Below, piece after piece: positions 1-64,000 of a stretch of 64,000 nucleotides of DNA. The notes beneath the pieces were generated by a model that saw only the letters and a program-made list of their open reading frames with translations, did not search any database and had not been told where the DNA came from. Within the stretch, counting starts at the first letter, position 1. Each line of letters starts with the position of its first letter. The translations under genes and the position numbers were made by a program. Origin of the DNA: Thalassotalea sp. HSM 43 (GTDB taxonomy: Bacteria; Pseudomonadota; Gammaproteobacteria; Enterobacterales; Alteromonadaceae); assembly GCF_004752005.1 (NCBI RefSeq), contig NZ_CP038493.1, positions 2,008,302 to 2,072,301 of the forward strand. The letters run 5' to 3'.

Positions 1-315
<315 letters not shown>

Positions 316-386
316 TACAACACCCAAACGGTTTTGTATGTGTTTGACATATTCGTCGAAAGACAGCGTTCATCCGTGAACACTTT

Positions 387-416
387 CGACATTAGTGCAT
401 CCGTGCACGTCACGCA
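387..416 (-). repeat. dispersed GGA-hairpin repeat inside the 23S-5S spacer
   Basis: Read on the minus strand, this stretch is GTGACG, a TGCA/TGCA stem around CGGA, then CTAATG. The same order (GTGACG, hairpin, CTAATG) occurs in the repeats at 878-1010 (minus strand) and 60481-60830 (plus strand). A copy sitting in an rRNA spacer shows the element spreads into transcribed non-coding DNA. Confidence 0.6.
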
Positions 417-469
417 TCATAAGAATTGAGTAAGACTTTAATATCACTTTCAAATTGTTTAACGTTTTT

Positions 470-586
470 TGTCTGGCGACAATAGCGCTTTGGAACCACC
501 TGATCCCATGCCGAACTCAGAAGTGAAACGAAGTAGCGCCGATGGTAGTGTGGGAGTTCCCATGTGAGAGTAGGTCATCGCCAGGC
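470..586 (+). rRNA. rrf: 5S ribosomal RNA
   Basis: The sequence matches the gammaproteobacterial 5S along its whole length. The ends pair (TGTCTGGCGA with CGCCAGGC), and the conserved interior CCATGCCGAACTCAGAAGTG and GTAGCGCCGATGGTAGTGTG is intact. The length of about 117 bases is usual. It is followed by a strong terminator, so this is the last gene of the operon and no distal tRNA is present. Confidence 0.97.
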
Positions 587-596
587 TCCTATTTAG

Positions 597-628
597 AAAA
601 AGCCCTTAGCGTAAGCTAAGGGCTTTTT
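597..628 (+). terminator. rRNA operon terminator
   Basis: A 10-bp perfect stem (AGCCCTTAGC / GCTAAGGGCT) with a GTAA loop is flanked by an A run on the left and a T run on the right, a classic intrinsic terminator. It lies about 10 bases after 5S. Confidence 0.93.
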
Positions 629-658
629 CGCTTTCTGTCGTATAACAATTATCAGAAA

Positions 659-1196
659 AAATCACCGTCATCCCGCAGTGTTTTTGTGCGGGACCCCCAT
701 CAGGTTATAACGTGCTTTTAAACAGTAACCCGCGTTCATCCGTTGTCATTATATCTGCGAACCTCTTCGAACCTGAAGGAGGTTCCGGACATCGCCGGTG
801 GCGATTCCGGAATGACGGCGCACATTTTCTAAAACAGATCAACGTCACCGGCATAAAACGTTCATCCTGAATCTGCCGGCATTAGTGCGTCCCTGCACGT
901 CACCGCTCCTGTGCATCCATGCACCCGCGGCATTAGTGCGTCCCTGCACGTCACCGCTCCAGTGCATCCATGCACCCGCGGCATTAGTCCGTCCCTGCAC
1001 GTCACCGGCATAAAACGTTCATCCTGAACCTGCCGGCATTAGTACATCCATGAACGTCATTGCGGCGAAGGCCGCAACCTCCTGTCGGCTCGAAGTGGTT
1101 TTACAAAACGCACCACTATGAATTACAACGAGCTTTGATAATCAAGACACCTCTAACCTGATAAAGATCCCACACAACAGCATTGTGGGATGACGG
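659..1196. repeat. palindromic repeat cluster with inverted ends
   Basis: This gene-free stretch is packed with palindromes. Its outer parts, 664-707 and 1153-1196, are imperfect inverted copies of each other, both built around a CGTCATCCC(G/A)CA hairpin followed by a CATCAGGTTA or TATCAGGTTA tail. Inside are a bulged hairpin at 759-785, a GC-rich hairpin at 785-809, a TGCGGC/GCCGCA hairpin near 1061-1075, and the array at 878-1010. No ORF is supported. It looks like a nested set of non-autonomous repetitive elements (MITE-like or REP-like); no transposase is present in the window. Confidence 0.6.
878..1010 (-). repeat. tandem 51-bp double-hairpin repeat (about 2.5 units)
   Basis: Units start at about 878, 929 and 980, with a period close to 50-51 bases; the third is truncated. 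On the minus strand each full unit has one hairpin GTGCATGGATGCAC and a second with stem GTGC/GCAC around AGGGAC, linked by GGAGCGGTGACG and followed by CTAATGCC. A shared flank (AAAACGTTCATCCTGAA) occurs at both ends, near 855 and 1013, so a larger block was duplicated too. The same architecture with different stem bases is found at 60481-60830. Confidence 0.75.
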
Positions 1197-1549
1197 AGAG
1201 CAAGTTCTTAATGTATTTAAACTTATCCTCACTGATAATATCCCCTAGCCCTTAGTTCTTAGTCCTTATTTGTTCTAATGTACAAAATACCCGACTAAAT
1301 AACTCGAGTTTTAGCGATTAGGAAGATCTCCATATGCTTTGTAAGACATCGTCCATTGTTAAGCGGAGTATTGGCTATTAATGCCCGACTACATTTCAAA
1401 ATAACTAATTAAAACAGTGGTTTATAAAAGGTGTGTGTTGGTTGCTTATTTACTAGCCAATAACTTGCTTGTATCAAATCAATGTTAACGTAAACTTAAA
1501 AACAGTTACAGGATGTAACTAGTCAGAAATCAATCAAAGGAATTTTGGT

Positions 1550-1790
1550 AGGGATGCTATAGGGATAGCTTAAAGGAACATTAATCGACTCAGGAAGAGT
1601 TGTTATCAAGGATGTGTGCTGTTACGGAAAGCCTATAAGGTGTCAGGAAGACCGAAAAGAAAAAACAATGTATGGAAACGTAACTCGACATGGATGACGT
1701 TGCAAGGATAGGTCAGGGCTGGAGACTAATGCACCAGACATAGACAAAAGTAGTTGTCGAAAGCGAAGGTTAATAACCTTCGCTTTTTTT
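1550..1790 (+). ncRNA. csrB: CsrB/RsmZ-type CsrA-sequestering sRNA
   Basis: This non-coding stretch holds 11 GGA motifs between 1552 and 1723, several in the CsrA-type contexts CAGGAAG, AAGGATG and TGGATG. It also has two strings found near the 3' end of E. coli CsrB: TATCAAGGATG (1604-1614) and GACAAAAGTAG (1743-1753). It ends in an intrinsic terminator (1761-1790). Known role of the family: it titrates the translational regulator CsrA/RsmA. The length of about 230-240 nt is shorter than E. coli CsrB. The 5' end is not fixed by the sequence; an extended -10-like TGCTATAGG lies at 1555-1563. A 6-bp inverted repeat (AGTTAC/GTAACT) at 1504-1520 might be an activator site, but it does not match the usual GacA box. 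Confidence 0.78.
1761..1790 (+). terminator. terminator of the CsrB-type sRNA
   Basis: AAGCGAAGGT and ACCTTCGCTT form the stem, with a short AT loop, followed by a run of T. It faces the end of the convergent alginate lyase gene, 31 bases away. Confidence 0.9.
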
Positions 1791-1820
1791 CTGTCTAAAT
1801 TTTAATAATATTATTTAAAC

Positions 1821-2882
1821 TTACTTTTTCTTGATATTTTTCACGGTCAGTTGAGCAAAGCTAACTTGGGTGTAATCACCGTTTGCTTTATCTTCTTGCC
1901 AGTTACCTGTGCCTGGACAAGCGGTATACCAATATAAAGTATCATTTTTGGTACTACATTGGTTATAAGCGCCCGCTTTGAAGTAAAACCAATCCTGACT
2001 ATAGCCTTTAGGATTATCAAGTTTATCTTCTTTACCATTAGGGTCTATGTTATTAGACAAATCGACCTGATACACCACTTCAGGATGATCTTGGGCAATA
2101 AACTTCACATACATGGTATTTTCGTGAACAAGAATGGCATAGCTAAAGTATTCACCTAATGCGATACCTTCTTTACCTGGATCGTCTAGGTTTTCCCAAG
2201 TATTACCCCATACAGGGAAGGCAATATCTGTTCTGTTTGGATCATCCTTCGCAAGGTTGCGCTCATAGGTCCAAAATACTGAGCCTTTCTCATGACCTGG
2301 AAGCTTTTTATAATAGATCTTAATTGGCTCATTACCCCAGCCAAAACCATCGCCTTTATCAATTAGGTCTTGGTCTTTACCGGCGTGAATTTGGCCAACA
2401 ACAACAGAATAGGCGGGTTTTTTATCCGGGTGCCCTGCATTTAGGGCAACATGGTCTACTTTCAATACCGCTTGTAATTGGCCACCGACAGAGCCAAATT
2501 TCTTCGCTCGTCTATGCGCCTTCAACGCAAAGTTATTGCCACGATCCTTAGTGCCTATTTTGGTATTGTAGCCACGTATCATTTGTCTTAATTCACTACG
2601 TGTATTTGATGACGCTTGCGTTGTTAGGCCTTTATTAGGTGCGACAAACACCATATGCTGTTGCTCGTCTAGGTAGAAAAAGTCTTCATGCTGATAGTTT
2701 TTCAAATAGCTGGTATCAACCTCATCTACTTTACCGTTACCGTCTTGGTCTATCGGCAGGGTGATTTTCCATTGTTGTAAGGCAAACTTTTCGCCTGGAA
2801 CCATGTCGCTTGCTGCATATGCTGGCATCATCGTCATTGCCAATGCAGCTAAACCGCTAAATGGCTTTGTGAAACGCTTCAT
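1821..2882 (-). CDS. secreted alginate lyase, PL7 family
   Basis: This enzyme cleaves alginate by beta-elimination outside the cytoplasm. The protein has 353 residues. A Sec signal peptide ends near AYA (residue 23), and a single PL7 catalytic domain carries the three family motifs: RSELRQ (95-100), QIH (164-166) and YFKAGAYNQ (300-308), which supply the Arg, Gln, His and Tyr of the active site. I chose the ATG at 2882 because AAGAGGA lies just upstream and a signal peptide follows; the longer reading frame to 3071 would overlap the upstream gene. It lies 46 bases downstream of a second PL7 gene on the same strand, so the two probably form one transcript. No lipobox is seen, so it is likely released. 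Confidence 0.93.
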   Translation of the reverse strand: MKRFTKPFSGLAALAMTMMPAYAASDMVPGEKFALQQWKITLPIDQDGNGKVDEVDTSYLKNYQHEDFFYLDEQQHMVFVAPNKGLTTQASSNTRSELRQMIRGYNTKIGTKDRGNNFALKAHRRAKKFGSVGGQLQAVLKVDHVALNAGHPDKKPAYSVVVGQIHAGKDQDLIDKGDGFGWGNEPIKIYYKKLPGHEKGSVFWTYERNLAKDDPNRTDIAFPVWGNTWENLDDPGKEGIALGEYFSYAILVHENTMYVKFIAQDHPEVVYQVDLSNNIDPNGKEDKLDNPKGYSQDWFYFKAGAYNQCSTKNDTLYWYTACPGTGNWQEDKANGDYTQVSFAQLTVKNIKKK

Positions 2883-2928
2883 ATCTATCCTCTTATATTT
2901 ATAATTTTTAGTATCTACTGGCTGAGTA

Positions 2929-4503
2929 TCATTCACTATAGGCATAGCCTGTATGGCTATTGCGTAGTTCATAAAAAGTCGCTTGGGTGTATTCACTGCT
3001 ATCAGCGGAGTTATTGCCATTGTATACACCGGCTTTAAAATACATGTATTGACCACCTTGATCATAACCACTGCCGCTCATATCAATACTGGTGCTAACA
3101 TCCGGCTTGTTATCACGTTTAATTGTCGCGGTTAATTGGTTGCCTTCTGTTTTAATCACGTAAGTGAACTTTTCATCAAGTGCTATGCCATCGACAGGAT
3201 CGGCGGCATCATTATCACGGCTACCGATAAGTTCATAATAATCGTCGTCTTCACCAATTGGCTCATGAGCAAAATAAACCGACCCTTTACTGTTATTAGG
3301 TAGTTTTCGATAATACAACCGAATCGGTTCATCATCATTGGCGTGGATTTGACCTATGACGGCACGGCCAATTTGGTAGCTTTCACCAGTAGTGGTAACA
3401 CTATTGACCGCCAGGGTCGCAGTAAGTTCGCCATCGACACCGCCTGCGGCATTGATATCTTCGTCTGGAGCAGAGCCAAACACCCAGTTATTTAGATTAA
3501 CGCCTTGAGTTTTAATGCCGGAGTTACCGCGACGTAGCATTTCTCGTAACTCAACTCGCACATATTTAGTATTGGTCGAGGTTTTAAAGCCATCGACTGG
3601 GCAGCGAAATACCAAGCCATTGTCTTCAGATACATAAAAGAATTCGTCACTATAGCCATTGGCTAACTGGTTTTCACTGATTGAGTCAGAGCGGCCATTA
3701 TTGTCTGTATCGGTTGGTACACTTAAATACCAATCGTTAAGCTCGATACCAAGCTCATGGGTACCTAGGTCAGTTCGAGTAACACTATTGAATATATTGA
3801 TGCTTATTTGATGTTCGCTATTGTCTACTGACTGTATGGTAAATGCTTCATCAATAGCTTGCGGATGGCTCAAGGTTTTAATCGTCGCGTTGTTTTCATC
3901 GAGTTGGTATTGCCAATCACCGTTACTGCTTATACTAAACCAGCCATAGTTACCCGCTATTTGCTGTTGCGCGATAAACTGGCTTTCGTTGGTGTCTATG
4001 TCGGTGACTATGATTTGACCGCTAGCTTGGTTTGCCTCATTGACATCAATCGCTGCAAAATCGACATTGTCGCCGCTGCTGAATGTCGGGCTGTCGTTTT
4101 GACCTAAAATGGTAATGCTGATTGTCGCAGCTGTTTGATCCGCTGATTCTATGCTGATGTCGTCGGTTAGCTGCTGATCTTGTTGTAATGATTGCACCTG
4201 AGCATCATCGCTGTGCAATTGATATGTCCAGGTGCCATCGCTATCTAAACTAAAAATACCATATTGGCTATTTAAGTCGGTAATCTCTCGAAAGCTACTC
4301 TCATTACTGTTTGGGTCTGTAATGGTAAGTTTGCCATTGATAGCGGCTGAGTCATCTTCACTTATCGTCGCAGATAACACACCACCAATATCGGCAGCAT
4401 AGTTGATATTTTTGTTTTGTTTGTCGCTAGAACTACTAGAAGAACCTGAACCGCAACCAGTTAAACTGATTATTGCGATAGCGAGGTAACCTGCCCGAAT
4501 CAT
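2929..4503 (-). CDS. lipoprotein alginate lyase, PL7, with VCBS-type repeats
   Basis: The 524-residue protein starts with a lipoprotein signal (SLTGC, lipid Cys17) and a Ser-rich linker. Two VCBS-like repeats follow (about 35-136 and 140-240), each with a DGTWTYQL or NGDWQYQL core. A C-terminal PL7 domain has RVELRE (316-321), QIH (385-387) and YFKAGVYNG (488-496). The lipid anchor and adhesion-type repeats suggest a cell-bound lyase held away from the outer membrane, complementing the secreted paralog downstream. A free enzyme and a surface enzyme encoded together is a common arrangement for marine alginate degraders. No alginate transporter, oligoalginate lyase or dedicated regulator lies nearby. 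Confidence 0.92.
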   Translation of the reverse strand: MIRAGYLAIAIISLTGCGSGSSSSSSDKQNKNINYAADIGGVLSATISEDDSAAINGKLTITDPNSNESSFREITDLNSQYGIFSLDSDGTWTYQLHSDDAQVQSLQQDQQLTDDISIESADQTAATISITILGQNDSPTFSSGDNVDFAAIDVNEANQASGQIIVTDIDTNESQFIAQQQIAGNYGWFSISSNGDWQYQLDENNATIKTLSHPQAIDEAFTIQSVDNSEHQISINIFNSVTRTDLGTHELGIELNDWYLSVPTDTDNNGRSDSISENQLANGYSDEFFYVSEDNGLVFRCPVDGFKTSTNTKYVRVELREMLRRGNSGIKTQGVNLNNWVFGSAPDEDINAAGGVDGELTATLAVNSVTTTGESYQIGRAVIGQIHANDDEPIRLYYRKLPNNSKGSVYFAHEPIGEDDDYYELIGSRDNDAADPVDGIALDEKFTYVIKTEGNQLTATIKRDNKPDVSTSIDMSGSGYDQGGQYMYFKAGVYNGNNSADSSEYTQATFYELRNSHTGYAYSE

Positions 4504-4851
4504 GTTGGTTATGTCCTTAATGTATTGCTACTTTTGTTTTTGTAATGATTTACTTAGCAATGCATTCCCCAACCCATGTTGATCATAACGCTATAAAAAC
4601 AAACGATTTATGCTTTATTAACTGCTGACCAATAATATCGCCTAAACAGACAGGATCTGAATCTTAGCAATACTCTGTGAATCGATGATTTTTATCTTTT
4701 GATTCATTAGGTTACGACATTTCATTATGTGGGGATAGCTTGTTGCAAATCTATTATTGTTTTTATTAACACGTAATGTCTTACATCAATATAGGTTTTT
4801 TCAACACAAAATGTCAAGCCAAACACTAGCTTTTGGTTGTGTTGAGCTCTT

Positions 4852-5039
4852 ATTGGTTATTACCAATTGTTACTTGTTGGTAAGTTTGGTTTCGTGCTGC
4901 CCAATAAACTCGCTGATATCAGTTAGTTAACGACAATGCAGGGCTCGAGCTATTGGCGCGAGTTATTATTTGCGTTGCGTTTACTTAAGTCATCGGCGCT
5001 AAGTTTGTGACCAGGGGGGATAATATTGGTTTTACCAAT
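4852..5039. promoter_or_regulatory. two ATTGGT/ACCAAT inverted repeats between lyase and yihI
   Basis: The 691-base gap between the divergent lyase and yihI genes (4504-5194) has no ORF I can support. It holds two copies of the same inverted repeat: ATTGGT-TATT-ACCAAT at 4852-4867 and ATTGGT-TTT-ACCAAT at 5025-5039. The half-sites resemble the TTGGT/ACCAA operators of GntR-type hexuronate regulators (UxuR/ExuR), whose usual central spacing is 2 rather than 3-4. A link to control of the alginate lyases is plausible but unproven; the second site could instead belong to the yihI promoter. Confidence 0.35.
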
Positions 5040-5194
5040 ACGTTGTTATACCACTTTATAGATCAGCGAAGGCAAGCCGTCGTTTTATTTACTCAGAAAG
5101 CCAACAAAATCGCATTAAAATGCGACGCACTATTATCCTTATTGGCTAGTTTCGCGTAAAATAGAGCTATTCTTGTTAATTTAAATGACTCGTT

Positions 5195-5788
5195 ATGGCC
5201 AGATCGAAAAAATCGCGCAAAGAAGGCGCGTTAATGAAGAAGCTCAATCTCAAACGCCCTGAAAAGGCAGAGAAAGAGCAAAGAAAACGCAAAATGACCG
5301 GAAATAAAGCCGGTACACGTCAGAATGTTGCTAAAAACAATACCGAAGCGACAGTGGATAGCAGTAATAAAGATCCGCGCTTGGGCAGTAAAAAAGCGAT
5401 TGATTTAGGCATTAAGGTTAAATCAGAGAAGCCGCAAGCGAAAAAAGCTGCGGTGGCACCGATAGCCCCAGTTCGTGTTGTTGACGATGCGCCGCAAAGT
5501 AACGATGTAGCCACCAGTGAAGCGGTGATGCAAGCCTACGAACAGGAATTGCATAACCTGGAAAACAATGAACAGTTAATGCTTATTTCTGCGCTTGTTG
5601 AATCTGGTGAGGACATTAGCCCTGAACAAATGGATATGCTTGATAAAGCGCAAAGCCGTTATCAAGAGCTTATGGATTTACTTGGCTACGAGCAACCTGA
5701 GCAAGACGATGAACTTGCCGATGATGACGACGACGAGGCGTTATGGGATCGCCTTGATGACAGTGATTTCTCTGATTATAAAGAGTAG
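5195..5788 (+). CDS. yihI: Der GTPase-activating protein YihI
   Basis: The 197-residue protein begins with the very basic YihI head (ARSKKSRKEGALMKKLNLKR) and the conserved block DPRLGSKKAIDLG, and ends in an acidic tail rich in Asp. In E. coli YihI stimulates GTP hydrolysis by the ribosome-assembly GTPase Der (EngA). The middle is low in complexity, and the conserved C-terminal helical segment (about 100-160) is present. The next gene starts 5 bases after the stop, so they are co-transcribed. In E. coli the order is polA-spf-engB-yihI-hemN; here yihI and hemN have stayed together, but engB and polA are 16-20 kb away. Confidence 0.9.
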   Translation: MARSKKSRKEGALMKKLNLKRPEKAEKEQRKRKMTGNKAGTRQNVAKNNTEATVDSSNKDPRLGSKKAIDLGIKVKSEKPQAKKAAVAPIAPVRVVDDAPQSNDVATSEAVMQAYEQELHNLENNEQLMLISALVESGEDISPEQMDMLDKAQSRYQELMDLLGYEQPEQDDELADDDDDEALWDRLDDSDFSDYKE

Positions 5789-5793
5789 TCGTC

Positions 5794-6288
5794 ATGCAAA
5801 CATCTAACATTATCTTGTTGGTAGTCGCGGCCATAATCATATTTGCCTTAGCAGCGTATGCGAGCTATTTGCTTTTTCAGCTTAAACATCAACGCCAACA
5901 ACAGGCTTTAGCGTTAGAGCAACAAAAGCAAAAACACATAAAGCGCGATTTAAAAGCATTAGAGTCTATTAGTCATATCTGTCGGGCGATGGCCGAGAGA
6001 CAATGCGAGGTGTCGGAAGGCAGTTGGCGTTTATCGGTGTTGATGGAATCGTTGCCAAATTACGTGTCTCAGATGAAAGCCAATTTTCCTGCTATATTTA
6101 CTTTATATAGCAAGATCAATCATATGCCAATTCTGGAAGAACGAAAGAAGTTATCTAAAAAAGAACGCTTTAAACTTGATATAGAGCGTGCAGGCCATGA
6201 AGAAGAGCATGAAAATGCGATATACGATGAGGTAGAAAAGTTGCTGCCTTATACGTTAACGTTGATTGAATCGTTGCAAAAAAGCTAA
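5794..6288 (+). CDS. DUF2489 membrane-anchored protein
   Basis: The 164-residue protein has one N-terminal transmembrane segment (about 5-28) followed by a Gln/Lys-rich coiled stretch and a helical domain. The conserved part includes LKALESISHICRAMAERQCEVSEGSWRL, typical of DUF2489. Its function is unknown. It sits between yihI and a DksA-like gene, an order I recall in other Alteromonadales, and is likely in one operon with yihI (5-base gap). Confidence 0.82.
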   Translation: MQTSNIILLVVAAIIIFALAAYASYLLFQLKHQRQQQALALEQQKQKHIKRDLKALESISHICRAMAERQCEVSEGSWRLSVLMESLPNYVSQMKANFPAIFTLYSKINHMPILEERKKLSKKERFKLDIERAGHEEEHENAIYDEVEKLLPYTLTLIESLQKS

Positions 6289-6318
6289 CCGACAATAACA
6301 ACGTAATGGGTGGTCGTG

Positions 6319-6630
6319 ATGAGAGAGCAATTAAAAGCAGAATTTACCAAGCGTATCGTTGCCTTGCAGGCAAGGGTCGATTCAATTCATGATGATTTTG
6401 CTGAAGGTCGCGCCGCCGATTGGTCTGAACAAGCCGGTGAAAGAGAGAACGACGAAGTACTAAATGCTTTAGAAGTTGAAGCTAAAATCGAAATTCAACA
6501 ACTATCCAATGCAATAACTCGTATCGAAGCCGGTACCTATGGCATATGCAGTAGCTGTGGCGATGATATCGCGGTCGCCAGACTGGAAGTACAACCTTCT
6601 GCAACAAAGTGCATTAATTGCGCTGATTAG
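6319..6630 (+). CDS. TraR/DksA-family C4 zinc-finger protein
   Basis: This short DksA-like protein has about 103 residues: an N-terminal coiled-coil region and a C-terminal four-cysteine zinc finger (CSSCGDD...KCINC, Cys77, 80, 98 and 101 from this start). Canonical DksA is longer, near 150 residues. Small relatives of this type (YbiI/TraR-like) are thought to act at the RNA polymerase secondary channel, but this one is untested. GTG codons at 6310 and 6316 are possible earlier starts; I prefer the ATG at 6319. It follows the DUF2489 gene by about 30 bases. Confidence 0.85.
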   Translation: MREQLKAEFTKRIVALQARVDSIHDDFAEGRAADWSEQAGERENDEVLNALEVEAKIEIQQLSNAITRIEAGTYGICSSCGDDIAVARLEVQPSATKCINCAD

Positions 6631-6672
6631 TGCCGGCTAGCCCTTATCAATTGTTAATCATTTGCAAAAACA

Positions 6673-6714
6673 TTGCGCTCGATCAATAAAATCGGGCGCT
6701 TAGTTTTTTATACT
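6673..6714 (+). promoter_or_regulatory. FNR-type site and -10 box for hemN
   Basis: TTGCG-CTCG-ATCAA (6673-6686) matches the FNR/Anr box TTGAT-N4-ATCAA with one perfect half-site. A TATACT -10 hexamer lies at 6709-6714. If transcription starts near 6721, the box is centred at about -41.5, the canonical class II activator position. This fits anaerobic induction of the oxygen-independent haem enzyme downstream. Confidence 0.6.
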
Positions 6715-6745
6715 TGCCGGTAATTCTACTAATGGGTTTTATTCT

Positions 6746-8140
6746 GTGTCGGCAACTCAATTTTCACATAACATTTTTAATGAAATGTTCTCTCCGCAAC
6801 TGTTAAATAAGTATGATGTTAGTGGTCCTCGATATACCTCATACCCAACCGCGGTTGAGTTTAGTGACGATTTTAAAAACAGCGATTTAGTCAATGCTAT
6901 TGCGGCGTCTGACACCGATGACTTGTCTCTTTATCTTCATATCCCATTTTGCCACAGCCTATGTTACTACTGTGGTTGCAATAAAATAGTCACTCGCCAC
7001 AAAGAAAAAGCCGATGAATACATCGATTATTTGTGTCGAGAAATAGATGCTCGCGCACCTTTAGTAAGCAACAAAACCGTAAAGCAAATGCACTGGGGAG
7101 GCGGGACACCAACGTTTCTTAGTAAACAGCAAATCTCTCGTTTAGTGGACAAGCTTAAATCGGCGTTTCAATTTGACCCAAACATCGAGATGGGGATTGA
7201 AGTTGACCCTCGTGAAATAGAGCTGGACTTGGTCGATCACTTATACCAAGTCGGTTTTAATCGTTTAAGCATTGGCGTACAAGATGTCGATAGCAAAGTA
7301 CAAAAGGCGATAAACCGTCTACAAAGTACCGAGTTTATAATTGACTTGGTACAACGTGCGAAAAAGGTTGGTTTTGACTCTGTTAACATCGATTTAATTT
7401 ATGGCTTACCGCATCAAACCATCACAAGCTTTGCTAATACTATTGCTGCAGTAAAGGACATCGATCCGGATCGGATTTCTTTGTTTAGTTATGCACACCT
7501 GCCGTCACGCTTCGCTGCGCAACGCAAAATTCGTGATCAATGGTTGCCTAGCTCGGCACAAAAATTAGAGTTAATGCAATTTGCAATCGAGTCTCTGGTG
7601 GATATGGGTTATGAGTTTATTGGTATGGACCATTTTGCCAAACCAGATGATGAACTGGCCAAGGCTCAACGCCAAGGTTCGTTACATCGTAACTTTCAAG
7701 GATATACCACATTAGGTGACTGCGATTTATTGGCGCTTGGTGTCTCTGCAATTAGTGCAATGGGGCAAAGCTTCAGCCAAAACGTGAAAACGTTAAAAGA
7801 ATACTATCAGGCAATTGATAGTCATGGTCAGCCATTGGAAAAAGGTATTGTCACTAATACCGATGACGTTATTCGTGCCTTTGTTATTCGTCAATTAATG
7901 TGCAACTTTCGGGTGGGTAAACACGATGTTGAGCAACGTTTTAATATCGTATTTGATGACTACTTTGCTGATGACTTACAAACGCTTTTGGTATTTATAA
8001 ATGACGGATTATTGGTTAATGATAATAATGCCATTGTCGTGAACGCAAAAGCGAGGCTGCTAATTCGTAATATTTGTATGTCGTTTGATGCCTATTTAAA
8101 AACCAAATTACATCAGCAGCGCTTTTCTAAAGTGATTTAA
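6746..8140 (+). CDS. hemN: oxygen-independent coproporphyrinogen III oxidase HemN
   Basis: This radical-SAM enzyme decarboxylates coproporphyrinogen III to protoporphyrinogen IX without oxygen. The 464-residue protein has the HemN N-terminal signature SGPRYTSYPTA and the iron-sulfur motif CHSLCYYCGC (Cys69, 73 and 76, with the extra Cys78 typical of HemN). It also has the radical-SAM GGGTP motif and the family C-terminal domain. The start is GTG 6746 or possibly ATG 6785, which would give an N-terminus closer to E. coli HemN. An FNR-like box upstream suggests induction at low oxygen. Its end overlaps the convergent DUF1285 gene by 4 bases. Confidence 0.95.
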   Translation: MSATQFSHNIFNEMFSPQLLNKYDVSGPRYTSYPTAVEFSDDFKNSDLVNAIAASDTDDLSLYLHIPFCHSLCYYCGCNKIVTRHKEKADEYIDYLCREIDARAPLVSNKTVKQMHWGGGTPTFLSKQQISRLVDKLKSAFQFDPNIEMGIEVDPREIELDLVDHLYQVGFNRLSIGVQDVDSKVQKAINRLQSTEFIIDLVQRAKKVGFDSVNIDLIYGLPHQTITSFANTIAAVKDIDPDRISLFSYAHLPSRFAAQRKIRDQWLPSSAQKLELMQFAIESLVDMGYEFIGMDHFAKPDDELAKAQRQGSLHRNFQGYTTLGDCDLLALGVSAISAMGQSFSQNVKTLKEYYQAIDSHGQPLEKGIVTNTDDVIRAFVIRQLMCNFRVGKHDVEQRFNIVFDDYFADDLQTLLVFINDGLLVNDNNAIVVNAKARLLIRNICMSFDAYLKTKLHQQRFSKVI

Positions 8141-8679
8141 TCGTTTTCGAGCACGCCGATGGTGTGCTCAACACCACCGCTATTAATCACCAATTGTTGC
8201 TGCTGGCCAGTTTGTTTTTCTTCTGCCAGTTCGGCCCACTGATAAAATACATTACGATGGATGCTGGCATCCAAATTACGGCGCACATTGACTTGCAACG
8301 TACCATCAGTATTAAGCTGTATTCTTGTCGCACTATCGAGTATCACTTGATCGCCCAGGTTGGTGGTGAGCAGCATGGTTTTATCAATCGCGTCATCAAG
8401 CCAGTGCCATTGGGTAATAACAAAAGGCAAATGCTCTACCTGAATCTTAATCTTCTCTACCGGGGTGACTAAAAAGTACTCGTCATCTTGTTTCTTTAAT
8501 ACCGTTGAAAATAACTTTACCAAGCGTTGTCTGGTTATTTCACTGCCCATATAAAACCAACGACCATCGGCCTTTATTTGCATGTCCATTTCGCCGCAAT
8601 AGGGTGGATCCCACAACTCGACGGGAGGCAGCTCTTGTTGTTGCTGGGAAAGTTGTTTAGATAGGCGTTCTAAAGACAT
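8137..8679 (-). CDS. DUF1285 domain protein
   Basis: This is a soluble protein of 180 residues matching DUF1285 along its length; the conserved core includes WDPPYCGEMDMQIKADGRWFY and GSEITRQRLVKLFS. Its function is unknown. I took the ATG at 8679; a TTG one codon earlier is also open. It is convergent with hemN and overlaps its stop codon, and it lies 72 bases downstream of the diguanylate cyclase gene, separated from it by a terminator hairpin. Confidence 0.8.
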   Translation of the reverse strand: MSLERLSKQLSQQQQELPPVELWDPPYCGEMDMQIKADGRWFYMGSEITRQRLVKLFSTVLKKQDDEYFLVTPVEKIKIQVEHLPFVITQWHWLDDAIDKTMLLTTNLGDQVILDSATRIQLNTDGTLQVNVRRNLDASIHRNVFYQWAELAEEKQTGQQQQLVINSGGVEHTIGVLEND

Positions 8680-8696
8680 CAATAACGGCTCTTAAA

Positions 8697-8726
8697 TGAA
8701 AAAGGCTATAACCTAATTATAGCCTT
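8697..8726 (-). terminator. terminator of the diguanylate cyclase gene
   Basis: AAGGCTATAA and TTATAGCCTT form a perfect 10-bp stem with a 5-base loop. On the minus strand it is followed by a short T run. It lies just downstream of the cyclase stop codon at 8754. Confidence 0.75.
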
Positions 8727-8753
8727 ATCGAATCATAGTTTGCTGTCTTGTTG

Positions 8754-10562
8754 TTAAGCAGCGTAATGGGTGACTTTGTTCTTACCATTAGATTTAGACA
8801 AGTACATCGCTTCATCAGCCTTTTTGATGACCGACTCTAGATCGTCTTCTTCACTTAATTGCGCTAATCCGATACTCACTGTGGTCGAAAATTCCATGTC
8901 TTCGTAAACAATGACATGGTTTTCAATTGCTTTGCGTATACGTTCGGCTAAGTGATAGGCATCACCCATGGAGTTATTATGACAACCGATCATGAATTCT
9001 TCACCACCGATACGACCACAAAAATCACTGGCACGAATAATACTGCGGGTAAGATCGCCCACTTCTTTTAAGGTTTTATCACCGGCAGGATGCCCGTATT
9101 GGTCATTAATCGTTTTAAAGTTATCAATGTCAAAGGCAATAAACGACAGCGGCTTTTCTTGGCGTACAGCTTGAGCGATGGCCATTTTTGCTAAATTCAT
9201 AAACGCACGTCGATTTGGTAAATGAGTCAGCATGTCGGTACGTGCTTCAAATTCAGCTTGCTCTTTTGCCGCCTTGAGCATTTGGTTTTGTTGCTTAACT
9301 TGTTCTTGCAGTTCGAATGCGCGTTCGTATGCATCATTGATGGTGTTAATTTCTTCCGCAGAGCCTTCTTTGACATGCACTAAGGCTTTGCTATACATAG
9401 CCCAAATCAAACAAATCAGTTGGCCTAACATGCCTATGGTAGGCAAGAAGACTAACCCGTAGCTCGGCTTCACCCAGCCCCAGGCTTGCAAATTAGTACT
9501 GATCAAAACCACAAAAAATAACAGCTTTGCTAACACCATAGTGGTGATTTGCTTTTCCCCTAAACTGCCACAGTAAATGGCGGCAATGATCGCCACAGGA
9601 AAGGTAAAGATAGCAATTTGCTGGATTTGCATGGCCAGTTCATGGAATCCAATAATGGCAACTGGCAGTCCCAATAATACCAAGACCATCGTTAGGTGCA
9701 TCGCTTTATCAGCCAGTAATGAATGATAGGACGCGTTCGAATAGACTCGAATAAATTGAATACCAGCGGCCATCATAACCACCATAGATATGGTACCAAG
9801 AGGGTGGTAATCGAGACCGGCGACGTACAGGTTTAAGATACCGGTACTCAAACCCATCACAGGTATGGAGCTCACTGCAAACAATGAATACCAGAAGAAA
9901 AACTTCTCTTTCAAAAATTTATATAAGCCAAAACTTATTAGGCTCGATAACAAAATAAAGGTAACAACAGCAGCAAATATTAAGTGTTCTAGATTGGTGG
10001 CTTTAACAATGGCTTTGGTAGACCACAAGCGAAAATCGGTAAATCGCGCGGTGCCAATGTCACTGTATGACTCTACCAGAATCTGTTTGCTTTCATTGGC
10101 TTGCAACACAACCGGTAACGTGACGCGGGCAATTGCCATGGCCCGATCGCCGCCAGTTTCAAATTGGCTTGTTTTTTGACGAATGAATTCGGCTGAAGAC
10201 GGTTGTTTTTGGTAGAGGGCGAGGGTAGCTGGTTGGTGATATGGGTATTCAAAATAAACGGTAACTTCTGAATCGCTGCGATTACTGACCGTATAATAAC
10301 TCCATACAGAACCGCTAATTTCATCAAGCCATGCATTGCTGTCATCATTGACCTGAAATTGCGACCGCTGCTGCCATACTTGCTGCGCGGTAAGATCGGA
10401 TGCTTCATCGAGATAATAATTACCTTTTATCGATAAAGATTGACCATGTTCAGAGCCATCGACAAAAATTTCATTATTTAGACTGTTTGCAAACCCTTGT
10501 TTTGCAATACTAAATAGTAAAATGACGACGAGTGCCTGATAAAAACTCTTAACTCTATTCAT
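8754..10562 (-). CDS. membrane diguanylate cyclase with 7TMR-DISM sensor
   Basis: This 602-residue protein should make the second messenger cyclic di-GMP. It has a signal peptide (1-25), an extracytoplasmic 7TMR-DISM-type beta domain (about 30-180), seven membrane segments (about 190-390), a short coiled coil (about 405-435) and a C-terminal GGDEF domain. The active-site motif is GGEEF (about 519), so it should be catalytic. An RASD sequence (RxxD) sits five residues before it, so the product-inhibition I-site is intact. No EAL domain is present. The periplasmic domain of this class is thought to bind small ligands, often carbohydrates; its ligand here is unknown. Confidence 0.93.
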   Translation of the reverse strand: MNRVKSFYQALVVILLFSIAKQGFANSLNNEIFVDGSEHGQSLSIKGNYYLDEASDLTAQQVWQQRSQFQVNDDSNAWLDEISGSVWSYYTVSNRSDSEVTVYFEYPYHQPATLALYQKQPSSAEFIRQKTSQFETGGDRAMAIARVTLPVVLQANESKQILVESYSDIGTARFTDFRLWSTKAIVKATNLEHLIFAAVVTFILLSSLISFGLYKFLKEKFFFWYSLFAVSSIPVMGLSTGILNLYVAGLDYHPLGTISMVVMMAAGIQFIRVYSNASYHSLLADKAMHLTMVLVLLGLPVAIIGFHELAMQIQQIAIFTFPVAIIAAIYCGSLGEKQITTMVLAKLLFFVVLISTNLQAWGWVKPSYGLVFLPTIGMLGQLICLIWAMYSKALVHVKEGSAEEINTINDAYERAFELQEQVKQQNQMLKAAKEQAEFEARTDMLTHLPNRRAFMNLAKMAIAQAVRQEKPLSFIAFDIDNFKTINDQYGHPAGDKTLKEVGDLTRSIIRASDFCGRIGGEEFMIGCHNNSMGDAYHLAERIRKAIENHVIVYEDMEFSTTVSIGLAQLSEEDDLESVIKKADEAMYLSKSNGKNKVTHYAA

Positions 10563-10790
10563 TTATTATTATTATTCCTGACAGCATATCCGTTGCAATC
10601 GTCACGATTTATCGTAACTTACATTCCCTAATATTTTTATTGTCTTTAGTTACACTTTAAAAATCTAACAGAAATCAACCACTATTGTAAATTTATCGTT
10701 AAAGTTTTTGTAAAAAAGCAAAACATAAAGTGTAATTTAGCAAGCTTAACCATTGCTTGCGTAAATTGCCTTCTATCTTGGTAAAAACAC

Positions 10791-10820
10791 TTGCCATTAA
10801 TAAGGATACTGCACTATAAT
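10791..10820 (+). promoter_or_regulatory. promoter of tRNA-His
   Basis: TTGCCA (10791-10796) and a perfect TATAAT (10815-10820) are separated by 18 bases. They are followed by a GC-rich discriminator (CCGCGC), as in stringently controlled stable-RNA promoters. It lies about 30 bases before the tRNA. Confidence 0.85.
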
Positions 10821-10851
10821 CCGCGCACTGTTTCATACAGTGTTCTTCAGT

Positions 10852-10928
10852 GGTGGCTGTAGCTCAGTTGGTAGAGCCCCGGATTGTGATTCCGGTTGTC
10901 GTGGGTTCAAATCCCATCAGCCACCCCA
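10852..10928 (+). tRNA. hisR: tRNA-His (anticodon GTG)
   Basis: A complete cloverleaf with an encoded CCA end. The anticodon loop is TTGTGAT with anticodon GTG. The acceptor arm GTGGCTG/CAGCCAC is perfect, and the extra G at position -1 (10852) needed by histidyl-tRNA synthetase is present opposite C73. It stands alone rather than in a tRNA cluster and is followed by degenerate copies of its own 3' half. Confidence 0.97.
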
Positions 10929-10970
10929 CTTATTTTCTAAATACAATTCCACTTTCAGATGTATTGATTC

Positions 10971-11450
10971 GCCATGACGCGAAATCACAGGTGATTCCGC
11001 TATTCTGAATTGGCGTGGGTTCAAGTTCCGCCAGCTATCTCACTTATTTTCTAAATACAATTCCACTTTCAGATGTATTGATTCGCCACGACGCGAAATC
11101 ACAGGTGATTCCGCTATTCTGGATTGGCGTGGGTTCAAATCCCATCAGCCACCCCATTTACCACGACGCGAAATCACAGGTGATTCCGCTATTCTGAATT
11201 GGCGTGGGTTCAAGTTCCGCCAGCTATCTCACTTACTCCCTTATATTATTAATAGCCTACTTCGCATTTACCACGACGCGAAATCACAGGTGATTCCGCT
11301 ATTCTGGATTGGCGTGGGTTCAAGTTCAGCCAGCTATCTCACTTACTCCCTTATATTATTAATAGCCTACTTCGCATTTACCACGACGCGAAATCGCAGG
11401 TGATTCCGCTATTCTGGTTTGGCGTGGGTTCAAGTTCCACCAGCCCCACT
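10971..11450 (+). repeat. five tandem repeats echoing the tRNA-His 3' half
   Basis: Five copies of a core of about 70 bases begin at about 10971, 11085, 11161, 11271 and 11381; the last three are spaced 110 bases apart. Each core has GACGCGAAATC, then CAGGTGATTCCGCTATTCTG, then GGCGTGGGTTCAA. The second copy ends in CAGCCACCCCA exactly like the tRNA; the others end in diverged forms such as CCGCCAGCTATC. Two kinds of spacer join them, one repeating the bases right after the tRNA and one starting CTCCCTTATATTATTAATAG. No anticodon arm or 5' half is present, so these are not tRNA genes. The layout recalls the rtT repeats after E. coli tyrT. No ORF is supported in 10929-11601. Confidence 0.8.
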
Positions 11451-11601
11451 TATTCATTCTTATTGTTATTAGCCCACTCAATTATTATTTCGTTATCAAA
11501 TGTTAGCTGTAACTGGAATCTGCAATTTTTTGAGCCACTATTATTGGGTACCGTGTCGCTTTTTTTTAATTCATTCAATCACCTTTTGGGAGAATAGTTG
11601 C

Positions 11602-12495
11602 ATGCGCATCGCCATTTTATCCAGAAACGACAATCTTTATTCAACTCGGCGCTTAATTGAGGCAGCAGAATCTCGTGGTCACCAGGTCGATTTAATCGAC
11701 ACCTTACATTGTTATATGGACATTACCAGCAACCACCCTAAAGTACGTTATCACGGCGAGGCGCTGCCCAAGTATGATGCGGTTATCCCTAGGATTGGTG
11801 CTTCAATTACTTTCTACGGTACCGCGGTGGTCAGGCAGTTTGAAATGATGAACACCTATTGTGTTAATACCTCAGATGCCATTAGTCGCTCACGAGACAA
11901 ATTACGCTCTTTGCAATTACTGTCACAAAAAGGCATAGGCTTACCGCGTACCGGTTATGCAAATAAACCAGATAAGATTCAGGATGTAATTAAAACCATC
12001 GGCGGAGCACCTTTGGTGATCAAATTACTTGAAGGTACTCAAGGTATCGGTGTGGTTTTGGCGGAAACCAATAAAGCAGCAGAAAGTGTTATGGAAGCGT
12101 TTATGGGCCTTAAAGCAAACATACTGGTGCAAGAATTTATCAAAGAAGCAAATGGCGCAGATATTCGCTGTTTAGTGGTAGGCGACCAAGTTGTTGCGGC
12201 TATGAAACGGCAAGCAGCAGAAGGTGAATTCCGCTCAAATTTGCATCGTGGCGGCAGTGCCATGTTGGTTGAATTGTCGGAAGAAGAAAAAGCTACCGCT
12301 ATTAATTCAGCGAAAGCTATGGGTTTAAACTTATGTGGTGTCGATATTTTGCAATCCAGTCGCGGTCCCGTGGTTATGGAAGTGAATTCGTCACCGGGTT
12401 TAGAGGGGATTGAAGGAGCTACCGGTAAAGATGTTGCTGGTATGGTCATCGATTTTATAGAAAACCAAGTCATAGCGCATGATGACCAAGGGTAG
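11602..12495 (+). CDS. rimK: RimK-type ATP-grasp glutamate ligase
   Basis: The 297-residue protein has the full ATP-grasp fold of RimK. It begins [18 protein letters not shown] and contains the ligase signatures [10 protein letters not shown] and [12 protein letters not shown]. RimK adds glutamates to the C-terminus of ribosomal protein S6. I chose the ATG at 11602 because GGGAGAAT precedes it and the N-terminus matches the family; the longer frame from 11500 runs into the upstream gap. It is the first of three genes whose spacing (4 and 29 bases) suggests an operon with a deacylase and a RimB-like protease. Confidence 0.93.
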
Positions 12496-12499
12496 TGAA

Positions 12500-13501
12500 A
12501 TGACAGATACAATTACCATTGGTGGCGAACAAATACTCGCCGGTGAATCAAAACAAATCGCACTGCCTGTAGCGCGTTTATATACAGATACCGAAGTGTC
12601 TATTCCTGTTCATGTCATCAATGCCAAGAAACCTGGTGATGTGGTTTTTATAAGTGCTGCAGTACACGGTGATGAACTAAATGGCATTGAAATAGTTCGC
12701 CGTCTAATTACACAAAAAATCAAATTATTACGAGGTACTTTAATATTGGTACCTATGGTAAATGTGCATGGTGTATTAAATCAGAGTCGCTATTTACCTG
12801 ATCGTCGTGATCTAAATAGGTGTTTTCCTGGCTCTGCCAAAGGGTCTCTAGCATCAAGAGTCGCCTACACGTTTTTAAATGAGATCGTAAAGCACTGTCA
12901 GTACGGCATTGATTTGCATACCGGCGCTATTCATCGTTCCAATGTGCCGCAAATTCGAGCTAATTTAGATGACGAGCAAACGCAAAACATCGCCAAAGCG
13001 TTCGGTGTACCTGTAATGTTAAACGCTAATATACGCGATGGCTCATTGCGAGAGGCGGCGGTAAATAATGGTGCCAGAGTCTTGCTTTATGAAGCTGGCG
13101 AAGCATTAAGGTTTGACGAATTTTCCATACAATGTGGCGTTAAGGGTGTGCTCAATGTGTTGTCGGAATTAAAGTTGATTCGCAAGCGGTCATCGAAGAG
13201 AAAACTCGAGCCCTTTATTGCCAATCGCAGTGATTGGACCCGCGCCAACGCCAGTGGTTTTGTTTTAGAATTTGTTAAAATGGGGGCGCGAGTCGAAAAA
13301 GGCGATGTACTCGCTGAAATTAACAGCCCCATGGGTGACCTTATCGAGCAAGTGTGCTCATCACGTTCAGGAATCTTAATTGGCAAGCAAAATATTCCTT
13401 TAGTACAAGAAGGGGAAGCACTATATCATATCGCCTATTTTGGTGCCGATGATGAGGAAGTTGCTGAGCATATTGAGCAATTGCAGGAAGATATTGTATA
13501 G
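12500..13501 (+). CDS. succinylglutamate desuccinylase/aspartoacylase family protein
   Basis: This zinc-dependent deacylase-like protein has about 333 residues. The metal-site motif is HGDELNG (His, then Glu), with the later family motif DLHTG and a C-terminal biotinyl-lipoyl-like beta domain (about 255-310). Family members remove acyl groups from amino acids such as N-succinylglutamate or N-acetylaspartate. The substrate here is unknown. Its place between rimK and rimB suggests a role with gamma-glutamyl peptides or modified S6, which is inference. The ATG at 12500 lies just after the rimK stop; an upstream in-frame ATG at 12479 would overlap rimK by 17 bases. Confidence 0.85.
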   Translation: MTDTITIGGEQILAGESKQIALPVARLYTDTEVSIPVHVINAKKPGDVVFISAAVHGDELNGIEIVRRLITQKIKLLRGTLILVPMVNVHGVLNQSRYLPDRRDLNRCFPGSAKGSLASRVAYTFLNEIVKHCQYGIDLHTGAIHRSNVPQIRANLDDEQTQNIAKAFGVPVMLNANIRDGSLREAAVNNGARVLLYEAGEALRFDEFSIQCGVKGVLNVLSELKLIRKRSSKRKLEPFIANRSDWTRANASGFVLEFVKMGARVEKGDVLAEINSPMGDLIEQVCSSRSGILIGKQNIPLVQEGEALYHIAYFGADDEEVAEHIEQLQEDIV

Positions 13502-13530
13502 CGCGGAACAGATCAATACTGGACAATCAT

Positions 13531-13974
13531 ATGGACAGATTATTAATAGGTAATATAGAACTTTGCAGTTTACCCGACTTAGGTATCTACGAGTTACCGG
13601 TGAGGGTAGATACCGGTGCCAAAACCTCGGCATTGCACGTTGATAATATTAAAGTGCTTTCTACTCGGGCTAAACCCTTGGTGAGCTTTGATCTGCACCC
13701 TGATGTCTACAATTTAGATAAAATTGTTCATTGCACTGCGCCACTCTACGATTCCAGACGAATTAAATCATCCAACGGTAGCAGTGAGCAACGATGCGTT
13801 ATACAGACGCGGTTTGGCCTAGGCGACCAACAATGGCTGATTGAGTTGACCTTAAGTAATCGGGAAGATATGACGTACTTGATGTTATTAGGCCGAGAAG
13901 GGATGGGTGATCGTGTTTATGTTGACCCATCAGCAACGTTTTTGGTCGAGAGTACGCCTCAGATGAAAGCGTAA
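13531..13974 (+). CDS. rimB: RimB-like retropepsin-type protease (PF05618)
   Basis: The 147-residue protein has the aspartic-protease-like signature VDTGAKTSALH near residues 29-39 and a second conserved block, LMLLGREGMGD. It matches the family often annotated as ATP-dependent zinc protease, which is fold-related to retropepsins. In Pseudomonas, RimB acts with RimK to trim or regulate glutamylation of S6. Here it follows rimK and the deacylase on the same strand, which supports that role. The symbol is by family and context rather than by close identity. Confidence 0.82.
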   Translation: MDRLLIGNIELCSLPDLGIYELPVRVDTGAKTSALHVDNIKVLSTRAKPLVSFDLHPDVYNLDKIVHCTAPLYDSRRIKSSNGSSEQRCVIQTRFGLGDQQWLIELTLSNREDMTYLMLLGREGMGDRVYVDPSATFLVESTPQMKA

Positions 13975-13996
13975 GGTTAGATCATGCAGCGAGCAT

Positions 13997-14161
13997 TTAT
14001 TCAGATATATATTGGTAGGCTTTTTGTACCGAGCCAAACATTTTAACCAATGTATTGCGTTTTTCTTGTTTGACCGAGTCTGGGATATCATTGTGATCGA
14101 TTAAAAACAATAATGTTTTAACGATCATTTTCGGCGGTTTATTATTGTTATTGTCCGTCAT
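13997..14161 (-). CDS. small conserved-looking protein, 54 residues
   Basis: An open frame of 54 codons starts with ATG at 14161, preceded by a strong ribosome binding site (CTAGGAGATAGTT). The protein begins MTDNNNNKPPKMIVKTLLFL and ends in KAYQYISE. It looks like a compact helical protein with balanced charge and no membrane segment. I do not recognise a family. It lies in the gap between convergent rimB and the sensor gene, on the strand of the sensor gene and opposite rimB. Confidence 0.6.
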   Translation of the reverse strand: MTDNNNNKPPKMIVKTLLFLIDHNDIPDSVKQEKRNTLVKMFGSVQKAYQYISE

Positions 14162-14318
14162 AACTATCTCCTAGGCAGATCGCAATTAATGTTAATTGCC
14201 GTCGCCTACAACCTCTTTAATAGACTTAGATCAGCCTAAACTAACTGTGTCTATATTAGTGCGACATATCGGACAAAAAAGGCAACAGAAACGACATAAT
14301 GAGATAAAACAGATGTTT

Positions 14319-17300
14319 TTAAAGGTTTTTTTGCTGATAGGCTTTCGGTGTCACCGCAAATTTATTCTTGAACGCTTTAGCAAAATAAGAGCTGGTGCTA
14401 AAGCCAACCTGATGAGCAACAAGATTGACTTGCATCCCTTCAATTAACAGCTGCTGACTTTTCGCGAGACGGAAGTTACGTAAGTATTCTATCGGCGACT
14501 GATCGGTGATCGCTTTAAGTTTACGTTGCAATTGTCTGCTACTCATTGCCATTTCACTGGCAATAAACTCGGCATCAAGATCATGCTCAGCAAAGTGTTG
14601 CTCTAATAACCTATCTAACTTACTTAACAAGTCAGAGTCTTGTGGCAGTAATATTTGCTGGCGACTAGGTTTACTGCTGACATCACGCTGCGCCATTTTC
14701 TCTGCCCATGTAATCCAGTTTTCGACTTTTAGTTGCAGCTCTTGCAGGTCAAAAGGCTTATCAATAAAGTCGATGGCTTGAGATTTGAAGCCAGTGAGGC
14801 GAGTACGTTTGTCGTTCTTTGCTGTTAATAGAATAACCGGGATGTGGCAGGTAAGTTGATGAGCGTTTATCTTGTTCAACATATCAATACCGTTTAGCTT
14901 TGGCATCATGATATCTGAGATGATCAAATCCGGTAATTCTTGCTGTGCGAGCAAAAGCCCTTGTTGGCCATTATTGGCAACCAGAACATTGTAGTCGTTT
15001 CGAAAATCTGCGCGTAAAAACTCATTTAGCTCGAGATTATCCTCAACGATCAGTAAGGTTTTCTTGGATGCATCGCTGACATAGTCACTCTCTAAATTGT
15101 CAGTATATTCCATCACTGGCAATGACTGCGCGCTGGCTGCTGGATTGGTGGCATATTGCGGCGTCAATGGGTTATCAATAGCTGCTGATTGGTCAAAGGT
15201 TAACTTAAAACAACAGCCAGAATTAATCTCACTGTCGAGTTCAATGGTCGCGTTAAACTGCTCAGCCAATTCACCGACAATGGCTAAACCTATACCTGAG
15301 CCTTCGCTGGTTTGATCAGAATCATCGCCACGATTAAATGGCTCAAAGATATGCTGTTGCTGGGCCTTGGCGATACCTTTACCGCTATCGGTAACAGTTA
15401 TGACAATCTTATCGTGCGCATCTTTACCGACTTCTAAGCTGATATGACCTTGCTTGGTAAACTTGAAACTGTTGCCGAGTAAATTAATCAGGATTGTTTC
15501 TATGCCGTGTTCGTGGGCGTCGATATATAAGTTGTCTTCAATATTGCTGTGAAACTCGACGCTATGGCTTTGATAGGCTGAGTTAAATTGGTCTGCGGTT
15601 TTGCGGGCGATATGAGATACATCAATGCGCTCATTGGTTTTGTCTTTAAATGACTCGATATGAGACAAGCTCAATACTCGGTTAACCATCGACTTTAATC
15701 GTTTGCCGTTGCGCAATATGATTTCGAGATGGCGTTTCTTGGCGCTGTCTTGCTCTTCGTTGAGCAATCTTTGAATCGGCGCAATAATTAAACTCAGCGG
15801 CGTACGCAACTCATGTGAGGCATTGGTAAACAGGCGATTTTTTTCATCCAGTGTCAGCTGCAACTCATGCGCTTGATGTTCAATGACCTTGCGTTGCTCG
15901 GCGATTTCCTCTGTTCGTTGTTCTACTTGAATTGCCAATTGACGCTTTTGCTGTTCAACGCGATAAATGCGCATGCGAATCAGCAGGTAAATGATGGTAA
16001 GTACCAGTGCGACGTAACCAACATAGGCCCACCAGGTATTCCATGGTGCAGGCACCACATTGATATTGATATAAAGCCTATCGGTATTATTGGTCATGCC
16101 ATATTGAATTGCTTTGACCTGCAATTGATATTGACCAGGATCTAAATTGGTATAATCAACGGTTAAACTTTTGCCAAGGTGGTATTGCCAGTTGTGATCA
16201 AAGCCTATTAAGCGATAACTAAACTCGCTCCCCATGTTTTTTACATACCTAAGATGGGCAAAGGATAACGACAAACGATTTACTTGATGGGTTAACTCGA
16301 TGCTTTGTTGCTGCTCAGGTAGGCTTGCATACAATGATAAATTGGCATGGCTTTGCTGATGCAAAGGCTTCTGATCTAATAAAACATTGGTAACAGAGAT
16401 ACCGCCAGCGCTGTTATTGGCCTTAAGTAATTCTGGGGTAAACGTGGTCACGCCGTTGGTGCCACCAAATGCCAAACGACCATCATTTAAGGCGACGCTG
16501 GCGCCAGCATTATATTCATTGCCGACTAGCCCATCGGTTCTGTCAAAATTGGTAAATAAGCCAACATTAGGGTTAAAGCGACTGATACCTTTATTGGTGC
16601 TCAACCACAAATTATCTCGTTGGTCTGCTTCAATGGCATAGACGACTTGATTGGCTAACCCTTGTTCGACACCAAAGTGGTGTGTTTCGCCAGTGGTTTG
16701 AGTAATGCGATTTAAACCATTTGAAGTACCAACCCAGATAAAACCCTGCTTATCTTCATAGATGGTACGTACGGTATTATGGCTAATGTGGTATTTACCG
16801 GGCTCGCCTTTGGTATATTGCACTAAGGTGCGTTGCGCGCGATTATATCGATACAGTCCATAGCCATCGGTGCCGACCCAGTAATTGCGATCTTTATCTT
16901 GAAATAGACTGTTGATTTTTTGTGCCGGAATATTGAGCAGCAAATGTGCACTATTATCTTTATGGCTAAAGGTCTGTTGCTGTTGATTGAATAGGTTTAA
17001 GCCGCCGCCATCGGTGCCAACCCAAAGTTGTTGTTTGTCATCAATCAATAATGACAAGACATTGTTATCGGCAAGGGAATGGATATCGGTATCGTCGGCA
17101 ACAAAATGCATGGTGCTGTTTTGTTGGATATCAATGAGCTCCAGACCGCCGCCCCAGGTACCAATCCATAGCCGCTTTTGCTCGTCTTCAAGCATCGCTT
17201 TAATCGCGTTATTGTTAAGCAGTGCATTGATACGGTTTTGTGCGTTATTGGCGTTAAGGTCGCTATCAAAGCTATTAACACCACCTCCCCATGAACCAAC

Positions 17301-18461
17301 CCACAAATGCTCGTTAGTGTCTTGATATAGTGACCAAATATCTTTGCTGTTGAGGTCTTTCGGGGCTTTAAGATTTTTAAAGACTAACGATTGTGGGTCG
17401 AGCTTACTAATACCATTGGCTGTGCCTATCCACAGCATACTATTGTTATCTTCGAAGATGGAATAAATGCGATTATGAGCCAGGCTATATTTGTCACCGA
17501 TATCGTGTTTGAAATGGCTGAAACTATCACTATTAGGCTGGTATAAATTGAGACCGCCACCACGGGTGCCAACCCACAGTCGATTTTGCCTATCGGAGAA
17601 AATTACTCGCACCTGATCGTGCGACAAACTGGCGTTGTTATTGGCATCATGGCGCCAGTTTCTAAACACCTTTTGTTGTTGATCATATCGAAATAGGCCA
17701 CCGCCCTGACTGCCGAGCCAGACTTGTTTATTGTTGTCTTCATGGATGGTAAAAATGCTGTTGTGGCTTAAGCCCATGTTACTGATAGTGCCCGCGACAA
17801 AGTGGCTTTGCTGACCGCTGGTTAAGTCATAAAGATAGACACCATCACCATGGGTGCCGACCCATAATTGCTGATTACTGTCGACTAATAAGCTATATAT
17901 TGGCTTTTGAGTCTGCAGTAAGATTTCGGATACTTTATTGCTCGATTTATCAAAATAGTGCAATTGCCCTTGGTAAGTACCTAGCCATACTCGGTTGCCA
18001 TTGGCATGCAATGCGGTGATACGGTTGCTGGTTAACGCGCTATTGGCAGGCGAATAATGACTAAACCAGTATTTATCCAGCGCCAGTTTGTTAATGCCTG
18101 CTGAGCGCGTACCCAACCATAGGTTGTTGTCGTCATCATAAGCCAGTGGGTATATATAGTTATCGGCAATGGCATTGATTTTATCGGTATCGGTTTTGAA
18201 TACTTTAAAGGTGCTGCCATCAAAACGGTTTAGGCCATCTTGTGTCGCAAACCACATATAGCCGGTTTTATCTTGAGCAATGTTAAACACAATGCTTTGT
18301 GACAGACCGTCTTCAATGCTTAAATTATGAAACGATTCTGCTCTAATTGTTAACGGTGAAAGTGCTAATAATAGCAATAAAAACAAACAGCTAAGGTGCA
18401 GTTTTTGAATGAGAATGCGAGGCGATAGAGGGGTGGCAGCAACCAATTTTTGATATCCCAA
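14319..18461 (-). CDS. hybrid two-component sensor with AraC output (HTCS-like)
   Basis: This 1380-residue protein joins a whole signalling chain in one chain. The order is an N-terminal membrane/signal segment (20-40), about fourteen periplasmic beta-propeller repeats (45-700, each with a WVGT or WIGT core), a Y_Y_Y domain (about 720-800) and a membrane helix (about 809-833). Then come HisKA (NASHELRTPL, phospho-His about 883), HATPase, a receiver (DIMMPKLNG, Asp about 1181) and an AraC helix-turn-helix (about 1280-1380). In Bacteroidetes such proteins sense glycan fragments and activate polysaccharide loci. No glycan genes flank this one directly. The start is uncertain: TTG at 18461 lacks a clear ribosome binding site and no ATG is near. 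Confidence 0.92.
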   Translation of the reverse strand: MGYQKLVAATPLSPRILIQKLHLSCLFLLLLLALSPLTIRAESFHNLSIEDGLSQSIVFNIAQDKTGYMWFATQDGLNRFDGSTFKVFKTDTDKINAIADNYIYPLAYDDDNNLWLGTRSAGINKLALDKYWFSHYSPANSALTSNRITALHANGNRVWLGTYQGQLHYFDKSSNKVSEILLQTQKPIYSLLVDSNQQLWVGTHGDGVYLYDLTSGQQSHFVAGTISNMGLSHNSIFTIHEDNNKQVWLGSQGGGLFRYDQQQKVFRNWRHDANNNASLSHDQVRVIFSDRQNRLWVGTRGGGLNLYQPNSDSFSHFKHDIGDKYSLAHNRIYSIFEDNNSMLWIGTANGISKLDPQSLVFKNLKAPKDLNSKDIWSLYQDTNEHLWVGSWGGGVNSFDSDLNANNAQNRINALLNNNAIKAMLEDEQKRLWIGTWGGGLELIDIQQNSTMHFVADDTDIHSLADNNVLSLLIDDKQQLWVGTDGGGLNLFNQQQQTFSHKDNSAHLLLNIPAQKINSLFQDKDRNYWVGTDGYGLYRYNRAQRTLVQYTKGEPGKYHISHNTVRTIYEDKQGFIWVGTSNGLNRITQTTGETHHFGVEQGLANQVVYAIEADQRDNLWLSTNKGISRFNPNVGLFTNFDRTDGLVGNEYNAGASVALNDGRLAFGGTNGVTTFTPELLKANNSAGGISVTNVLLDQKPLHQQSHANLSLYASLPEQQQSIELTHQVNRLSLSFAHLRYVKNMGSEFSYRLIGFDHNWQYHLGKSLTVDYTNLDPGQYQLQVKAIQYGMTNNTDRLYININVVPAPWNTWWAYVGYVALVLTIIYLLIRMRIYRVEQQKRQLAIQVEQRTEEIAEQRKVIEHQAHELQLTLDEKNRLFTNASHELRTPLSLIIAPIQRLLNEEQDSAKKRHLEIILRNGKRLKSMVNRVLSLSHIESFKDKTNERIDVSHIARKTADQFNSAYQSHSVEFHSNIEDNLYIDAHEHGIETILINLLGNSFKFTKQGHISLEVGKDAHDKIVITVTDSGKGIAKAQQQHIFEPFNRGDDSDQTSEGSGIGLAIVGELAEQFNATIELDSEINSGCCFKLTFDQSAAIDNPLTPQYATNPAASAQSLPVMEYTDNLESDYVSDASKKTLLIVEDNLELNEFLRADFRNDYNVLVANNGQQGLLLAQQELPDLIISDIMMPKLNGIDMLNKINAHQLTCHIPVILLTAKNDKRTRLTGFKSQAIDFIDKPFDLQELQLKVENWITWAEKMAQRDVSSKPSRQQILLPQDSDLLSKLDRLLEQHFAEHDLDAEFIASEMAMSSRQLQRKLKAITDQSPIEYLRNFRLAKSQQLLIEGMQVNLVAHQVGFSTSSYFAKAFKNKFAVTPKAYQQKNL

Positions 18462-18573
18462 TCAGCAAACAAGGAGCCGTTTATATGTACATTGTTTACT
18501 AACTTACCTTGCTTTTTCGGTCTGCACAACGCTTTATTGCTGGCGGCTATAGATTAAATGCGCTGCCGATATG

Positions 18574-18858
18574 TTAGCTAACGACGCCATTACGTTTAAG
18601 GCCGCGGCGCACATTTTTGCAAAGCTTAGCCAGACGAGAAATCTCACCTAATTTAGGCACGTCACCATGCTCTAGCTTTACTTGCCAATCACATAACTCG
18701 GTATCAACGATCTCCAGTAACTTTTTTGGGCAACCAATGCAATTGATGCCGCAGATATTGGCTTCGCTTTCATTAAATGGAAAGTCATTACGCACCGCAA
18801 CAATCAATTGTTGCATGGCCGTTGTCGCATCAGGTTTTCTTGGCTGTTCAGCTAACAT
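18574..18858 (-). CDS. small cysteine-motif protein, unknown function
   Basis: The 94-residue soluble protein has a compact cysteine cluster, CGINCIGCPKKLLEIV (residues about 36-51), with further cysteines at DTELCDW and KLCKNV. The spacing C-x3-C-x2-C resembles iron-sulfur or zinc sites, but the rest shows no family I can name. The start at 18858 has GAGGTA about 8 bases upstream. It lies 112 bases upstream of the sensor gene on the same strand, with a short gap that has no clear terminator. Confidence 0.65.
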   Translation of the reverse strand: MLAEQPRKPDATTAMQQLIVAVRNDFPFNESEANICGINCIGCPKKLLEIVDTELCDWQVKLEHGDVPKLGEISRLAKLCKNVRRGLKRNGVVS

Positions 18859-19017
18859 AAATGAATACCTCTATATTGGCCGCTTTGTTGCAGCGTGACA
18901 TAAATTGTAACCAATCGGGGTGTTATTTAGTTTTATCCTTTGTGTTAATTTGTTTTTAACTGATTTTCGATTATAACTTGTACAAGCAATTGGAAATAAC
19001 CAAAAGGAATACTAATA

Positions 19018-20664
19018 ATGCAATTAAAACAGGCTCTTATAGCAGTTGGGTTACAGTCGTTAGCGTTCAGCGCACAGGCTAAAGATATTAGTGAAATCGA
19101 TAAGTCTTTGCTCGAACTATACGCTGATGATCGCCCAGGTGCGTCAATCATTATTAAGCAAGGAGACCAGGTTTTATTAGAAAAAGGCTATGGTTTAGCC
19201 AATATGGAATGGGGTATTGCCAATAATAAAGATACCGTGTTTCGTATCGGCTCTATTTCCAAACAATTTACCGCAGTTGCTATCTTGATGTTAATGGAAC
19301 AAGAAAAGTTAAAACTTGGTGATCGTATTGATTTGTACGTTAGCGATCTAGTAGAAGATACTGCAGCGGTGACCATTGAGCAGCTATTGAATCATACCTC
19401 CGGCATACCAAGTTATACTGGTATGCCAAATTGGTTGACACAAATGAAGCAGGATAAGTCACCGACTGAAATGCTGGCTTATTTCAAAGATGCACCGCTT
19501 GAATTTACCCCTGGTAGCCAATTTAAATACAACAATTCAGGTTACTTTTTGTTGGGTATGATCATTGAGAAGGTCAGTGGTCAAAGTTACGAAGCGTTTA
19601 TCGAAGAAAACATCTTTACGCCACTAGGCATGAAAGAGTCTTATTACGGTCACCCCAAAGAAGTCGTTGTAAACAGAGCGACCGGTTATGAATTTCATGG
19701 CAAGTGGCAAAACAGTGACTATATCAGCATGACTCAACCATATGCTGCAGGTTCTTTACTATCTAGTGTTGGAGATTTGGCATTATGGATTGATGCAGTT
19801 AACAGCTACAAGTTTATTTCCAAGCAAACCACGCAAAAGGCGCACACTAAAACGGTGCTCAGCAATGGCGAAGAAGTGGATTACGGTTACGGTTGGTCAC
19901 TATCGTCGGTGCGAGGCAGTGAGTCTATCGCTCATGGTGGTGGCATTAATGGCTTTATAACTTACAGCCAATATATTCCTTCGCAAGACTTATACGTGGC
20001 GGTATTGTCGAATCACATGCATACGCCAAACCCAACTATGGTGGCAAAAGTCATTGCTGCTGATATGTTAGGTAAATCTTATCCTAAATTTTCTGATAAG
20101 CATGTCGACTTCGATAAAAAGGCGTTAACGCCGTTTGTTGGCCAGTATCGTATCGATGATAACAACACCCGCAAATTGTTTTTACAAGGCGATGGCGTAT
20201 TTACCCAACGAACCGGTGGTTCGGTAATGCAAGTACGACAAGTTGATCAGGCCACCTTTGTATATCCTGATTCGCTGTCTTACTTTACTATCGAACAGAA
20301 TGAGCAAGGGGATGTCACTGGCATGCTTATGCGCCAAGGTGGCGACGATGAACAGTTTGCCAGTTATTTGGGCAGCGAATTACCTGAGCCAAAGAAAGCG
20401 GTCGAAATAGATACCGCTGTTTATGACTCGTTAGTTGGTCGTTACAAGCTGGCGGATAACTTCATCCTTGAAATAAGCCGAGATGGCGACAAGTTGTTTG
20501 CCCAAGCTACCGGGCAGCAAAAGCTGCAAATCCACCCTCTGTCACCAACCAGCTACTTTTATAAAGAAGTTGATGCTCAAATCGAATTTGTTGAGCAAGA
20601 CGGCAAACAAAGTTTGATATTGACGCAAGGCGGGCGTGATATGAAGGCAGACAAACTAGATTAA
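19018..20664 (+). CDS. serine hydrolase, beta-lactamase (class C/PBP4*) family
   Basis: The 548-residue protein has a Sec signal peptide (SAQAKD, cut near 22) and a beta-lactamase-fold domain. The catalytic motifs are SISK (Ser79, Lys82), YNN (171-173) and HGGG (near 305), so it should be an active acyl-enzyme hydrolase. A C-terminal region of about 200 residues forms a beta-rich lipocalin-like domain common in this group. Such proteins are peptidases or esterases more often than antibiotic lactamases. It stands alone, with a bidirectional terminator after its stop codon. Confidence 0.9.
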   Translation: MQLKQALIAVGLQSLAFSAQAKDISEIDKSLLELYADDRPGASIIIKQGDQVLLEKGYGLANMEWGIANNKDTVFRIGSISKQFTAVAILMLMEQEKLKLGDRIDLYVSDLVEDTAAVTIEQLLNHTSGIPSYTGMPNWLTQMKQDKSPTEMLAYFKDAPLEFTPGSQFKYNNSGYFLLGMIIEKVSGQSYEAFIEENIFTPLGMKESYYGHPKEVVVNRATGYEFHGKWQNSDYISMTQPYAAGSLLSSVGDLALWIDAVNSYKFISKQTTQKAHTKTVLSNGEEVDYGYGWSLSSVRGSESIAHGGGINGFITYSQYIPSQDLYVAVLSNHMHTPNPTMVAKVIAADMLGKSYPKFSDKHVDFDKKALTPFVGQYRIDDNNTRKLFLQGDGVFTQRTGGSVMQVRQVDQATFVYPDSLSYFTIEQNEQGDVTGMLMRQGGDDEQFASYLGSELPEPKKAVEIDTAVYDSLVGRYKLADNFILEISRDGDKLFAQATGQQKLQIHPLSPTSYFYKEVDAQIEFVEQDGKQSLILTQGGRDMKADKLD

Positions 20665-20682
20665 AACCTAAACCCGACAAAC

Positions 20683-20712
20683 AAAAACAGCGCCTCAAGG
20701 CGCTGTTTTTTT
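20683..20712. terminator. bidirectional terminator
   Basis: AAAAACAGCGCC and GGCGCTGTTTTT form a 12-bp stem with a TCAA loop, with an A run on the left and T run on the right. It sits between the convergent hydrolase and cytochrome genes and can serve both. Confidence 0.92.
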
Positions 20713-20733
20713 ATTTGCTGTAAAGCCAGTCAA

Positions 20734-21966
20734 TTACTTCAGAGAAGCCATGTACTCAGCTAGTGCAGCGATATCTTCGTCAGTAAGCTTGGCAGCAATA
20801 TTTGCCATCATGCTGTTCATGTCGTTATTACGAACACCACTGCGGAATTTCTCAAGTTGAACTTTGGTGTAGTCGGCTGTTTGGCTGCCAACTTTAGGGA
20901 AACCAGCAAGGCCGGCACCTTTACCGTCAGTACCATGACAAGCGATACATGCGGTAATACCACGAGCGGCGTCACCACCTTGATAAAGCTTCTTACCAAC
21001 TTCATTTGCCTCAGCAGTAACTGGTGTTACTTTTTTGCTGGCAAAGTAAGCGGCAAGGTTTTGCATGTCATCATCACTAAGGCCTGCTACCTGACCGGCC
21101 ATGATTGCGTCTTCACGATCGCCAGATTTGAAATCTTGCAATTGTTTAACAAGATAGCTTTCATGTTGACCAGCTAGTTTCGGGTGATTTGGTAACGGTT
21201 GGTTACCATCTGCACCGTGACACGCTGCACAAACCATGGCTTTCGCTTCACCAGCGTCAGCATCACCGACAAAGGTAAGTTTTTCAGCTGAAGGCTTGCT
21301 AGCGACTACGTCAGCAACCGCTTCTGGTGCTTTAAAGTACGCGCCTAAGTCAAGAATATCTTGCTCAGTTAAGTTCATAGCAACAGCGTTCATTGATGCA
21401 TCTACGCGGTCACCAGCGTGAAACGCTTTAAGCTGCTTTTCAATGTACTCAGGGTGTTGGTTAGACAGGTTCGGGTTAATCAGAACTTCTGAGTTACCTT
21501 CTTTACCATGACAATCAACACAAGCGGTAATGCCACGTGTGACGTCACCGTCTTCGTATAAACCTTTACCTGCTACTGGGTCGGCAACAACTTGTGGTGC
21601 TGCTGGTGCAGGTGCTGCTGCAGCGGTTTCACCTTCGCCACCGGCTGCTGGCGCATCACCTGATAGAGATAGTGAACCAAAGTAAGCACCCAGGTCTAAC
21701 ATATCTTGTTCTGACAATGGCATCGCCATTGGTGCCATTACCGGATCGACACGAGAGCCGTCTTTAAAGGCTTTTAATTGCTTAACAATGTAGTCAGCGT
21801 GTTGGCCAGCAAGGTTAGGGTAGTTATCGGCGATACCGATACCATTTGCACCGTGACATGCTGCACACGTAGCTGCTTTAGTTTTACCTGCATCTGCATC
21901 ACCGGCGGCAAATGCGTTACCAAGTAATCCGCAACCTAGGATTGCTGAAAGAACAAGTTTTTTCAT
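20734..21966 (-). CDS. tetrahaem cytochrome c, tandem c4-type
   Basis: The 410-residue periplasmic protein has a signal peptide (cut after AFA, about 20) and four haem sites: CAACH (34-38), CVDCH, CAACH and CIACH. Each lies in a c-type domain of about 85-90 residues with the pattern YIxKQLxxFxxGxR. This is equivalent to two dihaem cytochromes c4 fused in a row, joined by an Ala/Pro/Glu-rich linker. Cytochrome c4 carries electrons to terminal oxidases. It is divergent from engB, as cytochrome c4 is in many gammaproteobacteria, but those are usually dihaem proteins of about 200 residues, so the duplication is noteworthy. Confidence 0.93.
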   Translation of the reverse strand: MKKLVLSAILGCGLLGNAFAAGDADAGKTKAATCAACHGANGIGIADNYPNLAGQHADYIVKQLKAFKDGSRVDPVMAPMAMPLSEQDMLDLGAYFGSLSLSGDAPAAGGEGETAAAAPAPAAPQVVADPVAGKGLYEDGDVTRGITACVDCHGKEGNSEVLINPNLSNQHPEYIEKQLKAFHAGDRVDASMNAVAMNLTEQDILDLGAYFKAPEAVADVVASKPSAEKLTFVGDADAGEAKAMVCAACHGADGNQPLPNHPKLAGQHESYLVKQLQDFKSGDREDAIMAGQVAGLSDDDMQNLAAYFASKKVTPVTAEANEVGKKLYQGGDAARGITACIACHGTDGKGAGLAGFPKVGSQTADYTKVQLEKFRSGVRNNDMNSMMANIAAKLTDEDIAALAEYMASLK

Positions 21967-22099
21967 ATTTTTTCTGCCTGTTATTACTCGAGAAACAGCC
22001 TATAACAGGCCAAATTCTCTCTAATAGCGCGATTAGTTTAATAAATAGATATAAAAATTTACGGTATTTTACACAATTCCCGCGCAGGTGTAATGGTTA

Positions 22100-22128
22100 T
22101 TGACAAAATTTCCGCAAAAAATTGTCAA
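22100..22128. promoter_or_regulatory. TTGACAA/TTGTCAA inverted repeat
   Basis: Two 7-base arms, TTGACAA and TTGTCAA, flank 15 bases in the 251-base region between the divergent cytochrome and engB genes. It could be an operator or overlapping promoter elements (TTGACA is a consensus -35). The spacing does not fit an FNR box. No factor is assigned. Confidence 0.35.
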
Positions 22129-22217
22129 ATTGACCGCTATTTAACGATTACAAAAAAACAATACGAAGCAAATCAAAAAACAGGATATAATTGAACAAGT
22201 TATTTTTTACTTGGTAG

Positions 22218-22868
22218 ATGATTTTGACAACAGCTGACGTAAATCTTCATGTCGCGCAATTTATCCTTAGTGCGCCTGATATTCGCAAATTACCTGACGA
22301 CACCGGCGTCGAGGTGGCTTTCGCTGGCCGCTCCAATGCTGGCAAATCAAGCGCACTTAATACGCTGACGAATCAAAAGTCGTTGGCCCGAACCAGTAAA
22401 ACCCCTGGTCGTACCCAACTTATTAACGTTTTTGACATTCGTGAAAATCGCCGCTTGATCGATTTGCCAGGTTACGGTTATGCCAAAGTACCATTGGAAA
22501 TGAAAAAGAAATGGCAGAAATCGTTAGCGGAATATTTGGAAAAGCGTGAGAGCTTGAAAGGCTTGGTGGTGCTTATGGATATTCGTCACCCATTAAAAGA
22601 TCTCGACGTAGATCTGATTCAATGGGCAAATGATTGCCAATTACCCGTTTTGGCACTGTTGACCAAAGCCGATAAATATAAGTCTGGTAAACGCAGCTCC
22701 GAAGTGCTGAAAGTGAAGAAAGTCTGTAAAGAATTGCACTCTGACATCAAAGTCATGGCATTTTCGTCATTGAATAAAGTTGGTTTAGAACAAGCGACCT
22801 CAATCATCGGTGATTGGTTTAGTAGTTATAGTGAAGGCAATGAAGCCGATTTAGTCGACGTTGAATAA
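22218..22868 (+). CDS. engB: ribosome biogenesis GTPase EngB (YsxC/YihA)
   Basis: The 216-residue GTPase acts in 50S subunit assembly. The P-loop is GRSNAGKSS, followed by TPGRTQ (G2), DLPGYGYA (G3) and TKADK (G4). Length and motif order are standard for the family. The start fits the known N-terminus. A terminator follows at once. The gene is divergent from the cytochrome gene and lies upstream of polA, the usual neighbourhood. Confidence 0.97.
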
Positions 22869-22893
22869 CGTCAATTTATCGTTATTGCAGACA

Positions 22894-22915
22894 AAGGCGC
22901 TTCGGCGCCTTTTTT
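22894..22915 (+). terminator. engB terminator
   Basis: AAGGCGC-TTCG-GCGCCTT is a stem capped by a stable TTCG tetraloop and followed by T6, a strong intrinsic terminator just after engB. Confidence 0.93.
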
Positions 22916-22969
22916 GTTGGCTGGCATTCTGGGCGCAATATGCCAATATTAAACGAAAAGAGGTTTCAT

Positions 22970-23671
22970 ATGAAATACATATACTTAACTATTGTTTTGT
23001 TGCTAATGCCGGCGTGTTCGGTGATAGAAGACGAAAAACAGAAAGTGCAATTTGATTATGCACAAGATAAGAAACAGCTTTCTTATACTGGCCCGCTAAC
23101 CCTAGAGGATGTCGAGGCGGCATTGCGTTTAGTTGGTGATAAGCCAATTGAAAGTTTGTCGATATCTAGCGTTGGTGGTTTCACCGATGCCGGCATGCGT
23201 TTAGGGTATTGGGTGTTTAATAATCAAATTAGTGTAACCGTTCGTGATATTTGCGCATCAAGCTGTGCTAATTATGTTTTTACCGCGGCTAAGCGTCGCA
23301 TTATTAGACCAAATACGGTTATCGCTTGGCACGGCGGCGCACTGCAAAATGATTGGGAGATCCCTTGGTATATATCTGAGGACAAGGCTGCCAACATGCT
23401 CGAGCAATGGCGTTTTGAAGAACAAGATTTTTTCACGATGATCGGCGTCAATCAATTGATCACGGTAATAGGTCAGCGTTCGCCATATAAAGCCCAAGTC
23501 CCTTCTGGCAACTGGACCTATGATCAACAGTCTTTAGTACTGCTTGGTGTCGGTGAGATTGAGTTTGCCGATAATATTGTTACCGACAACAGCATTACCC
23601 AAGAGATGAAAATGCAAGTGACGCGTTTAACGATTAATCAGCAACAATTGGATGCGTTGCAGGAAAATTAG
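22970..23671 (+). CDS. lipoprotein with ClpP-like fold, possible serine protease
   Basis: The 233-residue protein has a lipoprotein signal ending in MPAC (Cys16) and a domain that resembles the ClpP/crotonase fold. It contains SSVGGFTDAGMRLG, a SSCANYVFTAA segment placed where the nucleophilic Ser of ClpP/SppA-type enzymes lies, and a later WHGG. Which Ser and His are catalytic is inference. The start at 22970 has AAAGAGG upstream; the longer frame from 22940 would break the signal peptide. It faces a minus-strand terminator downstream. Function unknown; envelope peptidase is the best guess. Confidence 0.7.
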   Translation: MKYIYLTIVLLLMPACSVIEDEKQKVQFDYAQDKKQLSYTGPLTLEDVEAALRLVGDKPIESLSISSVGGFTDAGMRLGYWVFNNQISVTVRDICASSCANYVFTAAKRRIIRPNTVIAWHGGALQNDWEIPWYISEDKAANMLEQWRFEEQDFFTMIGVNQLITVIGQRSPYKAQVPSGNWTYDQQSLVLLGVGEIEFADNIVTDNSITQEMKMQVTRLTINQQQLDALQEN

Positions 23672-23673
23672 CA

Positions 23674-23803
23674 TAAAAAAAACCGACGTCACAATGTGCC
23701 GTCGGTTGGAAGCTTATGGGGAAGCTAGAAAACAAAAGTTATTACAACAAGAATTCCGTTAGGAATGATTGTAGTTTAGAGTGTTCACTCTAGCTTGTAA
23801 AGT
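23674..23803 (-). ncRNA. putative sRNA at the spf (Spot 42) position downstream of polA
   Basis: On the minus strand, after the polA stop, there is a promoter-like pair (TTGCAA and TAGAAT, 16-17 apart, near 23833-23809). Next comes a 5' hairpin (AGAGTG/CACTCT, 23779-23792), an A/T-rich open stretch, and an intrinsic terminator whose stem is CCGACG/CGTCGG followed by T8 (about 23702-23676). The transcript would be about 125 nt. In E. coli the sRNA Spot 42 lies at this same place and strand. I see no convincing primary-sequence match to Spot 42. It could instead be only the polA terminator region. Confidence 0.4.
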
Positions 23804-23908
23804 ATTTATTCTAACTTTTATTACATTTTTTGCAAAAAAACGCTACATACGTATGCAAAAAGGCCTTTATTTTGTTTTTTTGCTCAATTTTTTGTAATTA
23901 AATTACAT

Positions 23909-26638
23909 TTAGTGTGCTTGCTGCCAGTTGTCGCCTGTACCGGCTTCTGAGATCAACGGCACATTTAATTGCACTGCATCGTCCATAATTTCGACTAATT
24001 TTGGAACAATTTCATCAATAATGCTTTCATCCACCTCAAATATCAGTTCATCGTGCACTTGCATGGTCATTTTTATGCGCGAATCGTTTTGTTCTAACAA
24101 CCAGGCTTCAACGGCTAACATCGCCTTTTTAATGATATCCGCGGCGGTACCTTGCATTGGCGCATTAATCGCAGCGCGTTCTGCTGCCGCTCTACGAGCA
24201 CCATTTTTTGATTTGATCTCAGGTAAATATAAGCGACGACCAAATAGTGTTTCGACATAACCTTTGTCACTGGCGTCCATTCGAGTGTTTTCCATATACT
24301 CTTTTACCCCAGGATAACGCTCAAAATATTTATTCATGTAATCTTGTGCTTGGTTGCGACCAATATGCAGTTGCTTGGCCAAGCCAAACGCAGACATGCC
24401 ATAAATCAAGCCAAAGTTAATTGCCTTAGCACTACGACGGTGGTCGGCGGTTACTTGCTCTAATGGAATCGCGAAAATCTCCGCGGCGGTCGCTTGGTGA
24501 ATATCGCGGCCTTCTGCGAATGCGTTTAACAAGCCTTGGTCATTAGATAGGTGCGCCATGATACGCAATTCAATTTGTGAATAATCGATGGCGACAATCT
24601 TGCTGCCTTGTGGGGCGATAAATGCCTGACGGATTTTTTTACCTTCATCAGAACGAATAGGGATGTTCTGCAAGTTTGGATCCGTTGATGACAACCGACC
24701 TGTGGCTGTTACCGCCTGATGGTACGAGGTGTGAACTCGGCCAGTTTGCGAATCAACCATTAACGGCAGTTTATCGGTGTAGGTTGATTTTAGTTTGGCC
24801 AATCCGCGATGCTCAAGAATCAATTTAGGCAGTGGGTAATCAAGTGCTAGCTCTTGTAATACCTCTTCGGCTGTCGATGGCGCGCCTTTGGGTGTCTTTT
24901 TAATCACCGGAATATTTTGCTCTTCAAACAAAATGGTTTGCAGTTGTTTTGGTGAGCTCAGGTTGAAACTCTTGCCTGCGATTTCATGAGCTTTCATTTC
25001 TAACTCATCAAGGCGGGCAGCGATGTGCAGTGATTGCTGGTTGAGCAAATCAGAATCAATCAACACACCGGTTTGCTCCATGCGAGCCAATACCGGCATT
25101 AATGGCATTTCGATTTCTCGGAATACTTGTTGCTGATCGCTATTTTTTTCTAACTTAGGCCACAATACATTATGCAAACGTAAGGTGATGTCCGCATCTT
25201 CTGCGGCATAATGACCGGCCTTGTCGATATCGATTTGGTTAAAGGTTAATTGTTTTACACCTTTACCGGCAATATCTTCAAAGTGCACGGTTTTATAATC
25301 GAGATATTTAGCCGCCAACGCATCCATATTATGACGAGTGGCGACACTGTTATAACAATATGACTCGAGCATGGTGTCATACTCAATACCATTTAATTTA
25401 ATGCCGTGGCGCATTAGCACGTTGGCGTCGTATTTTAAGTTTTGACCAATCTTTTTTAACTCATTGCTTTCTAGCAATGGTTTTAACTTTGCCATTACAA
25501 GCTCTTTGTCGAGCTGCTCTGGGGCGTCAATATAGTCATGGGCGAATGGCAAATAGGCGGCTTTACCAGGTTCGGTTGCAAATGACACACCGACCAACTC
25601 AGCCTGCATATAGTTAACTGAAGTCGTCTCGGTATCAAAGGCAAAAGTTTTGCTTTGTTCAAGTTGTGCTAACCAATCGTCTAATTGTTGCTCGGTCAAT
25701 ATGATGTCGTAGTTAGCGTCGACTTGTTCAATGACCTCTTCGCTTTCGCTTTCTTCGTCAACGCTGGCTTCAGGGGCACCTTTATCGAGGTCCGCCAATA
25801 AACGTTTTAATTCAAACTGACTGTACAGCTCTCGTAGCGTCTCTGTTTGCGCGGGTTTGGCTTCCATTTCAGCCAATGTTTGTTCAAGCTCTACATCGGT
25901 TTTAATGGTGGCCAATTGATATGATAGTGGCAATTGCTCTAATGCTGAGCGCAGGTTTTCACCGATTTTGCCTTTCACTTGGTCGGCATTAGCCATAACC
26001 GCATCGAGCGTGCCGTGTTGAGCGAGCCATTTAACCGCGGTTTTCGGACCACACTTTTCAACACCTGGAATGTTATCTACTTTGTCGCCCATCAAGGCGA
26101 GATAGTCGATGATTTGATCTGGGCGTACGCCAAACTTTTCAACAACACCGTCGACATCGGTCATGGTATTGGTCATGGTATTAATTAAACGCACATGCTC
26201 CGTTACCAATTGCGCCATATCTTTATCACCAGTAGAAATAATGGTTTCTAAACCTTGTTCACTGGCCTGTTTGGCTAAGGTACCGATCACATCATCGGCT
26301 TCAACGCCTTCGATCACCAATAATGGTAGACCCATGGCTTCGATAATTTTATGCAGTGGTTCAATCTGACAACGCAGATCATCAGGCATAGGAGGGCGGT
26401 TCGCCTTGTACTCCGGATACATGTCATTGCGGAAGGTTTTGCCTTTGGCATCAAAAACCACCACCACCTTGCCGGTAGGATAATCTTTATTTAAAGAGCG
26501 GAGCATGTTTAATACACCAGTGATTGCACCGGTTGGATGACCGTCTTTAGTGGATAATGCTTGTAAATAAGGAACGTAATAGGCACGAAACAGATACGAA
26601 GATCCGTCAACAAGAATGTAAGGAGATGACTGGCTCAT
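23909..26638 (-). CDS. polA: DNA polymerase I
   Basis: The 909-residue protein has all three activities. The N-terminal 5'-3' exonuclease (1-290) has GVEADDVIGTLA and GDKDMAQLV. The 3'-5' exonuclease (about 310-500) keeps its first acidic motif, FDTETTS. The polymerase domain has motif A DYSQIELR, the O-helix RRSAKAINFGLIYG and motif C VHDELIFEV. It repairs DNA and replaces RNA primers. Length and motifs are standard and nothing is truncated. It is preceded by a 540-base region with two perfect DnaA boxes and separated from gor by a terminator. Confidence 0.98.
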   Translation of the reverse strand: MSQSSPYILVDGSSYLFRAYYVPYLQALSTKDGHPTGAITGVLNMLRSLNKDYPTGKVVVVFDAKGKTFRNDMYPEYKANRPPMPDDLRCQIEPLHKIIEAMGLPLLVIEGVEADDVIGTLAKQASEQGLETIISTGDKDMAQLVTEHVRLINTMTNTMTDVDGVVEKFGVRPDQIIDYLALMGDKVDNIPGVEKCGPKTAVKWLAQHGTLDAVMANADQVKGKIGENLRSALEQLPLSYQLATIKTDVELEQTLAEMEAKPAQTETLRELYSQFELKRLLADLDKGAPEASVDEESESEEVIEQVDANYDIILTEQQLDDWLAQLEQSKTFAFDTETTSVNYMQAELVGVSFATEPGKAAYLPFAHDYIDAPEQLDKELVMAKLKPLLESNELKKIGQNLKYDANVLMRHGIKLNGIEYDTMLESYCYNSVATRHNMDALAAKYLDYKTVHFEDIAGKGVKQLTFNQIDIDKAGHYAAEDADITLRLHNVLWPKLEKNSDQQQVFREIEMPLMPVLARMEQTGVLIDSDLLNQQSLHIAARLDELEMKAHEIAGKSFNLSSPKQLQTILFEEQNIPVIKKTPKGAPSTAEEVLQELALDYPLPKLILEHRGLAKLKSTYTDKLPLMVDSQTGRVHTSYHQAVTATGRLSSTDPNLQNIPIRSDEGKKIRQAFIAPQGSKIVAIDYSQIELRIMAHLSNDQGLLNAFAEGRDIHQATAAEIFAIPLEQVTADHRRSAKAINFGLIYGMSAFGLAKQLHIGRNQAQDYMNKYFERYPGVKEYMENTRMDASDKGYVETLFGRRLYLPEIKSKNGARRAAAERAAINAPMQGTAADIIKKAMLAVEAWLLEQNDSRIKMTMQVHDELIFEVDESIIDEIVPKLVEIMDDAVQLNVPLISEAGTGDNWQQAH

Positions 26639-26732
26639 AAATTTCTAGGTTTAGCTCAATGATAATGCCGATTAGAATGCCACAGATAGAAAATTCAGAC
26701 CAGAATTAAAATGTTCACATTACCTTGTTAAT

Positions 26733-26884
26733 TGTGGATAACTCTGTGAAAACAATATGTGACACCACCTGACAAAAAGACAATTGTCAAGTGTGGCTTT
26801 GCTCAAGCTCATTAAGAATAGGGTGTGGGGATGATGTAAATGCACTTTCTATTTATTATTATTGGCAAAAATAGATGTGGATAA
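26733..26884. promoter_or_regulatory. two perfect DnaA boxes upstream of polA
   Basis: TGTGGATAA, the reverse complement of the strong DnaA box TTATCCACA, occurs at 26733-26741 and 26876-26884, both in the same orientation. They are 95 and 238 bases upstream of the polA start. The region 26639-27115 holds no gene. It has a very AT-rich stretch (26960-27010). DnaA is reported to stimulate polA expression in E. coli, so these may be regulatory. Confidence 0.6.
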
Positions 26885-27115
26885 TTATTCCCAGCTCCCG
26901 TTTGCGATTGACTAAAAAACATTCATTTCTCGCAAGGGGGATATTGATACTATCAGAACTATTTTTTAAAAAAAACGATTTTTTCAAAAAATATTAATAA
27001 ATAAAACAGATTGCAATTTGCATTCTTAAACGAAAAAGTTGTATAGCTAGATGTGGCGCGGGCTGACGTTAATCAGCAAGAATGAAAGGGCTTACATGAT
27101 TGTCAAGCAGGCAAT

Positions 27116-27142
27116 AAAAAACCGGAACTAAATTCCGGTTTC
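27116..27142 (-). terminator. gor terminator
   Basis: On the minus strand AAACCGGAA and TTCCGGTTT form a stem with a short loop, followed by a T run. It lies about 40 bases after the gor stop and insulates polA. Confidence 0.88.
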
Positions 27143-27181
27143 TAAAGCTATATCAAACAGTAACGATAATTACTGAGCTGA

Positions 27182-28531
27182 CTAACGCATGGTAACAAAC
27201 TCTTCAGCAGCAGTAGGGTGAATGGCGATAGTGTTGTCAAAGTCGGCTTTGGTGGCGCCCATCTTAACCGCTACTGCAAACCCTTGCAGCATTTCATCAC
27301 TACCCAAACCAATGCCATGCATGCCAACGATTTTCTCATTGTCGCCTTGACATACCAGCTTCATTCGACATGGCTGGCGATATTGGGTTACCGCGGTGTA
27401 CATTGAGGTAAATTGTGAGGTATACACGGTGATATCTTGCTCACCATACTGGGCAACAGCCTCAGCTTCCGTAAGACCTAAGGTGCCAATTGTTGGGTGC
27501 GAAAATACCACGGTTGGAATTTGCGAATAGTCCAAGTGTTCCGTTGGCTTATTATTAAATAGTCGCTCAGACAAGCGACGACCTGCGGCAACCGCTACTG
27601 GCGTCAATTGGGCTCTACCTGTGTTATCGCCGACCGCATAAATGCCATCAACCGCGGTGTTTTGGTACATATCGGTTTCAATAAAGCCGCGCTCATTGGT
27701 GGTTAAATCCGCTGCTTGTAGATTAATGTTATCGGTGGCTGGCTCACGGCCAATGGCCCAGATAACACTATCAACCGTCAACGACTCACCATTTTCAAGG
27801 TGCAAGGTTAATGAGCCATCGTCATTTTTAATCAGCTCTTTAGGGGTGCTGTGTGTTTTCAATGTCAGACCATCTTGCGCCATGATCTCAACGAGTGTGT
27901 CTGACAGCATGTCATCAAAATCACGTAATGGTTTGTGTTTGCGCACCAATAAAGTGGTGTCACTGCCTAGCGCGTTTAATACCCCGGCGATTTCAACGGC
28001 GATATAGCCAGCACCGACCACGGCAACCCGCTGTGGTTGTTCGGTTAATGCAAAAAAGCCATCAGAGGTAATACCGTGTTCGGCACCTGGAATGTTAGGA
28101 ATGCTTGGGCGACCGCCAGTGGCGATAAGAATGTGATCGGCGGTATAGACTTCACCATTGACTTCAATGGCATTGCTACCGACAAACTTACCAAAGCCGT
28201 TGATAACTTCTACGTTATTTTTACCGAGTACATTGTCATAGGAGGCGTGAATTCGTGAGATATACGCTTCGCGACTATCAACCAACTTAGCCCAGTCCAG
28301 CTTGCCAGCGGTTAAATCGAAGCCATAATCTTTTGACAAATGCACCGCATCAGCAATCTGACCGGCATACCACATCACTTTTTTAGGGACACAACCGACG
28401 TTAACACAAGTGCCACCCAAGGCTTTTGCTTCAATTAATGCGCACTTTTTGCCGTGCATGGCAGCACGGTTTATTGAGGCAATGCCACCTGAACCGGCAC
28501 CAAGGGCAATATAGTCAAAATGTTTACTCAT
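27182..28531 (-). CDS. gor: glutathione-disulfide reductase
   Basis: The 449-residue flavoprotein reduces oxidised glutathione with NADPH. The N-terminal FAD site is GAGSGGIAS, and the redox pair is GGTCVNVGC (Cys42 and Cys47, the same numbering as in E. coli). The NADPH domain has GAGYIAVE followed by Arg/Lys residues suited to NADPH (VRKHKPLR). The C-terminal end has the catalytic HPTAAEE. The ATG is preceded by GGAGTGAATA. It belongs functionally with the peroxide-defence genes further right. Confidence 0.97.
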
Positions 28532-28816
28532 TATTCACTCCAAATCGCGATTATGCATACAAGATGGTGGCCAAATGGCAAATTTTCAAGCGCCGTAGGC
28601 AATTCATCGCGGATGACCATCAAACAAATCAATGTTTATTAGAGCGATGATTTAGGTTTTTCTATTCAAATTGAGTGTTATTTTCTGTGTCCATGGCCAA
28701 TGAAAATACTGTTGAATGTGATCTCGTTGGCTTTTTATTGCCACCACACCTTGATTCTTGCCCTATTCGATCTTATTTGTACTAATAGATGACTAAAAAA
28801 ACTAGGCCAGTAATTC

Positions 28817-30871
28817 ATGACTAACCCGTTATTAGAACAAGCCCAACAACAGGGTGCTCTTCCGTTATTTTCGCAAATTAAACCAGAACACATTAAACCC
28901 GCGGTCGAAAAGGCCATTAATGATGCTAAGCAAGCGATAGAGTCGATCGCAGCCAAAGGCCAGGACTACAGCTGGCAAAATCTGGTGGCTTATTTAGATG
29001 ATGTCGATGATATTCTCGAAAAGATTTGGTCTCCGGTATCGCATATGAACTCGGTAGTGAACAGTGATGAACTGCGCGATGCCTATGATTCTTGCCTAGC
29101 GACATTATCGGAGTACAGTACTTGGGTGGGCCAACATGAAGGCCTATACAACGCCTACAAGTCGTTGTCCGAAAGTAATGAATTTAATCGCCTTGATGTT
29201 GCCCAAAAGAAAGTCATAAGCAATGCTTTGCGTGACTTTAAATTGTCGGGTATTGGCTTAGAGCAAGACAAGAAGCAGCGTTATGGTGAGATCCAAACGC
29301 GCTTGAGCGAACTGGCATCAAAGTTTAGTAATAACCTGCTTGATGCAACTGGCGCCTTTAGTGTGTTGATTGATGATGAAAGTGAACTAGCCGGTCTTCC
29401 TGACAGTGCGTTAGCGGGTGCTAAGCAAATGGCTGAAAGCCAACAAAAACAAGGCTGGTTATTTACGTTGGATATTCCAAGTTACTTGCCAGTAATGATG
29501 TACTGTGACAACGCTGAATTGCGAGAAAAGCTCTACGTCGCTTATGTCACTCGCGCCTCTGATCAAGGTCCAAATGCTGGCGAGTTTGATAACACAGATA
29601 TTATGGCTGAAACCTTGTCGTTGCGTCATGAGTTGGCTCAACTGTTGGGCTTTGACAGTTACGCCGAAGAGTCTTTGGCGACCAAAATGGCTGAAAATAG
29701 CGACCAAGTTATGACGTTTTTGCAAGACTTAGCGCAAAAATCTAAAAGCCAAGGCGAGAATGATTTATCTGAGTTACGCACATTTGCACAGCAAGAGTTT
29801 GCCAAAACTGACCTGCAACCGTGGGATTTGGCCTATTATTCGGAAAAACTAAAGCAATCGCGTTATGCGATTTCGGACGAAGATTTACGTCCATATTTCC
29901 CAGAAGATAAGGTCATTGCCGGCTTATTTGAAGTGGTGCATCGCTTATACGGTGTAAGCATTAAACAATTAGACGGCATTGATAGCTGGCACCAAGATGT
30001 TAGTTTTTACCAAGTCTTTGATCGTGATGATAATTTACGTGGTAGCTTTTACTTAGATTTATATGCCCGTGATAAAAAGCGTGGTGGTGCGTGGATGGCC
30101 GATTGCGTTGGCCGTCGTCAACTCAACGATGACAGTGTGCAACTGCCTGTTGCATTCTTAACCTGTAACTTTACGAAACCTGTAGGTGATAAACCTGCGT
30201 TGTTTACCCATGATGAAGTGGTGACTTTATTCCATGAGTTTGGTCACGGGTTGCACCACATGTTAACGCAAGTGAATGCCTCTGGTGTTGCCGGCATTAA
30301 CGGTGTCGCTTGGGATGCGGTAGAATTGCCAAGCCAGTTCCTCGAAAATTGGTGTTGGGAACCACAAGCGTTGGCGTTTTTATCCAGTCATCATGAAACC
30401 GGCGAACCATTGCCACAAGCCATGCTTGATAAAATGTTAGCGGCAAAGAATTTTCAATCGGCCATGCAAATGCTCCGTCAATTGGAATTCAGCATCTTTG
30501 ATTTCACCATTCACGCGCAATTTGATCCGAGCAAGGGTGATCAAATCCAATCGGTGCTTAATCAAGTACGTGATAAATACGCTGTGGTAAAGGCTCCTGA
30601 GTTTAATCGTTTTCAGCACAGCTTTGGTCATATCTTCGCGGGTGGCTATGCCGCCGGTTACTACTCGTATAAATGGGCTGAAGTATTATCTGCAGATGCC
30701 TACGCACGTTTTGAGGAAGAGGGAATTTTCAATGCCGACACCGGTAAAGATTTTCTTGAATGTGTGCTCGAAAAAGGTGGTAGTGAAGAACCTATGGAAT
30801 TATTTAAGGCATTTCGCGGCCGTGAACCACAAGTAGACGCGCTATTGCGCCATTCTGGTATCGGCGTATAG
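28817..30871 (+). CDS. prlC: oligopeptidase A (M3 family)
   Basis: The 684-residue cytoplasmic zinc metallopeptidase degrades short peptides, including cleaved signal peptides in E. coli. The zinc motif is HEFGH at 473-477, and the distal Glu lies in the ELPSQFLENW block that follows. Length and N-terminus (TNPLLEQAQQQGALPLFSQI) match PrlC/OpdA. It is followed by a terminator-like hairpin, then the tag-like gene and rsmJ; a prlC-rsmJ neighbourhood is common in gammaproteobacteria. Confidence 0.97.
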   Translation: MTNPLLEQAQQQGALPLFSQIKPEHIKPAVEKAINDAKQAIESIAAKGQDYSWQNLVAYLDDVDDILEKIWSPVSHMNSVVNSDELRDAYDSCLATLSEYSTWVGQHEGLYNAYKSLSESNEFNRLDVAQKKVISNALRDFKLSGIGLEQDKKQRYGEIQTRLSELASKFSNNLLDATGAFSVLIDDESELAGLPDSALAGAKQMAESQQKQGWLFTLDIPSYLPVMMYCDNAELREKLYVAYVTRASDQGPNAGEFDNTDIMAETLSLRHELAQLLGFDSYAEESLATKMAENSDQVMTFLQDLAQKSKSQGENDLSELRTFAQQEFAKTDLQPWDLAYYSEKLKQSRYAISDEDLRPYFPEDKVIAGLFEVVHRLYGVSIKQLDGIDSWHQDVSFYQVFDRDDNLRGSFYLDLYARDKKRGGAWMADCVGRRQLNDDSVQLPVAFLTCNFTKPVGDKPALFTHDEVVTLFHEFGHGLHHMLTQVNASGVAGINGVAWDAVELPSQFLENWCWEPQALAFLSSHHETGEPLPQAMLDKMLAAKNFQSAMQMLRQLEFSIFDFTIHAQFDPSKGDQIQSVLNQVRDKYAVVKAPEFNRFQHSFGHIFAGGYAAGYYSYKWAEVLSADAYARFEEEGIFNADTGKDFLECVLEKGGSEEPMELFKAFRGREPQVDALLRHSGIGV

Positions 30872-30890
30872 TAAAGCCATAAATTTGCCT

Positions 30891-30914
30891 AGGGCGCCTA
30901 TTGGCGCCCTTTAT
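30891..30914 (+). terminator. prlC terminator
   Basis: AGGGCGCC-TATT-GGCGCCCT is a perfect 8-bp GC-rich stem followed by TTATTTATTT. It may be leaky because the T run is broken, allowing read-through into the glycosylase gene 31 bases later. Confidence 0.78.
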
Positions 30915-30940
30915 TTATTTGCATTATTTGGACGTTAAGT

Positions 30941-31648
30941 ATGGAAAAAATCAGCACAATTTATCAACGCGCGCTTGAGAGAAAAGGCAGCGAAGAGAAA
31001 TTACAGGCGCTGATGCACCCGTATCCGGCTTTGGCAGATAACAATCAGCAATTACGTCAGCTTAGCAGTGACCGTTTTTTGGCTGAGTTCACAAAGAAGG
31101 TATTTCAATCGGGTTTTGTTTGGCGCGTTGTTGAAAACAAATGGCCTAATTTTGAAGAGTTATTCTTTGAATTTAACATTGAGAAAATGCTGATGATGCC
31201 AGAAGAAATGCTTGAGCAAAAAGCATCTGATGCGCGCATCATTCGTAACTATAAAAAAGTACAAACGATTAAAGCCAATGCGCAGATGATTTTTGAAACT
31301 GAGGTGGAGCATGGCAGTTTTGCGTCGTTTATCGCCGACTGGCCAGAAACCGACATTATCGGCTTATGGAATCACCTGAAAAAACACGGTCAACGTTTAG
31401 GTGGCAACACCGGCCCTTACGCGTTAAGAGCATTAGGCAAAGACACCTTTTTATTAAGCCGTGATGTCGAAGCCTATTTTCGAGCTCATGATTTGATCTC
31501 TGGAGGCTTAACCTCAAAGACAAGTCTTAACAGCATACAGCGGTGTTTTAATGAGTGGCAGCAGCAAAGCGGCTATAGTTTAAAAGAGATTTCCCGCCTT
31601 ATTGCCCTCAGCACGGGTGATAACTACATTACTTTGGACGGTGAATAA
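30941..31648 (+). CDS. DNA-3-methyladenine glycosylase I family protein (Tag-like)
   Basis: The 235-residue protein matches the adenine-glycosylase (PF03352) fold. It has [22 protein letters not shown], then [12 protein letters not shown], and a C-terminal helical region. Such enzymes remove alkylated bases. It is longer than E. coli Tag (187 residues), and I do not see the N-terminal Cys and His that bind zinc in Tag, so it is a divergent subgroup whose substrate is unproven. It overlaps rsmJ by one base (TAATG), so the two are translationally coupled. Confidence 0.8.
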
Positions 31649-32442
31649 TGAGCGATACTCCACACTGCCTAGTTTTCGCAGATAATCTTGCCAATGTGAT
31701 GCAAGCTGAACAGGTTGCTGACAACTGGCAGTTACCTTATGGCGGTGAATTACGGGATATCAATAAGGTTAAAAGCCCATATTATTTATTAGCCACAGAC
31801 GACCTAATTAGCCTGCATAAAACCGACGAGCCCAAATTGGGCGGTATTCACGTTGATTTTGTTGGCGGTGCGGTGGGCCATCGAGCTAAATTTGGCGGTG
31901 GCAGAGGCCAAGATATTGCCAAAGCCATTGGCTTAAAGCATGGCTTTAATCCAAATGTATTAGATGCCACAGCAGGATTAGGCCGAGATGCCTTTGTATT
32001 AGCAAACCTTGGTTGTAAGGTCACCATGATTGAGCGTCAACGACCGGTTGCCGCATTATTAGATGATGGACTGAAACGCGCTAAAACCAGTGATGAAGTG
32101 GGCGAGTGGATAGGCCAACGTATGCAGCTTATTAATGCGTCGAGCATCAATGCCATGAGCAAACTCGATGATATCGATGTGGTCTATCTTGATCCTATGT
32201 ACCCACACCGGGAAAAGTCTGCCGCAGTGAAAAAAGAAATGCGGGTCTTTCAAGGTTTGGTGGGCAGCGACCCCGATGCCGATGACCTGCTCGACCAAGC
32301 GTTGGCGTTGGCCAAGTATCGAGTTGTTGTGAAACGTCCTAACTACGCCGAGCCGTTGGCTAATCGCCAGCCGAGCACATCCATCAAAATGAAGAAAAAT
32401 CGTTTTGATATCTATGTTAATCAGGGTATCCCTAAAAATTAA
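31648..32442 (+). CDS. rsmJ: 16S rRNA (guanine-1516-N2)-methyltransferase
   Basis: The 264-residue SAM-dependent enzyme methylates G1516 of 16S rRNA. The SAM site is [15 protein letters not shown], followed by the acidic MIERQRP and the catalytic-type motif DPMYPHR. The C-terminal [10 protein letters not shown] is typical. The start overlaps the previous stop by one base. It is convergent with ahpF, with a shared hairpin between them. Confidence 0.95.
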
Positions 32443-32443
32443 C

Positions 32444-32472
32444 GCCACCAAATCGTCCTTGATTTTGGTGGC
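32444..32472. terminator. hairpin between convergent rsmJ and ahpF
   Basis: GCCACCAAAT and ATTTTGGTGGC pair around an 8-base loop. No long T run follows on either side, so termination strength is uncertain. Confidence 0.6.
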
Positions 32473-32520
32473 ATGCGCGAGCATTTTTATAACCATAATT
32501 GGCTATCGGTTAATAGCGGA

Positions 32521-34080
32521 TTAAAACTCTTTTATTAGGTAGTCAAAGGCCGATAATGCAGCTTTAGAACCTTCGCCCATGGCAACAACAATTTGCTTGT
32601 AAGGTACTGTTGTCACGTCACCCGCGGCGAAAATGCCAGGCTCTGTGGTGTGACACTTTTCATCAATAATCACTTCGCCAAAACGGGTGCTTTCAACCAC
32701 GTTTTGCAGAAATTGGCTGTTTGGCAGCAAACCGATTTGTACGAACACACCGGCTAGTTCAACTTGATGGGTTTGATTACTGCTACGATCGGTATATTCA
32801 ATCGCGCTGACTTTGCCATCAGTGGCAATAATTTGCTTGGTTTCGGCATTATTGATCAACGTGATTTTATCGTTTGCTCTGGCTTTATCGAGCAGCACTT
32901 GGTCAGCCTTAAATTCATCCATAAACTCAAATACCGTTACCTTATTTACCATACCAGCTAAATCTAATGCGGCTTCGATACCTGAGTTACCACCACCGAC
33001 AACAGCGACGTCTTTGCCTTTGAAAAAAGGCCCATCACAGTGTGGGCAATAAGCCACACCTGAACCCACATTCTCTTTCTCGCCTGGCACGCCAAGTTCA
33101 CGCCATTTGGCACCTGTGGCAACAATAATGGTTTTACTGGTAATGATTTCGCCGGATGACAAGTGCAAGGTTTTCAACTTATCGTCGCCACCTTTGTCGA
33201 TATTGTCGACGCGCACATGTTCTTTTAAGGTGATGTCATAATCACTCATATGCTGTTGCATGTTATTGGTCAGTTGAGTGCCTGTGGTTTTATTTACCGA
33301 AATCAGGTTTTCTATGTCGACCGTGTCTTTTACTTGACCGCCAATGCGATCGGCAATCATGGTTACCTTTAAGCCTTTGCGGGCGGCATAAATCGCAGAG
33401 GCAACACCCGCTGGGCCACCGCCAATGACGGTAACATCTTGCGTTGGCAGTTGTTCAGTTTGACTAGTTTTTGCAATGTGTGGATAGCGTTTAAGTAGCT
33501 TGTCGATAAGCTGTGCGGTATCGATTTTACCGTTAGCAAATAACTCGCCGTTAAGGTAAACGCTTGGCACACCTTGAATATTGCGTTCAGCGATTAATTG
33601 TTCGTATAAACCACCATCAATCATCTCACTGTTAATGTTGTCATTAATCAGCGCAAATTGATTCAAAGATTGCACTACATCCGGACAGTTATGACAGCTT
33701 AGGCTGACGAACACTTCAAAATGCAATGGTTCATTAATGTTTTTGAGTAAGCCGGTTAAGGTGTCATCTAGCTTGATTGGTGAACCTGATGACTGCAGAA
33801 TCGCCAAAATTAGTGAGTTAAATTCGTGACCGCCGGGAATGCCAGAAAAAATAATGCCATTAGGCTTGCCATCGACTTGCAGTGCAAATGAAATTGGACT
33901 GCGTAAATTGATATCCGCCTGTTGTAAAATCAAGTTGTCGGAAATCGAACAAAGCTTGCTTAAAAACTCATGTAATTCGTCGCGTTTTTGATGCGCACCG
34001 GTTTGCAATACCAATGTCACAGGGTTTTTCATGTTGGCAGTGTAAGTTTTTAATGTGTTGAGAATATCTGGAGATAACAT
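32521..34080 (-). CDS. ahpF: alkyl hydroperoxide reductase subunit F
   Basis: The 519-residue flavoprotein reduces the peroxiredoxin AhpC using NADH. An N-terminal double-thioredoxin-fold domain carries the disulfide pair CHNC at 129-132 (the same numbers as E. coli). The FAD domain begins at GGGPAG, and the thioredoxin-reductase-like active site is CPHC near 344. It lies downstream of ahpC in the same direction, but a strong terminator-like hairpin sits between them. The ribosome binding site is AAGGTATTCGT before the ATG. Confidence 0.97.
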
Positions 34081-34119
34081 ACGAATACCTTTTTGTTAGT
34101 TTGGTTATGAACTCAGTGC

Positions 34120-34168
34120 AAAAAAAATGGCGGGTCAATTAGGCAATTGAATTTGCTAATGCCCGCCG
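34120..34168 (-). terminator. terminator/attenuator between ahpC and ahpF
   Basis: On the minus strand, GGCGGG and CCCGCC close a long imperfect stem with an inner TTAG/CTAA segment, followed by ATTTTTTTT. It should stop most transcripts after ahpC and let a fraction reach ahpF, fitting the greater need for AhpC. Confidence 0.85.
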
Positions 34169-34203
34169 AACGAAGGAAGTAAATGAGTAAGTCGTGTTAA
34201 GCG

Positions 34204-34767
34204 TTAGATCTTGCCGACAAGATCAAGGCTTGGTGTTAAGGTTTGTTCGCCTTTTTCCCATGCGGCTGGACATACTTCACCGTCATTTTCGCGAACATAT
34301 TGTGCTGCTTTTACATTACGAACCATGTCTTTTGCACTGCGACCAATACCACCGGCGTGAATATGAGCGACTTGAATAACACCGTCTGGGTCAACTAGGA
34401 AAGTACCGCGATGTGCCATGTGGTCTTCTTCAATCATCACATCAAAACCGCGAGTAATATGGCCTGTTTGGTCACCTAACATTGGGAATTTGATTTTGCC
34501 AATCGCTTCTGAAGAATCGTGCCATGCTTTGTGTGAGAAATGGGTATCGGTCGATACGGCATACACTTCAACGCCTAGCTCTTGCAATTCTGCGTAGTGG
34601 TTTGCCATGTCTTCTAGTTCTGTCGGACATACAAATGTGAAGTCAGCAGGGTAGAACAAGAAGATGCTCCATTTACCTTTTACAGAATCTGAAGTTACTT
34701 CTGTGAACTCGCCATTGTGGAATGCTTGTGCTTTGAATTCTGGAATAGTTTGACCGATCTTAGCCAT
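34204..34767 (-). CDS. ahpC: peroxiredoxin AhpC
   Basis: This 187-residue typical 2-Cys peroxiredoxin reduces hydrogen peroxide and organic peroxides. The peroxidatic Cys is in [13 protein letters not shown] and the resolving Cys in EVCPAAW. Length and start ([20 protein letters not shown]) are standard for the AhpC1 group. The ATG has GAGGTAAATC upstream. It is divergent from oxyR, and a candidate OxyR site lies between them. Confidence 0.97.
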
Positions 34768-34865
34768 GATGATTTACCTCTATTTTTAAAATTAATATGT
34801 GATTAACTGTGTGTTGTTCGCAGCTGTCTGCGTTTCGATGTGGCTATAGTACGATGCGAGGTTTG

Positions 34866-34902
34866 ATTAGTATAATTGATTGAATTGATTTTTATGTTCT
34901 AT
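34866..34902. promoter_or_regulatory. candidate OxyR binding site
   Basis: Two 15-base half-sites, at 34866-34880 and 34888-34902 and separated by 7 bases, fit the OxyR pattern ATAG-N7-CTAT only partly (about 6 and 7 of the conserved bases). The position between divergent ahpC and oxyR is where such a site is expected. The match is degenerate. Confidence 0.35.
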
Positions 34903-34980
34903 AAAATTGAATTACAAAAGCCAAGTATTGCTTTATAGTATCGCTATTCACAGGTATTAATTAACAGCGTGCACATTGCC

Positions 34981-35883
34981 ATGATCTCTCTTAAGCAACT
35001 TCGTTATGCATTAGCGGTCGAGAAGACCCTACATTTTAAAAAAGCCGCCGAGTTATGTAATGTCTCGCAATCGGCGTTAAGTACGGCAATCAATGAACTT
35101 GAAAAACAGTTAAACCTGCAAATATTTGAGCGTAATAATAAACAAGTATTAGTGACCAATCTCGGTAAGCAGATTTTAGACAAAGCTCGATTTATTAATT
35201 TAGAAGTCGATGAGCTGTTACAGTTTGCGCATGTCAATAACGCGCCGTTATCTGCGCCACTAACCATAGGGGTTATCCCGACCATTGGTCCGTATTTACT
35301 GCCCAAAGTATTGCCTGAAGTGCGCCGACAATACCCAGAACTGCCGCTTAAAATTGTTGAAGAGCAATCCCATGTTCTCGTTGAAAAGGTGCGTAACGGT
35401 GAACTTGATGTGGCTATTTTAGCGCTGCCTTATAACATTGATGGCTTGTTGAGTTTTGAATTTTGGCAAGAGGATTTTTATTGGGTTAGTCATCGTGATC
35501 AGTACAACGCATCACTGCAAGAAATCAGCAGTAAAGACCTAGAGATTGATAAACTATTGTTACTTAAAGATGGTCATTGCCTAAAAGATCATGCCTTAGC
35601 TGCCTGCCAACTGCAGCCTAAAAATCAACATACAGACTTTGATTCCACCAGCTTGTACACCTTAATTCAGATGGTTGCTGGTAAATTAGGTACCACACTT
35701 GTGCCAAAAATGGCTTTAGATCAGTTGGTTAGCTCACAATCAGAGTTACAGGCCGTACACTTAAATGAACCCGGTCCACATCGCTCAATCGCCCTAGTGT
35801 TGCGTCCGAACTATGTGCGAGTAAACGATATCACCTTGCTGCAAAAACTGTTTAATCAAGAGTTGAAAAAGCACGATAGATAA
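34981..35883 (+). CDS. oxyR: peroxide-sensing regulator OxyR
   Basis: The 300-residue LysR-type regulator has an N-terminal winged helix (SLKQLRYALAVEKTLHFKKAAELC) and a sensing domain in which GHCLKDHALAAC carries two cysteines nine residues apart (Cys200 and Cys209, equivalent to E. coli Cys199/Cys208). That disulfide switch makes OxyR, rather than another LysR protein, a firm call. I took the ATG at 34981; a GTG four codons earlier is open. It is divergent from ahpC, its expected target. Confidence 0.95.
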   Translation: MISLKQLRYALAVEKTLHFKKAAELCNVSQSALSTAINELEKQLNLQIFERNNKQVLVTNLGKQILDKARFINLEVDELLQFAHVNNAPLSAPLTIGVIPTIGPYLLPKVLPEVRRQYPELPLKIVEEQSHVLVEKVRNGELDVAILALPYNIDGLLSFEFWQEDFYWVSHRDQYNASLQEISSKDLEIDKLLLLKDGHCLKDHALAACQLQPKNQHTDFDSTSLYTLIQMVAGKLGTTLVPKMALDQLVSSQSELQAVHLNEPGPHRSIALVLRPNYVRVNDITLLQKLFNQELKKHDR

Positions 35884-35976
35884 AATCGAACATCAACATC
35901 AGTTTTAATCGCTGTATCAAGGAGCAACGATTCGGTTTAATGGTGACAACCTATAACATCTCATATGGAGCAAACC

Positions 35977-36090
35977 ATGAGAAATCTAATCAATGTGGTA
36001 AAACAACTCATTAGCAAACCGTCAAAGCATGCGTGTCAGTGCAACTATCAAGACAATTATTATGGCGATCAACTGTGTCAGCAGCGTTAA
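35977..36090 (+). CDS. possible 37-residue cysteine-containing peptide
   Basis: A 37-codon frame starts with ATG at 35977, preceded by ATATGGAGCAAACC with GGAG at a good distance. The peptide starts basic (MRNLINVVKQLISKPSKHA), then has CQC and a third Cys near the end, with a Tyr/Asp/Asn-rich stretch between. It sits 93 bases downstream of oxyR and just before a convergent gene. No family is recognised. Short length means chance is a real possibility. Confidence 0.4.
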   Translation: MRNLINVVKQLISKPSKHACQCNYQDNYYGDQLCQQR

Positions 36091-36099
36091 TTGCTCAGA

Positions 36100-36573
36100 C
36101 TAAAGCAGTAACTCATTATTGATAGGGGTGAAACGATCGCAGGCAATTAACAACGAGTTTGCGGTAAGTTGCTCAACGCCGATTACCTCAACCTGACATT
36201 TATATTTTTGCCTTAATTTGTTGACCAATAGATCAAAATCACCATCGCCAGAGAGCAAATACACTTTATCGACATCGCTGCCGTGCTCTAAGGCATCAAT
36301 GGTGATGCCAACATCCCAATCGCCTTTGGCGCTGCCGTCATTACGTTGAATAAACGGCTTTAGCTTCACAGTAAAGCCGATGGCACGTAGGATATTTTGG
36401 AATTGCTGTTGTTTTTCATTGCCGGCGTCAATGGCGTAAGCATAGGCATGGTCTATTTGGTGGCTTGCAGCAATGTAAGCCCATAGTTTGTTGTAATCGA
36501 AACTGCGCCCAAACGCTTGTCGGCACGTATAGTAAATATTCTGAACATCCACAAAAATAGCTGCGCTAGGCAT
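36100..36573 (-). CDS. NYN (PIN-like) domain protein, LabA/DUF88 type
   Basis: The 157-residue protein has the NYN ribonuclease-like fold. The acidic motifs are FVDVQNIYY near the start, KGDWDVGITIDA in the middle and LSGDGDFDLLV later; these Asp residues would hold a metal ion. NYN proteins are predicted RNA nucleases, mostly untested. I chose the ATG at 36573; a TTG seven codons upstream is open. It lies alone between oxyR and the peroxiredoxin gene, transcribed toward oxyR. Confidence 0.8.
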   Translation of the reverse strand: MPSAAIFVDVQNIYYTCRQAFGRSFDYNKLWAYIAASHQIDHAYAYAIDAGNEKQQQFQNILRAIGFTVKLKPFIQRNDGSAKGDWDVGITIDALEHGSDVDKVYLLSGDGDFDLLVNKLRQKYKCQVEVIGVEQLTANSLLIACDRFTPINNELLL

Positions 36574-36697
36574 AACGAGGTTTTCTCTAAACAATGAATG
36601 GTCTAAGTCTACGGGAAAAAATGTAAAAATTCAGACAAATGTTAAGCAAGGCTTTATAATCAGATTCAATAACTTAACCAGAACAAAAGTGAACATC

Positions 36698-37171
36698 ATG
36701 ATAGAAGTTAACAAAGCAGTACCTGCCGGCGAATTACAGCAACTTACCAGCGATGGTATGCAAGTTCATCAAGCGAGCGAATTATTTGCCAAAGGGACCA
36801 GTGTCGTTTTTGCTGTACCTGGCGCCTTTACACCAACCTGTTCGGCAGCACATTTGCCGGGTTTTGTGGTTAACTTCGACGAATTCACCGCTAAAGGCGT
36901 TGATCGTGTAGTTTGTGTTGCGGTTAACGATGCTTTTGTGATGGATGCATGGGGTAAATCAGCTAATGCTGAAAACCTCATGATGCTAGCCGATGGTGAT
37001 GGTAGCTACCATAAAGCGCTTGGTCTTAGTATGGAAACAGGTGGCTTTGGTGGTGTTCGTTCACAACGTTATGCCATGGTGATCAAAGATGGTATCGTCA
37101 GTCAGTTGTTTGTAGAACAACCAAAACAATTTGAAGTAAGTACCGCAGAAAACGTACTTGCTAACCTTTAA
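36698..37171 (+). CDS. Prx5-type peroxiredoxin
   Basis: The 157-residue protein is an AhpE/Prx5-like redoxin. The peroxidatic Cys lies in VPGAFTPTCSAAHLPG, followed by the typical Arg-containing GGVRSQRYAM. It reduces peroxides with thioredoxin or glutathione as partner; no glutaredoxin domain is fused. I took the ATG at 36698; a GTG three codons earlier is also open. It precedes ferritin by 37 bases, so peroxide and iron control are probably co-transcribed. Confidence 0.92.
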   Translation: MIEVNKAVPAGELQQLTSDGMQVHQASELFAKGTSVVFAVPGAFTPTCSAAHLPGFVVNFDEFTAKGVDRVVCVAVNDAFVMDAWGKSANAENLMMLADGDGSYHKALGLSMETGGFGGVRSQRYAMVIKDGIVSQLFVEQPKQFEVSTAENVLANL

Positions 37172-37208
37172 ACGCTAATTTCAAATCAGATAAACATAGA
37201 GACGTATT

Positions 37209-37739
37209 ATGTTAAAGCAACCTATGATTGAACAGCTCAATGAGCAAATCAATATGGAATTTTATTCTTCTAACCTGTACCTACAAATGAGTGCTTGGTG
37301 TGAAGACGCCGGTTTCGAAGGCGCTGCTGCGTTTATGCGCAAGCACGCAATTGAAGAAATGCAACACATGAACCGCTTGTTTAACTACGTGAGTGAAACA
37401 GGTGCAATGCCAATTTTAGGTGCAATTGAAGCGCCACCACATGAATTTGGCTCGTTAGTTGATGTCTTTAAAGAAACCTATGAGCACGAGTGTTTGATTA
37501 CTGAACGTATTAACGCCCTTGCGCATACCGCGTTTACCACTCAAGACTATTCTACGTTTAACTTCTTACAGTGGTTTGTGGCTGAGCAACACGAAGAAGA
37601 AACCTTATTCAAGTCGATCATCGATAAAATTGAATTGGTTGGCGCGGACGGTCATGCACTGTTCTTCGTCGACAAAGACCTAGCTGAGATGGCGAAAAAC
37701 GGTCCAACTTCCGTTGAAGTACCAGCAGACGGTGCATAA
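37209..37739 (+). CDS. ftnA: ferritin
   Basis: The 176-residue iron-storage protein has the ferroxidase ligands of bacterial FtnA: Glu in [12 protein letters not shown], the EEMQH pair in the second helix, and the EQHEEE block in the fourth. Storing Fe(II) limits Fenton chemistry, which fits its place after a peroxiredoxin gene. Length is normal. The stop is 7 bases before the next ATG. Confidence 0.96.
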
Positions 37740-37746
37740 TTAATAG

Positions 37747-38937
37747 ATGTCTTTGCAACATTTAGATGTACTTGTGATCGGTGCCGGCGCGGCGGGGCTA
37801 ATGTGTGCTCTCAACGCCGGTTACCGTGGCCGCAGTGTCGCGGTAGTCGATATGGGCAAAAAGCCCGGTCGAAAAATCATTATCAGTGGCGGTGGTCGAT
37901 GTAATTTCACCAATCAAAACGCCAACCCCGATAACTATCTTTGTCAAAATCCACACTTTGTTAAATCGGCATTAAGCCGCTATACCCAGTATGACTTTAT
38001 CGACATGGTGGAACGCCATGGTGTCGAATATCATCACAAAACCTTAGGCCAATTGTTTTGCGACAACAGTGCTCACGACATTGTCGAGATGCTGATGACC
38101 GAATGCGGCTGGGCCGGCGTACAGGTTAAAATGCAGTCGGAAGTGGTCAAAGTGGCCAAAGTCGACGATGGTTTTATCGTCACCACCTCGGGCAAGGATT
38201 ATCACTGCCAATCGTTAGTGGTCGCATCCGGCGGTTTAACCATGCCTAAACTGGGCGCCACACCAATCGGCTATAAGCTGGCCGAACAGTTTGGCTTAAC
38301 GGTGTTACCAACCTGCGCAGCCTTGGTGCCTTTTACTTTGCATGATCAGGATAAACAGCGCTTTGATGGCTTGTCTGGTATCAGTGTCGACAGCGTTGTT
38401 AGCAGTGAAAGTGGCGTTGTCTTTCGGGAAAATATTTTATTTACTCATCGCGGCTTGTCAGGGCCAGCTATTTTACAGATATCCTCATTTTGGAAGGCTG
38501 GTGAGTGGGTGAGTATTAACTTACTGCCCGATGAAAAGGTCTATGATAAGTTGCAATCCTTGCGCCAAGAAGCGCCTCAGCGAGCCTTAAAAACCGCGCT
38601 TTCACATATGCTACCGAAGCGCTTTATCGAACGCTTATATCAAGCTGGCGAATTGCCTGAGAAAAACCTAAATCAATTATCCAATAGCGATTGTCAAAGC
38701 CTGCATGATTATTTTCATGACTGGAAAATCAAACCCAATGGTACCGAAGGTTATCGCACCGCTGAGGTTACATTGGGCGGCGTGGATACCGATGAGCTTT
38801 CGAGCAAAACCATGGAGTCAAAAAAAGTCTCTGGTCTGTATTTTATCGGTGAAGTGACCGATGTGACCGGTTGGTTAGGCGGTTATAACTTTCAATGGTC
38901 GTGGAGCTCAGGCTGGGCCGCTGGACAAGTGGTTTAG
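37747..38937 (+). CDS. NAD(P)/FAD-dependent oxidoreductase, YhiN/HI0933 family
   Basis: The 396-residue flavoprotein has an N-terminal dinucleotide site GAGAAGLMCA and the family signature GRKIIISGGGRCNFTN. It also has a C-terminal GEVTDVTGWLGGYNFQWS block. The family (BaiN-like) is widespread and largely uncharacterised. It follows ferritin after 7 bases, so it shares the peroxiredoxin-ferritin transcript. A role in releasing or reducing stored iron is possible but is only suggested by location. Confidence 0.9.
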   Translation: MSLQHLDVLVIGAGAAGLMCALNAGYRGRSVAVVDMGKKPGRKIIISGGGRCNFTNQNANPDNYLCQNPHFVKSALSRYTQYDFIDMVERHGVEYHHKTLGQLFCDNSAHDIVEMLMTECGWAGVQVKMQSEVVKVAKVDDGFIVTTSGKDYHCQSLVVASGGLTMPKLGATPIGYKLAEQFGLTVLPTCAALVPFTLHDQDKQRFDGLSGISVDSVVSSESGVVFRENILFTHRGLSGPAILQISSFWKAGEWVSINLLPDEKVYDKLQSLRQEAPQRALKTALSHMLPKRFIERLYQAGELPEKNLNQLSNSDCQSLHDYFHDWKIKPNGTEGYRTAEVTLGGVDTDELSSKTMESKKVSGLYFIGEVTDVTGWLGGYNFQWSWSSGWAAGQVV

Positions 38938-38963
38938 TCGTTCGCAGCTTGCTAATTAAGCAT

Positions 38964-38990
38964 ATTAAGGCCTGCCTGACAGGCCTTAAT
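38964..38990. terminator. hairpin between convergent YhiN and S41 genes
   Basis: ATTAAGGCCTG and CAGGCCTTAAT form an 11-bp perfect stem around a short loop. No T run follows, so it may act with Rho or as a transcript-end stabiliser. Confidence 0.7.
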
Positions 38991-39024
38991 GACGCGCGAT
39001 ATTACAATTAATCGTTTGTTCGAG

Positions 39025-40425
39025 TTATTTCGAAGCGGAAATTTTCTTTAGCAAGGTATCGAGAATCTCATCATTGTCATCAAGTAAATGGTCTTTTATG
39101 ACAATATCGGCAATGACGCCTTGTTGTTTACTGCTACCATTTACTCGAACGATAAATCCTTTTGATATTTTCACGAAAATGCCCGTTTTAGGCAACGTAT
39201 AGTGGAACTGAGAAGCATACAAACTTGGATAATCACCTGTTTCCTCACCGACCAATGTTGCCCAACCATAATCTTGAATCTGCGCCGCAGTAACCGCTGC
39301 TTGTGAATGCGATTGGCGATTAATCAATACGTAGGCTTGACCTGTGAATCGTTTTTGTTCGCTTTGAGGTTGATAGCTATCTACAACATATTCAAAGCGG
39401 CTGCCATCCTCATGGGCCATTATTGCTTGCCAATAGGGATTTGTAAGATCCCTATTTTTTCGCGTGTCTTGCTTCAACAATTTACTGGTTTTAAGATGAA
39501 AATTGGCATGCCATTTAAACGGTTTGTCGGCGAGATAAGACACTAGGTAATCACTGTGCGAATCATTACCACCAGCATTGTTTCTTAAATCAATAATAAG
39601 GTTTGCGATGTTTTTTTGTTTTATCTTGGCAAATGACGAATCGATAAATTGCTTAAACTCAGCTTCGTCCCCAGAAAAGTTGGCAATATAAAGATAGGCG
39701 CTATCATCGAAAAATTTTAAATACCTGTTCGAACCAATGATTTCTTCTCTTATTGATTCAAAGCCGCTAAATACATCTACGGCATCAAAGCGATGGCTTG
39801 TTATGACGCCGTTGCTCTCTAACTCGACAACATAATGTTTCGTTTCACCAAATGCGCGCCAAAAATAACGCGGAAAAGAAAACAGTTCTAGTTTGGAATT
39901 TTTGAAGTAACGTCGTTCTGCCGAAATCAGCGGATAAATTTGTTCTAGGATATCTGCAAATGCAACGCCGTTAATGGATTTGATTTGGGCACCAATCTCG
40001 ATGCTCTGATCGCTAGAGTAATTTTTTCGCACCAAAGGCTTATCATGTTCAAAGGCGATTTCTAAAGGGAAAATAGTGCCACCGTTTTCAGCATACTGCA
40101 GGTAAGGCTGCACCGGAAAATCAAGTTCGGAATGACCATTTTTGATGGTGCTAATCAACGATTGATATAAATTGACGGTCTCTAGCAAGCTATAATTCGG
40201 CTTTACTATGGATTGCGCTAATTGTTGATATCGAGCCTCAAAGGTTGCCTCCGAGGTATAGGCAAACGGGTCATAATGCGTTGCGCGGATGGAATCTCTC
40301 AGTGCCGATAAATCGTCGAGCACAACAGCTCGTGAAAAGCCTTCACTCGTTGCTGTAGCTTGAGTGCAAAATATCGATATAAATAATATCGTTAGAACGA
40401 TTAGCTGTCGTGATAAGCTGTGCAT
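39025..40425 (-). CDS. exported S41-family peptidase
   Basis: The 466-residue protein has a signal peptide (cut near ATA, about 25). The N-terminal domain (30-130) has the YDPFAY and NGHSEL pattern of S41 peptidases. A PDZ-like stretch follows (SINGVAFADIL). The peptidase core has LIIDLRNNAGG and INRQSHSQAAVTAA, in which the first or second Ser is the probable nucleophile. It would act in the periplasm or at the surface. Substrate unknown. It diverges from a CadC-like regulator gene, with 134 bases between them, so the regulator may control it. Confidence 0.85.
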   Translation of the reverse strand: MHSLSRQLIVLTILFISIFCTQATATSEGFSRAVVLDDLSALRDSIRATHYDPFAYTSEATFEARYQQLAQSIVKPNYSLLETVNLYQSLISTIKNGHSELDFPVQPYLQYAENGGTIFPLEIAFEHDKPLVRKNYSSDQSIEIGAQIKSINGVAFADILEQIYPLISAERRYFKNSKLELFSFPRYFWRAFGETKHYVVELESNGVITSHRFDAVDVFSGFESIREEIIGSNRYLKFFDDSAYLYIANFSGDEAEFKQFIDSSFAKIKQKNIANLIIDLRNNAGGNDSHSDYLVSYLADKPFKWHANFHLKTSKLLKQDTRKNRDLTNPYWQAIMAHEDGSRFEYVVDSYQPQSEQKRFTGQAYVLINRQSHSQAAVTAAQIQDYGWATLVGEETGDYPSLYASQFHYTLPKTGIFVKISKGFIVRVNGSSKQQGVIADIVIKDHLLDDNDEILDTLLKKISASK

Positions 40426-40559
40426 GGTGATTCAATTTGTAATGCTTTATTATTGCATTCAATTATTACCTAACAGTGTGCATTTGTCCTGACAAAATCA
40501 GCCAACTTTGCTGACAAAACTCTGACGAATCTATATGTCATGGAAAATCGGTAACATAG

Positions 40560-41879
40560 ATGAATAGTTCTTATATTAAATTAAATCAATGGCTTATTGC
40601 GATTGAGTCAGGTGATGTATTTTACTATAAGAGTGAAGATAGTGACTCTAATGATCAGGCCGTAGCTCGTCTAGAACCGAAATCGACCATGCTGCTTCTT
40701 GAATTAGCTCATCATTCGAATCAGGTCATTAGCAAACAACAGTTGGTGGAAAAGATATGGCCTAATCAAGTGGTTACCGATGATGCCTTAACCCGATGCG
40801 TTTCCCGTTTACGTAAAGCGCTTAATGATAACGCTAAGCAGCCAAGCATCGTTGAAACGGTTCCCAAAAGAGGCTATCGACTGATCGCAAAAGAGATCAG
40901 TTGGCACAATGAAAAAGTCTTGGCACAAACAAATCAAGCTAATCCAACCAATCAAACGAACCTGTCTTATGCAAACAAAGCGACCTTATCGTCGACTAAA
41001 AACACATTGCTCATTGTAACGGCATTGCTGTTGGCGATTATTATGTTTGTCTGGCAAAGCACCGATCAGGTTAGCCAAGGTTCAGATTCAACAGCTAACG
41101 CTTCGTTAACGGAAGTGGATAAGTTAAGCGAACAAGCCGATAACGTATACTCGCAAATGACCCGCCAAGGCAATGTGACGGCAATGGCGTTATATCAGCG
41201 GGTGCTTACCCTTAATCCAGAGTCTGCCAAAGCCCATGCTGGACTGGCCAATGCCTTGGTGCAACAAGTGATTCGATGGTCAGATTCAGCCACCGAAACC
41301 ACATCGTTACGTCTTGCTCTACAACAACATAAAACCAACACAGAGCAGGCAATATCGACCTTAGAGCGAGCATTGTATTTAGCCAATAAGTCAGTAGAGC
41401 TGGCGGATAAATTGCCACGAGCCTATAAAGCGCTTGGCTTCGTCTATTCTGCGCAAGGTGAATTTGCTAAAGCAAAACAAAACTACATGCGGGCAATCGA
41501 GTTGGACTCGGATAATTGGCAAGCACAAATTAATATTGCTGAGATATACGAAATTGAAAATCAGTTAGCGCGTGCAATAGATTACTATCAACAAGCGTAC
41601 GCAACGATGGAGCGAGTATACTCTACACAATCTGCGCAAATACAGCCTTGGCATGCGGATTTAGGCGCCTTAATTGGTGATAAATACCAACAACTGGCAC
41701 AGCCACAAGATGCCGAGGCGTGGTATCGACGAGTATTGAATTTTGCCCCTTATAATGAGCGCGCATCACTCGGTTTAGTTAGCTTACTAAACGCATCAAA
41801 TAGACAGCAAGAAGCCAAGCGAATGTGTGAAAAATTTGTCGAGCACATCGGCAAGCCTGTTTGCCCACCGACATCGTAA
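40560..41879 (+). CDS. CadC/ToxR-like membrane transcription regulator with TPRs
   Basis: The 439-residue protein has an OmpR-type winged helix at the N-terminus (LVEKIWPNQVVTDDALTRCV and PKRGYRL are the signature), a single membrane helix (about 148-165) and a C-terminal periplasmic region (170-435) made of TPR-like repeats. There is no receiver domain, so it senses directly across the membrane. Likely targets are the divergent S41 gene or the glycan locus to its right; the sequence does not decide. Confidence 0.88.
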   Translation: MNSSYIKLNQWLIAIESGDVFYYKSEDSDSNDQAVARLEPKSTMLLLELAHHSNQVISKQQLVEKIWPNQVVTDDALTRCVSRLRKALNDNAKQPSIVETVPKRGYRLIAKEISWHNEKVLAQTNQANPTNQTNLSYANKATLSSTKNTLLIVTALLLAIIMFVWQSTDQVSQGSDSTANASLTEVDKLSEQADNVYSQMTRQGNVTAMALYQRVLTLNPESAKAHAGLANALVQQVIRWSDSATETTSLRLALQQHKTNTEQAISTLERALYLANKSVELADKLPRAYKALGFVYSAQGEFAKAKQNYMRAIELDSDNWQAQINIAEIYEIENQLARAIDYYQQAYATMERVYSTQSAQIQPWHADLGALIGDKYQQLAQPQDAEAWYRRVLNFAPYNERASLGLVSLLNASNRQQEAKRMCEKFVEHIGKPVCPPTS

Positions 41880-42124
41880 TTACTCTTTTTTTAGCTGAAA
41901 TAGCTGCCTTATTGTTGAGTCACTTGGCAATAAAATAGGCTTAAAAGTTACAATCATCTCGCAATTTTTAGCTGTTTTGTCGGCACGCAGATGTTATTTA
42001 GATCAACTTTTTTTATCTATTGTTAATATTTGCTGATTATTACAAAAATCTATCAAGCCCTTTACTCGCCTGATGTTCGTGATAATTTCACTTACTCGAA
42101 CTTTCACTTTTGTCTGTTTTTTTG

Positions 42125-42147
42125 TTCGAATCGTTCAATCGGACGAC
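42125..42147 (+). promoter_or_regulatory. shared glycan-locus motif, copy 1
   Basis: TTCGAAT (42125-42131) and GGACGAC (42141-42147) are 16 bases apart start to start. Copies with the same spacing lie at 52530 and 62459. All three are 139-170 bases before the start codon of a secreted glycan protein. The rest of the 41880-42315 gap holds no gene; it looks like a long leader. Confidence 0.6.
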
Positions 42148-42315
42148 ATCATTGTACTGCTGTTATAAAAACTTTCTCATGCACTTCTTTTTGCTAATTT
42201 GATGCCAACCAATGAAGTGTAAATAACTAAAACTGGAGACCTCTGTCAGCGCAACTTGCCTCGCAGAGATGAATTTCAGAAAACAATACCAGTAATGTAA
42301 AACATGGGGTTTACA

Positions 42316-44790
42316 ATGAGAAAAAACCAAATTTTTCTCACATTGTCGGTGACAGCTTTGTTGTCTCTTACGGCATGTGGAGATGGGGATGCAGATGATA
42401 ATGTCGAACGCACATTGTTTGCTGTGGGCGACATCTTTGAGGGTAAAGAAGATGGCGATCCGGTAACAGGGGATGTCAGCAGGAACGATCTAGGTGACGG
42501 ACTTAGCTTTGCCGTGCCAGAAGGTGCGGCGATGGCAAATGGTGTCCTGGAATTTAACAGTGACGGTACATTTGTTTATACAGCAAATCCTGATTTTAGT
42601 GGTGAAGACAGCATTACCTATACGGTAACTCAAGAAGGCACTGGCGAAACCGATAGCGCCCAGCTTACTTTCCTTATTGAGAGTGATTTTGAAACGCTAG
42701 CTGAGTATGGCTGGAATTTGGTTTGGGCAGATGAATTTGATGGTGAAGCATTAAATGACAGTGTTTGGGCAGGTGAAAACACCAGCATGGCTGATGGTCA
42801 GCTAGCAATAGCAGCGCAACAAGATATGCCGTCGTCACTTAAAACCATTGCCGGTATTTCATCTGGTCGTGTTGAAGCCAGCATCATGGTACCAGAAGGC
42901 ACTGATGTCATGGCGGTATTCGGCTTAATGCCAATCAATGATATGTATGATGGCTACAATGCATTAACGGCATTGAAGAGTCACGGCAACGGCTTTATCG
43001 CCGGTGCTCATTATGGTCTTGGCTTAACCAGCGGTGTTGAGTTTAACGGTGACAGTGTTTCTGCTGCCAAAGAAGATTTTCAAAATTACGCCATCGAATG
43101 GGACGAGAGCCAAATTCGTTGGTACATCAATGGCGTTCACGTTCACACGGTTAATCCATTAAACACCTGGGCATACAATATGGCCGGTGATGATGTTGTC
43201 GTTGACAACGACGGTCCTTTCAACCAAGAACTTCAGGTTGTTTTAAAACTTGATGCAGCCGCTGAAAGCGATGCGCAATTGCTGGTTGATTACGTCAAGG
43301 TTTGGTCTTGTGACCCAAGCGTAGAAGCCAGTGTTGAAAACTGTGCGTCTAATGTTAAATCGGCAATCAGCAAAGCAGCGTCCGATCGAATTGAGTCTGT
43401 TGAAACGGTTGTAACCGAGATTTTTAATGACGGTTTCTATGATAAAAAAGACGTCAAAGTATCAGACCTAGAAGCGCTTACATGGCACCACACCGACGTT
43501 GTTACTGAATTATCAATTGGTAACTTTAACTCGCCGACAATCGAGATGGTTGAAACAGAAGGCGAGCACAATCTTGTTATTGATGTTAGCCATCCTGAAG
43601 GTGATGCCAATATCGGAATTCTGACACCAGGTGTTGAATTGGTTGGTCACAATGCAGTATTGAGCTTTGATTTATACATCGATAGCGCCAATACCACGAC
43701 CGAAACCCTAGATATTCGCATGGAGACAGGCTGGCCTTATATGGGCATGTTTGTCTGGAATGTTGCCGACTTAGCGCTTGATACCTGGGTAACCTATGAA
43801 ATCCCAGTAAGTGACTTTGTCGCGAGCCCCTTTCTTGCGCCAGACTGGTTAACTTGGATCCCTGGTGTTGGTGAAGGTGACCCTCTGCCATTAGACACCG
43901 CTAATATTGGTGCCTTACTCGTTATTGAATTTCACGGTGGAGTACATTTCCAACTTGATAACGTTCAAGTTAGCTGTGTTTCAAACGAAAGTTGTTTCCA
44001 AGCGCCTCTAGCAGAACAAGAAGTTGAATCTACGGGCCCAGCAGGTATTCGCTACGAAGCTGAAAATTGGGATGCCGCGGGTGATGTCGCGACCGAAGAT
44101 ACTCAAGATGAGGACGGTGGTCAAAACGTTGGCTGGATTGATGCTGGCGATTTCCTTGAATACACCATAACCGCGCCTGGTGATGGTACTTACTATGTTG
44201 ATTATCGTCTTGCCAGCCAAGGTGGTAGCGACGGTTTTGAATTCTCAATTGATGGCGTTGTGGTTGATACACAAGAAGTTGCCGATACCGGTGGCTGGCA
44301 AAACTGGGCAACTCAATCGTCTGCTGAATTTGATTTGACTGCAGGCGAGCATATTGCTCGATTCGACTTTGTCGGCGGTGCTATCAACATCAACTGGTTT
44401 GAGCTATTCGCGCCACCATTTGAGATCTTAGTTGAAGCTGAAAATTGGCAAGCTGCGGGTGACGTTGCTACCGAAGATACGGCAGACGAAGGCGGCGGAC
44501 AAAATGTTGGTTGGATTGATGGCGGTGACTTCTTGGAGTACACGGTAAATATCCCAGCTGACGGTACCTATTTTATTACATATCGACTAGCCAGTCAGGG
44601 TGGTAGCGATGGCTTTGAAACCTCAATTGGTGGTGTTGTAGTAGATACACAAGAAGTTGCCGATACCGGCGGCTGGCAAAACTGGGTATCTCAAACTGCA
44701 GCGGTAGATTTGGTTGCTGGAGAGCAAACTCTACGCCTTGATTTTGTTGGCGGCGCAATCAATCTCAACTGGATAAAAATAACAAACTAA
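42316..44790 (+). CDS. GH16-like lipoprotein with two CBM6 domains, probably non-catalytic
   Basis: The protein has about 824 residues. Lipobox LTAC (Cys21) is followed by a cadherin-like domain (about 30-120), a GH16-like beta-jelly-roll (about 130-340, with VWADEFDG and YAIEWDESQIRWYINGV), an unassigned glycan-binding-like domain (about 350-560) and two tandem CBM6 domains (about 575-700 and 703-824). The GH16 active-site pattern ExDxxE is missing: the aligned stretch reads NALTALK. I infer a surface glycan-binding protein rather than an enzyme. The two CBM6 copies are 378 bases apart and nearly identical, so the duplication is recent. I preferred the ATG at 42316, but 42304 is possible. 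A TonB receptor gene follows after 90 bases. Confidence 0.85.
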   Translation: MRKNQIFLTLSVTALLSLTACGDGDADDNVERTLFAVGDIFEGKEDGDPVTGDVSRNDLGDGLSFAVPEGAAMANGVLEFNSDGTFVYTANPDFSGEDSITYTVTQEGTGETDSAQLTFLIESDFETLAEYGWNLVWADEFDGEALNDSVWAGENTSMADGQLAIAAQQDMPSSLKTIAGISSGRVEASIMVPEGTDVMAVFGLMPINDMYDGYNALTALKSHGNGFIAGAHYGLGLTSGVEFNGDSVSAAKEDFQNYAIEWDESQIRWYINGVHVHTVNPLNTWAYNMAGDDVVVDNDGPFNQELQVVLKLDAAAESDAQLLVDYVKVWSCDPSVEASVENCASNVKSAISKAASDRIESVETVVTEIFNDGFYDKKDVKVSDLEALTWHHTDVVTELSIGNFNSPTIEMVETEGEHNLVIDVSHPEGDANIGILTPGVELVGHNAVLSFDLYIDSANTTTETLDIRMETGWPYMGMFVWNVADLALDTWVTYEIPVSDFVASPFLAPDWLTWIPGVGEGDPLPLDTANIGALLVIEFHGGVHFQLDNVQVSCVSNESCFQAPLAEQEVESTGPAGIRYEAENWDAAGDVATEDTQDEDGGQNVGWIDAGDFLEYTITAPGDGTYYVDYRLASQGGSDGFEFSIDGVVVDTQEVADTGGWQNWATQSSAEFDLTAGEHIARFDFVGGAININWFELFAPPFEILVEAENWQAAGDVATEDTADEGGGQNVGWIDGGDFLEYTVNIPADGTYFITYRLASQGGSDGFETSIGGVVVDTQEVADTGGWQNWVSQTAAVDLVAGEQTLRLDFVGGAINLNWIKITN

Positions 44791-44880
44791 GCACCAGTAT
44801 CTCCTATGTCGGTTCATCGTTTTGTAGTAGCGGTGGGCCGACGACCTAGGAGGTAACTCGCATATTTAGGGTTAACGATT

Positions 44881-47800
44881 ATGTATAATAAAAAATTTAA
44901 GCAAAGTGCTCTGGCGATGAGTATCGCGACGGTTCTAGCGACCAGTGCTTATGCTCAAGACGCAACCTCTGACAACGAACAAGAATATGATGAAGCGGAG
45001 CAAATGGAAGTCATTGAAGTCACTGGTATCAAAGGTGTCTTCTTACGCTCAATGGATTTAAAAAGGGAAGCAAAAGGTATTGTAGACGGTATATCCGCTG
45101 AAGATATCGGTAAATTCCCTGACACCAACTTAGCGGAATCATTGCAACGTATTACCGGTATTGCTATCGAAAGGGATCGCGGTGAAGGTTCAGAGATTAC
45201 CGTTCGTGGTTTTGGTCCAGATTTCAACTTGGTGACCTTTAATGGTCGTCAAATGCCGACCACAGGTGGCCGTTCATTCGACTTCAGTAATATCGCATCT
45301 GAAGGTATTTCTGCGGTTGAAGTATACAAATCAGGTCGAGCCAATGTTCCGACCGGTGGTATTGGTGCGGTGGTCAATGTTGTCACCAGCAAACCATTGC
45401 AAAGACCAGGCTTACAAGCGGCTTTTAGCGCAAAAGGTGTGCACGATAAAGGTACACGAGAAGGTAACGATGTAACGCCAGAGTTTGCGGCGTTATTTAG
45501 TGATACCTTTGCCGATGATACTTTCGGTATTGGTCTGTCATTTAGTTATCAAGAGCGTGACGGTGGCTGGCAATCAGCAACCACGCAAGACTTTATGAGT
45601 CGTAACTTCGTCAGCCAAGCTGAAGTTGAAGCCTATGAATTGGAATTTGGTGAACCACACCCAGATAATGAGTGGGGTACGATATTTGTTGGTGATCCAA
45701 AAGCTATCGGCTTCCCGACCGAAACCGTAGACGGTATTTATGCCGTGCCAACCAACATTCAATACAACTTGGATGACTTTCATCGTGAGCGTGTTAATGC
45801 TCAATTAACCATGCAATGGAAACCTATTGATAGCTTGGTAGCAACCATTGACTATACCTATGCTGAAAACGAAATCGACACGGAACATAAAGATTTATCA
45901 GCTTGGTTTGAGCCCTCTTGTAGTACCCGTGAATCGGAATGGGTCAAAGAAGGCAATATATACTCTCCAACGCGTTATTCTGTGGTTGGCTGTGCCGTCG
46001 ATCGAATTCAAGGTGTAGGCCGCTTTGCGACCGTTGATGAAAACAACTCTTTAGGTGTTAATTTCGAATGGACACCTAACGATAGTCTAAAGGTTATCGC
46101 TGATTACCATGATTCTCGTGGTGAACAAAAGCCAAACAGTAAATATGGTTCAAGTGGTTTTGTAGCGGTAGCGTCACTTAACCGAATCACCACCGATGGT
46201 TATTTTAGTGCCGATGGTATGCCGATTCTGGATATTGAATTAGGTGAACGTAATTCTAATAACCAAATTATCCGCGTCGATGAACTGGACGTAAATGACA
46301 TGCAGTTATCAGGTAGTGGCTTTGGCTCTATTGATAACCAAATGGACGTAGAACAACTGCAAATTAGCGGTGAATACGTATTTGATAATGGCTTAACCAT
46401 TGAAATTGGTGCCGCTCGTGTCGAAGTGGACAACGCCGGTCGTACCGCTTGGGTACCGCGAAATGCTTGGAGTGGTTTAGGTGAACCCGGTGATATTGCC
46501 GACTTACTCAGCATCGAATCAATCGATGGCGTTTTTGATGGCATTGAAGGCAGTAACGATCCGCGCATGACCACCGATTATGTTACATGGGATTTTGATG
46601 CGCTTATTGAACGTGGTGAGCAGCTATTAAAATCCGGTTACCACGGCAGTGTTGAAGGAAATGGCGGTCCATGTTTGACCAACTTCTGTCCAACTTATAA
46701 TTTTGATGTTGATGAAACAACGAGCGAAGAATCAAACTCTTTCTACATACAGGGCCATTATGAAATGGAACTGTTTGAGATGCCGCTTAATATCTTCGTC
46801 GGTATTCGCTATGAAGATACCGAAGTTCACTCAAAAGCGTTAGTACCATTATACGATCGCATTGAATGGAGTGTATTTAGCAACGGTTTTGACCTTTATA
46901 AGCAAACCAATGCAGATGGCAGCTCAGTTCAAGGTTTCTCTGAAATCAAAGGTGACTACGATATGTGGTTACCTAGCATCGATATTGATTATGAAGTTGT
47001 TGAAAATGTCATAATCCGAGCCTCTTATAGCCAAACAATCAGTCGCCCAACGTATAACGACATTAAGGGTGCCTTGTTTGTCGATTGGTTTGGTTCAGGT
47101 GGTGGCGGTGGTCGTCGTGGTAACCCACAACTCTTGCCAATGGAATCTACTAACTTAGACTTTTCATTTGAGTGGTACTTCGATGAAGCGAGTTATATGT
47201 CGGTAGGTTACTGGACCAAAGATGTGGAGAACTTCATTGTTACGAAAACATTTGAAGATCAGCCATTATTTGGCAACTTAACGACGCCGATTGAAGGCGA
47301 CCTTTACAATCAAGCTATCGAGGATATAACCGGTGGCGACCCATTCTTTGAATATACACCTGAAGATGTGAACGCCTATTTTGCTGAACACTTTGCTGAT
47401 GAAGCGAATGTTGAAGTGACCGGCGAAGGTGATGAAATTGAAGTTGTGGTAACCGGCTTACCTACCGATCCTGTGGCGACGTTCGATGTGAATATTCCAA
47501 TTAACCAAAACGAAACCACAGTAGATGGTTGGGAAATTGCGATACAACACACCTTTGGTGACACCGGTTTTGGTGTACAAGCGAACTTCACCATTGTTGA
47601 AGGTGATCTTGAGTACGATATCAACAAAAACGAAGACCAATGGGTTGTGCCTGGTATGAGTGATACCGCTAACTTGGTCGCGTTCTATGAGAAATACGGC
47701 TTCCAAGTGCGTGTTGCTTATAACTGGCGTGATGATTACTTGCAATCTGCAGGTCGCGATCCGCGCTTTGTTGAAGAGTATTATCAGTGGGATGCCAACA

Positions 47801-47955
47801 TCAGTTACGATATCAATGAACACTTTTCGGTATTTGTTGAAGGCATTAACTTGACCGAAGAAGACCAGCGAATTCATGGTCGTTCGAAGTATCAAGTACG
47901 AGAGTACTCGGTGGGTCATACTCGCTATAACTTTGGTGCACGCTATGTGTTCTAA
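44881..47955 (+). CDS. TonB-dependent receptor of the glycan locus
   Basis: The 1024-residue outer-membrane receptor has a signal peptide (cut after AYA, 25), a TonB box-like EVIEVTG (about 43-49) and a plug domain with NLAESLQRITGIAIERDRG and ITVRGF. A 22-strand barrel follows, ending in an aromatic Phe (YNFGARYVF). It matches the TonB-receptor group common in Alteromonadales that import oligosaccharides. It sits between a glycan-binding lipoprotein and a sugar-oxidising fusion, so it probably imports the oligosaccharides released by the neighbouring enzymes. No SusD is present. Confidence 0.94.
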   Translation: MYNKKFKQSALAMSIATVLATSAYAQDATSDNEQEYDEAEQMEVIEVTGIKGVFLRSMDLKREAKGIVDGISAEDIGKFPDTNLAESLQRITGIAIERDRGEGSEITVRGFGPDFNLVTFNGRQMPTTGGRSFDFSNIASEGISAVEVYKSGRANVPTGGIGAVVNVVTSKPLQRPGLQAAFSAKGVHDKGTREGNDVTPEFAALFSDTFADDTFGIGLSFSYQERDGGWQSATTQDFMSRNFVSQAEVEAYELEFGEPHPDNEWGTIFVGDPKAIGFPTETVDGIYAVPTNIQYNLDDFHRERVNAQLTMQWKPIDSLVATIDYTYAENEIDTEHKDLSAWFEPSCSTRESEWVKEGNIYSPTRYSVVGCAVDRIQGVGRFATVDENNSLGVNFEWTPNDSLKVIADYHDSRGEQKPNSKYGSSGFVAVASLNRITTDGYFSADGMPILDIELGERNSNNQIIRVDELDVNDMQLSGSGFGSIDNQMDVEQLQISGEYVFDNGLTIEIGAARVEVDNAGRTAWVPRNAWSGLGEPGDIADLLSIESIDGVFDGIEGSNDPRMTTDYVTWDFDALIERGEQLLKSGYHGSVEGNGGPCLTNFCPTYNFDVDETTSEESNSFYIQGHYEMELFEMPLNIFVGIRYEDTEVHSKALVPLYDRIEWSVFSNGFDLYKQTNADGSSVQGFSEIKGDYDMWLPSIDIDYEVVENVIIRASYSQTISRPTYNDIKGALFVDWFGSGGGGGRRGNPQLLPMESTNLDFSFEWYFDEASYMSVGYWTKDVENFIVTKTFEDQPLFGNLTTPIEGDLYNQAIEDITGGDPFFEYTPEDVNAYFAEHFADEANVEVTGEGDEIEVVVTGLPTDPVATFDVNIPINQNETTVDGWEIAIQHTFGDTGFGVQANFTIVEGDLEYDINKNEDQWVVPGMSDTANLVAFYEKYGFQVRVAYNWRDDYLQSAGRDPRFVEEYYQWDANISYDINEHFSVFVEGINLTEEDQRIHGRSKYQVREYSVGHTRYNFGARYVF

Positions 47956-47978
47956 GCACATTACCTAAGCACATAATA

Positions 47979-48006
47979 ACAAAGCCGCTATTGTCAGCGG
48001 CTTTGT
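47979..48006 (+). terminator. hairpin after the TonB receptor gene
   Basis: ACAAAGCCGCT and AGCGGCTTTGT form an 11-bp stem with a 6-base loop, followed by only a weak T-rich stretch. Confidence 0.7.
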
Positions 48007-48124
48007 CATTTATATAGCTTAACTAAGTGGTGGTTTTTTAGACACTTGCTCAAGTTGTATATATTATTGATATTCATGCAAAAATTAATGCATGGCAGGT
48101 TGTTAACAATAAGAAGACATTAAC

Positions 48125-51100
48125 ATGATGAAGTCACTATTAAAGTATCTGCTTTTTTCATTATCAATTTTGATGATAAGTGCCTGTGGTGGAGGGGGTG
48201 GTAGCGACGACACAGATCCGATCGTCAATCCGCAACCCGACCCGGATGATTCAGGTGATAATTCTGACGATGGCTCAGGCGATGGCTCTGGTGATGGAGA
48301 CGACTCTGATGACGATTCAGACCCGCAACCAGAACCTGATGCCAAGGCAGATAAACCGATATTGGTGTTTAGCAAAACCGCTGGCTATCGACATGATTCG
48401 ATATCTGCTGGGCAAACTATGTTGACCAATATCGCCGATAATATGGGTTGGCAAATCACTTTCAGCGAAGACAGTAATGATTTTAATAGCAGCAATTTAA
48501 CGGACTATTCGCTGGTTATATGGCTTAATACCACTGGTGATGTATTGAACAGTGACCAGCAACAAGCTTTTCAGGACTTTGTTGAATCGGGCGGTGGTTA
48601 CTTAGGTATTCATGCCGCCAGTGATACTGAATACTCTTGGTCTTGGTATGGCGATTTGGTTGGTGCCTATTTTAGTGCCCATCCGCATGTACAATCAGCC
48701 ACTGTAAACATTGAAGATGATCAACATCCGGCGACAGCGCATCTTGCTGAAAACTGGACCCATACCGATGAGTGGTATAACTTTCAGCAAAACCCAAGAG
48801 CGAATGTAAATGTATTGATGGCTCTCGATGAGACCAGCTATGAGCCAGGTAATGGTGCCATGGGTGATGACCATCCTATTGCTTGGTATCATCAGGTAGG
48901 CGAAGGCCGATCATTTTACACTGGCTTAGGTCATACTCAGCAAACCTATCAACAGCAAGATTTTATCGACCATATCGCAGGCGCTATGATGTGGGCAGGG
49001 CAATTAGCTGCTGGTACGCCGGTATGGAATGGGGCGGCGCCAAGCGATGCCGACTTTACCAATACCGTATTGGCCAGCTCTATCAACCAACCGATGGAGT
49101 TGGATATCTCAGCCGCTGGCGATATTTATATCATTGGTCGTGAAGGTCAGTTTTATGCCATGGAAGATGGTGAATTGGCAGAAAAATCCGTACTTAATGT
49201 TAATGCTTCCCATGAAGGCGGCTTGATTGGTTTCGCCCTCGACCCTGATTTTAGCAGCAATCGTTTTGGCTACTTTCACTACACCGATACCAGCTTGGCT
49301 CAGCATAATGTGTCTCGCATCCCCATAAAAACCGATAACACCTTAGATTTAGCTGCCGAGCAGGTTTTGTTGAGCTTTGCTGTGCAAATTGATGAGTGTT
49401 GCCATGTTGCAGGATCGATGGACTTTGATAGCGAGGGTAATTTATATATTGCCGTGGGTGATAATACCAACCCCTTTGCGTCAGACGGTTATACCCCTAT
49501 TGATGAACGCCCTGGTCGCAGCGCTTGGGATGCGCAGAAGTCTTCATCTAACAGCAACGATTTGCGCGGTAAAATATTACGTATTAAGCCTACCGCTGAC
49601 GGCTACACCATTCCCGCAGGGAATTTATTCGCCCAAGATGAGCAGCATCGAGCGGAAATATACACCATGGGGCATCGCAATCCGTTTCGTATCGCCATTG
49701 ATCCGAGCAACGACAATTTACTTTGGGGTGAAATAGGCCCTGATGCCGGTGGCTCTAATGCAAGCCGTGGTCCTGCGGGTTATGATGAGTTAAACATTAC
49801 CGACAGTGCCGGCAACTTTGGCTGGCCCTATTTTTCTGGTAACAACGAAGCCTATCGAGATTATGATTTTGCCACATCGGTAAGTGGTGCCGCATTTGAT
49901 GCCAGTAATGTTATTAATGACTCACCTAACAATACGGGTGCCAGCAGCTTACCTAATGCCAAACCCGCTTGGGTCACCATGAGCCATCGTGCCTTGATGG
50001 TGGCAGGTGTTTATCGTTGGGATAACAGTGTTGAAGATGAGTATAAATTACCGAGTTATTTCGATGGTCGTCTTATCTATTGGAACTTTAATAATGATGA
50101 GATGTTTGAAGCGTCCGTTGAACAAAGTGAGCCAACGTTACGACGCTGGCTTGATACTTCCGTAATGGCTGGCATCATCGATGGTGTCATTTCACCGCAT
50201 AATAATCGATTGTATTTAATTTCATTTGGCGGAAATTGCTGCGGTAAGCCTAATGATGCCGGCTTGTTGGTGGAAGTGAAATACACACCTAATAATGCTG
50301 GTAACACAGACAGTGCCGAAAACACCTATGCCATAAATGCCGGTGGCGCAGCGGTCAATGCTGCCGATGGTACCTTTTATCAAGCCGATGATTTTTTTAG
50401 TGGCGGTCACGGTAGTGGCTCGTCTTTAGCGATTTCGGGTACCGATAATGATCGCATTTACCAGTCTCACCATTGGCAAGAAGGTGGCTTTTCATATCAT
50501 TTGCCAATTGATAATGGTGACTATCAGCTAACGCTAGAATTTGCAGAAACCTATTTTAACAATGCCGGCTTACGGGTGTTTAATGTTGATGCCGAGAATA
50601 GCCAAATTATCTCGCAGCTGGATGTCTTTGCCACCGTCGGCGCCGCCAGTGCCTATCTAGTGGTTTCCACCGTCACAGTGAGTGATGGTAGCCTTGATTT
50701 ACAATTTGATCCGGTCATCGAAAACCCTATGGTCAGTGGCATTAAAGTCATCCCCGTCAGTCGTTTTGTTGCTGGCGATGCGATTACCTTTATTGCCGCG
50801 GTAAACGGCCAATATGTCACTAACGTCGATGGCCAACTAAGCGCAACACAAGAGACAGCCGCCGAAGCAGAAACCTTTATTTTGGTTGATGCTGGCAATG
50901 GCTTTGTTGCCTTGCAATCATCAGCAACAGGCAATTATGTCACCGTATTGCCTGATGGCCGTCTTGCAGCGAGCGCCACGTCGGTTAGTGAACACGAATG
51001 GTTTACCTTGGTTGAAAATGACGATGGTTCGTTTGCATTAAAAGCGGCTATTAACGGGCTGTTTGTTGCTGTCGAAGATGGTGCAACCGGTGCGCTTATT

Positions 51101-52216
51101 GCCAATCGAGAGTCTGTCGATTCAAGCGAAACCTTTATCATTAATAAGGCGGAAGTATGTAATCCAGATTTCAGCTACGCCATAGCGTGTCGACCTAATG
51201 CTAAGGCGTATTTGGACATGCCAAAACGTGCTGCAGATGATTTAAGCAATGTGCCAGCATTGCTGTCGCAAACAGGTGCCTTTAGTGACGTGGCCAACTT
51301 AACGCCAAGCAGCAGTTTGATTGCTTTCGCGCCTATTGCGCCACTTTGGTCTGATCGAGCGCTAAAGCAACGTTGGGTTGCTGTGCCATCAGGTGAAAAA
51401 GTGCAGTGGCAACAGCAAGGCAAGTGGCAATGGCCAGCAGGCACTGTGTTTGTTAAACATTTTGCGTTGCCAACACACGAGCAGGATGCAAGCGCAGTGC
51501 GTCGCTTGGAGACTCGCTTGTTGGTTATTGGCGAACAGCAAAAGGTCTATGGTGTTACCTACCAATGGCGAGAAGATAATTCAGATGCGGACCTGCTAAC
51601 TAGCGGCAGCTCACAACAATTTACCATCCGTTCGAGCGATGGCGATTGGACGCAAACTTGGATGTATCCAAGCCCTAGCGACTGTCTTAATTGTCACAAT
51701 GATGATGCCGAGAATGTATTGGGTGTAAAAACCGCATCGCTTAATAGTGATTATCAGTACCCTTCAGATATCAGTGATAACCAATTGCGCACGCTTAATC
51801 ATCTTGGTCTCTTTTCAACGGCGCTTGATGAGGCTGACATTTCTGCCTTTCCCGCCCATGCCCACATCAGTGATGAAAGCAAAACGTTAACCCACAGAGT
51901 GAGATCATATTGGGATATTAACTGCGCATCTTGCCATGGGCCACAAGGCATTGCCGCTTTATGGGATGGACGATACGAAACACCATTGGCGGACCAAGGT
52001 GTTATTGATGGTGAGTTAGCAAACCAACGCGATTATTTTGCTGATTATGGCTTGGTCGACCCAAAGGTTGTAGACCCTGGCAATATCAATAATTCAATTA
52101 TGTATATTCGTGATAAAAGTTCCAACGCAAGTGACCGTATGCCGCCTTTAGGACGGTTATTAGAAGACAGTGAATACATGGCAGTGTTAGAGCGCTGGAT
52201 AAACAGCTTAGAGTAA
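48125..52216 (+). CDS. ThuA / PQQ sugar dehydrogenase-like / malectin / dihaem cytochrome fusion lipoprotein
   Basis: The 1363-residue lipoprotein (SAC, Cys21) has an Asp/Ser/Gly linker (22-75). A ThuA-like domain (about 76-300; GGGYLGIHAASD) comes next, then a beta-propeller like soluble PQQ glucose dehydrogenase (about 310-730; GHRNPF, FGWPYFSG). Then follow a malectin-like domain (about 745-890), a fascin-like beta-trefoil (about 895-1020) and a C-terminal c-type region with two haem motifs, CLNCH at 1187 and CASCH at 1267. This suggests glycan binding, sugar oxidation and electron transfer in one chain at the cell surface or periplasm. PQQ use is inferred from fold. Oligosaccharide oxidation is a reasoned guess. 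Confidence 0.85.
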   Translation: MMKSLLKYLLFSLSILMISACGGGGGSDDTDPIVNPQPDPDDSGDNSDDGSGDGSGDGDDSDDDSDPQPEPDAKADKPILVFSKTAGYRHDSISAGQTMLTNIADNMGWQITFSEDSNDFNSSNLTDYSLVIWLNTTGDVLNSDQQQAFQDFVESGGGYLGIHAASDTEYSWSWYGDLVGAYFSAHPHVQSATVNIEDDQHPATAHLAENWTHTDEWYNFQQNPRANVNVLMALDETSYEPGNGAMGDDHPIAWYHQVGEGRSFYTGLGHTQQTYQQQDFIDHIAGAMMWAGQLAAGTPVWNGAAPSDADFTNTVLASSINQPMELDISAAGDIYIIGREGQFYAMEDGELAEKSVLNVNASHEGGLIGFALDPDFSSNRFGYFHYTDTSLAQHNVSRIPIKTDNTLDLAAEQVLLSFAVQIDECCHVAGSMDFDSEGNLYIAVGDNTNPFASDGYTPIDERPGRSAWDAQKSSSNSNDLRGKILRIKPTADGYTIPAGNLFAQDEQHRAEIYTMGHRNPFRIAIDPSNDNLLWGEIGPDAGGSNASRGPAGYDELNITDSAGNFGWPYFSGNNEAYRDYDFATSVSGAAFDASNVINDSPNNTGASSLPNAKPAWVTMSHRALMVAGVYRWDNSVEDEYKLPSYFDGRLIYWNFNNDEMFEASVEQSEPTLRRWLDTSVMAGIIDGVISPHNNRLYLISFGGNCCGKPNDAGLLVEVKYTPNNAGNTDSAENTYAINAGGAAVNAADGTFYQADDFFSGGHGSGSSLAISGTDNDRIYQSHHWQEGGFSYHLPIDNGDYQLTLEFAETYFNNAGLRVFNVDAENSQIISQLDVFATVGAASAYLVVSTVTVSDGSLDLQFDPVIENPMVSGIKVIPVSRFVAGDAITFIAAVNGQYVTNVDGQLSATQETAAEAETFILVDAGNGFVALQSSATGNYVTVLPDGRLAASATSVSEHEWFTLVENDDGSFALKAAINGLFVAVEDGATGALIANRESVDSSETFIINKAEVCNPDFSYAIACRPNAKAYLDMPKRAADDLSNVPALLSQTGAFSDVANLTPSSSLIAFAPIAPLWSDRALKQRWVAVPSGEKVQWQQQGKWQWPAGTVFVKHFALPTHEQDASAVRRLETRLLVIGEQQKVYGVTYQWREDNSDADLLTSGSSQQFTIRSSDGDWTQTWMYPSPSDCLNCHNDDAENVLGVKTASLNSDYQYPSDISDNQLRTLNHLGLFSTALDEADISAFPAHAHISDESKTLTHRVRSYWDINCASCHGPQGIAALWDGRYETPLADQGVIDGELANQRDYFADYGLVDPKVVDPGNINNSIMYIRDKSSNASDRMPPLGRLLEDSEYMAVLERWINSLE

Positions 52217-52220
52217 ATCT

Positions 52221-52300
52221 CTTGCAGCACAAACACGCTGCAAGGGCGTTAAAAACAGCCTGACTTGGTTCCTTGATTTGGTTGCCTTTGTCAGGCTGTT
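52221..52300 (+). terminator. two hairpins after the fusion gene
   Basis: CTTGCAGC/GCTGCAAG (52221-52244) is a short perfect hairpin. AACAGCCTGAC/GTCAGGCTGTT (52254-52264 with 52290-52300) is a longer one with a 25-base loop. Neither has a strong T run. The rest of the 474-base gap to the next gene has no ORF I can support. Confidence 0.55.
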
Positions 52301-52529
52301 CAGTTTTGTGTTATGCCTGTTGTTCATTTACCTTGCTTGGTAATATTTATACGCCTCATTTACCCCATCAATGTCAGTCTTTGACGTCAATTTATATCGA
52401 TTTTTACTCTTTTTATCTTATCCATAATGAACTCAGGGGAATTGCGCCTATCCGTTGTTTTATAAGGTTTGTAGCGAAGTTCAGGTTATGTGTTTTTAGT
52501 CAAACTATCGAAATGTCAGAAAATCTTGG

Positions 52530-52552
52530 TTCGAATACGTTATCAGGACGAC
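52530..52552 (+). promoter_or_regulatory. shared glycan-locus motif, copy 2
   Basis: TTCGAAT (52530-52536) and GGACGAC (52546-52552) have the same 16-base start-to-start spacing as copies 1 and 3. It lies 139 bases before the start codon of the clan-A glycosidase lipoprotein. Between the halves CGTT is also shared with copy 1, shifted by one base. Confidence 0.6.
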
Positions 52553-52690
52553 GGCTCAATAGGATTTAGGTGACATTGCATTATCAGCGATATTTTCGAA
52601 TTTAAAGAGAAACACAGGTTGGCAATTTTGGCTTATATCAGTCAATAAACTTGACCTAAGGTTTCCAATAACAATAAAGAGGAAAGTTCA

Positions 52691-55600
52691 ATGGCAAGTA
52701 ACGATATTAATCTGGCTGGCAATAAACTGGCTCGAATAATTAAATCAGCCTTGTTAGGTGCCACCATAGTCACTCTATCAGGGTGTTTCGGTGTTGATAG
52801 CGATAACGATGGTATCGAAAGTGCAGTAAGTGCCCCAGATACAACCACGCAACAACCAGATGACTCATCTCAGCCGGAACCGGAAATTCCCGATTTAGCA
52901 TTGGCGGATATCGAGGTACGTGATCGTCCTCATATTGACACATCTCTAGGTTATAACGTTATCCAAACGGATATGAATACCAGCTTACGTGGTGTCAGTT
53001 TATCGTTAGATGGCGGAGACCCGTATAACGCCGAGCAAGCTAAAACCATACCGACCATTGAGCAATTAGAATCGTTAGTACATGACTACGGTTTTAATAC
53101 GTTACATGTCTACCTAGAAGGTGATGCAGAACAAAACCCTGATGCTGTTGGTGTTAATGAAACACTGGCGGATGAGCTTGTTGAACTGACACGTCAGGCA
53201 AAAATGTATTTGATTATCACCATTGGTAACAATGGTGAAAATGGTGCTATCCATAGCATGGAAAAATCTTTGGCATTTTGGAATCTATACGGTGCTAAGT
53301 ATAAAGATGAGACCCATGTTATTTATGAAGCTCACAACGAACCTGTTTCATTAATTAATGAAAACTGGACTGAACAAGATTGGCAAAGACAAGCACAAAT
53401 GTATGAAGCAATTCGTACTGTTGCGCCAGATACCATGATTCTACTTGGCTCATTTATGTCTTTCTATGGTGGCTCTGAAGCCATTGCCGGTGCTGATAGT
53501 TTAAAAGAGCAGTTTCCTGATATTTGGGACAATGCCGCGTTTGCATTTCATGCCTATTGGGACCTACCCGGTGTTGAATCGACGATTGCCGCATTTAAAG
53601 GCAGTACTGATTACCCAGCATTGGTAAATACTGAATTTTGGCCAGGTGATACCAAGAATGGCTATAACGAAGCATTCGAAAGTCACCATATTGGCTGGAT
53701 GCAATTTGAATGGCTAGGTGCAAATAACCTTGACCTTGGTCACATCAAATACAGCTTAGACAGTTTTGGCACAGTGTGGCGCCCTGATAGTGGTGTTGCA
53801 ACTTGGCCTGCAGCGGGTACGCCAACGGTGCCATTTGGCGAAGAAATCGGCTTATATAACCGTGCCGGTCATGCCTTTTTAAGTGTCGATGAGAGCGGCA
53901 ACTTAATGGTGTCAGATCACAGCTTTGATGGCGAAGGGCAAGACACTTTTGTTGTCGTTGATGCCGGTGACGATGGTCATGTCGCGCTTAAAGCTGCCAA
54001 CGGTAAATACTTAACGGTTGCTGATTTTGGCACGCCAATGACGGCAACCGCCGATGAAATTGGCAGTACGGAAAAACTTAAATGGCTTGAACTGCCTAGC
54101 GGGGATATTGCGCTTAGACCTTGGGCAGGCTCTGGTCATTTAGTTGGCTTGATCAGCGATGGTGACGATGCTCATACGGGATATATTGGTTCTGCTGGCG
54201 ATGGTGCACTGCTAAACGGTGCGAATACCTTTTTAGTGGTAACCGAGGCAGCCGAAGCTCCATTACCTATGTTGGATGAGCCTAGTGATAACCCACCGGG
54301 ACCTTTCTATGGGCAAGCTTTACCTGTACCAACCAATGGCGCAGGCGCACATCCGTATAACATGGATGCACCGAACGGTCGCTTATGGGCTGCTGATTAT
54401 GACTTTGGCGGCGAAGGTGTTGCATACCACGATAGCAGTGCTGTGAACTTGGGTGATGCATACCGTTTTGATGAAGCGGTTGATGTCGAAGCGACTAACG
54501 AAGGTTATACCGCAGTTGGATTCTTCGAGGACGAAGAGTGGATGGAATACACCATCGATGTTGCCCAAGCTGGTAACTACATTGTCACTCTGCGTACAGC
54601 ATCAGCGACAGGCGGCTTATTCAATCTTGAATCAAATTGTGTTGATTTGACCGGTACCGTAGCCACTCCTAACACGGGTTGGTGGGATATCTGGCAAGAC
54701 ATCGACGTTGAAGTCACATTAGAAACCGGTGTGCAAAAGCTGCGCGTCGTTAGTGGCGGTGGTTTTAACTTGATGAACATGGATATTCAAGCCGGTGGTG
54801 AAGGTAGCACTGAATTTGGCGAAGGTTGTCAATGGGTACCTGAAGAGCCTGCCGACGTTCGCGTTGAAGCGGAAGAGTGGACCAGCGTAATTGAACTGCC
54901 TGATGGCGAAGTTGTGCTAGAAACCACCCAAGATGTTGATGGTAACCAAAACGTTGGTTACATCGATCCAGGCGATTGGATGGAATATAGCGTTGAAATC
55001 CCTGAAGCCGGTTGTTACATCGCTGATTATCGAGTTGCCACTGAAAGCGGCAGTGAAGGGTTCACTTTAAGCTTTGACGGTGTGGTCACAGATACGGTTA
55101 CCATTCCACCTACAGGCGGCTGGCAAAGTTGGATCACCTTAAGCAATGCAATAGAGCTTAACGGTGGTATGCAAACCATGCGCTTTGATGCGATTGGTGG
55201 TGCACAAAATGTAAACTGGTTTGAATTTAACTTGGTTGATGCCAGTGAATGTGAAGAGCAAGGCGAAGTTGTACTTGGTGACAACCTACTAACCAATGGT
55301 GCGTTTGACGATGCCACAGGTTGGACGGTCGTTAGTCAATGGGGTGAAGATGTTGATGGTAATGGCGTTGTAACCGTTGCTGATGGTGTTGCTTCGTTTA
55401 CTGAAACCGTAGCCGGTCCTTGGACTAAGCATATGGGGCTTTATACAACTATTGAGCTGCAACCAGGCACCTACCAATTTGATATGGACATGTCTTATGA
55501 AAATATCAATGAACTATGGGGTGAAGTATACATAGGTAGCATGCAACCGCTAGATCACAGTGAGTACAATGGTGATCAGCAAGTAATCAAAGCCTATAAC

Positions 55601-56329
55601 TCTTGGGATTGTCCTGATGTGATCACCTATACAGGTCTGGCAACAGAATCTGGTTGTGACTTAAATGAAAACCCAGGTCGCTTTGAAATAACTGAAGCGG
55701 GCACCTACTACTTACTGTTTAGATCGGGTGCCAATACCTATGGTACAACCGGTGTGACTTTGGATAACTGGACAGTAAAACAAGTCAATCCTCCGGTTAC
55801 TGAGCCGCCGGTAGCAACAAACTTGATCACCAACGGTTCATTTGAAGATGACAGTGGTTGGACGGTAGTAAGCCAATGGGGTGAAGATGTCGATGGTAAT
55901 GGTGTTGTCACCATCGCCGATGGTGTCGCCACGTTCGGTGAAACTGTTGCTGGTCCTTGGACTAAGCACATGGGTATGTATACGGTTGTTGATTTGCAGC
56001 CAGGTACCTATCAGTTTGACATGGACATGTCCTATGCCGATATCAACGAGCTATGGGGTGAAGTCTATATTGGTACCACGCAACCTGAAGATCACAGTGA
56101 ATACAATGGCGATCAACAAGTGCTTGTTGCTTATAACTCGTGGGATTGCCCAGATGCTATAACGTATACCGGCGCCGCTACTGCGTCTGGTTGTGATGGC
56201 AGTGATAACCCTGGTCAATTTGAGATCACAGAAGCCGGTACCTATTACTTGTTGTTCCGTTCAGGCGCTAATACCTACGGTACAACAGGAGTCATTCTAG
56301 ATAACTGGTCATTAGTTGCGGTTGAATAA
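52691..56329 (+). CDS. multi-module clan-A (GH5-like) glycosidase lipoprotein
   Basis: The 1212-residue lipoprotein has lipobox LSGC (Cys32) and an acidic/Pro linker. A TIM-barrel glycosidase domain (about 78-380) follows, with acid/base Glu217 in EAHNEP and nucleophile Glu315 in NTEFWPGD. Then come a fascin-like beta-trefoil (about 385-525), two CBM6-like domains (about 560-690 and 720-850) and two CBM4/9-like domains (about 865-1030 and 1045-1212). The last two are near-identical at the DNA level, offset by 537 bases. The barrel resembles GH5 and other clan-A families; I cannot fix the family. An endo-beta-glucanase role is inferred from the neighbouring GH3 gene. Confidence 0.88.
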   Translation: MASNDINLAGNKLARIIKSALLGATIVTLSGCFGVDSDNDGIESAVSAPDTTTQQPDDSSQPEPEIPDLALADIEVRDRPHIDTSLGYNVIQTDMNTSLRGVSLSLDGGDPYNAEQAKTIPTIEQLESLVHDYGFNTLHVYLEGDAEQNPDAVGVNETLADELVELTRQAKMYLIITIGNNGENGAIHSMEKSLAFWNLYGAKYKDETHVIYEAHNEPVSLINENWTEQDWQRQAQMYEAIRTVAPDTMILLGSFMSFYGGSEAIAGADSLKEQFPDIWDNAAFAFHAYWDLPGVESTIAAFKGSTDYPALVNTEFWPGDTKNGYNEAFESHHIGWMQFEWLGANNLDLGHIKYSLDSFGTVWRPDSGVATWPAAGTPTVPFGEEIGLYNRAGHAFLSVDESGNLMVSDHSFDGEGQDTFVVVDAGDDGHVALKAANGKYLTVADFGTPMTATADEIGSTEKLKWLELPSGDIALRPWAGSGHLVGLISDGDDAHTGYIGSAGDGALLNGANTFLVVTEAAEAPLPMLDEPSDNPPGPFYGQALPVPTNGAGAHPYNMDAPNGRLWAADYDFGGEGVAYHDSSAVNLGDAYRFDEAVDVEATNEGYTAVGFFEDEEWMEYTIDVAQAGNYIVTLRTASATGGLFNLESNCVDLTGTVATPNTGWWDIWQDIDVEVTLETGVQKLRVVSGGGFNLMNMDIQAGGEGSTEFGEGCQWVPEEPADVRVEAEEWTSVIELPDGEVVLETTQDVDGNQNVGYIDPGDWMEYSVEIPEAGCYIADYRVATESGSEGFTLSFDGVVTDTVTIPPTGGWQSWITLSNAIELNGGMQTMRFDAIGGAQNVNWFEFNLVDASECEEQGEVVLGDNLLTNGAFDDATGWTVVSQWGEDVDGNGVVTVADGVASFTETVAGPWTKHMGLYTTIELQPGTYQFDMDMSYENINELWGEVYIGSMQPLDHSEYNGDQQVIKAYNSWDCPDVITYTGLATESGCDLNENPGRFEITEAGTYYLLFRSGANTYGTTGVTLDNWTVKQVNPPVTEPPVATNLITNGSFEDDSGWTVVSQWGEDVDGNGVVTIADGVATFGETVAGPWTKHMGMYTVVDLQPGTYQFDMDMSYADINELWGEVYIGTTQPEDHSEYNGDQQVLVAYNSWDCPDAITYTGAATASGCDGSDNPGQFEITEAGTYYLLFRSGANTYGTTGVILDNWSLVAVE

Positions 56330-56501
56330 TCGTCACTAGTTAATGAGCATCAATTGCTGAGTGTAGCGCTCAGTGATTGATGCTTTTTTCAAATCAATCC
56401 AAGCGTTACAGCAACAATATAAATCATTGTTTTACGGCGATTCTGCCATTGAGTTGGTTGTTGTAACTTGCTATTAGAATAATTATAAGTTGGGATTTAT
56501 T

Positions 56502-57773
56502 ATGGCCACAGCACCTGTTTCTGCTGAGCAACCGACGAATGCATCGACCACAAACGGTCATGCAAATTACCGTTTTGCGTTAACCTCTCTAACCTCATTA
56601 TTTTTTATGTGGGGTTTTATTACCTGCTTAAACGATATCTTGATACCGCATTTGAAAGGCATCTTTGATCTGACTTATGCGCAAGCTATGTTGATTCAAT
56701 TTTGTTTCTTTGGTGCGTATTTTATTGTCTCATTACCTGCGGGTGTACTGGTTAAAAAACTGGGCTATCAATACGGTATTGTCAGCGGTCTGATCATCGC
56801 TGCGATGGGGTGTTTGTTATTTTATCCTGCGGCATCAATGCACAGCTATCCGGTATTCTTGTTCGCGTTATTTGTACTGGCAGCAGGTATTACCGTGCTG
56901 CAAGTCTCAGCTAATCCATATGTGAGTTGTTTGGGCAAACCTGAAACCGCGTCGTCTCGTCTTACTTTAACCCAAGCGTTTAATTCATTGGGTACCACGG
57001 TTGCGCCTTTCTTCGGTGCCTACCTTATTCTTAACGAAACCGCTGAAGCTATGGTCAATGCACAACAACAAGCCGAAGCAGTGCAAATGCCATATGTTCT
57101 ACTTGCCGCTATGCTGCTTATTTTGGCGGCGATTTTCGCGAAATTGAAATTACCTCATATCGAACACCAACAAGCACAGGAAAGCTCTTCGAGCAGTATG
57201 GGCAGTGCTTGGCAATATTCACACTTGGTGTTAGGTGCGGTTGGTATCTTTGTTTACGTTGGTGCCGAAGTGGCCATCGGCAGTTTCCTTGTTAACTATT
57301 TTCATGAGTTACAAATACCTGGTTTAGAGACAGAAGCACAAGCGGCAAAATATATTGCCTATTACTGGGGCGGCGCCATGGTTGGTCGTTTCATCGGCGG
57401 TCTGGCGATGCAAAAAATAGCGGCCGGTAAAGCGCTTGCTTTTAATGCGGTCGCTGCCATTTTGCTGATTGCCATCACTATGGTGAGCGATGGGCAACTG
57501 GCGATGTGGTCTATTTTATTGGTCGGCTTATGTAACTCAATCATGTTTCCAACCATTTTCTCGCTAGCGGTTACCGGACTTGGTCGTCACACATCTCAAG
57601 GTTCTGGGGTGTTGTGTTTGGCCATTGTTGGTGGTGCGATTATTCCGTTAGCACAAGGTTTGTTAGCCGATATGCTCGGCGTACAAACGTCATTTTTCTT
57701 ACCGATTATCTGTTATGCGTTTATCGTGTTTTATGGTCTGGTCGGTTCAAAACCTAAATTAAAGCAAGCGTAA
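56502..57773 (+). CDS. MFS sugar permease, FucP/GluP (glucose/galactose) type
   Basis: The protein has about 423 residues and 12 membrane helices. It has the family features [19 protein letters not shown] near the start and [13 protein letters not shown] in helix 5. Such proton symporters bring glucose, galactose or fucose across the inner membrane. It is one base from overlapping the GH3 gene downstream (TAATG), which suggests that the sugar released by GH3 is the cargo. I preferred ATG 56502 to the TTG at 56490. Confidence 0.92.
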
Positions 57774-57796
57774 TGAATACGTATAAAAGGGATGCT

Positions 57797-60358
57797 ATGA
57801 ATTTTAAGCTTAAAAAAATTGCCCTAGGACTGGCGACGAGTTTGCTCGCCCTCGGGTGCAGTGAGACGACTAATGACAGAGCCTATATGGCTGCGCAAGC
57901 GCCGCAAGATGCGTCTGCCGTATGGCCTAAGTTAGATATTGCCGTAAAACCAGATCAAGCTGTTGAAGAACGTGTTAACGAGATCTTGGCAGGTATGACT
58001 TTACAGCACAAAGTTGCGCAGATGATTCAACCTGAAATTCGAGATATCAGTGTTGCAGATATGCGCAAATACGGTTTTGGTTCATACCTTAACGGTGGCG
58101 GGGCGTTTCCAGATAACAATAAGCATGCAACACCACAAGATTGGATAAAACTTGCCGAAGATATGTATCAAGCGGCCATTGATGACTCGCAAGATGGTTC
58201 AACCATTCCAACCATGTGGGGCACTGATGCTGTGCATGGTCATAATAATGTCATTGGCGCCACCTTGTTCCCACATAACATCGGTTTAGGGGCAGCGAAT
58301 AACCCCGCGCTTATCGAGCAAATCGCTGCCATAACGGCAAAGGAAGTTATGGTCACCGGCATTGATTGGGTGTTTGCACCGACCGTCGCCGTGGTTCGTG
58401 ATGACCGTTGGGGACGAACCTATGAAGGCTACTCCGAAGATCCTCAAATAGTTGGTGAGTATTCAGCCGCTATCGTTAAGGGTTTACAAGGCAGTGCTGA
58501 TGGAGATTTTCTGTCTGATCAACGTGTTATTAGTACAGTTAAGCACTTTTTAGGTGATGGCGGTACTGAGAAAGGCGATGATCAGGGCGATAATTTGGCG
58601 TCTGAACAACAACTGTTCGATATTCATGCACAAGGTTATGTTGGTGGTTTAAGCGCAGGTTCACAATCGGTTATGGCATCATTTAATTCGTGGCATGGCA
58701 AAAAAAATCACGGCAATAAATACCTTTTGACTGACGTGTTAAAAGAGCAGATGGGTTTTGATGGCTTTGTTGTTGGTGATTGGAACGGTCACGGACAAGT
58801 GCAAGGTTGTAGCAATGAAAGTTGCCCGCAAGCTGTAAATGCTGGTTTGGATATCTTCATGGTACCGACGGATGCGTGGAAACCATTGTATGAAAATACC
58901 ATCGCCCAAGTTGAAGCGGGTGACATACCAATGGCCAGAATTGACGATGCGGTTAAGCGTATTTTGCGAGTCAAAGTGCGTGCTGGTTTGTTTGATAAAC
59001 CAAGTCCTGCGAAACGTCCATTCTCTGGCAAAACTGAGTTGATTGGTGCCAAAGAGCATAGAGACGTTGCACGTCAAGCGGTGCGTGAGTCTTTAGTGTT
59101 ATTGAAGAACAATGATGGTCTATTGCCTCTATCGCCAAACCAACACGTATTGGTAGCAGGTGATGCGGCAGACAACATTGGCAAACAGTCCGGTGGCTGG
59201 ACCATTACGTGGCAAGGCACCAATAATTCCAATGAAGAATTTCCTGGTGGTAGCTCGATCTATGATGGTATATCTGAGCATGTTACTGCTGCAGGCGGTA
59301 AGGTATCGTTATCCGTTGATGGCAGTTTTGAAGAAAAGCCTGATGTAGCGATCGTGGTATTTGGTGAAGAGCCATATGCTGAAGGTCATGGCGATCGCAA
59401 CAATCTTGATTATCAAAGTGGTGAAAAAACCGATTTAGCCTTATTAAAATCTTTGCAAGAGCAGGGCATTCCCGTTGTGTCTGTGTTTATCAGTGGTCGC
59501 CCATTGTGGGTTAACGCCGAACTCAATGCCTCGGATGCTTTTGTTGCTGCTTGGTTACCTGGTTCAGAAGGTAACGGTGTTGCTGAAGTATTGATGACCG
59601 ATGCAGATGGTAATGTGCAGTACGATTTTGTCGGAAAATTATCTTACAGCTGGCCAAAAAGTCCTGAGCAAGCCGTGGTAAATAAAGGTGATACGATTTA
59701 CGAACCGCTACTGCCATATGGTTTTGGCTTAACCTATCAAGACAAATCGACGTTGGCGAATAACTTGGATGAAACGGTAACCTTTGATGCTGAAACGTTG
59801 CAAAATCGCAAAATTTTTAGTGGCCAATTGCATAAGCCTTGGTTGATGTTTTTGCAATCTGGTGAGCAATCAATTGATGTTGAATCAAACGCCCATCAAG
59901 TCGGCGCAGTAAGTTATCGTACTATTGATAAGTCAGTTCAAGAGGACGCCTTGAAAATCACCTTAGATGGCAGTGAAAATGCCGGCTTGCGTATTACGAG
60001 CGAAAGTAATTTTAGAGAAGATTTACGGCCGCAAATGGTGCTTGAGTCGGCCTTATCATTTAACGTCAACGTATTACAGTCGCCAACTGCACCTGTGATG
60101 TTGTCGATGATTTGTGAAGTCGGTCTTAATGAAGCGTGTACAGCGGATCTGGATATCACTGAGATGATTGCCAAACTGGAACCAAATAGTTGGCAAAATG
60201 TTTCTATCGACCTTAATTGCTTTAAGCAACAAGGTATGAGCTTTGCAGACTTAAATACACCATTTCAGTTAACTTCAAAAGGTAAAGCAGAGTTTGGCAT
60301 TGCCGATATCGAGTTAGTGCCGCACTTGGCAAAACATGCAACGATAAGTTGTCAGTAA
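57797..60358 (+). CDS. GH3 lipoprotein exo-beta-glucosidase (ExoP-like)
   Basis: The protein has about 853 residues and a lipobox ending in LGC (Cys21). The GH3 N-terminal barrel has WGTDAVHGHNN and KHFLGDGGTEKGDDQG, with nucleophile Asp328 in VVGDWNGHG. The second GH3 domain follows (about 420-640), then a C-terminal jelly-roll binding domain (about 680-853), as in the exo-1,3/1,4-beta-glucanase ExoP of Pseudoalteromonas. It would trim beta-glucan oligosaccharides to glucose. The ATG at 57797 has AAAGGGA upstream and gives a clean lipoprotein signal; an ATG at 57773 overlapping the permease stop is possible. It ends at a strong terminator. Confidence 0.93.
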   Translation: MNFKLKKIALGLATSLLALGCSETTNDRAYMAAQAPQDASAVWPKLDIAVKPDQAVEERVNEILAGMTLQHKVAQMIQPEIRDISVADMRKYGFGSYLNGGGAFPDNNKHATPQDWIKLAEDMYQAAIDDSQDGSTIPTMWGTDAVHGHNNVIGATLFPHNIGLGAANNPALIEQIAAITAKEVMVTGIDWVFAPTVAVVRDDRWGRTYEGYSEDPQIVGEYSAAIVKGLQGSADGDFLSDQRVISTVKHFLGDGGTEKGDDQGDNLASEQQLFDIHAQGYVGGLSAGSQSVMASFNSWHGKKNHGNKYLLTDVLKEQMGFDGFVVGDWNGHGQVQGCSNESCPQAVNAGLDIFMVPTDAWKPLYENTIAQVEAGDIPMARIDDAVKRILRVKVRAGLFDKPSPAKRPFSGKTELIGAKEHRDVARQAVRESLVLLKNNDGLLPLSPNQHVLVAGDAADNIGKQSGGWTITWQGTNNSNEEFPGGSSIYDGISEHVTAAGGKVSLSVDGSFEEKPDVAIVVFGEEPYAEGHGDRNNLDYQSGEKTDLALLKSLQEQGIPVVSVFISGRPLWVNAELNASDAFVAAWLPGSEGNGVAEVLMTDADGNVQYDFVGKLSYSWPKSPEQAVVNKGDTIYEPLLPYGFGLTYQDKSTLANNLDETVTFDAETLQNRKIFSGQLHKPWLMFLQSGEQSIDVESNAHQVGAVSYRTIDKSVQEDALKITLDGSENAGLRITSESNFREDLRPQMVLESALSFNVNVLQSPTAPVMLSMICEVGLNEACTADLDITEMIAKLEPNSWQNVSIDLNCFKQQGMSFADLNTPFQLTSKGKAEFGIADIELVPHLAKHATISCQ

Positions 60359-60380
60359 TTTTACTAACGTGAACTTACTT

Positions 60381-60412
60381 AAAATCCCAGACCTAGGTTT
60401 GGGATTTTTTTT
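60381..60412 (+). terminator. terminator of the permease-GH3 operon
   Basis: AAAATCCCA and TGGGATTTT close a stem with an inner GACC/GGTT helix, followed by T8. Confidence 0.92.
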
Positions 60413-60480
60413 GTCTACTGAGCTTGGTTAGATTGTTGAGTGATTGATATCTTGTGTCGCTCTAGCCGCTTCAAAACATC

Positions 60481-60830
60481 GAAGGTTGTATATTTGTGAC
60501 GCACTGATTGTGCTAATGCAAATGGCTTCATGGACGAAGGTTGTATATTTGTGACGCACAGGATGTGCTAATGCAAATGGCTTCATGGATGAAGGTTGTA
60601 TATTTGTGACGCACAGGATGTGCTAATGCAAATGGCTTCATGGACGAAGGTTGTATATTTGTGACGCACAGGATGTGCTAATGCAAATGGCTTCATGGAC
60701 GAAGGTTGTATATTTGTGACGCACAGGATGTGCTAATGCAAATGGCTTCATGGATGAAGGTTGTATATTTGTGACGCACAGGATGTGCTAATGCAAATGG
60801 CTTCATGGACGAAGGTTGTATATTTGCGAC
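60481..60830 (+). repeat. six tandem 55-bp double-hairpin repeats
   Basis: Six full units begin at 60481, 60536, 60591, 60646, 60701 and 60756, with a 20-base partial seventh. They are almost identical; the first has a variant GCACTGATTGTGC, and the fourth base of TGGA(C/T)G alternates. Each carries hairpin 1, GCACA-GGA-TGTGC, and hairpin 2, CTTC-ATGGA(T/C)-GAAG across the unit junction. The period is not a multiple of 3 and no ORF runs through, so it is non-coding. The gap 60359-60893 holds nothing else except the operon terminator. It belongs to the same family as 878-1010 and 387-416. Confidence 0.92.
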
Positions 60831-60893
60831 GGTGCTATTTCTCTACTTTGTGAACACTGCTATTGCTTCAAATCTGCCGCTTAAAGCAGCGGC

Positions 60894-62111
60894 TTAACCG
60901 CTGCTTTCAGATATGAGCTTGCCAGATATTTTGTCAGTTGCCTTTACCGATTGTCGATATTTCGATGGTGTCATGCCTTCAAACTTTTTAAAGAAGGTAT
61001 AAAACACGGACTTACTATTAAAGCCCACATCCAAATAAATATCGGTAATTGTGGTATCTTTATGGAGCGGCGAGATCAGCATTTTCTTGGCTTCTTCTAT
61101 GCGGTATTTATTGATAAATTCATAGAAGTTAATACCGTAATGACGATTTATCAGCATCGATAAATCACGAGGGATGATATTCAGAGTTTCCGCCAATTTA
61201 TCTAGCGTGATATCTGGATCCATATAGGCCTTGCTCGCTAACATTGCCTTTTCTATTTCATTGGCTTTTTCTGGATTAAAGAAAGGGTCTTCGACCGGTT
61301 TGTTGGTCGGTTCTTTATTGCTCACCTTCTTAAACGTTATAAAGTGGCGAACCGCCAAAAACACTAATAAGTTTACTAGAATAAATGACGCATAATTGCC
61401 GGTAAGGCCTATATAAAAATAGACACCGTCACCTAGAGTAAAAAAGAAACTAAGTACTTTAACCGCCGATAACACGGCTTCGGCAAGCATCACCGTCATA
61501 AAACCAATGACTAGACTCGTTAGCCAATGGATATGGCCGCTTTCGATATTTGATTGGGTGTCCTGTAAACGGCTGCTGTATTTGCTAATCAAGACAAAGC
61601 AAGAGATGACATAGATAACTCGAACAATTTTACTGAACAGGTCGACACCAACAAAGCCACCACTGTATACAAACGATTCGGTCAGCAACATTTGCATACG
61701 CACGTTTTCACTGTAAGAGAAATACGTACTCGACATAAACACCACGTAAACAAGCAACGGAACAAGGTGGATAAGGTCTTTTTTCTTAAGGGTAAAATCT
61801 TTATAAATTAATGATTTAATGCACAAATATAACAGAGCGCCATCCAAAAAATACGCCAGTTGTGGAATAAAATATAAATGTGGCCATTGGGATCGTACCT
61901 GAAGCTTAAATTCAGCTCCCCACATCATTAATTCATTAATCGGGATCAACGCATGAGCAAGCAAAAAGGCAATAAGAAACCACGTACTTTTTAAACGACT
62001 GGTATTTGTAACATACAACAACGCACCAAAAAACAAACATTGGATCGCGGTCATGATCAGGATTACGTCATGAAAATTGAACAATACAGTCTGGAATTCA
62101 AACGGCTTCAT
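60894..62111 (-). CDS. membrane-bound AraC-family regulator
   Basis: The 405-residue protein has about seven membrane helices in its first 260 residues and a C-terminal AraC helix-turn-helix domain (about 285-390) with LDKLAETLNIIPRDLSMLIN and ITDIYLDVGFNSKSVFYTFFKKF. It senses a signal at the membrane and binds DNA directly. It lies inside the glycan locus, divergent from the second glycosidase gene, so it is the best candidate to act on the TTYGART-N9-GGACGAC motif. That link is inference. Confidence 0.88.
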   Translation of the reverse strand: MKPFEFQTVLFNFHDVILIMTAIQCLFFGALLYVTNTSRLKSTWFLIAFLLAHALIPINELMMWGAEFKLQVRSQWPHLYFIPQLAYFLDGALLYLCIKSLIYKDFTLKKKDLIHLVPLLVYVVFMSSTYFSYSENVRMQMLLTESFVYSGGFVGVDLFSKIVRVIYVISCFVLISKYSSRLQDTQSNIESGHIHWLTSLVIGFMTVMLAEAVLSAVKVLSFFFTLGDGVYFYIGLTGNYASFILVNLLVFLAVRHFITFKKVSNKEPTNKPVEDPFFNPEKANEIEKAMLASKAYMDPDITLDKLAETLNIIPRDLSMLINRHYGINFYEFINKYRIEEAKKMLISPLHKDTTITDIYLDVGFNSKSVFYTFFKKFEGMTPSKYRQSVKATDKISGKLISESSG

Positions 62112-62458
62112 CTTTTCCCTTGTTCAAGGCAGATTTTATAATTATTAACGTTGAGCATATCATGCTAAATCTTTGTTGCAATGCATTTTATCTAATGTAA
62201 ATGGTAGCGCTTTCAATACTTCGTTAAATTGGTCATAAAACGTCGCTGTATTTAGCTGAAAATCTACAATTATGCTGTTTTTAGTAAGGTTATTTCGTTA
62301 GTGGATTTTTTTATTTTTATCGACTTGCTAATGCTTATTTTGAATACCTCTTTTACACCTTTTCTACATGCCTTGAAATCCTTACTTCGCTTCAATGATT
62401 CGCCAATAGTTTGTATTAATTAGCTTTATTCGAACTTAGAACCTTGGTTAATTTGCTG

Positions 62459-62481
62459 TTTGAGTAATGCAGGCGGACGAC
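62459..62481 (+). promoter_or_regulatory. shared glycan-locus motif, copy 3
   Basis: TTTGAGT (62459-62465) and GGACGAC (62475-62481) have the same 16-base spacing as copies 1 and 2; the left half has two changes. It lies 158 bases before the start codon of the second clan-A glycosidase and in the gap shared with the divergent AraC gene. The rest of 62112-62638 has no ORF I can support. Confidence 0.55.
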
Positions 62482-62638
62482 AGTTTCTTATCAACACGGT
62501 TAATTAAATAGTTATCAAGGGATAAACGTCTTTTGATTGTCATCTATTGACGGTAACAACAAGGATTTAATTGGTAAGGAATTCAAAAGCGGTAGATGGC
62601 TGAAAAATAACTAAAAATAATAATGGGGTTTATGAAAC

Positions 62639-64000
62639 ATGAACAAAAGCTCATCTATAAAAACAACAAATAAAAGGTTAACTATCGCAGCGGCGCTGAC
62701 TATGGCCGCTATGATTAGTGGCGACGCCTTTGCCGCCCGTGATCGTGTCCATATCGATACATCACTTGGTTATAATGTCATCCTATCCGATCAAAACACC
62801 ACTTTGCGTGGAGTTAGTGTGTCATTAGATGGTGGTGATCCGTACGGTTCAATCGAACCTATTCTGCCGTCGCAAGAATCGTTAAATAAATTAGCCACCG
62901 AATACGGTTATAACTTGTTGCACGTTTACCTTGAAGGTGATGCTGCACAAAATCCAGATCCGGTAGGTATAAATGAAGAGTTGGCGGATATTCTCGTCGC
63001 TCGTACCGCTTCCGCTAATCTATACCTGATGATTACTATTGCCAACAATGGTGAAAATGGCGCGATTCATTCAATGCAAAAGACATTAGACTTTTGGAGT
63101 TTATATGGCGCCAAATACGCCAATGAAACTCATGTTTTGTTTGAAGCGCATAACGAACCGGTTGCCGGGCAAAACCATGCTTGGTCTGATGCTGATTGGG
63201 ACAAGCAAGTCGAAATGTACAACCACATTCGTGCTTTAGCACCAGATACCATGATCTTCCTTGGTAGCTTCATGTCGTTTAATGGTGCATCTTCGGCGAT
63301 GTACGGTGCCGATTACATAAAAGCGGGCACTGGCGATGCTAACATCTGGGAAAATGCCGCATTTGCATGGCATGGCTACTGGGATTTACCTGGTATCGAA
63401 TCGACCATTAACCCTATTCAAGATGCTGGTACCGATTACCCAGGTTTATTGTGTACCGAATTTTGGCCTGGTGACACTGAAAACGGCTATAACGCCGCGT
63501 TTGAATCGCACCACATGGGTTGGGCGCAATTCCAATACCTAAATGCACAAGATTTAGATCTGGATAACATCAAGAGTAAAATTGATAACGCTGGTACGGT
63601 TTGGAAACCTGACTCACCACTTGCTAATTGGCCGACTGCCGGTGACCCAGCCATCCCGGCAATGGGCACAAAACTTGGTATTTACAGTCATATTGATGGT
63701 CAATTTATTACTCATGATGGTACTAACTTGCAAGCTAATGCCGCTGCATATGGTGCTGGTGCGAATGACTCGTTCACCATTGTTGATGCTGGTAATGGTC
63801 GCGTTGCTTTGCAAACCGATGCTGGTAACTATTTGAGTGCGACCGGCGATGGCAATCCATTGACTGTGACCGCTGCGACGATTGGCGTTACCGAAATGTG
63901 GGAATGGCTACAACTGTGTCCTGAGCAAGATGTCGATGCCATGACATTACGCCCATGGGGCGGAGATGGTCACTTAATTGGTAAAGTAACACGTGGTAAA
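62639..64000 (+). CDS. secreted clan-A (GH5-like) glycosidase, partial at right edge
   Basis: 454 codons are visible and the frame is open to the window end. A Sec signal peptide (cut after AFA, about 32) is followed by a barrel highly similar to that of the lipoprotein at 52691. The acid/base is Glu173 in EAHNEP and the nucleophile is Glu274 in CTEFWPGD. A fascin-like trefoil then starts near residue 345 (GIYSHIDGQFITHDG). There is no lipobox, so this paralog is exported freely while the other is lipid-anchored. The ATG at 62639 was chosen because the nearby ATG at 62632 hits a stop after 13 codons. Any C-terminal CBMs lie beyond the edge. Confidence 0.9.
   Translation, partial: MNKSSSIKTTNKRLTIAAALTMAAMISGDAFAARDRVHIDTSLGYNVILSDQNTTLRGVSVSLDGGDPYGSIEPILPSQESLNKLATEYGYNLLHVYLEGDAAQNPDPVGINEELADILVARTASANLYLMITIANNGENGAIHSMQKTLDFWSLYGAKYANETHVLFEAHNEPVAGQNHAWSDADWDKQVEMYNHIRALAPDTMIFLGSFMSFNGASSAMYGADYIKAGTGDANIWENAAFAWHGYWDLPGIESTINPIQDAGTDYPGLLCTEFWPGDTENGYNAAFESHHMGWAQFQYLNAQDLDLDNIKSKIDNAGTVWKPDSPLANWPTAGDPAIPAMGTKLGIYSHIDGQFITHDGTNLQANAAAYGAGANDSFTIVDAGNGRVALQTDAGNYLSATGDGNPLTVTAATIGVTEMWEWLQLCPEQDVDAMTLRPWGGDGHLIGKVTRGK

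Follow-up and report, generated by a model that had tools for sequence, protein, structure and literature searches.

What is the head-to-tail array of GGA-bearing hairpins at 60480–60831 of the window: a sponge RNA for CsrA, or a repeat of another kind? The window is the 64,000-nucleotide stretch of Thalassotalea sp. HSM 43 that we analysed, and it sits in a genome whose single contig measures 4,014,670 bp. An earlier note, made from the letters of this stretch, had proposed that 60481–60830 is either a CsrA sponge or a new structured repeat family, and had mentioned REP-like DNA palindromes as a further option. Our analysis favours an unusual REP-like repeat over a CsrA sponge.

The tandem array claimed by the earlier note is real. 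Tandem Repeats Finder reports it on the + strand with a period of 55, 6.4 copies and 97% matches, and a glycoside hydrolase family 3 (GH3) gene and an AraC-type regulator gene converge on it. The features of the locus are as follows, where R1 denotes the model of the repeat and P1 the first of its two hairpins.

57773–60358, + strand: GH3 gene, upstream of the array
60381–60408, + strand: terminator-like hairpin behind the GH3 gene and ahead of the array (scan: 1 found, 0.5 expected in shuffles)
60480–60831, + strand, which is the GGA strand: array of 6.4 head-to-tail copies of a 55-bp unit (Tandem Repeats Finder, sequence)
60497–60556, + strand: array unit 1, P1 loop without GGA (R1 match, genome 2068798–2068857; sequence)
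60552–60611, + strand: array unit 2 (R1 match, 78.2 bits)
60607–60666, + strand: array unit 3 (R1 match, genome 2068908–2068967)
60662–60721, + strand: array unit 4 (R1 match, genome 2068963–2069022)
60717–60776, + strand: array unit 5 (R1 match, 78.2 bits)
60772–60831, + strand: array unit 6 (R1 match, genome 2069073–2069132)
60894–62111, − strand: AraC-type regulator gene, downstream of the array and convergent with it

GGA occurs 11 times on the + strand of the array and not once on the other strand. The earlier estimate of about 12 sites is one too high. Unit 1 reads CACTGATTGTG in place of GCACAGGATGTGC, and its P1 loop carries no GGA. The hairpin sequences given in the earlier note hold for part of the array: GCACAGGATGTGC is present exactly five times and CTTCATGGATGAAG exactly twice, with CTTCATGGACGAAG found four times. 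The bare GGA count is ordinary for the composition (Markov mean 6.3, maximum 14, 1000 sequences), whereas the 11 occurrences of the extended motif A-(N)-GGA-Y are unusual (Markov mean 1.5, maximum 8). P1 of this array has the 5-nt loop form AGGAT. No Rfam family reaches its gathering score over the array. Only one ortholog of the AraC-type regulator (E ≤ 1e-30) was found elsewhere in the genus and no array unit lies beside it, a weak test because the GH3 gene is also missing from its neighbourhood.

The dispersed copies define a unit of 55–62 nt in the order TGACG, hairpin P1, TAATG, hairpin P2, TGACG. Specifically, P1 consists of a 4-bp stem with the loop ANGGAY, and P2 of an outer stem of about 5–7 bp that encloses an inner 4-bp stem with the same loop. 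The second hairpin described earlier is therefore present but bigger than stated, since an outer stem, CAAAT/ATTTG in the array and of different bases in other copies, encloses it. Among 147 distinct matches from a sequence-only search, both loops keep C-ANGGAY-G while the other stem bases vary. In particular, the loop A, G, G and A are 94–100% conserved and the second base is variable; the sixth base is T or C in 81% of P1 and 96% of P2 loops, and conservation of the closing C and G is 90% each in P1, 96% and 99% in P2. The TGACG tag is conserved at 90–100% at the 5′ end and 89–100% at the 3′ end among the matches that reach the respective end; it is unpaired at the P2 end, and its last G pairs at the P1 end in the model.

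Both sides of the stems change together. Changes on both sides affect 12 of the 15 pairs in A1, a plain MAFFT alignment of 18 seed sequences hand-picked for variety; the corresponding figures are 14/15 in A2 (95 distinct matches) and 15/15 in A3 (29 distinct matches of a second set, mostly from other genera), two alignments that were fitted to the structure and hence lean towards it. The covariation score is reached by none of 500 shuffles in any of the three alignments, and every slid version of the structure scores more than threefold lower; the number of both-side pairs in A2, on its own, is reached by 63/500 shuffles. The compensatory stem change around fixed loops that the earlier note described, with covariation as the way to check it, is thus borne out. 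In single units, 165/227 GGA lie in predicted hairpin loops.

The repeat is widespread. At E ≤ 0.01, its own genome (4.01 Mb) holds at least 42 R1 matches (150 candidates scored) and the genus Thalassotalea at least 298 across 15/15 genomes (150 candidates scored per genome); at the family level, under stricter filters (E ≤ 1e-5), it is found in 44/147 genomes and 23/52 genera. Together with the covariation, these counts support the idea of a new structured repeat family, and the literature searched, whose coverage was partial, contained no description of this two-hairpin repeat. The motif search suggested for the window, GTGACG-N{6,24}-CTAATG, returns 11 occurrences against a mean of 0.10 and a maximum of 1 in 100 shuffles, although one of the 11, at 56310–56336, is unlike the repeat family. 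A pattern scan of species genomes gave seven stretches, five of them in Thalassotalea; we attribute the two in spirochaetes, which have no R1 match at E ≤ 0.01, to chance.

Head-to-tail series with a 55–57 bp period recur at further loci and in other genomes, for example at G014:C3:22–482 and G004:C1:3061694–3062033 in two other genomes of the genus. The former, a relative of the array with a 57-bp period, lies at a contig end and at a different locus. Of the 131 R1 matches that start with the tag, 37 come directly after another unit; neighbouring units share one TGACG tag, which yields the period of 55–57 bp. In the region L040, a short head-to-tail repeat with CTTCCGGGCATAAATACATCCCTG lies immediately right of a solo copy of the unit. 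Within the window, the minus-strand recurrences noted earlier at 387–416 and 878–1010 are present as R1 units at 351–412 and 843–1059, next to two palindromes with a CGTC tag.

351–412, − strand: solo unit that runs antisense to the rRNA, located between 23S and 5S (R1, 67.7 bits)
843–902, − strand: unit behind the 5S gene (R1, 73.8 bits)
898–953, − strand: unit behind the 5S gene (R1 match, genome 2009199–2009254)
949–1004, − strand: unit behind the 5S gene (R1 match, genome 2009250–2009305)
1000–1059, − strand: unit behind the 5S gene, tag common with the palindrome at 1055 (R1, 79.7 bits)
1055–1082, + strand: CGTC-tagged palindrome CGTCATTGCGGC GAAG GCCGCAACCTCC
1163–1195, − strand: second CGTC-tagged palindrome

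TGACG is the complement of CGTCA, and the CGTCA of the palindrome at 1055 is at the same time the tag of the unit at 1000–1059. This arrangement is common: an inverted repeat, such as TTGCGGCCTTCGCCGCAA or TCCCACCCAAAAACACGGTGGGA, ends directly at the TGACG tag in 26/88 distinct first units for which the upstream sequence sufficed, some of the 26 being near copies. The control values are 32/3000 random window positions and 2/65 TGACG sites, the latter including the array's own, which could not score. Additionally, TGACGG or CCGTCA is found within 300 bp outside the units in 10/16 own-genome clusters, versus 23% of random window positions.

The copies also have a characteristic setting. From the window and fetched regions we assembled 77 clusters, using 106 of 117 R1 matches from 9/15 genus genomes picked from the best listed matches; of the 11 omitted matches, nine score at most 29.1 bits and two, of 38.2 bits, fall within an already counted cluster, and region L116 was left out of the match set because it overlaps the window. 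Neighbours were protein ORFs from our own calls (those below 130 aa counted as unclear) and rRNA, to the exclusion of tRNA genes; two of the 77 clusters coincide in part with an ORF (155 or 187 aa). On this basis 25 clusters are rrn-linked, 17 lie between convergent and 15 between tandem genes, none between divergent genes, and 20 are unclear. Among the 40 clusters of assignable direction, 37 have the GGA strand on the antisense side, counts that rest on related copies and on our own ORF calls. It is antisense to rRNA in 25/25 rrn-linked clusters and antisense in 12/15 tandem-gene clusters, with 3/15 sense (binomial p 0.035, uncorrected for descent).

Replication strand fares poorly as the cause of this orientation: convergent clusters whose origin is known (placed by dnaA) split into 4 co-directional with replication and 5 against it, at a small n of 9. 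Transcription looks like the better correlate, with the two directions inseparable in rrn and tandem clusters. As the array itself sits between converging genes, its own orientation is neutral, and the orientation argument bears on the family, not directly on the array.

We give a probability of about three in four to the reading that a REP/BIME-like DNA element with the tag TGACG, a two-hairpin repeat that is non-coding and dispersed, has been multiplied head to tail at this locus to form the array. This reading is built on the unit, its copies, covariation, tag sharing, location and orientation as observed, and the REP-like palindromes that the earlier note had kept as an alternative fit better than its sponge. 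That note had also named a genome-wide scatter on both strands next to a REP-associated transposase as evidence against a sponge RNA; the scatter is there, and no R1 match lies in the 7-kb regions around the two Y1_Tnp genes of this genome. Copies of the element sit next to rRNA operons or between genes that converge or run in tandem, and a CGTC-tagged palindrome often has its tag in common with them; the units could fold on either strand when single-stranded. Both the spread of copies and the upkeep of their palindromes may depend on DNA processes, namely single-strand hairpins during replication or repair or a trans-acting enzyme, and arrays would lengthen when units slip or exchange unequally. 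The GGA strand would be disfavoured in transcripts, an idea weakened by the three sense clusters, which retain their GGA loops.

Several observations run against a REP-like DNA element. The loops of both hairpins closely fit a CsrA/RsmE site, a fit not required of a DNA element, and GGA loops are kept in the three sense clusters. No mobilising enzyme was found, with Y1_Tnp as the enzyme examined. Finally, on the GGA strand G-U deviations outnumber A-C deviations by 60:33 when counted by distinct row. Counting each genome, pair and type once gives 26:24 (27:25 including the poorly paired 30–50), the expectation if neither strand is a folded RNA, and the counts leave undecided whether either strand is favoured.

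The same counts bear on an RNA element on the other strand, whose UCC-loop hairpins would stabilise 3′ ends or aid termination, as has been proposed for REPs. The UCC strand is sense in 37/40 clusters, and the two array stretches fold better on this strand than their shuffles (8 and 0 of 200 as good); moreover, the accessible text of PMC3733652 assigns REPs a role downstream of genes. However, such an RNA should show more A-C than G-U deviations, and the actual numbers are 33 versus 60 by row and 24 versus 26 by genome. The folding advantage is also confined to two of the three stretches tested, 41/200 shuffles of 877–930 being as good. We consider this explanation rather unlikely.

Readings that give the GGA strand a role start from the loops. 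The wider CsrA consensus is familiar, and the match of the loops to a CsrA/RsmE site that the earlier note reported is correct: both hairpins of the family present C-ANGGAY-G. One version combines these sites with the orientation. Here the GGA loops would be CsrA sites, the cost of soaking up CsrA would hold the repeat on the silent strand of rRNA operons and of gene rows throughout the bacterial family, and convergent arrays such as 60480–60831 would be latent sponges, possibly released through read-through or antisense transcription. We find this version unlikely, with a probability well below that of the REP-like element.

The sponge proper would require a + strand transcript whose 11 GGA sites, with one CsrA dimer per pair, titrate CsrA in the manner of CsrB and RsmZ. 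Besides the loops, it is favoured by the single csrA gene in the genome and by the P2 core CTTCATGGATGAAG, which is one base off the hcnA RNA CUUCACGGAUGAAG (GGGCUUCACGGAUGAAGCCC in the accessible text of the RsmE work, PMC13287468). The CsrB/RsmB model RF00018 scores 22.7 bits on the array (E 0.00023), yet its gathering score is 71 and the whole-genome E of the match is 0.00345. A consensus scan of 60200–61000 found no + strand promoter-like site and no terminator-like site trailing the array, the hairpin at 60381–60408 being the sole one. Nor does the GGA strand of the array fold better than shuffles (44/200 as good; 44, 44 and 59 of 200 for the three stretches). For the family, a sponge role is unsupported because the GGA strand is mostly antisense, including the rrn-linked and tandem-gene clusters. 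A separate CsrB-like gene in the window also argues against it.

1500–1796, + strand: CsrB-like RNA gene, 13 GGA in the sense direction and 0 on the other strand

This gene ends in a terminator-like hairpin with a T run and has a match in 13/14 other genus genomes, eight near full length (at least 284 of 321 query bases; alignment of 9) and five partial; the sole genome without one is 78% complete. It reaches 17 bits with RF00018, also under the cut-off, so the RF00018 score decides little. Similarly, whole-molecule folds place 2/11 GGA of the array and 2/13 of the CsrB-like gene in hairpin loops and hence fail to separate the two. On balance, a working CsrA sponge at this locus is very unlikely.

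Mobilisation as a REP by a host Y1 transposase (RAYT) that spreads the unit is hardly credible: the palindromes are dispersed and the genome has two Y1_Tnp genes, but neither is flanked by the repeat (0 R1 matches in the 7-kb regions around both), and Y1_Tnp, present in 12/15 genus genomes, is missing from G001 (single contig, 26 matches) and from G010 (13 matches).

Other tandem repeats were seen alongside. A second GGA-rich array, 48 bp × 7.0, lies behind tRNA-Thr at about 400.8–401.2 kb of the same genome (L124 2331–2667); it gives 24.8 bits with RF00018, has pieces in 13/14 other genus genomes, and its unit equals 16 codons and reads open by eye. Relative to replication, this 48-bp GGA-hairpin family has 32 co-directional and 32 opposed members among 64 typed rows, a count that omits neighbouring rows and genomes without a usable origin. 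At L124 1603–1939, also in the own genome, 4.3 tandem copies of 78 bp resemble the initial portion of the tRNA-Phe gene next to them. At 10896–11444 of the window, two tandem arrays, 114 bp × 2.3 and 110 bp × 2.6, start in the tRNA-His gene, and their units contain pieces resembling the tRNA-His 3′ end.

Here a repeat with the looks of a textbook CsrA sponge finds its better explanation in a REP-like DNA element, which calls for caution when sponge RNAs are sought by motif. At rRNA operons the orientation is one-sided and the loops fit CsrA, which raises the question of whether a global RNA-binding protein shapes the placement and direction of a repeat.

Among named RNAs, TwoAYGGAY (RF01731) is the nearest to the repeat by its loops, as it too has two hairpins with AYGGAY loops; RF01731 has no match at E ≤ 5 in 60360–60900 or 600–1250. 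According to the accessible parts of the sources, TwoAYGGAY was described from human gut, gamma-proteobacteria and Clostridiales (PMC2864571) and was proposed to bind CsrA from motif matches (PMC4333381). The array resembles CsrB/RsmB RNA (RF00018) and RsmE-type sites in its repeated GGA loops closed by C-G, and differs in its score and in the promoter and terminator scan, as does the repeat in being dispersed with a mostly antisense GGA strand. For the RrA/RrB/RrF RNAs of E. coli, the available text of PMC8144298 describes CsrA-related sequence at rRNA operon ends, a feature in common with the repeat; they are co-transcribed with rRNA, whereas every rrn-linked cluster here has the GGA strand in antisense. 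In work on Csr RNAs of Pseudoalteromonas, one RNA partially matches in Thalassotalea, as far as the accessible text goes (PMC11882849).

The closest comparison is with the CGTC-tagged REPs. In the accessible text of Di Nocera et al. 2013 (PMC3733652), these have 8–9 bp stems beginning with A-T pairs and loops of 4–5 nt, form mostly head-to-head dimers with clusters being rare, lack transposase linkage and lie between converging or unidirectional genes. Measured against that description, our unit likewise has a CGTC tag at an end, which it holds in common with such palindromes, lies between convergent or tandem genes, with no divergent case among the 77 clusters, and has no transposase link, as judged from the two Y1_Tnp genes of its own genome. 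It differs in having two hairpins whose stems measure 4 bp in P1 and, in P2, up to 7 bp (outer) and 4 bp (inner) instead of 8–9 bp, ANGGAY hexaloops and no CCA tail, and head-to-tail arrays rather than head-to-head dimers. The repeat works like CGTC-tagged REPs and is outside their four families. In our best reading, what is new is a two-hairpin version of tagged REP-like repeats that is locally amplified, and the family would extend the tag-based REP scheme to two-hairpin units and head-to-tail arrays.
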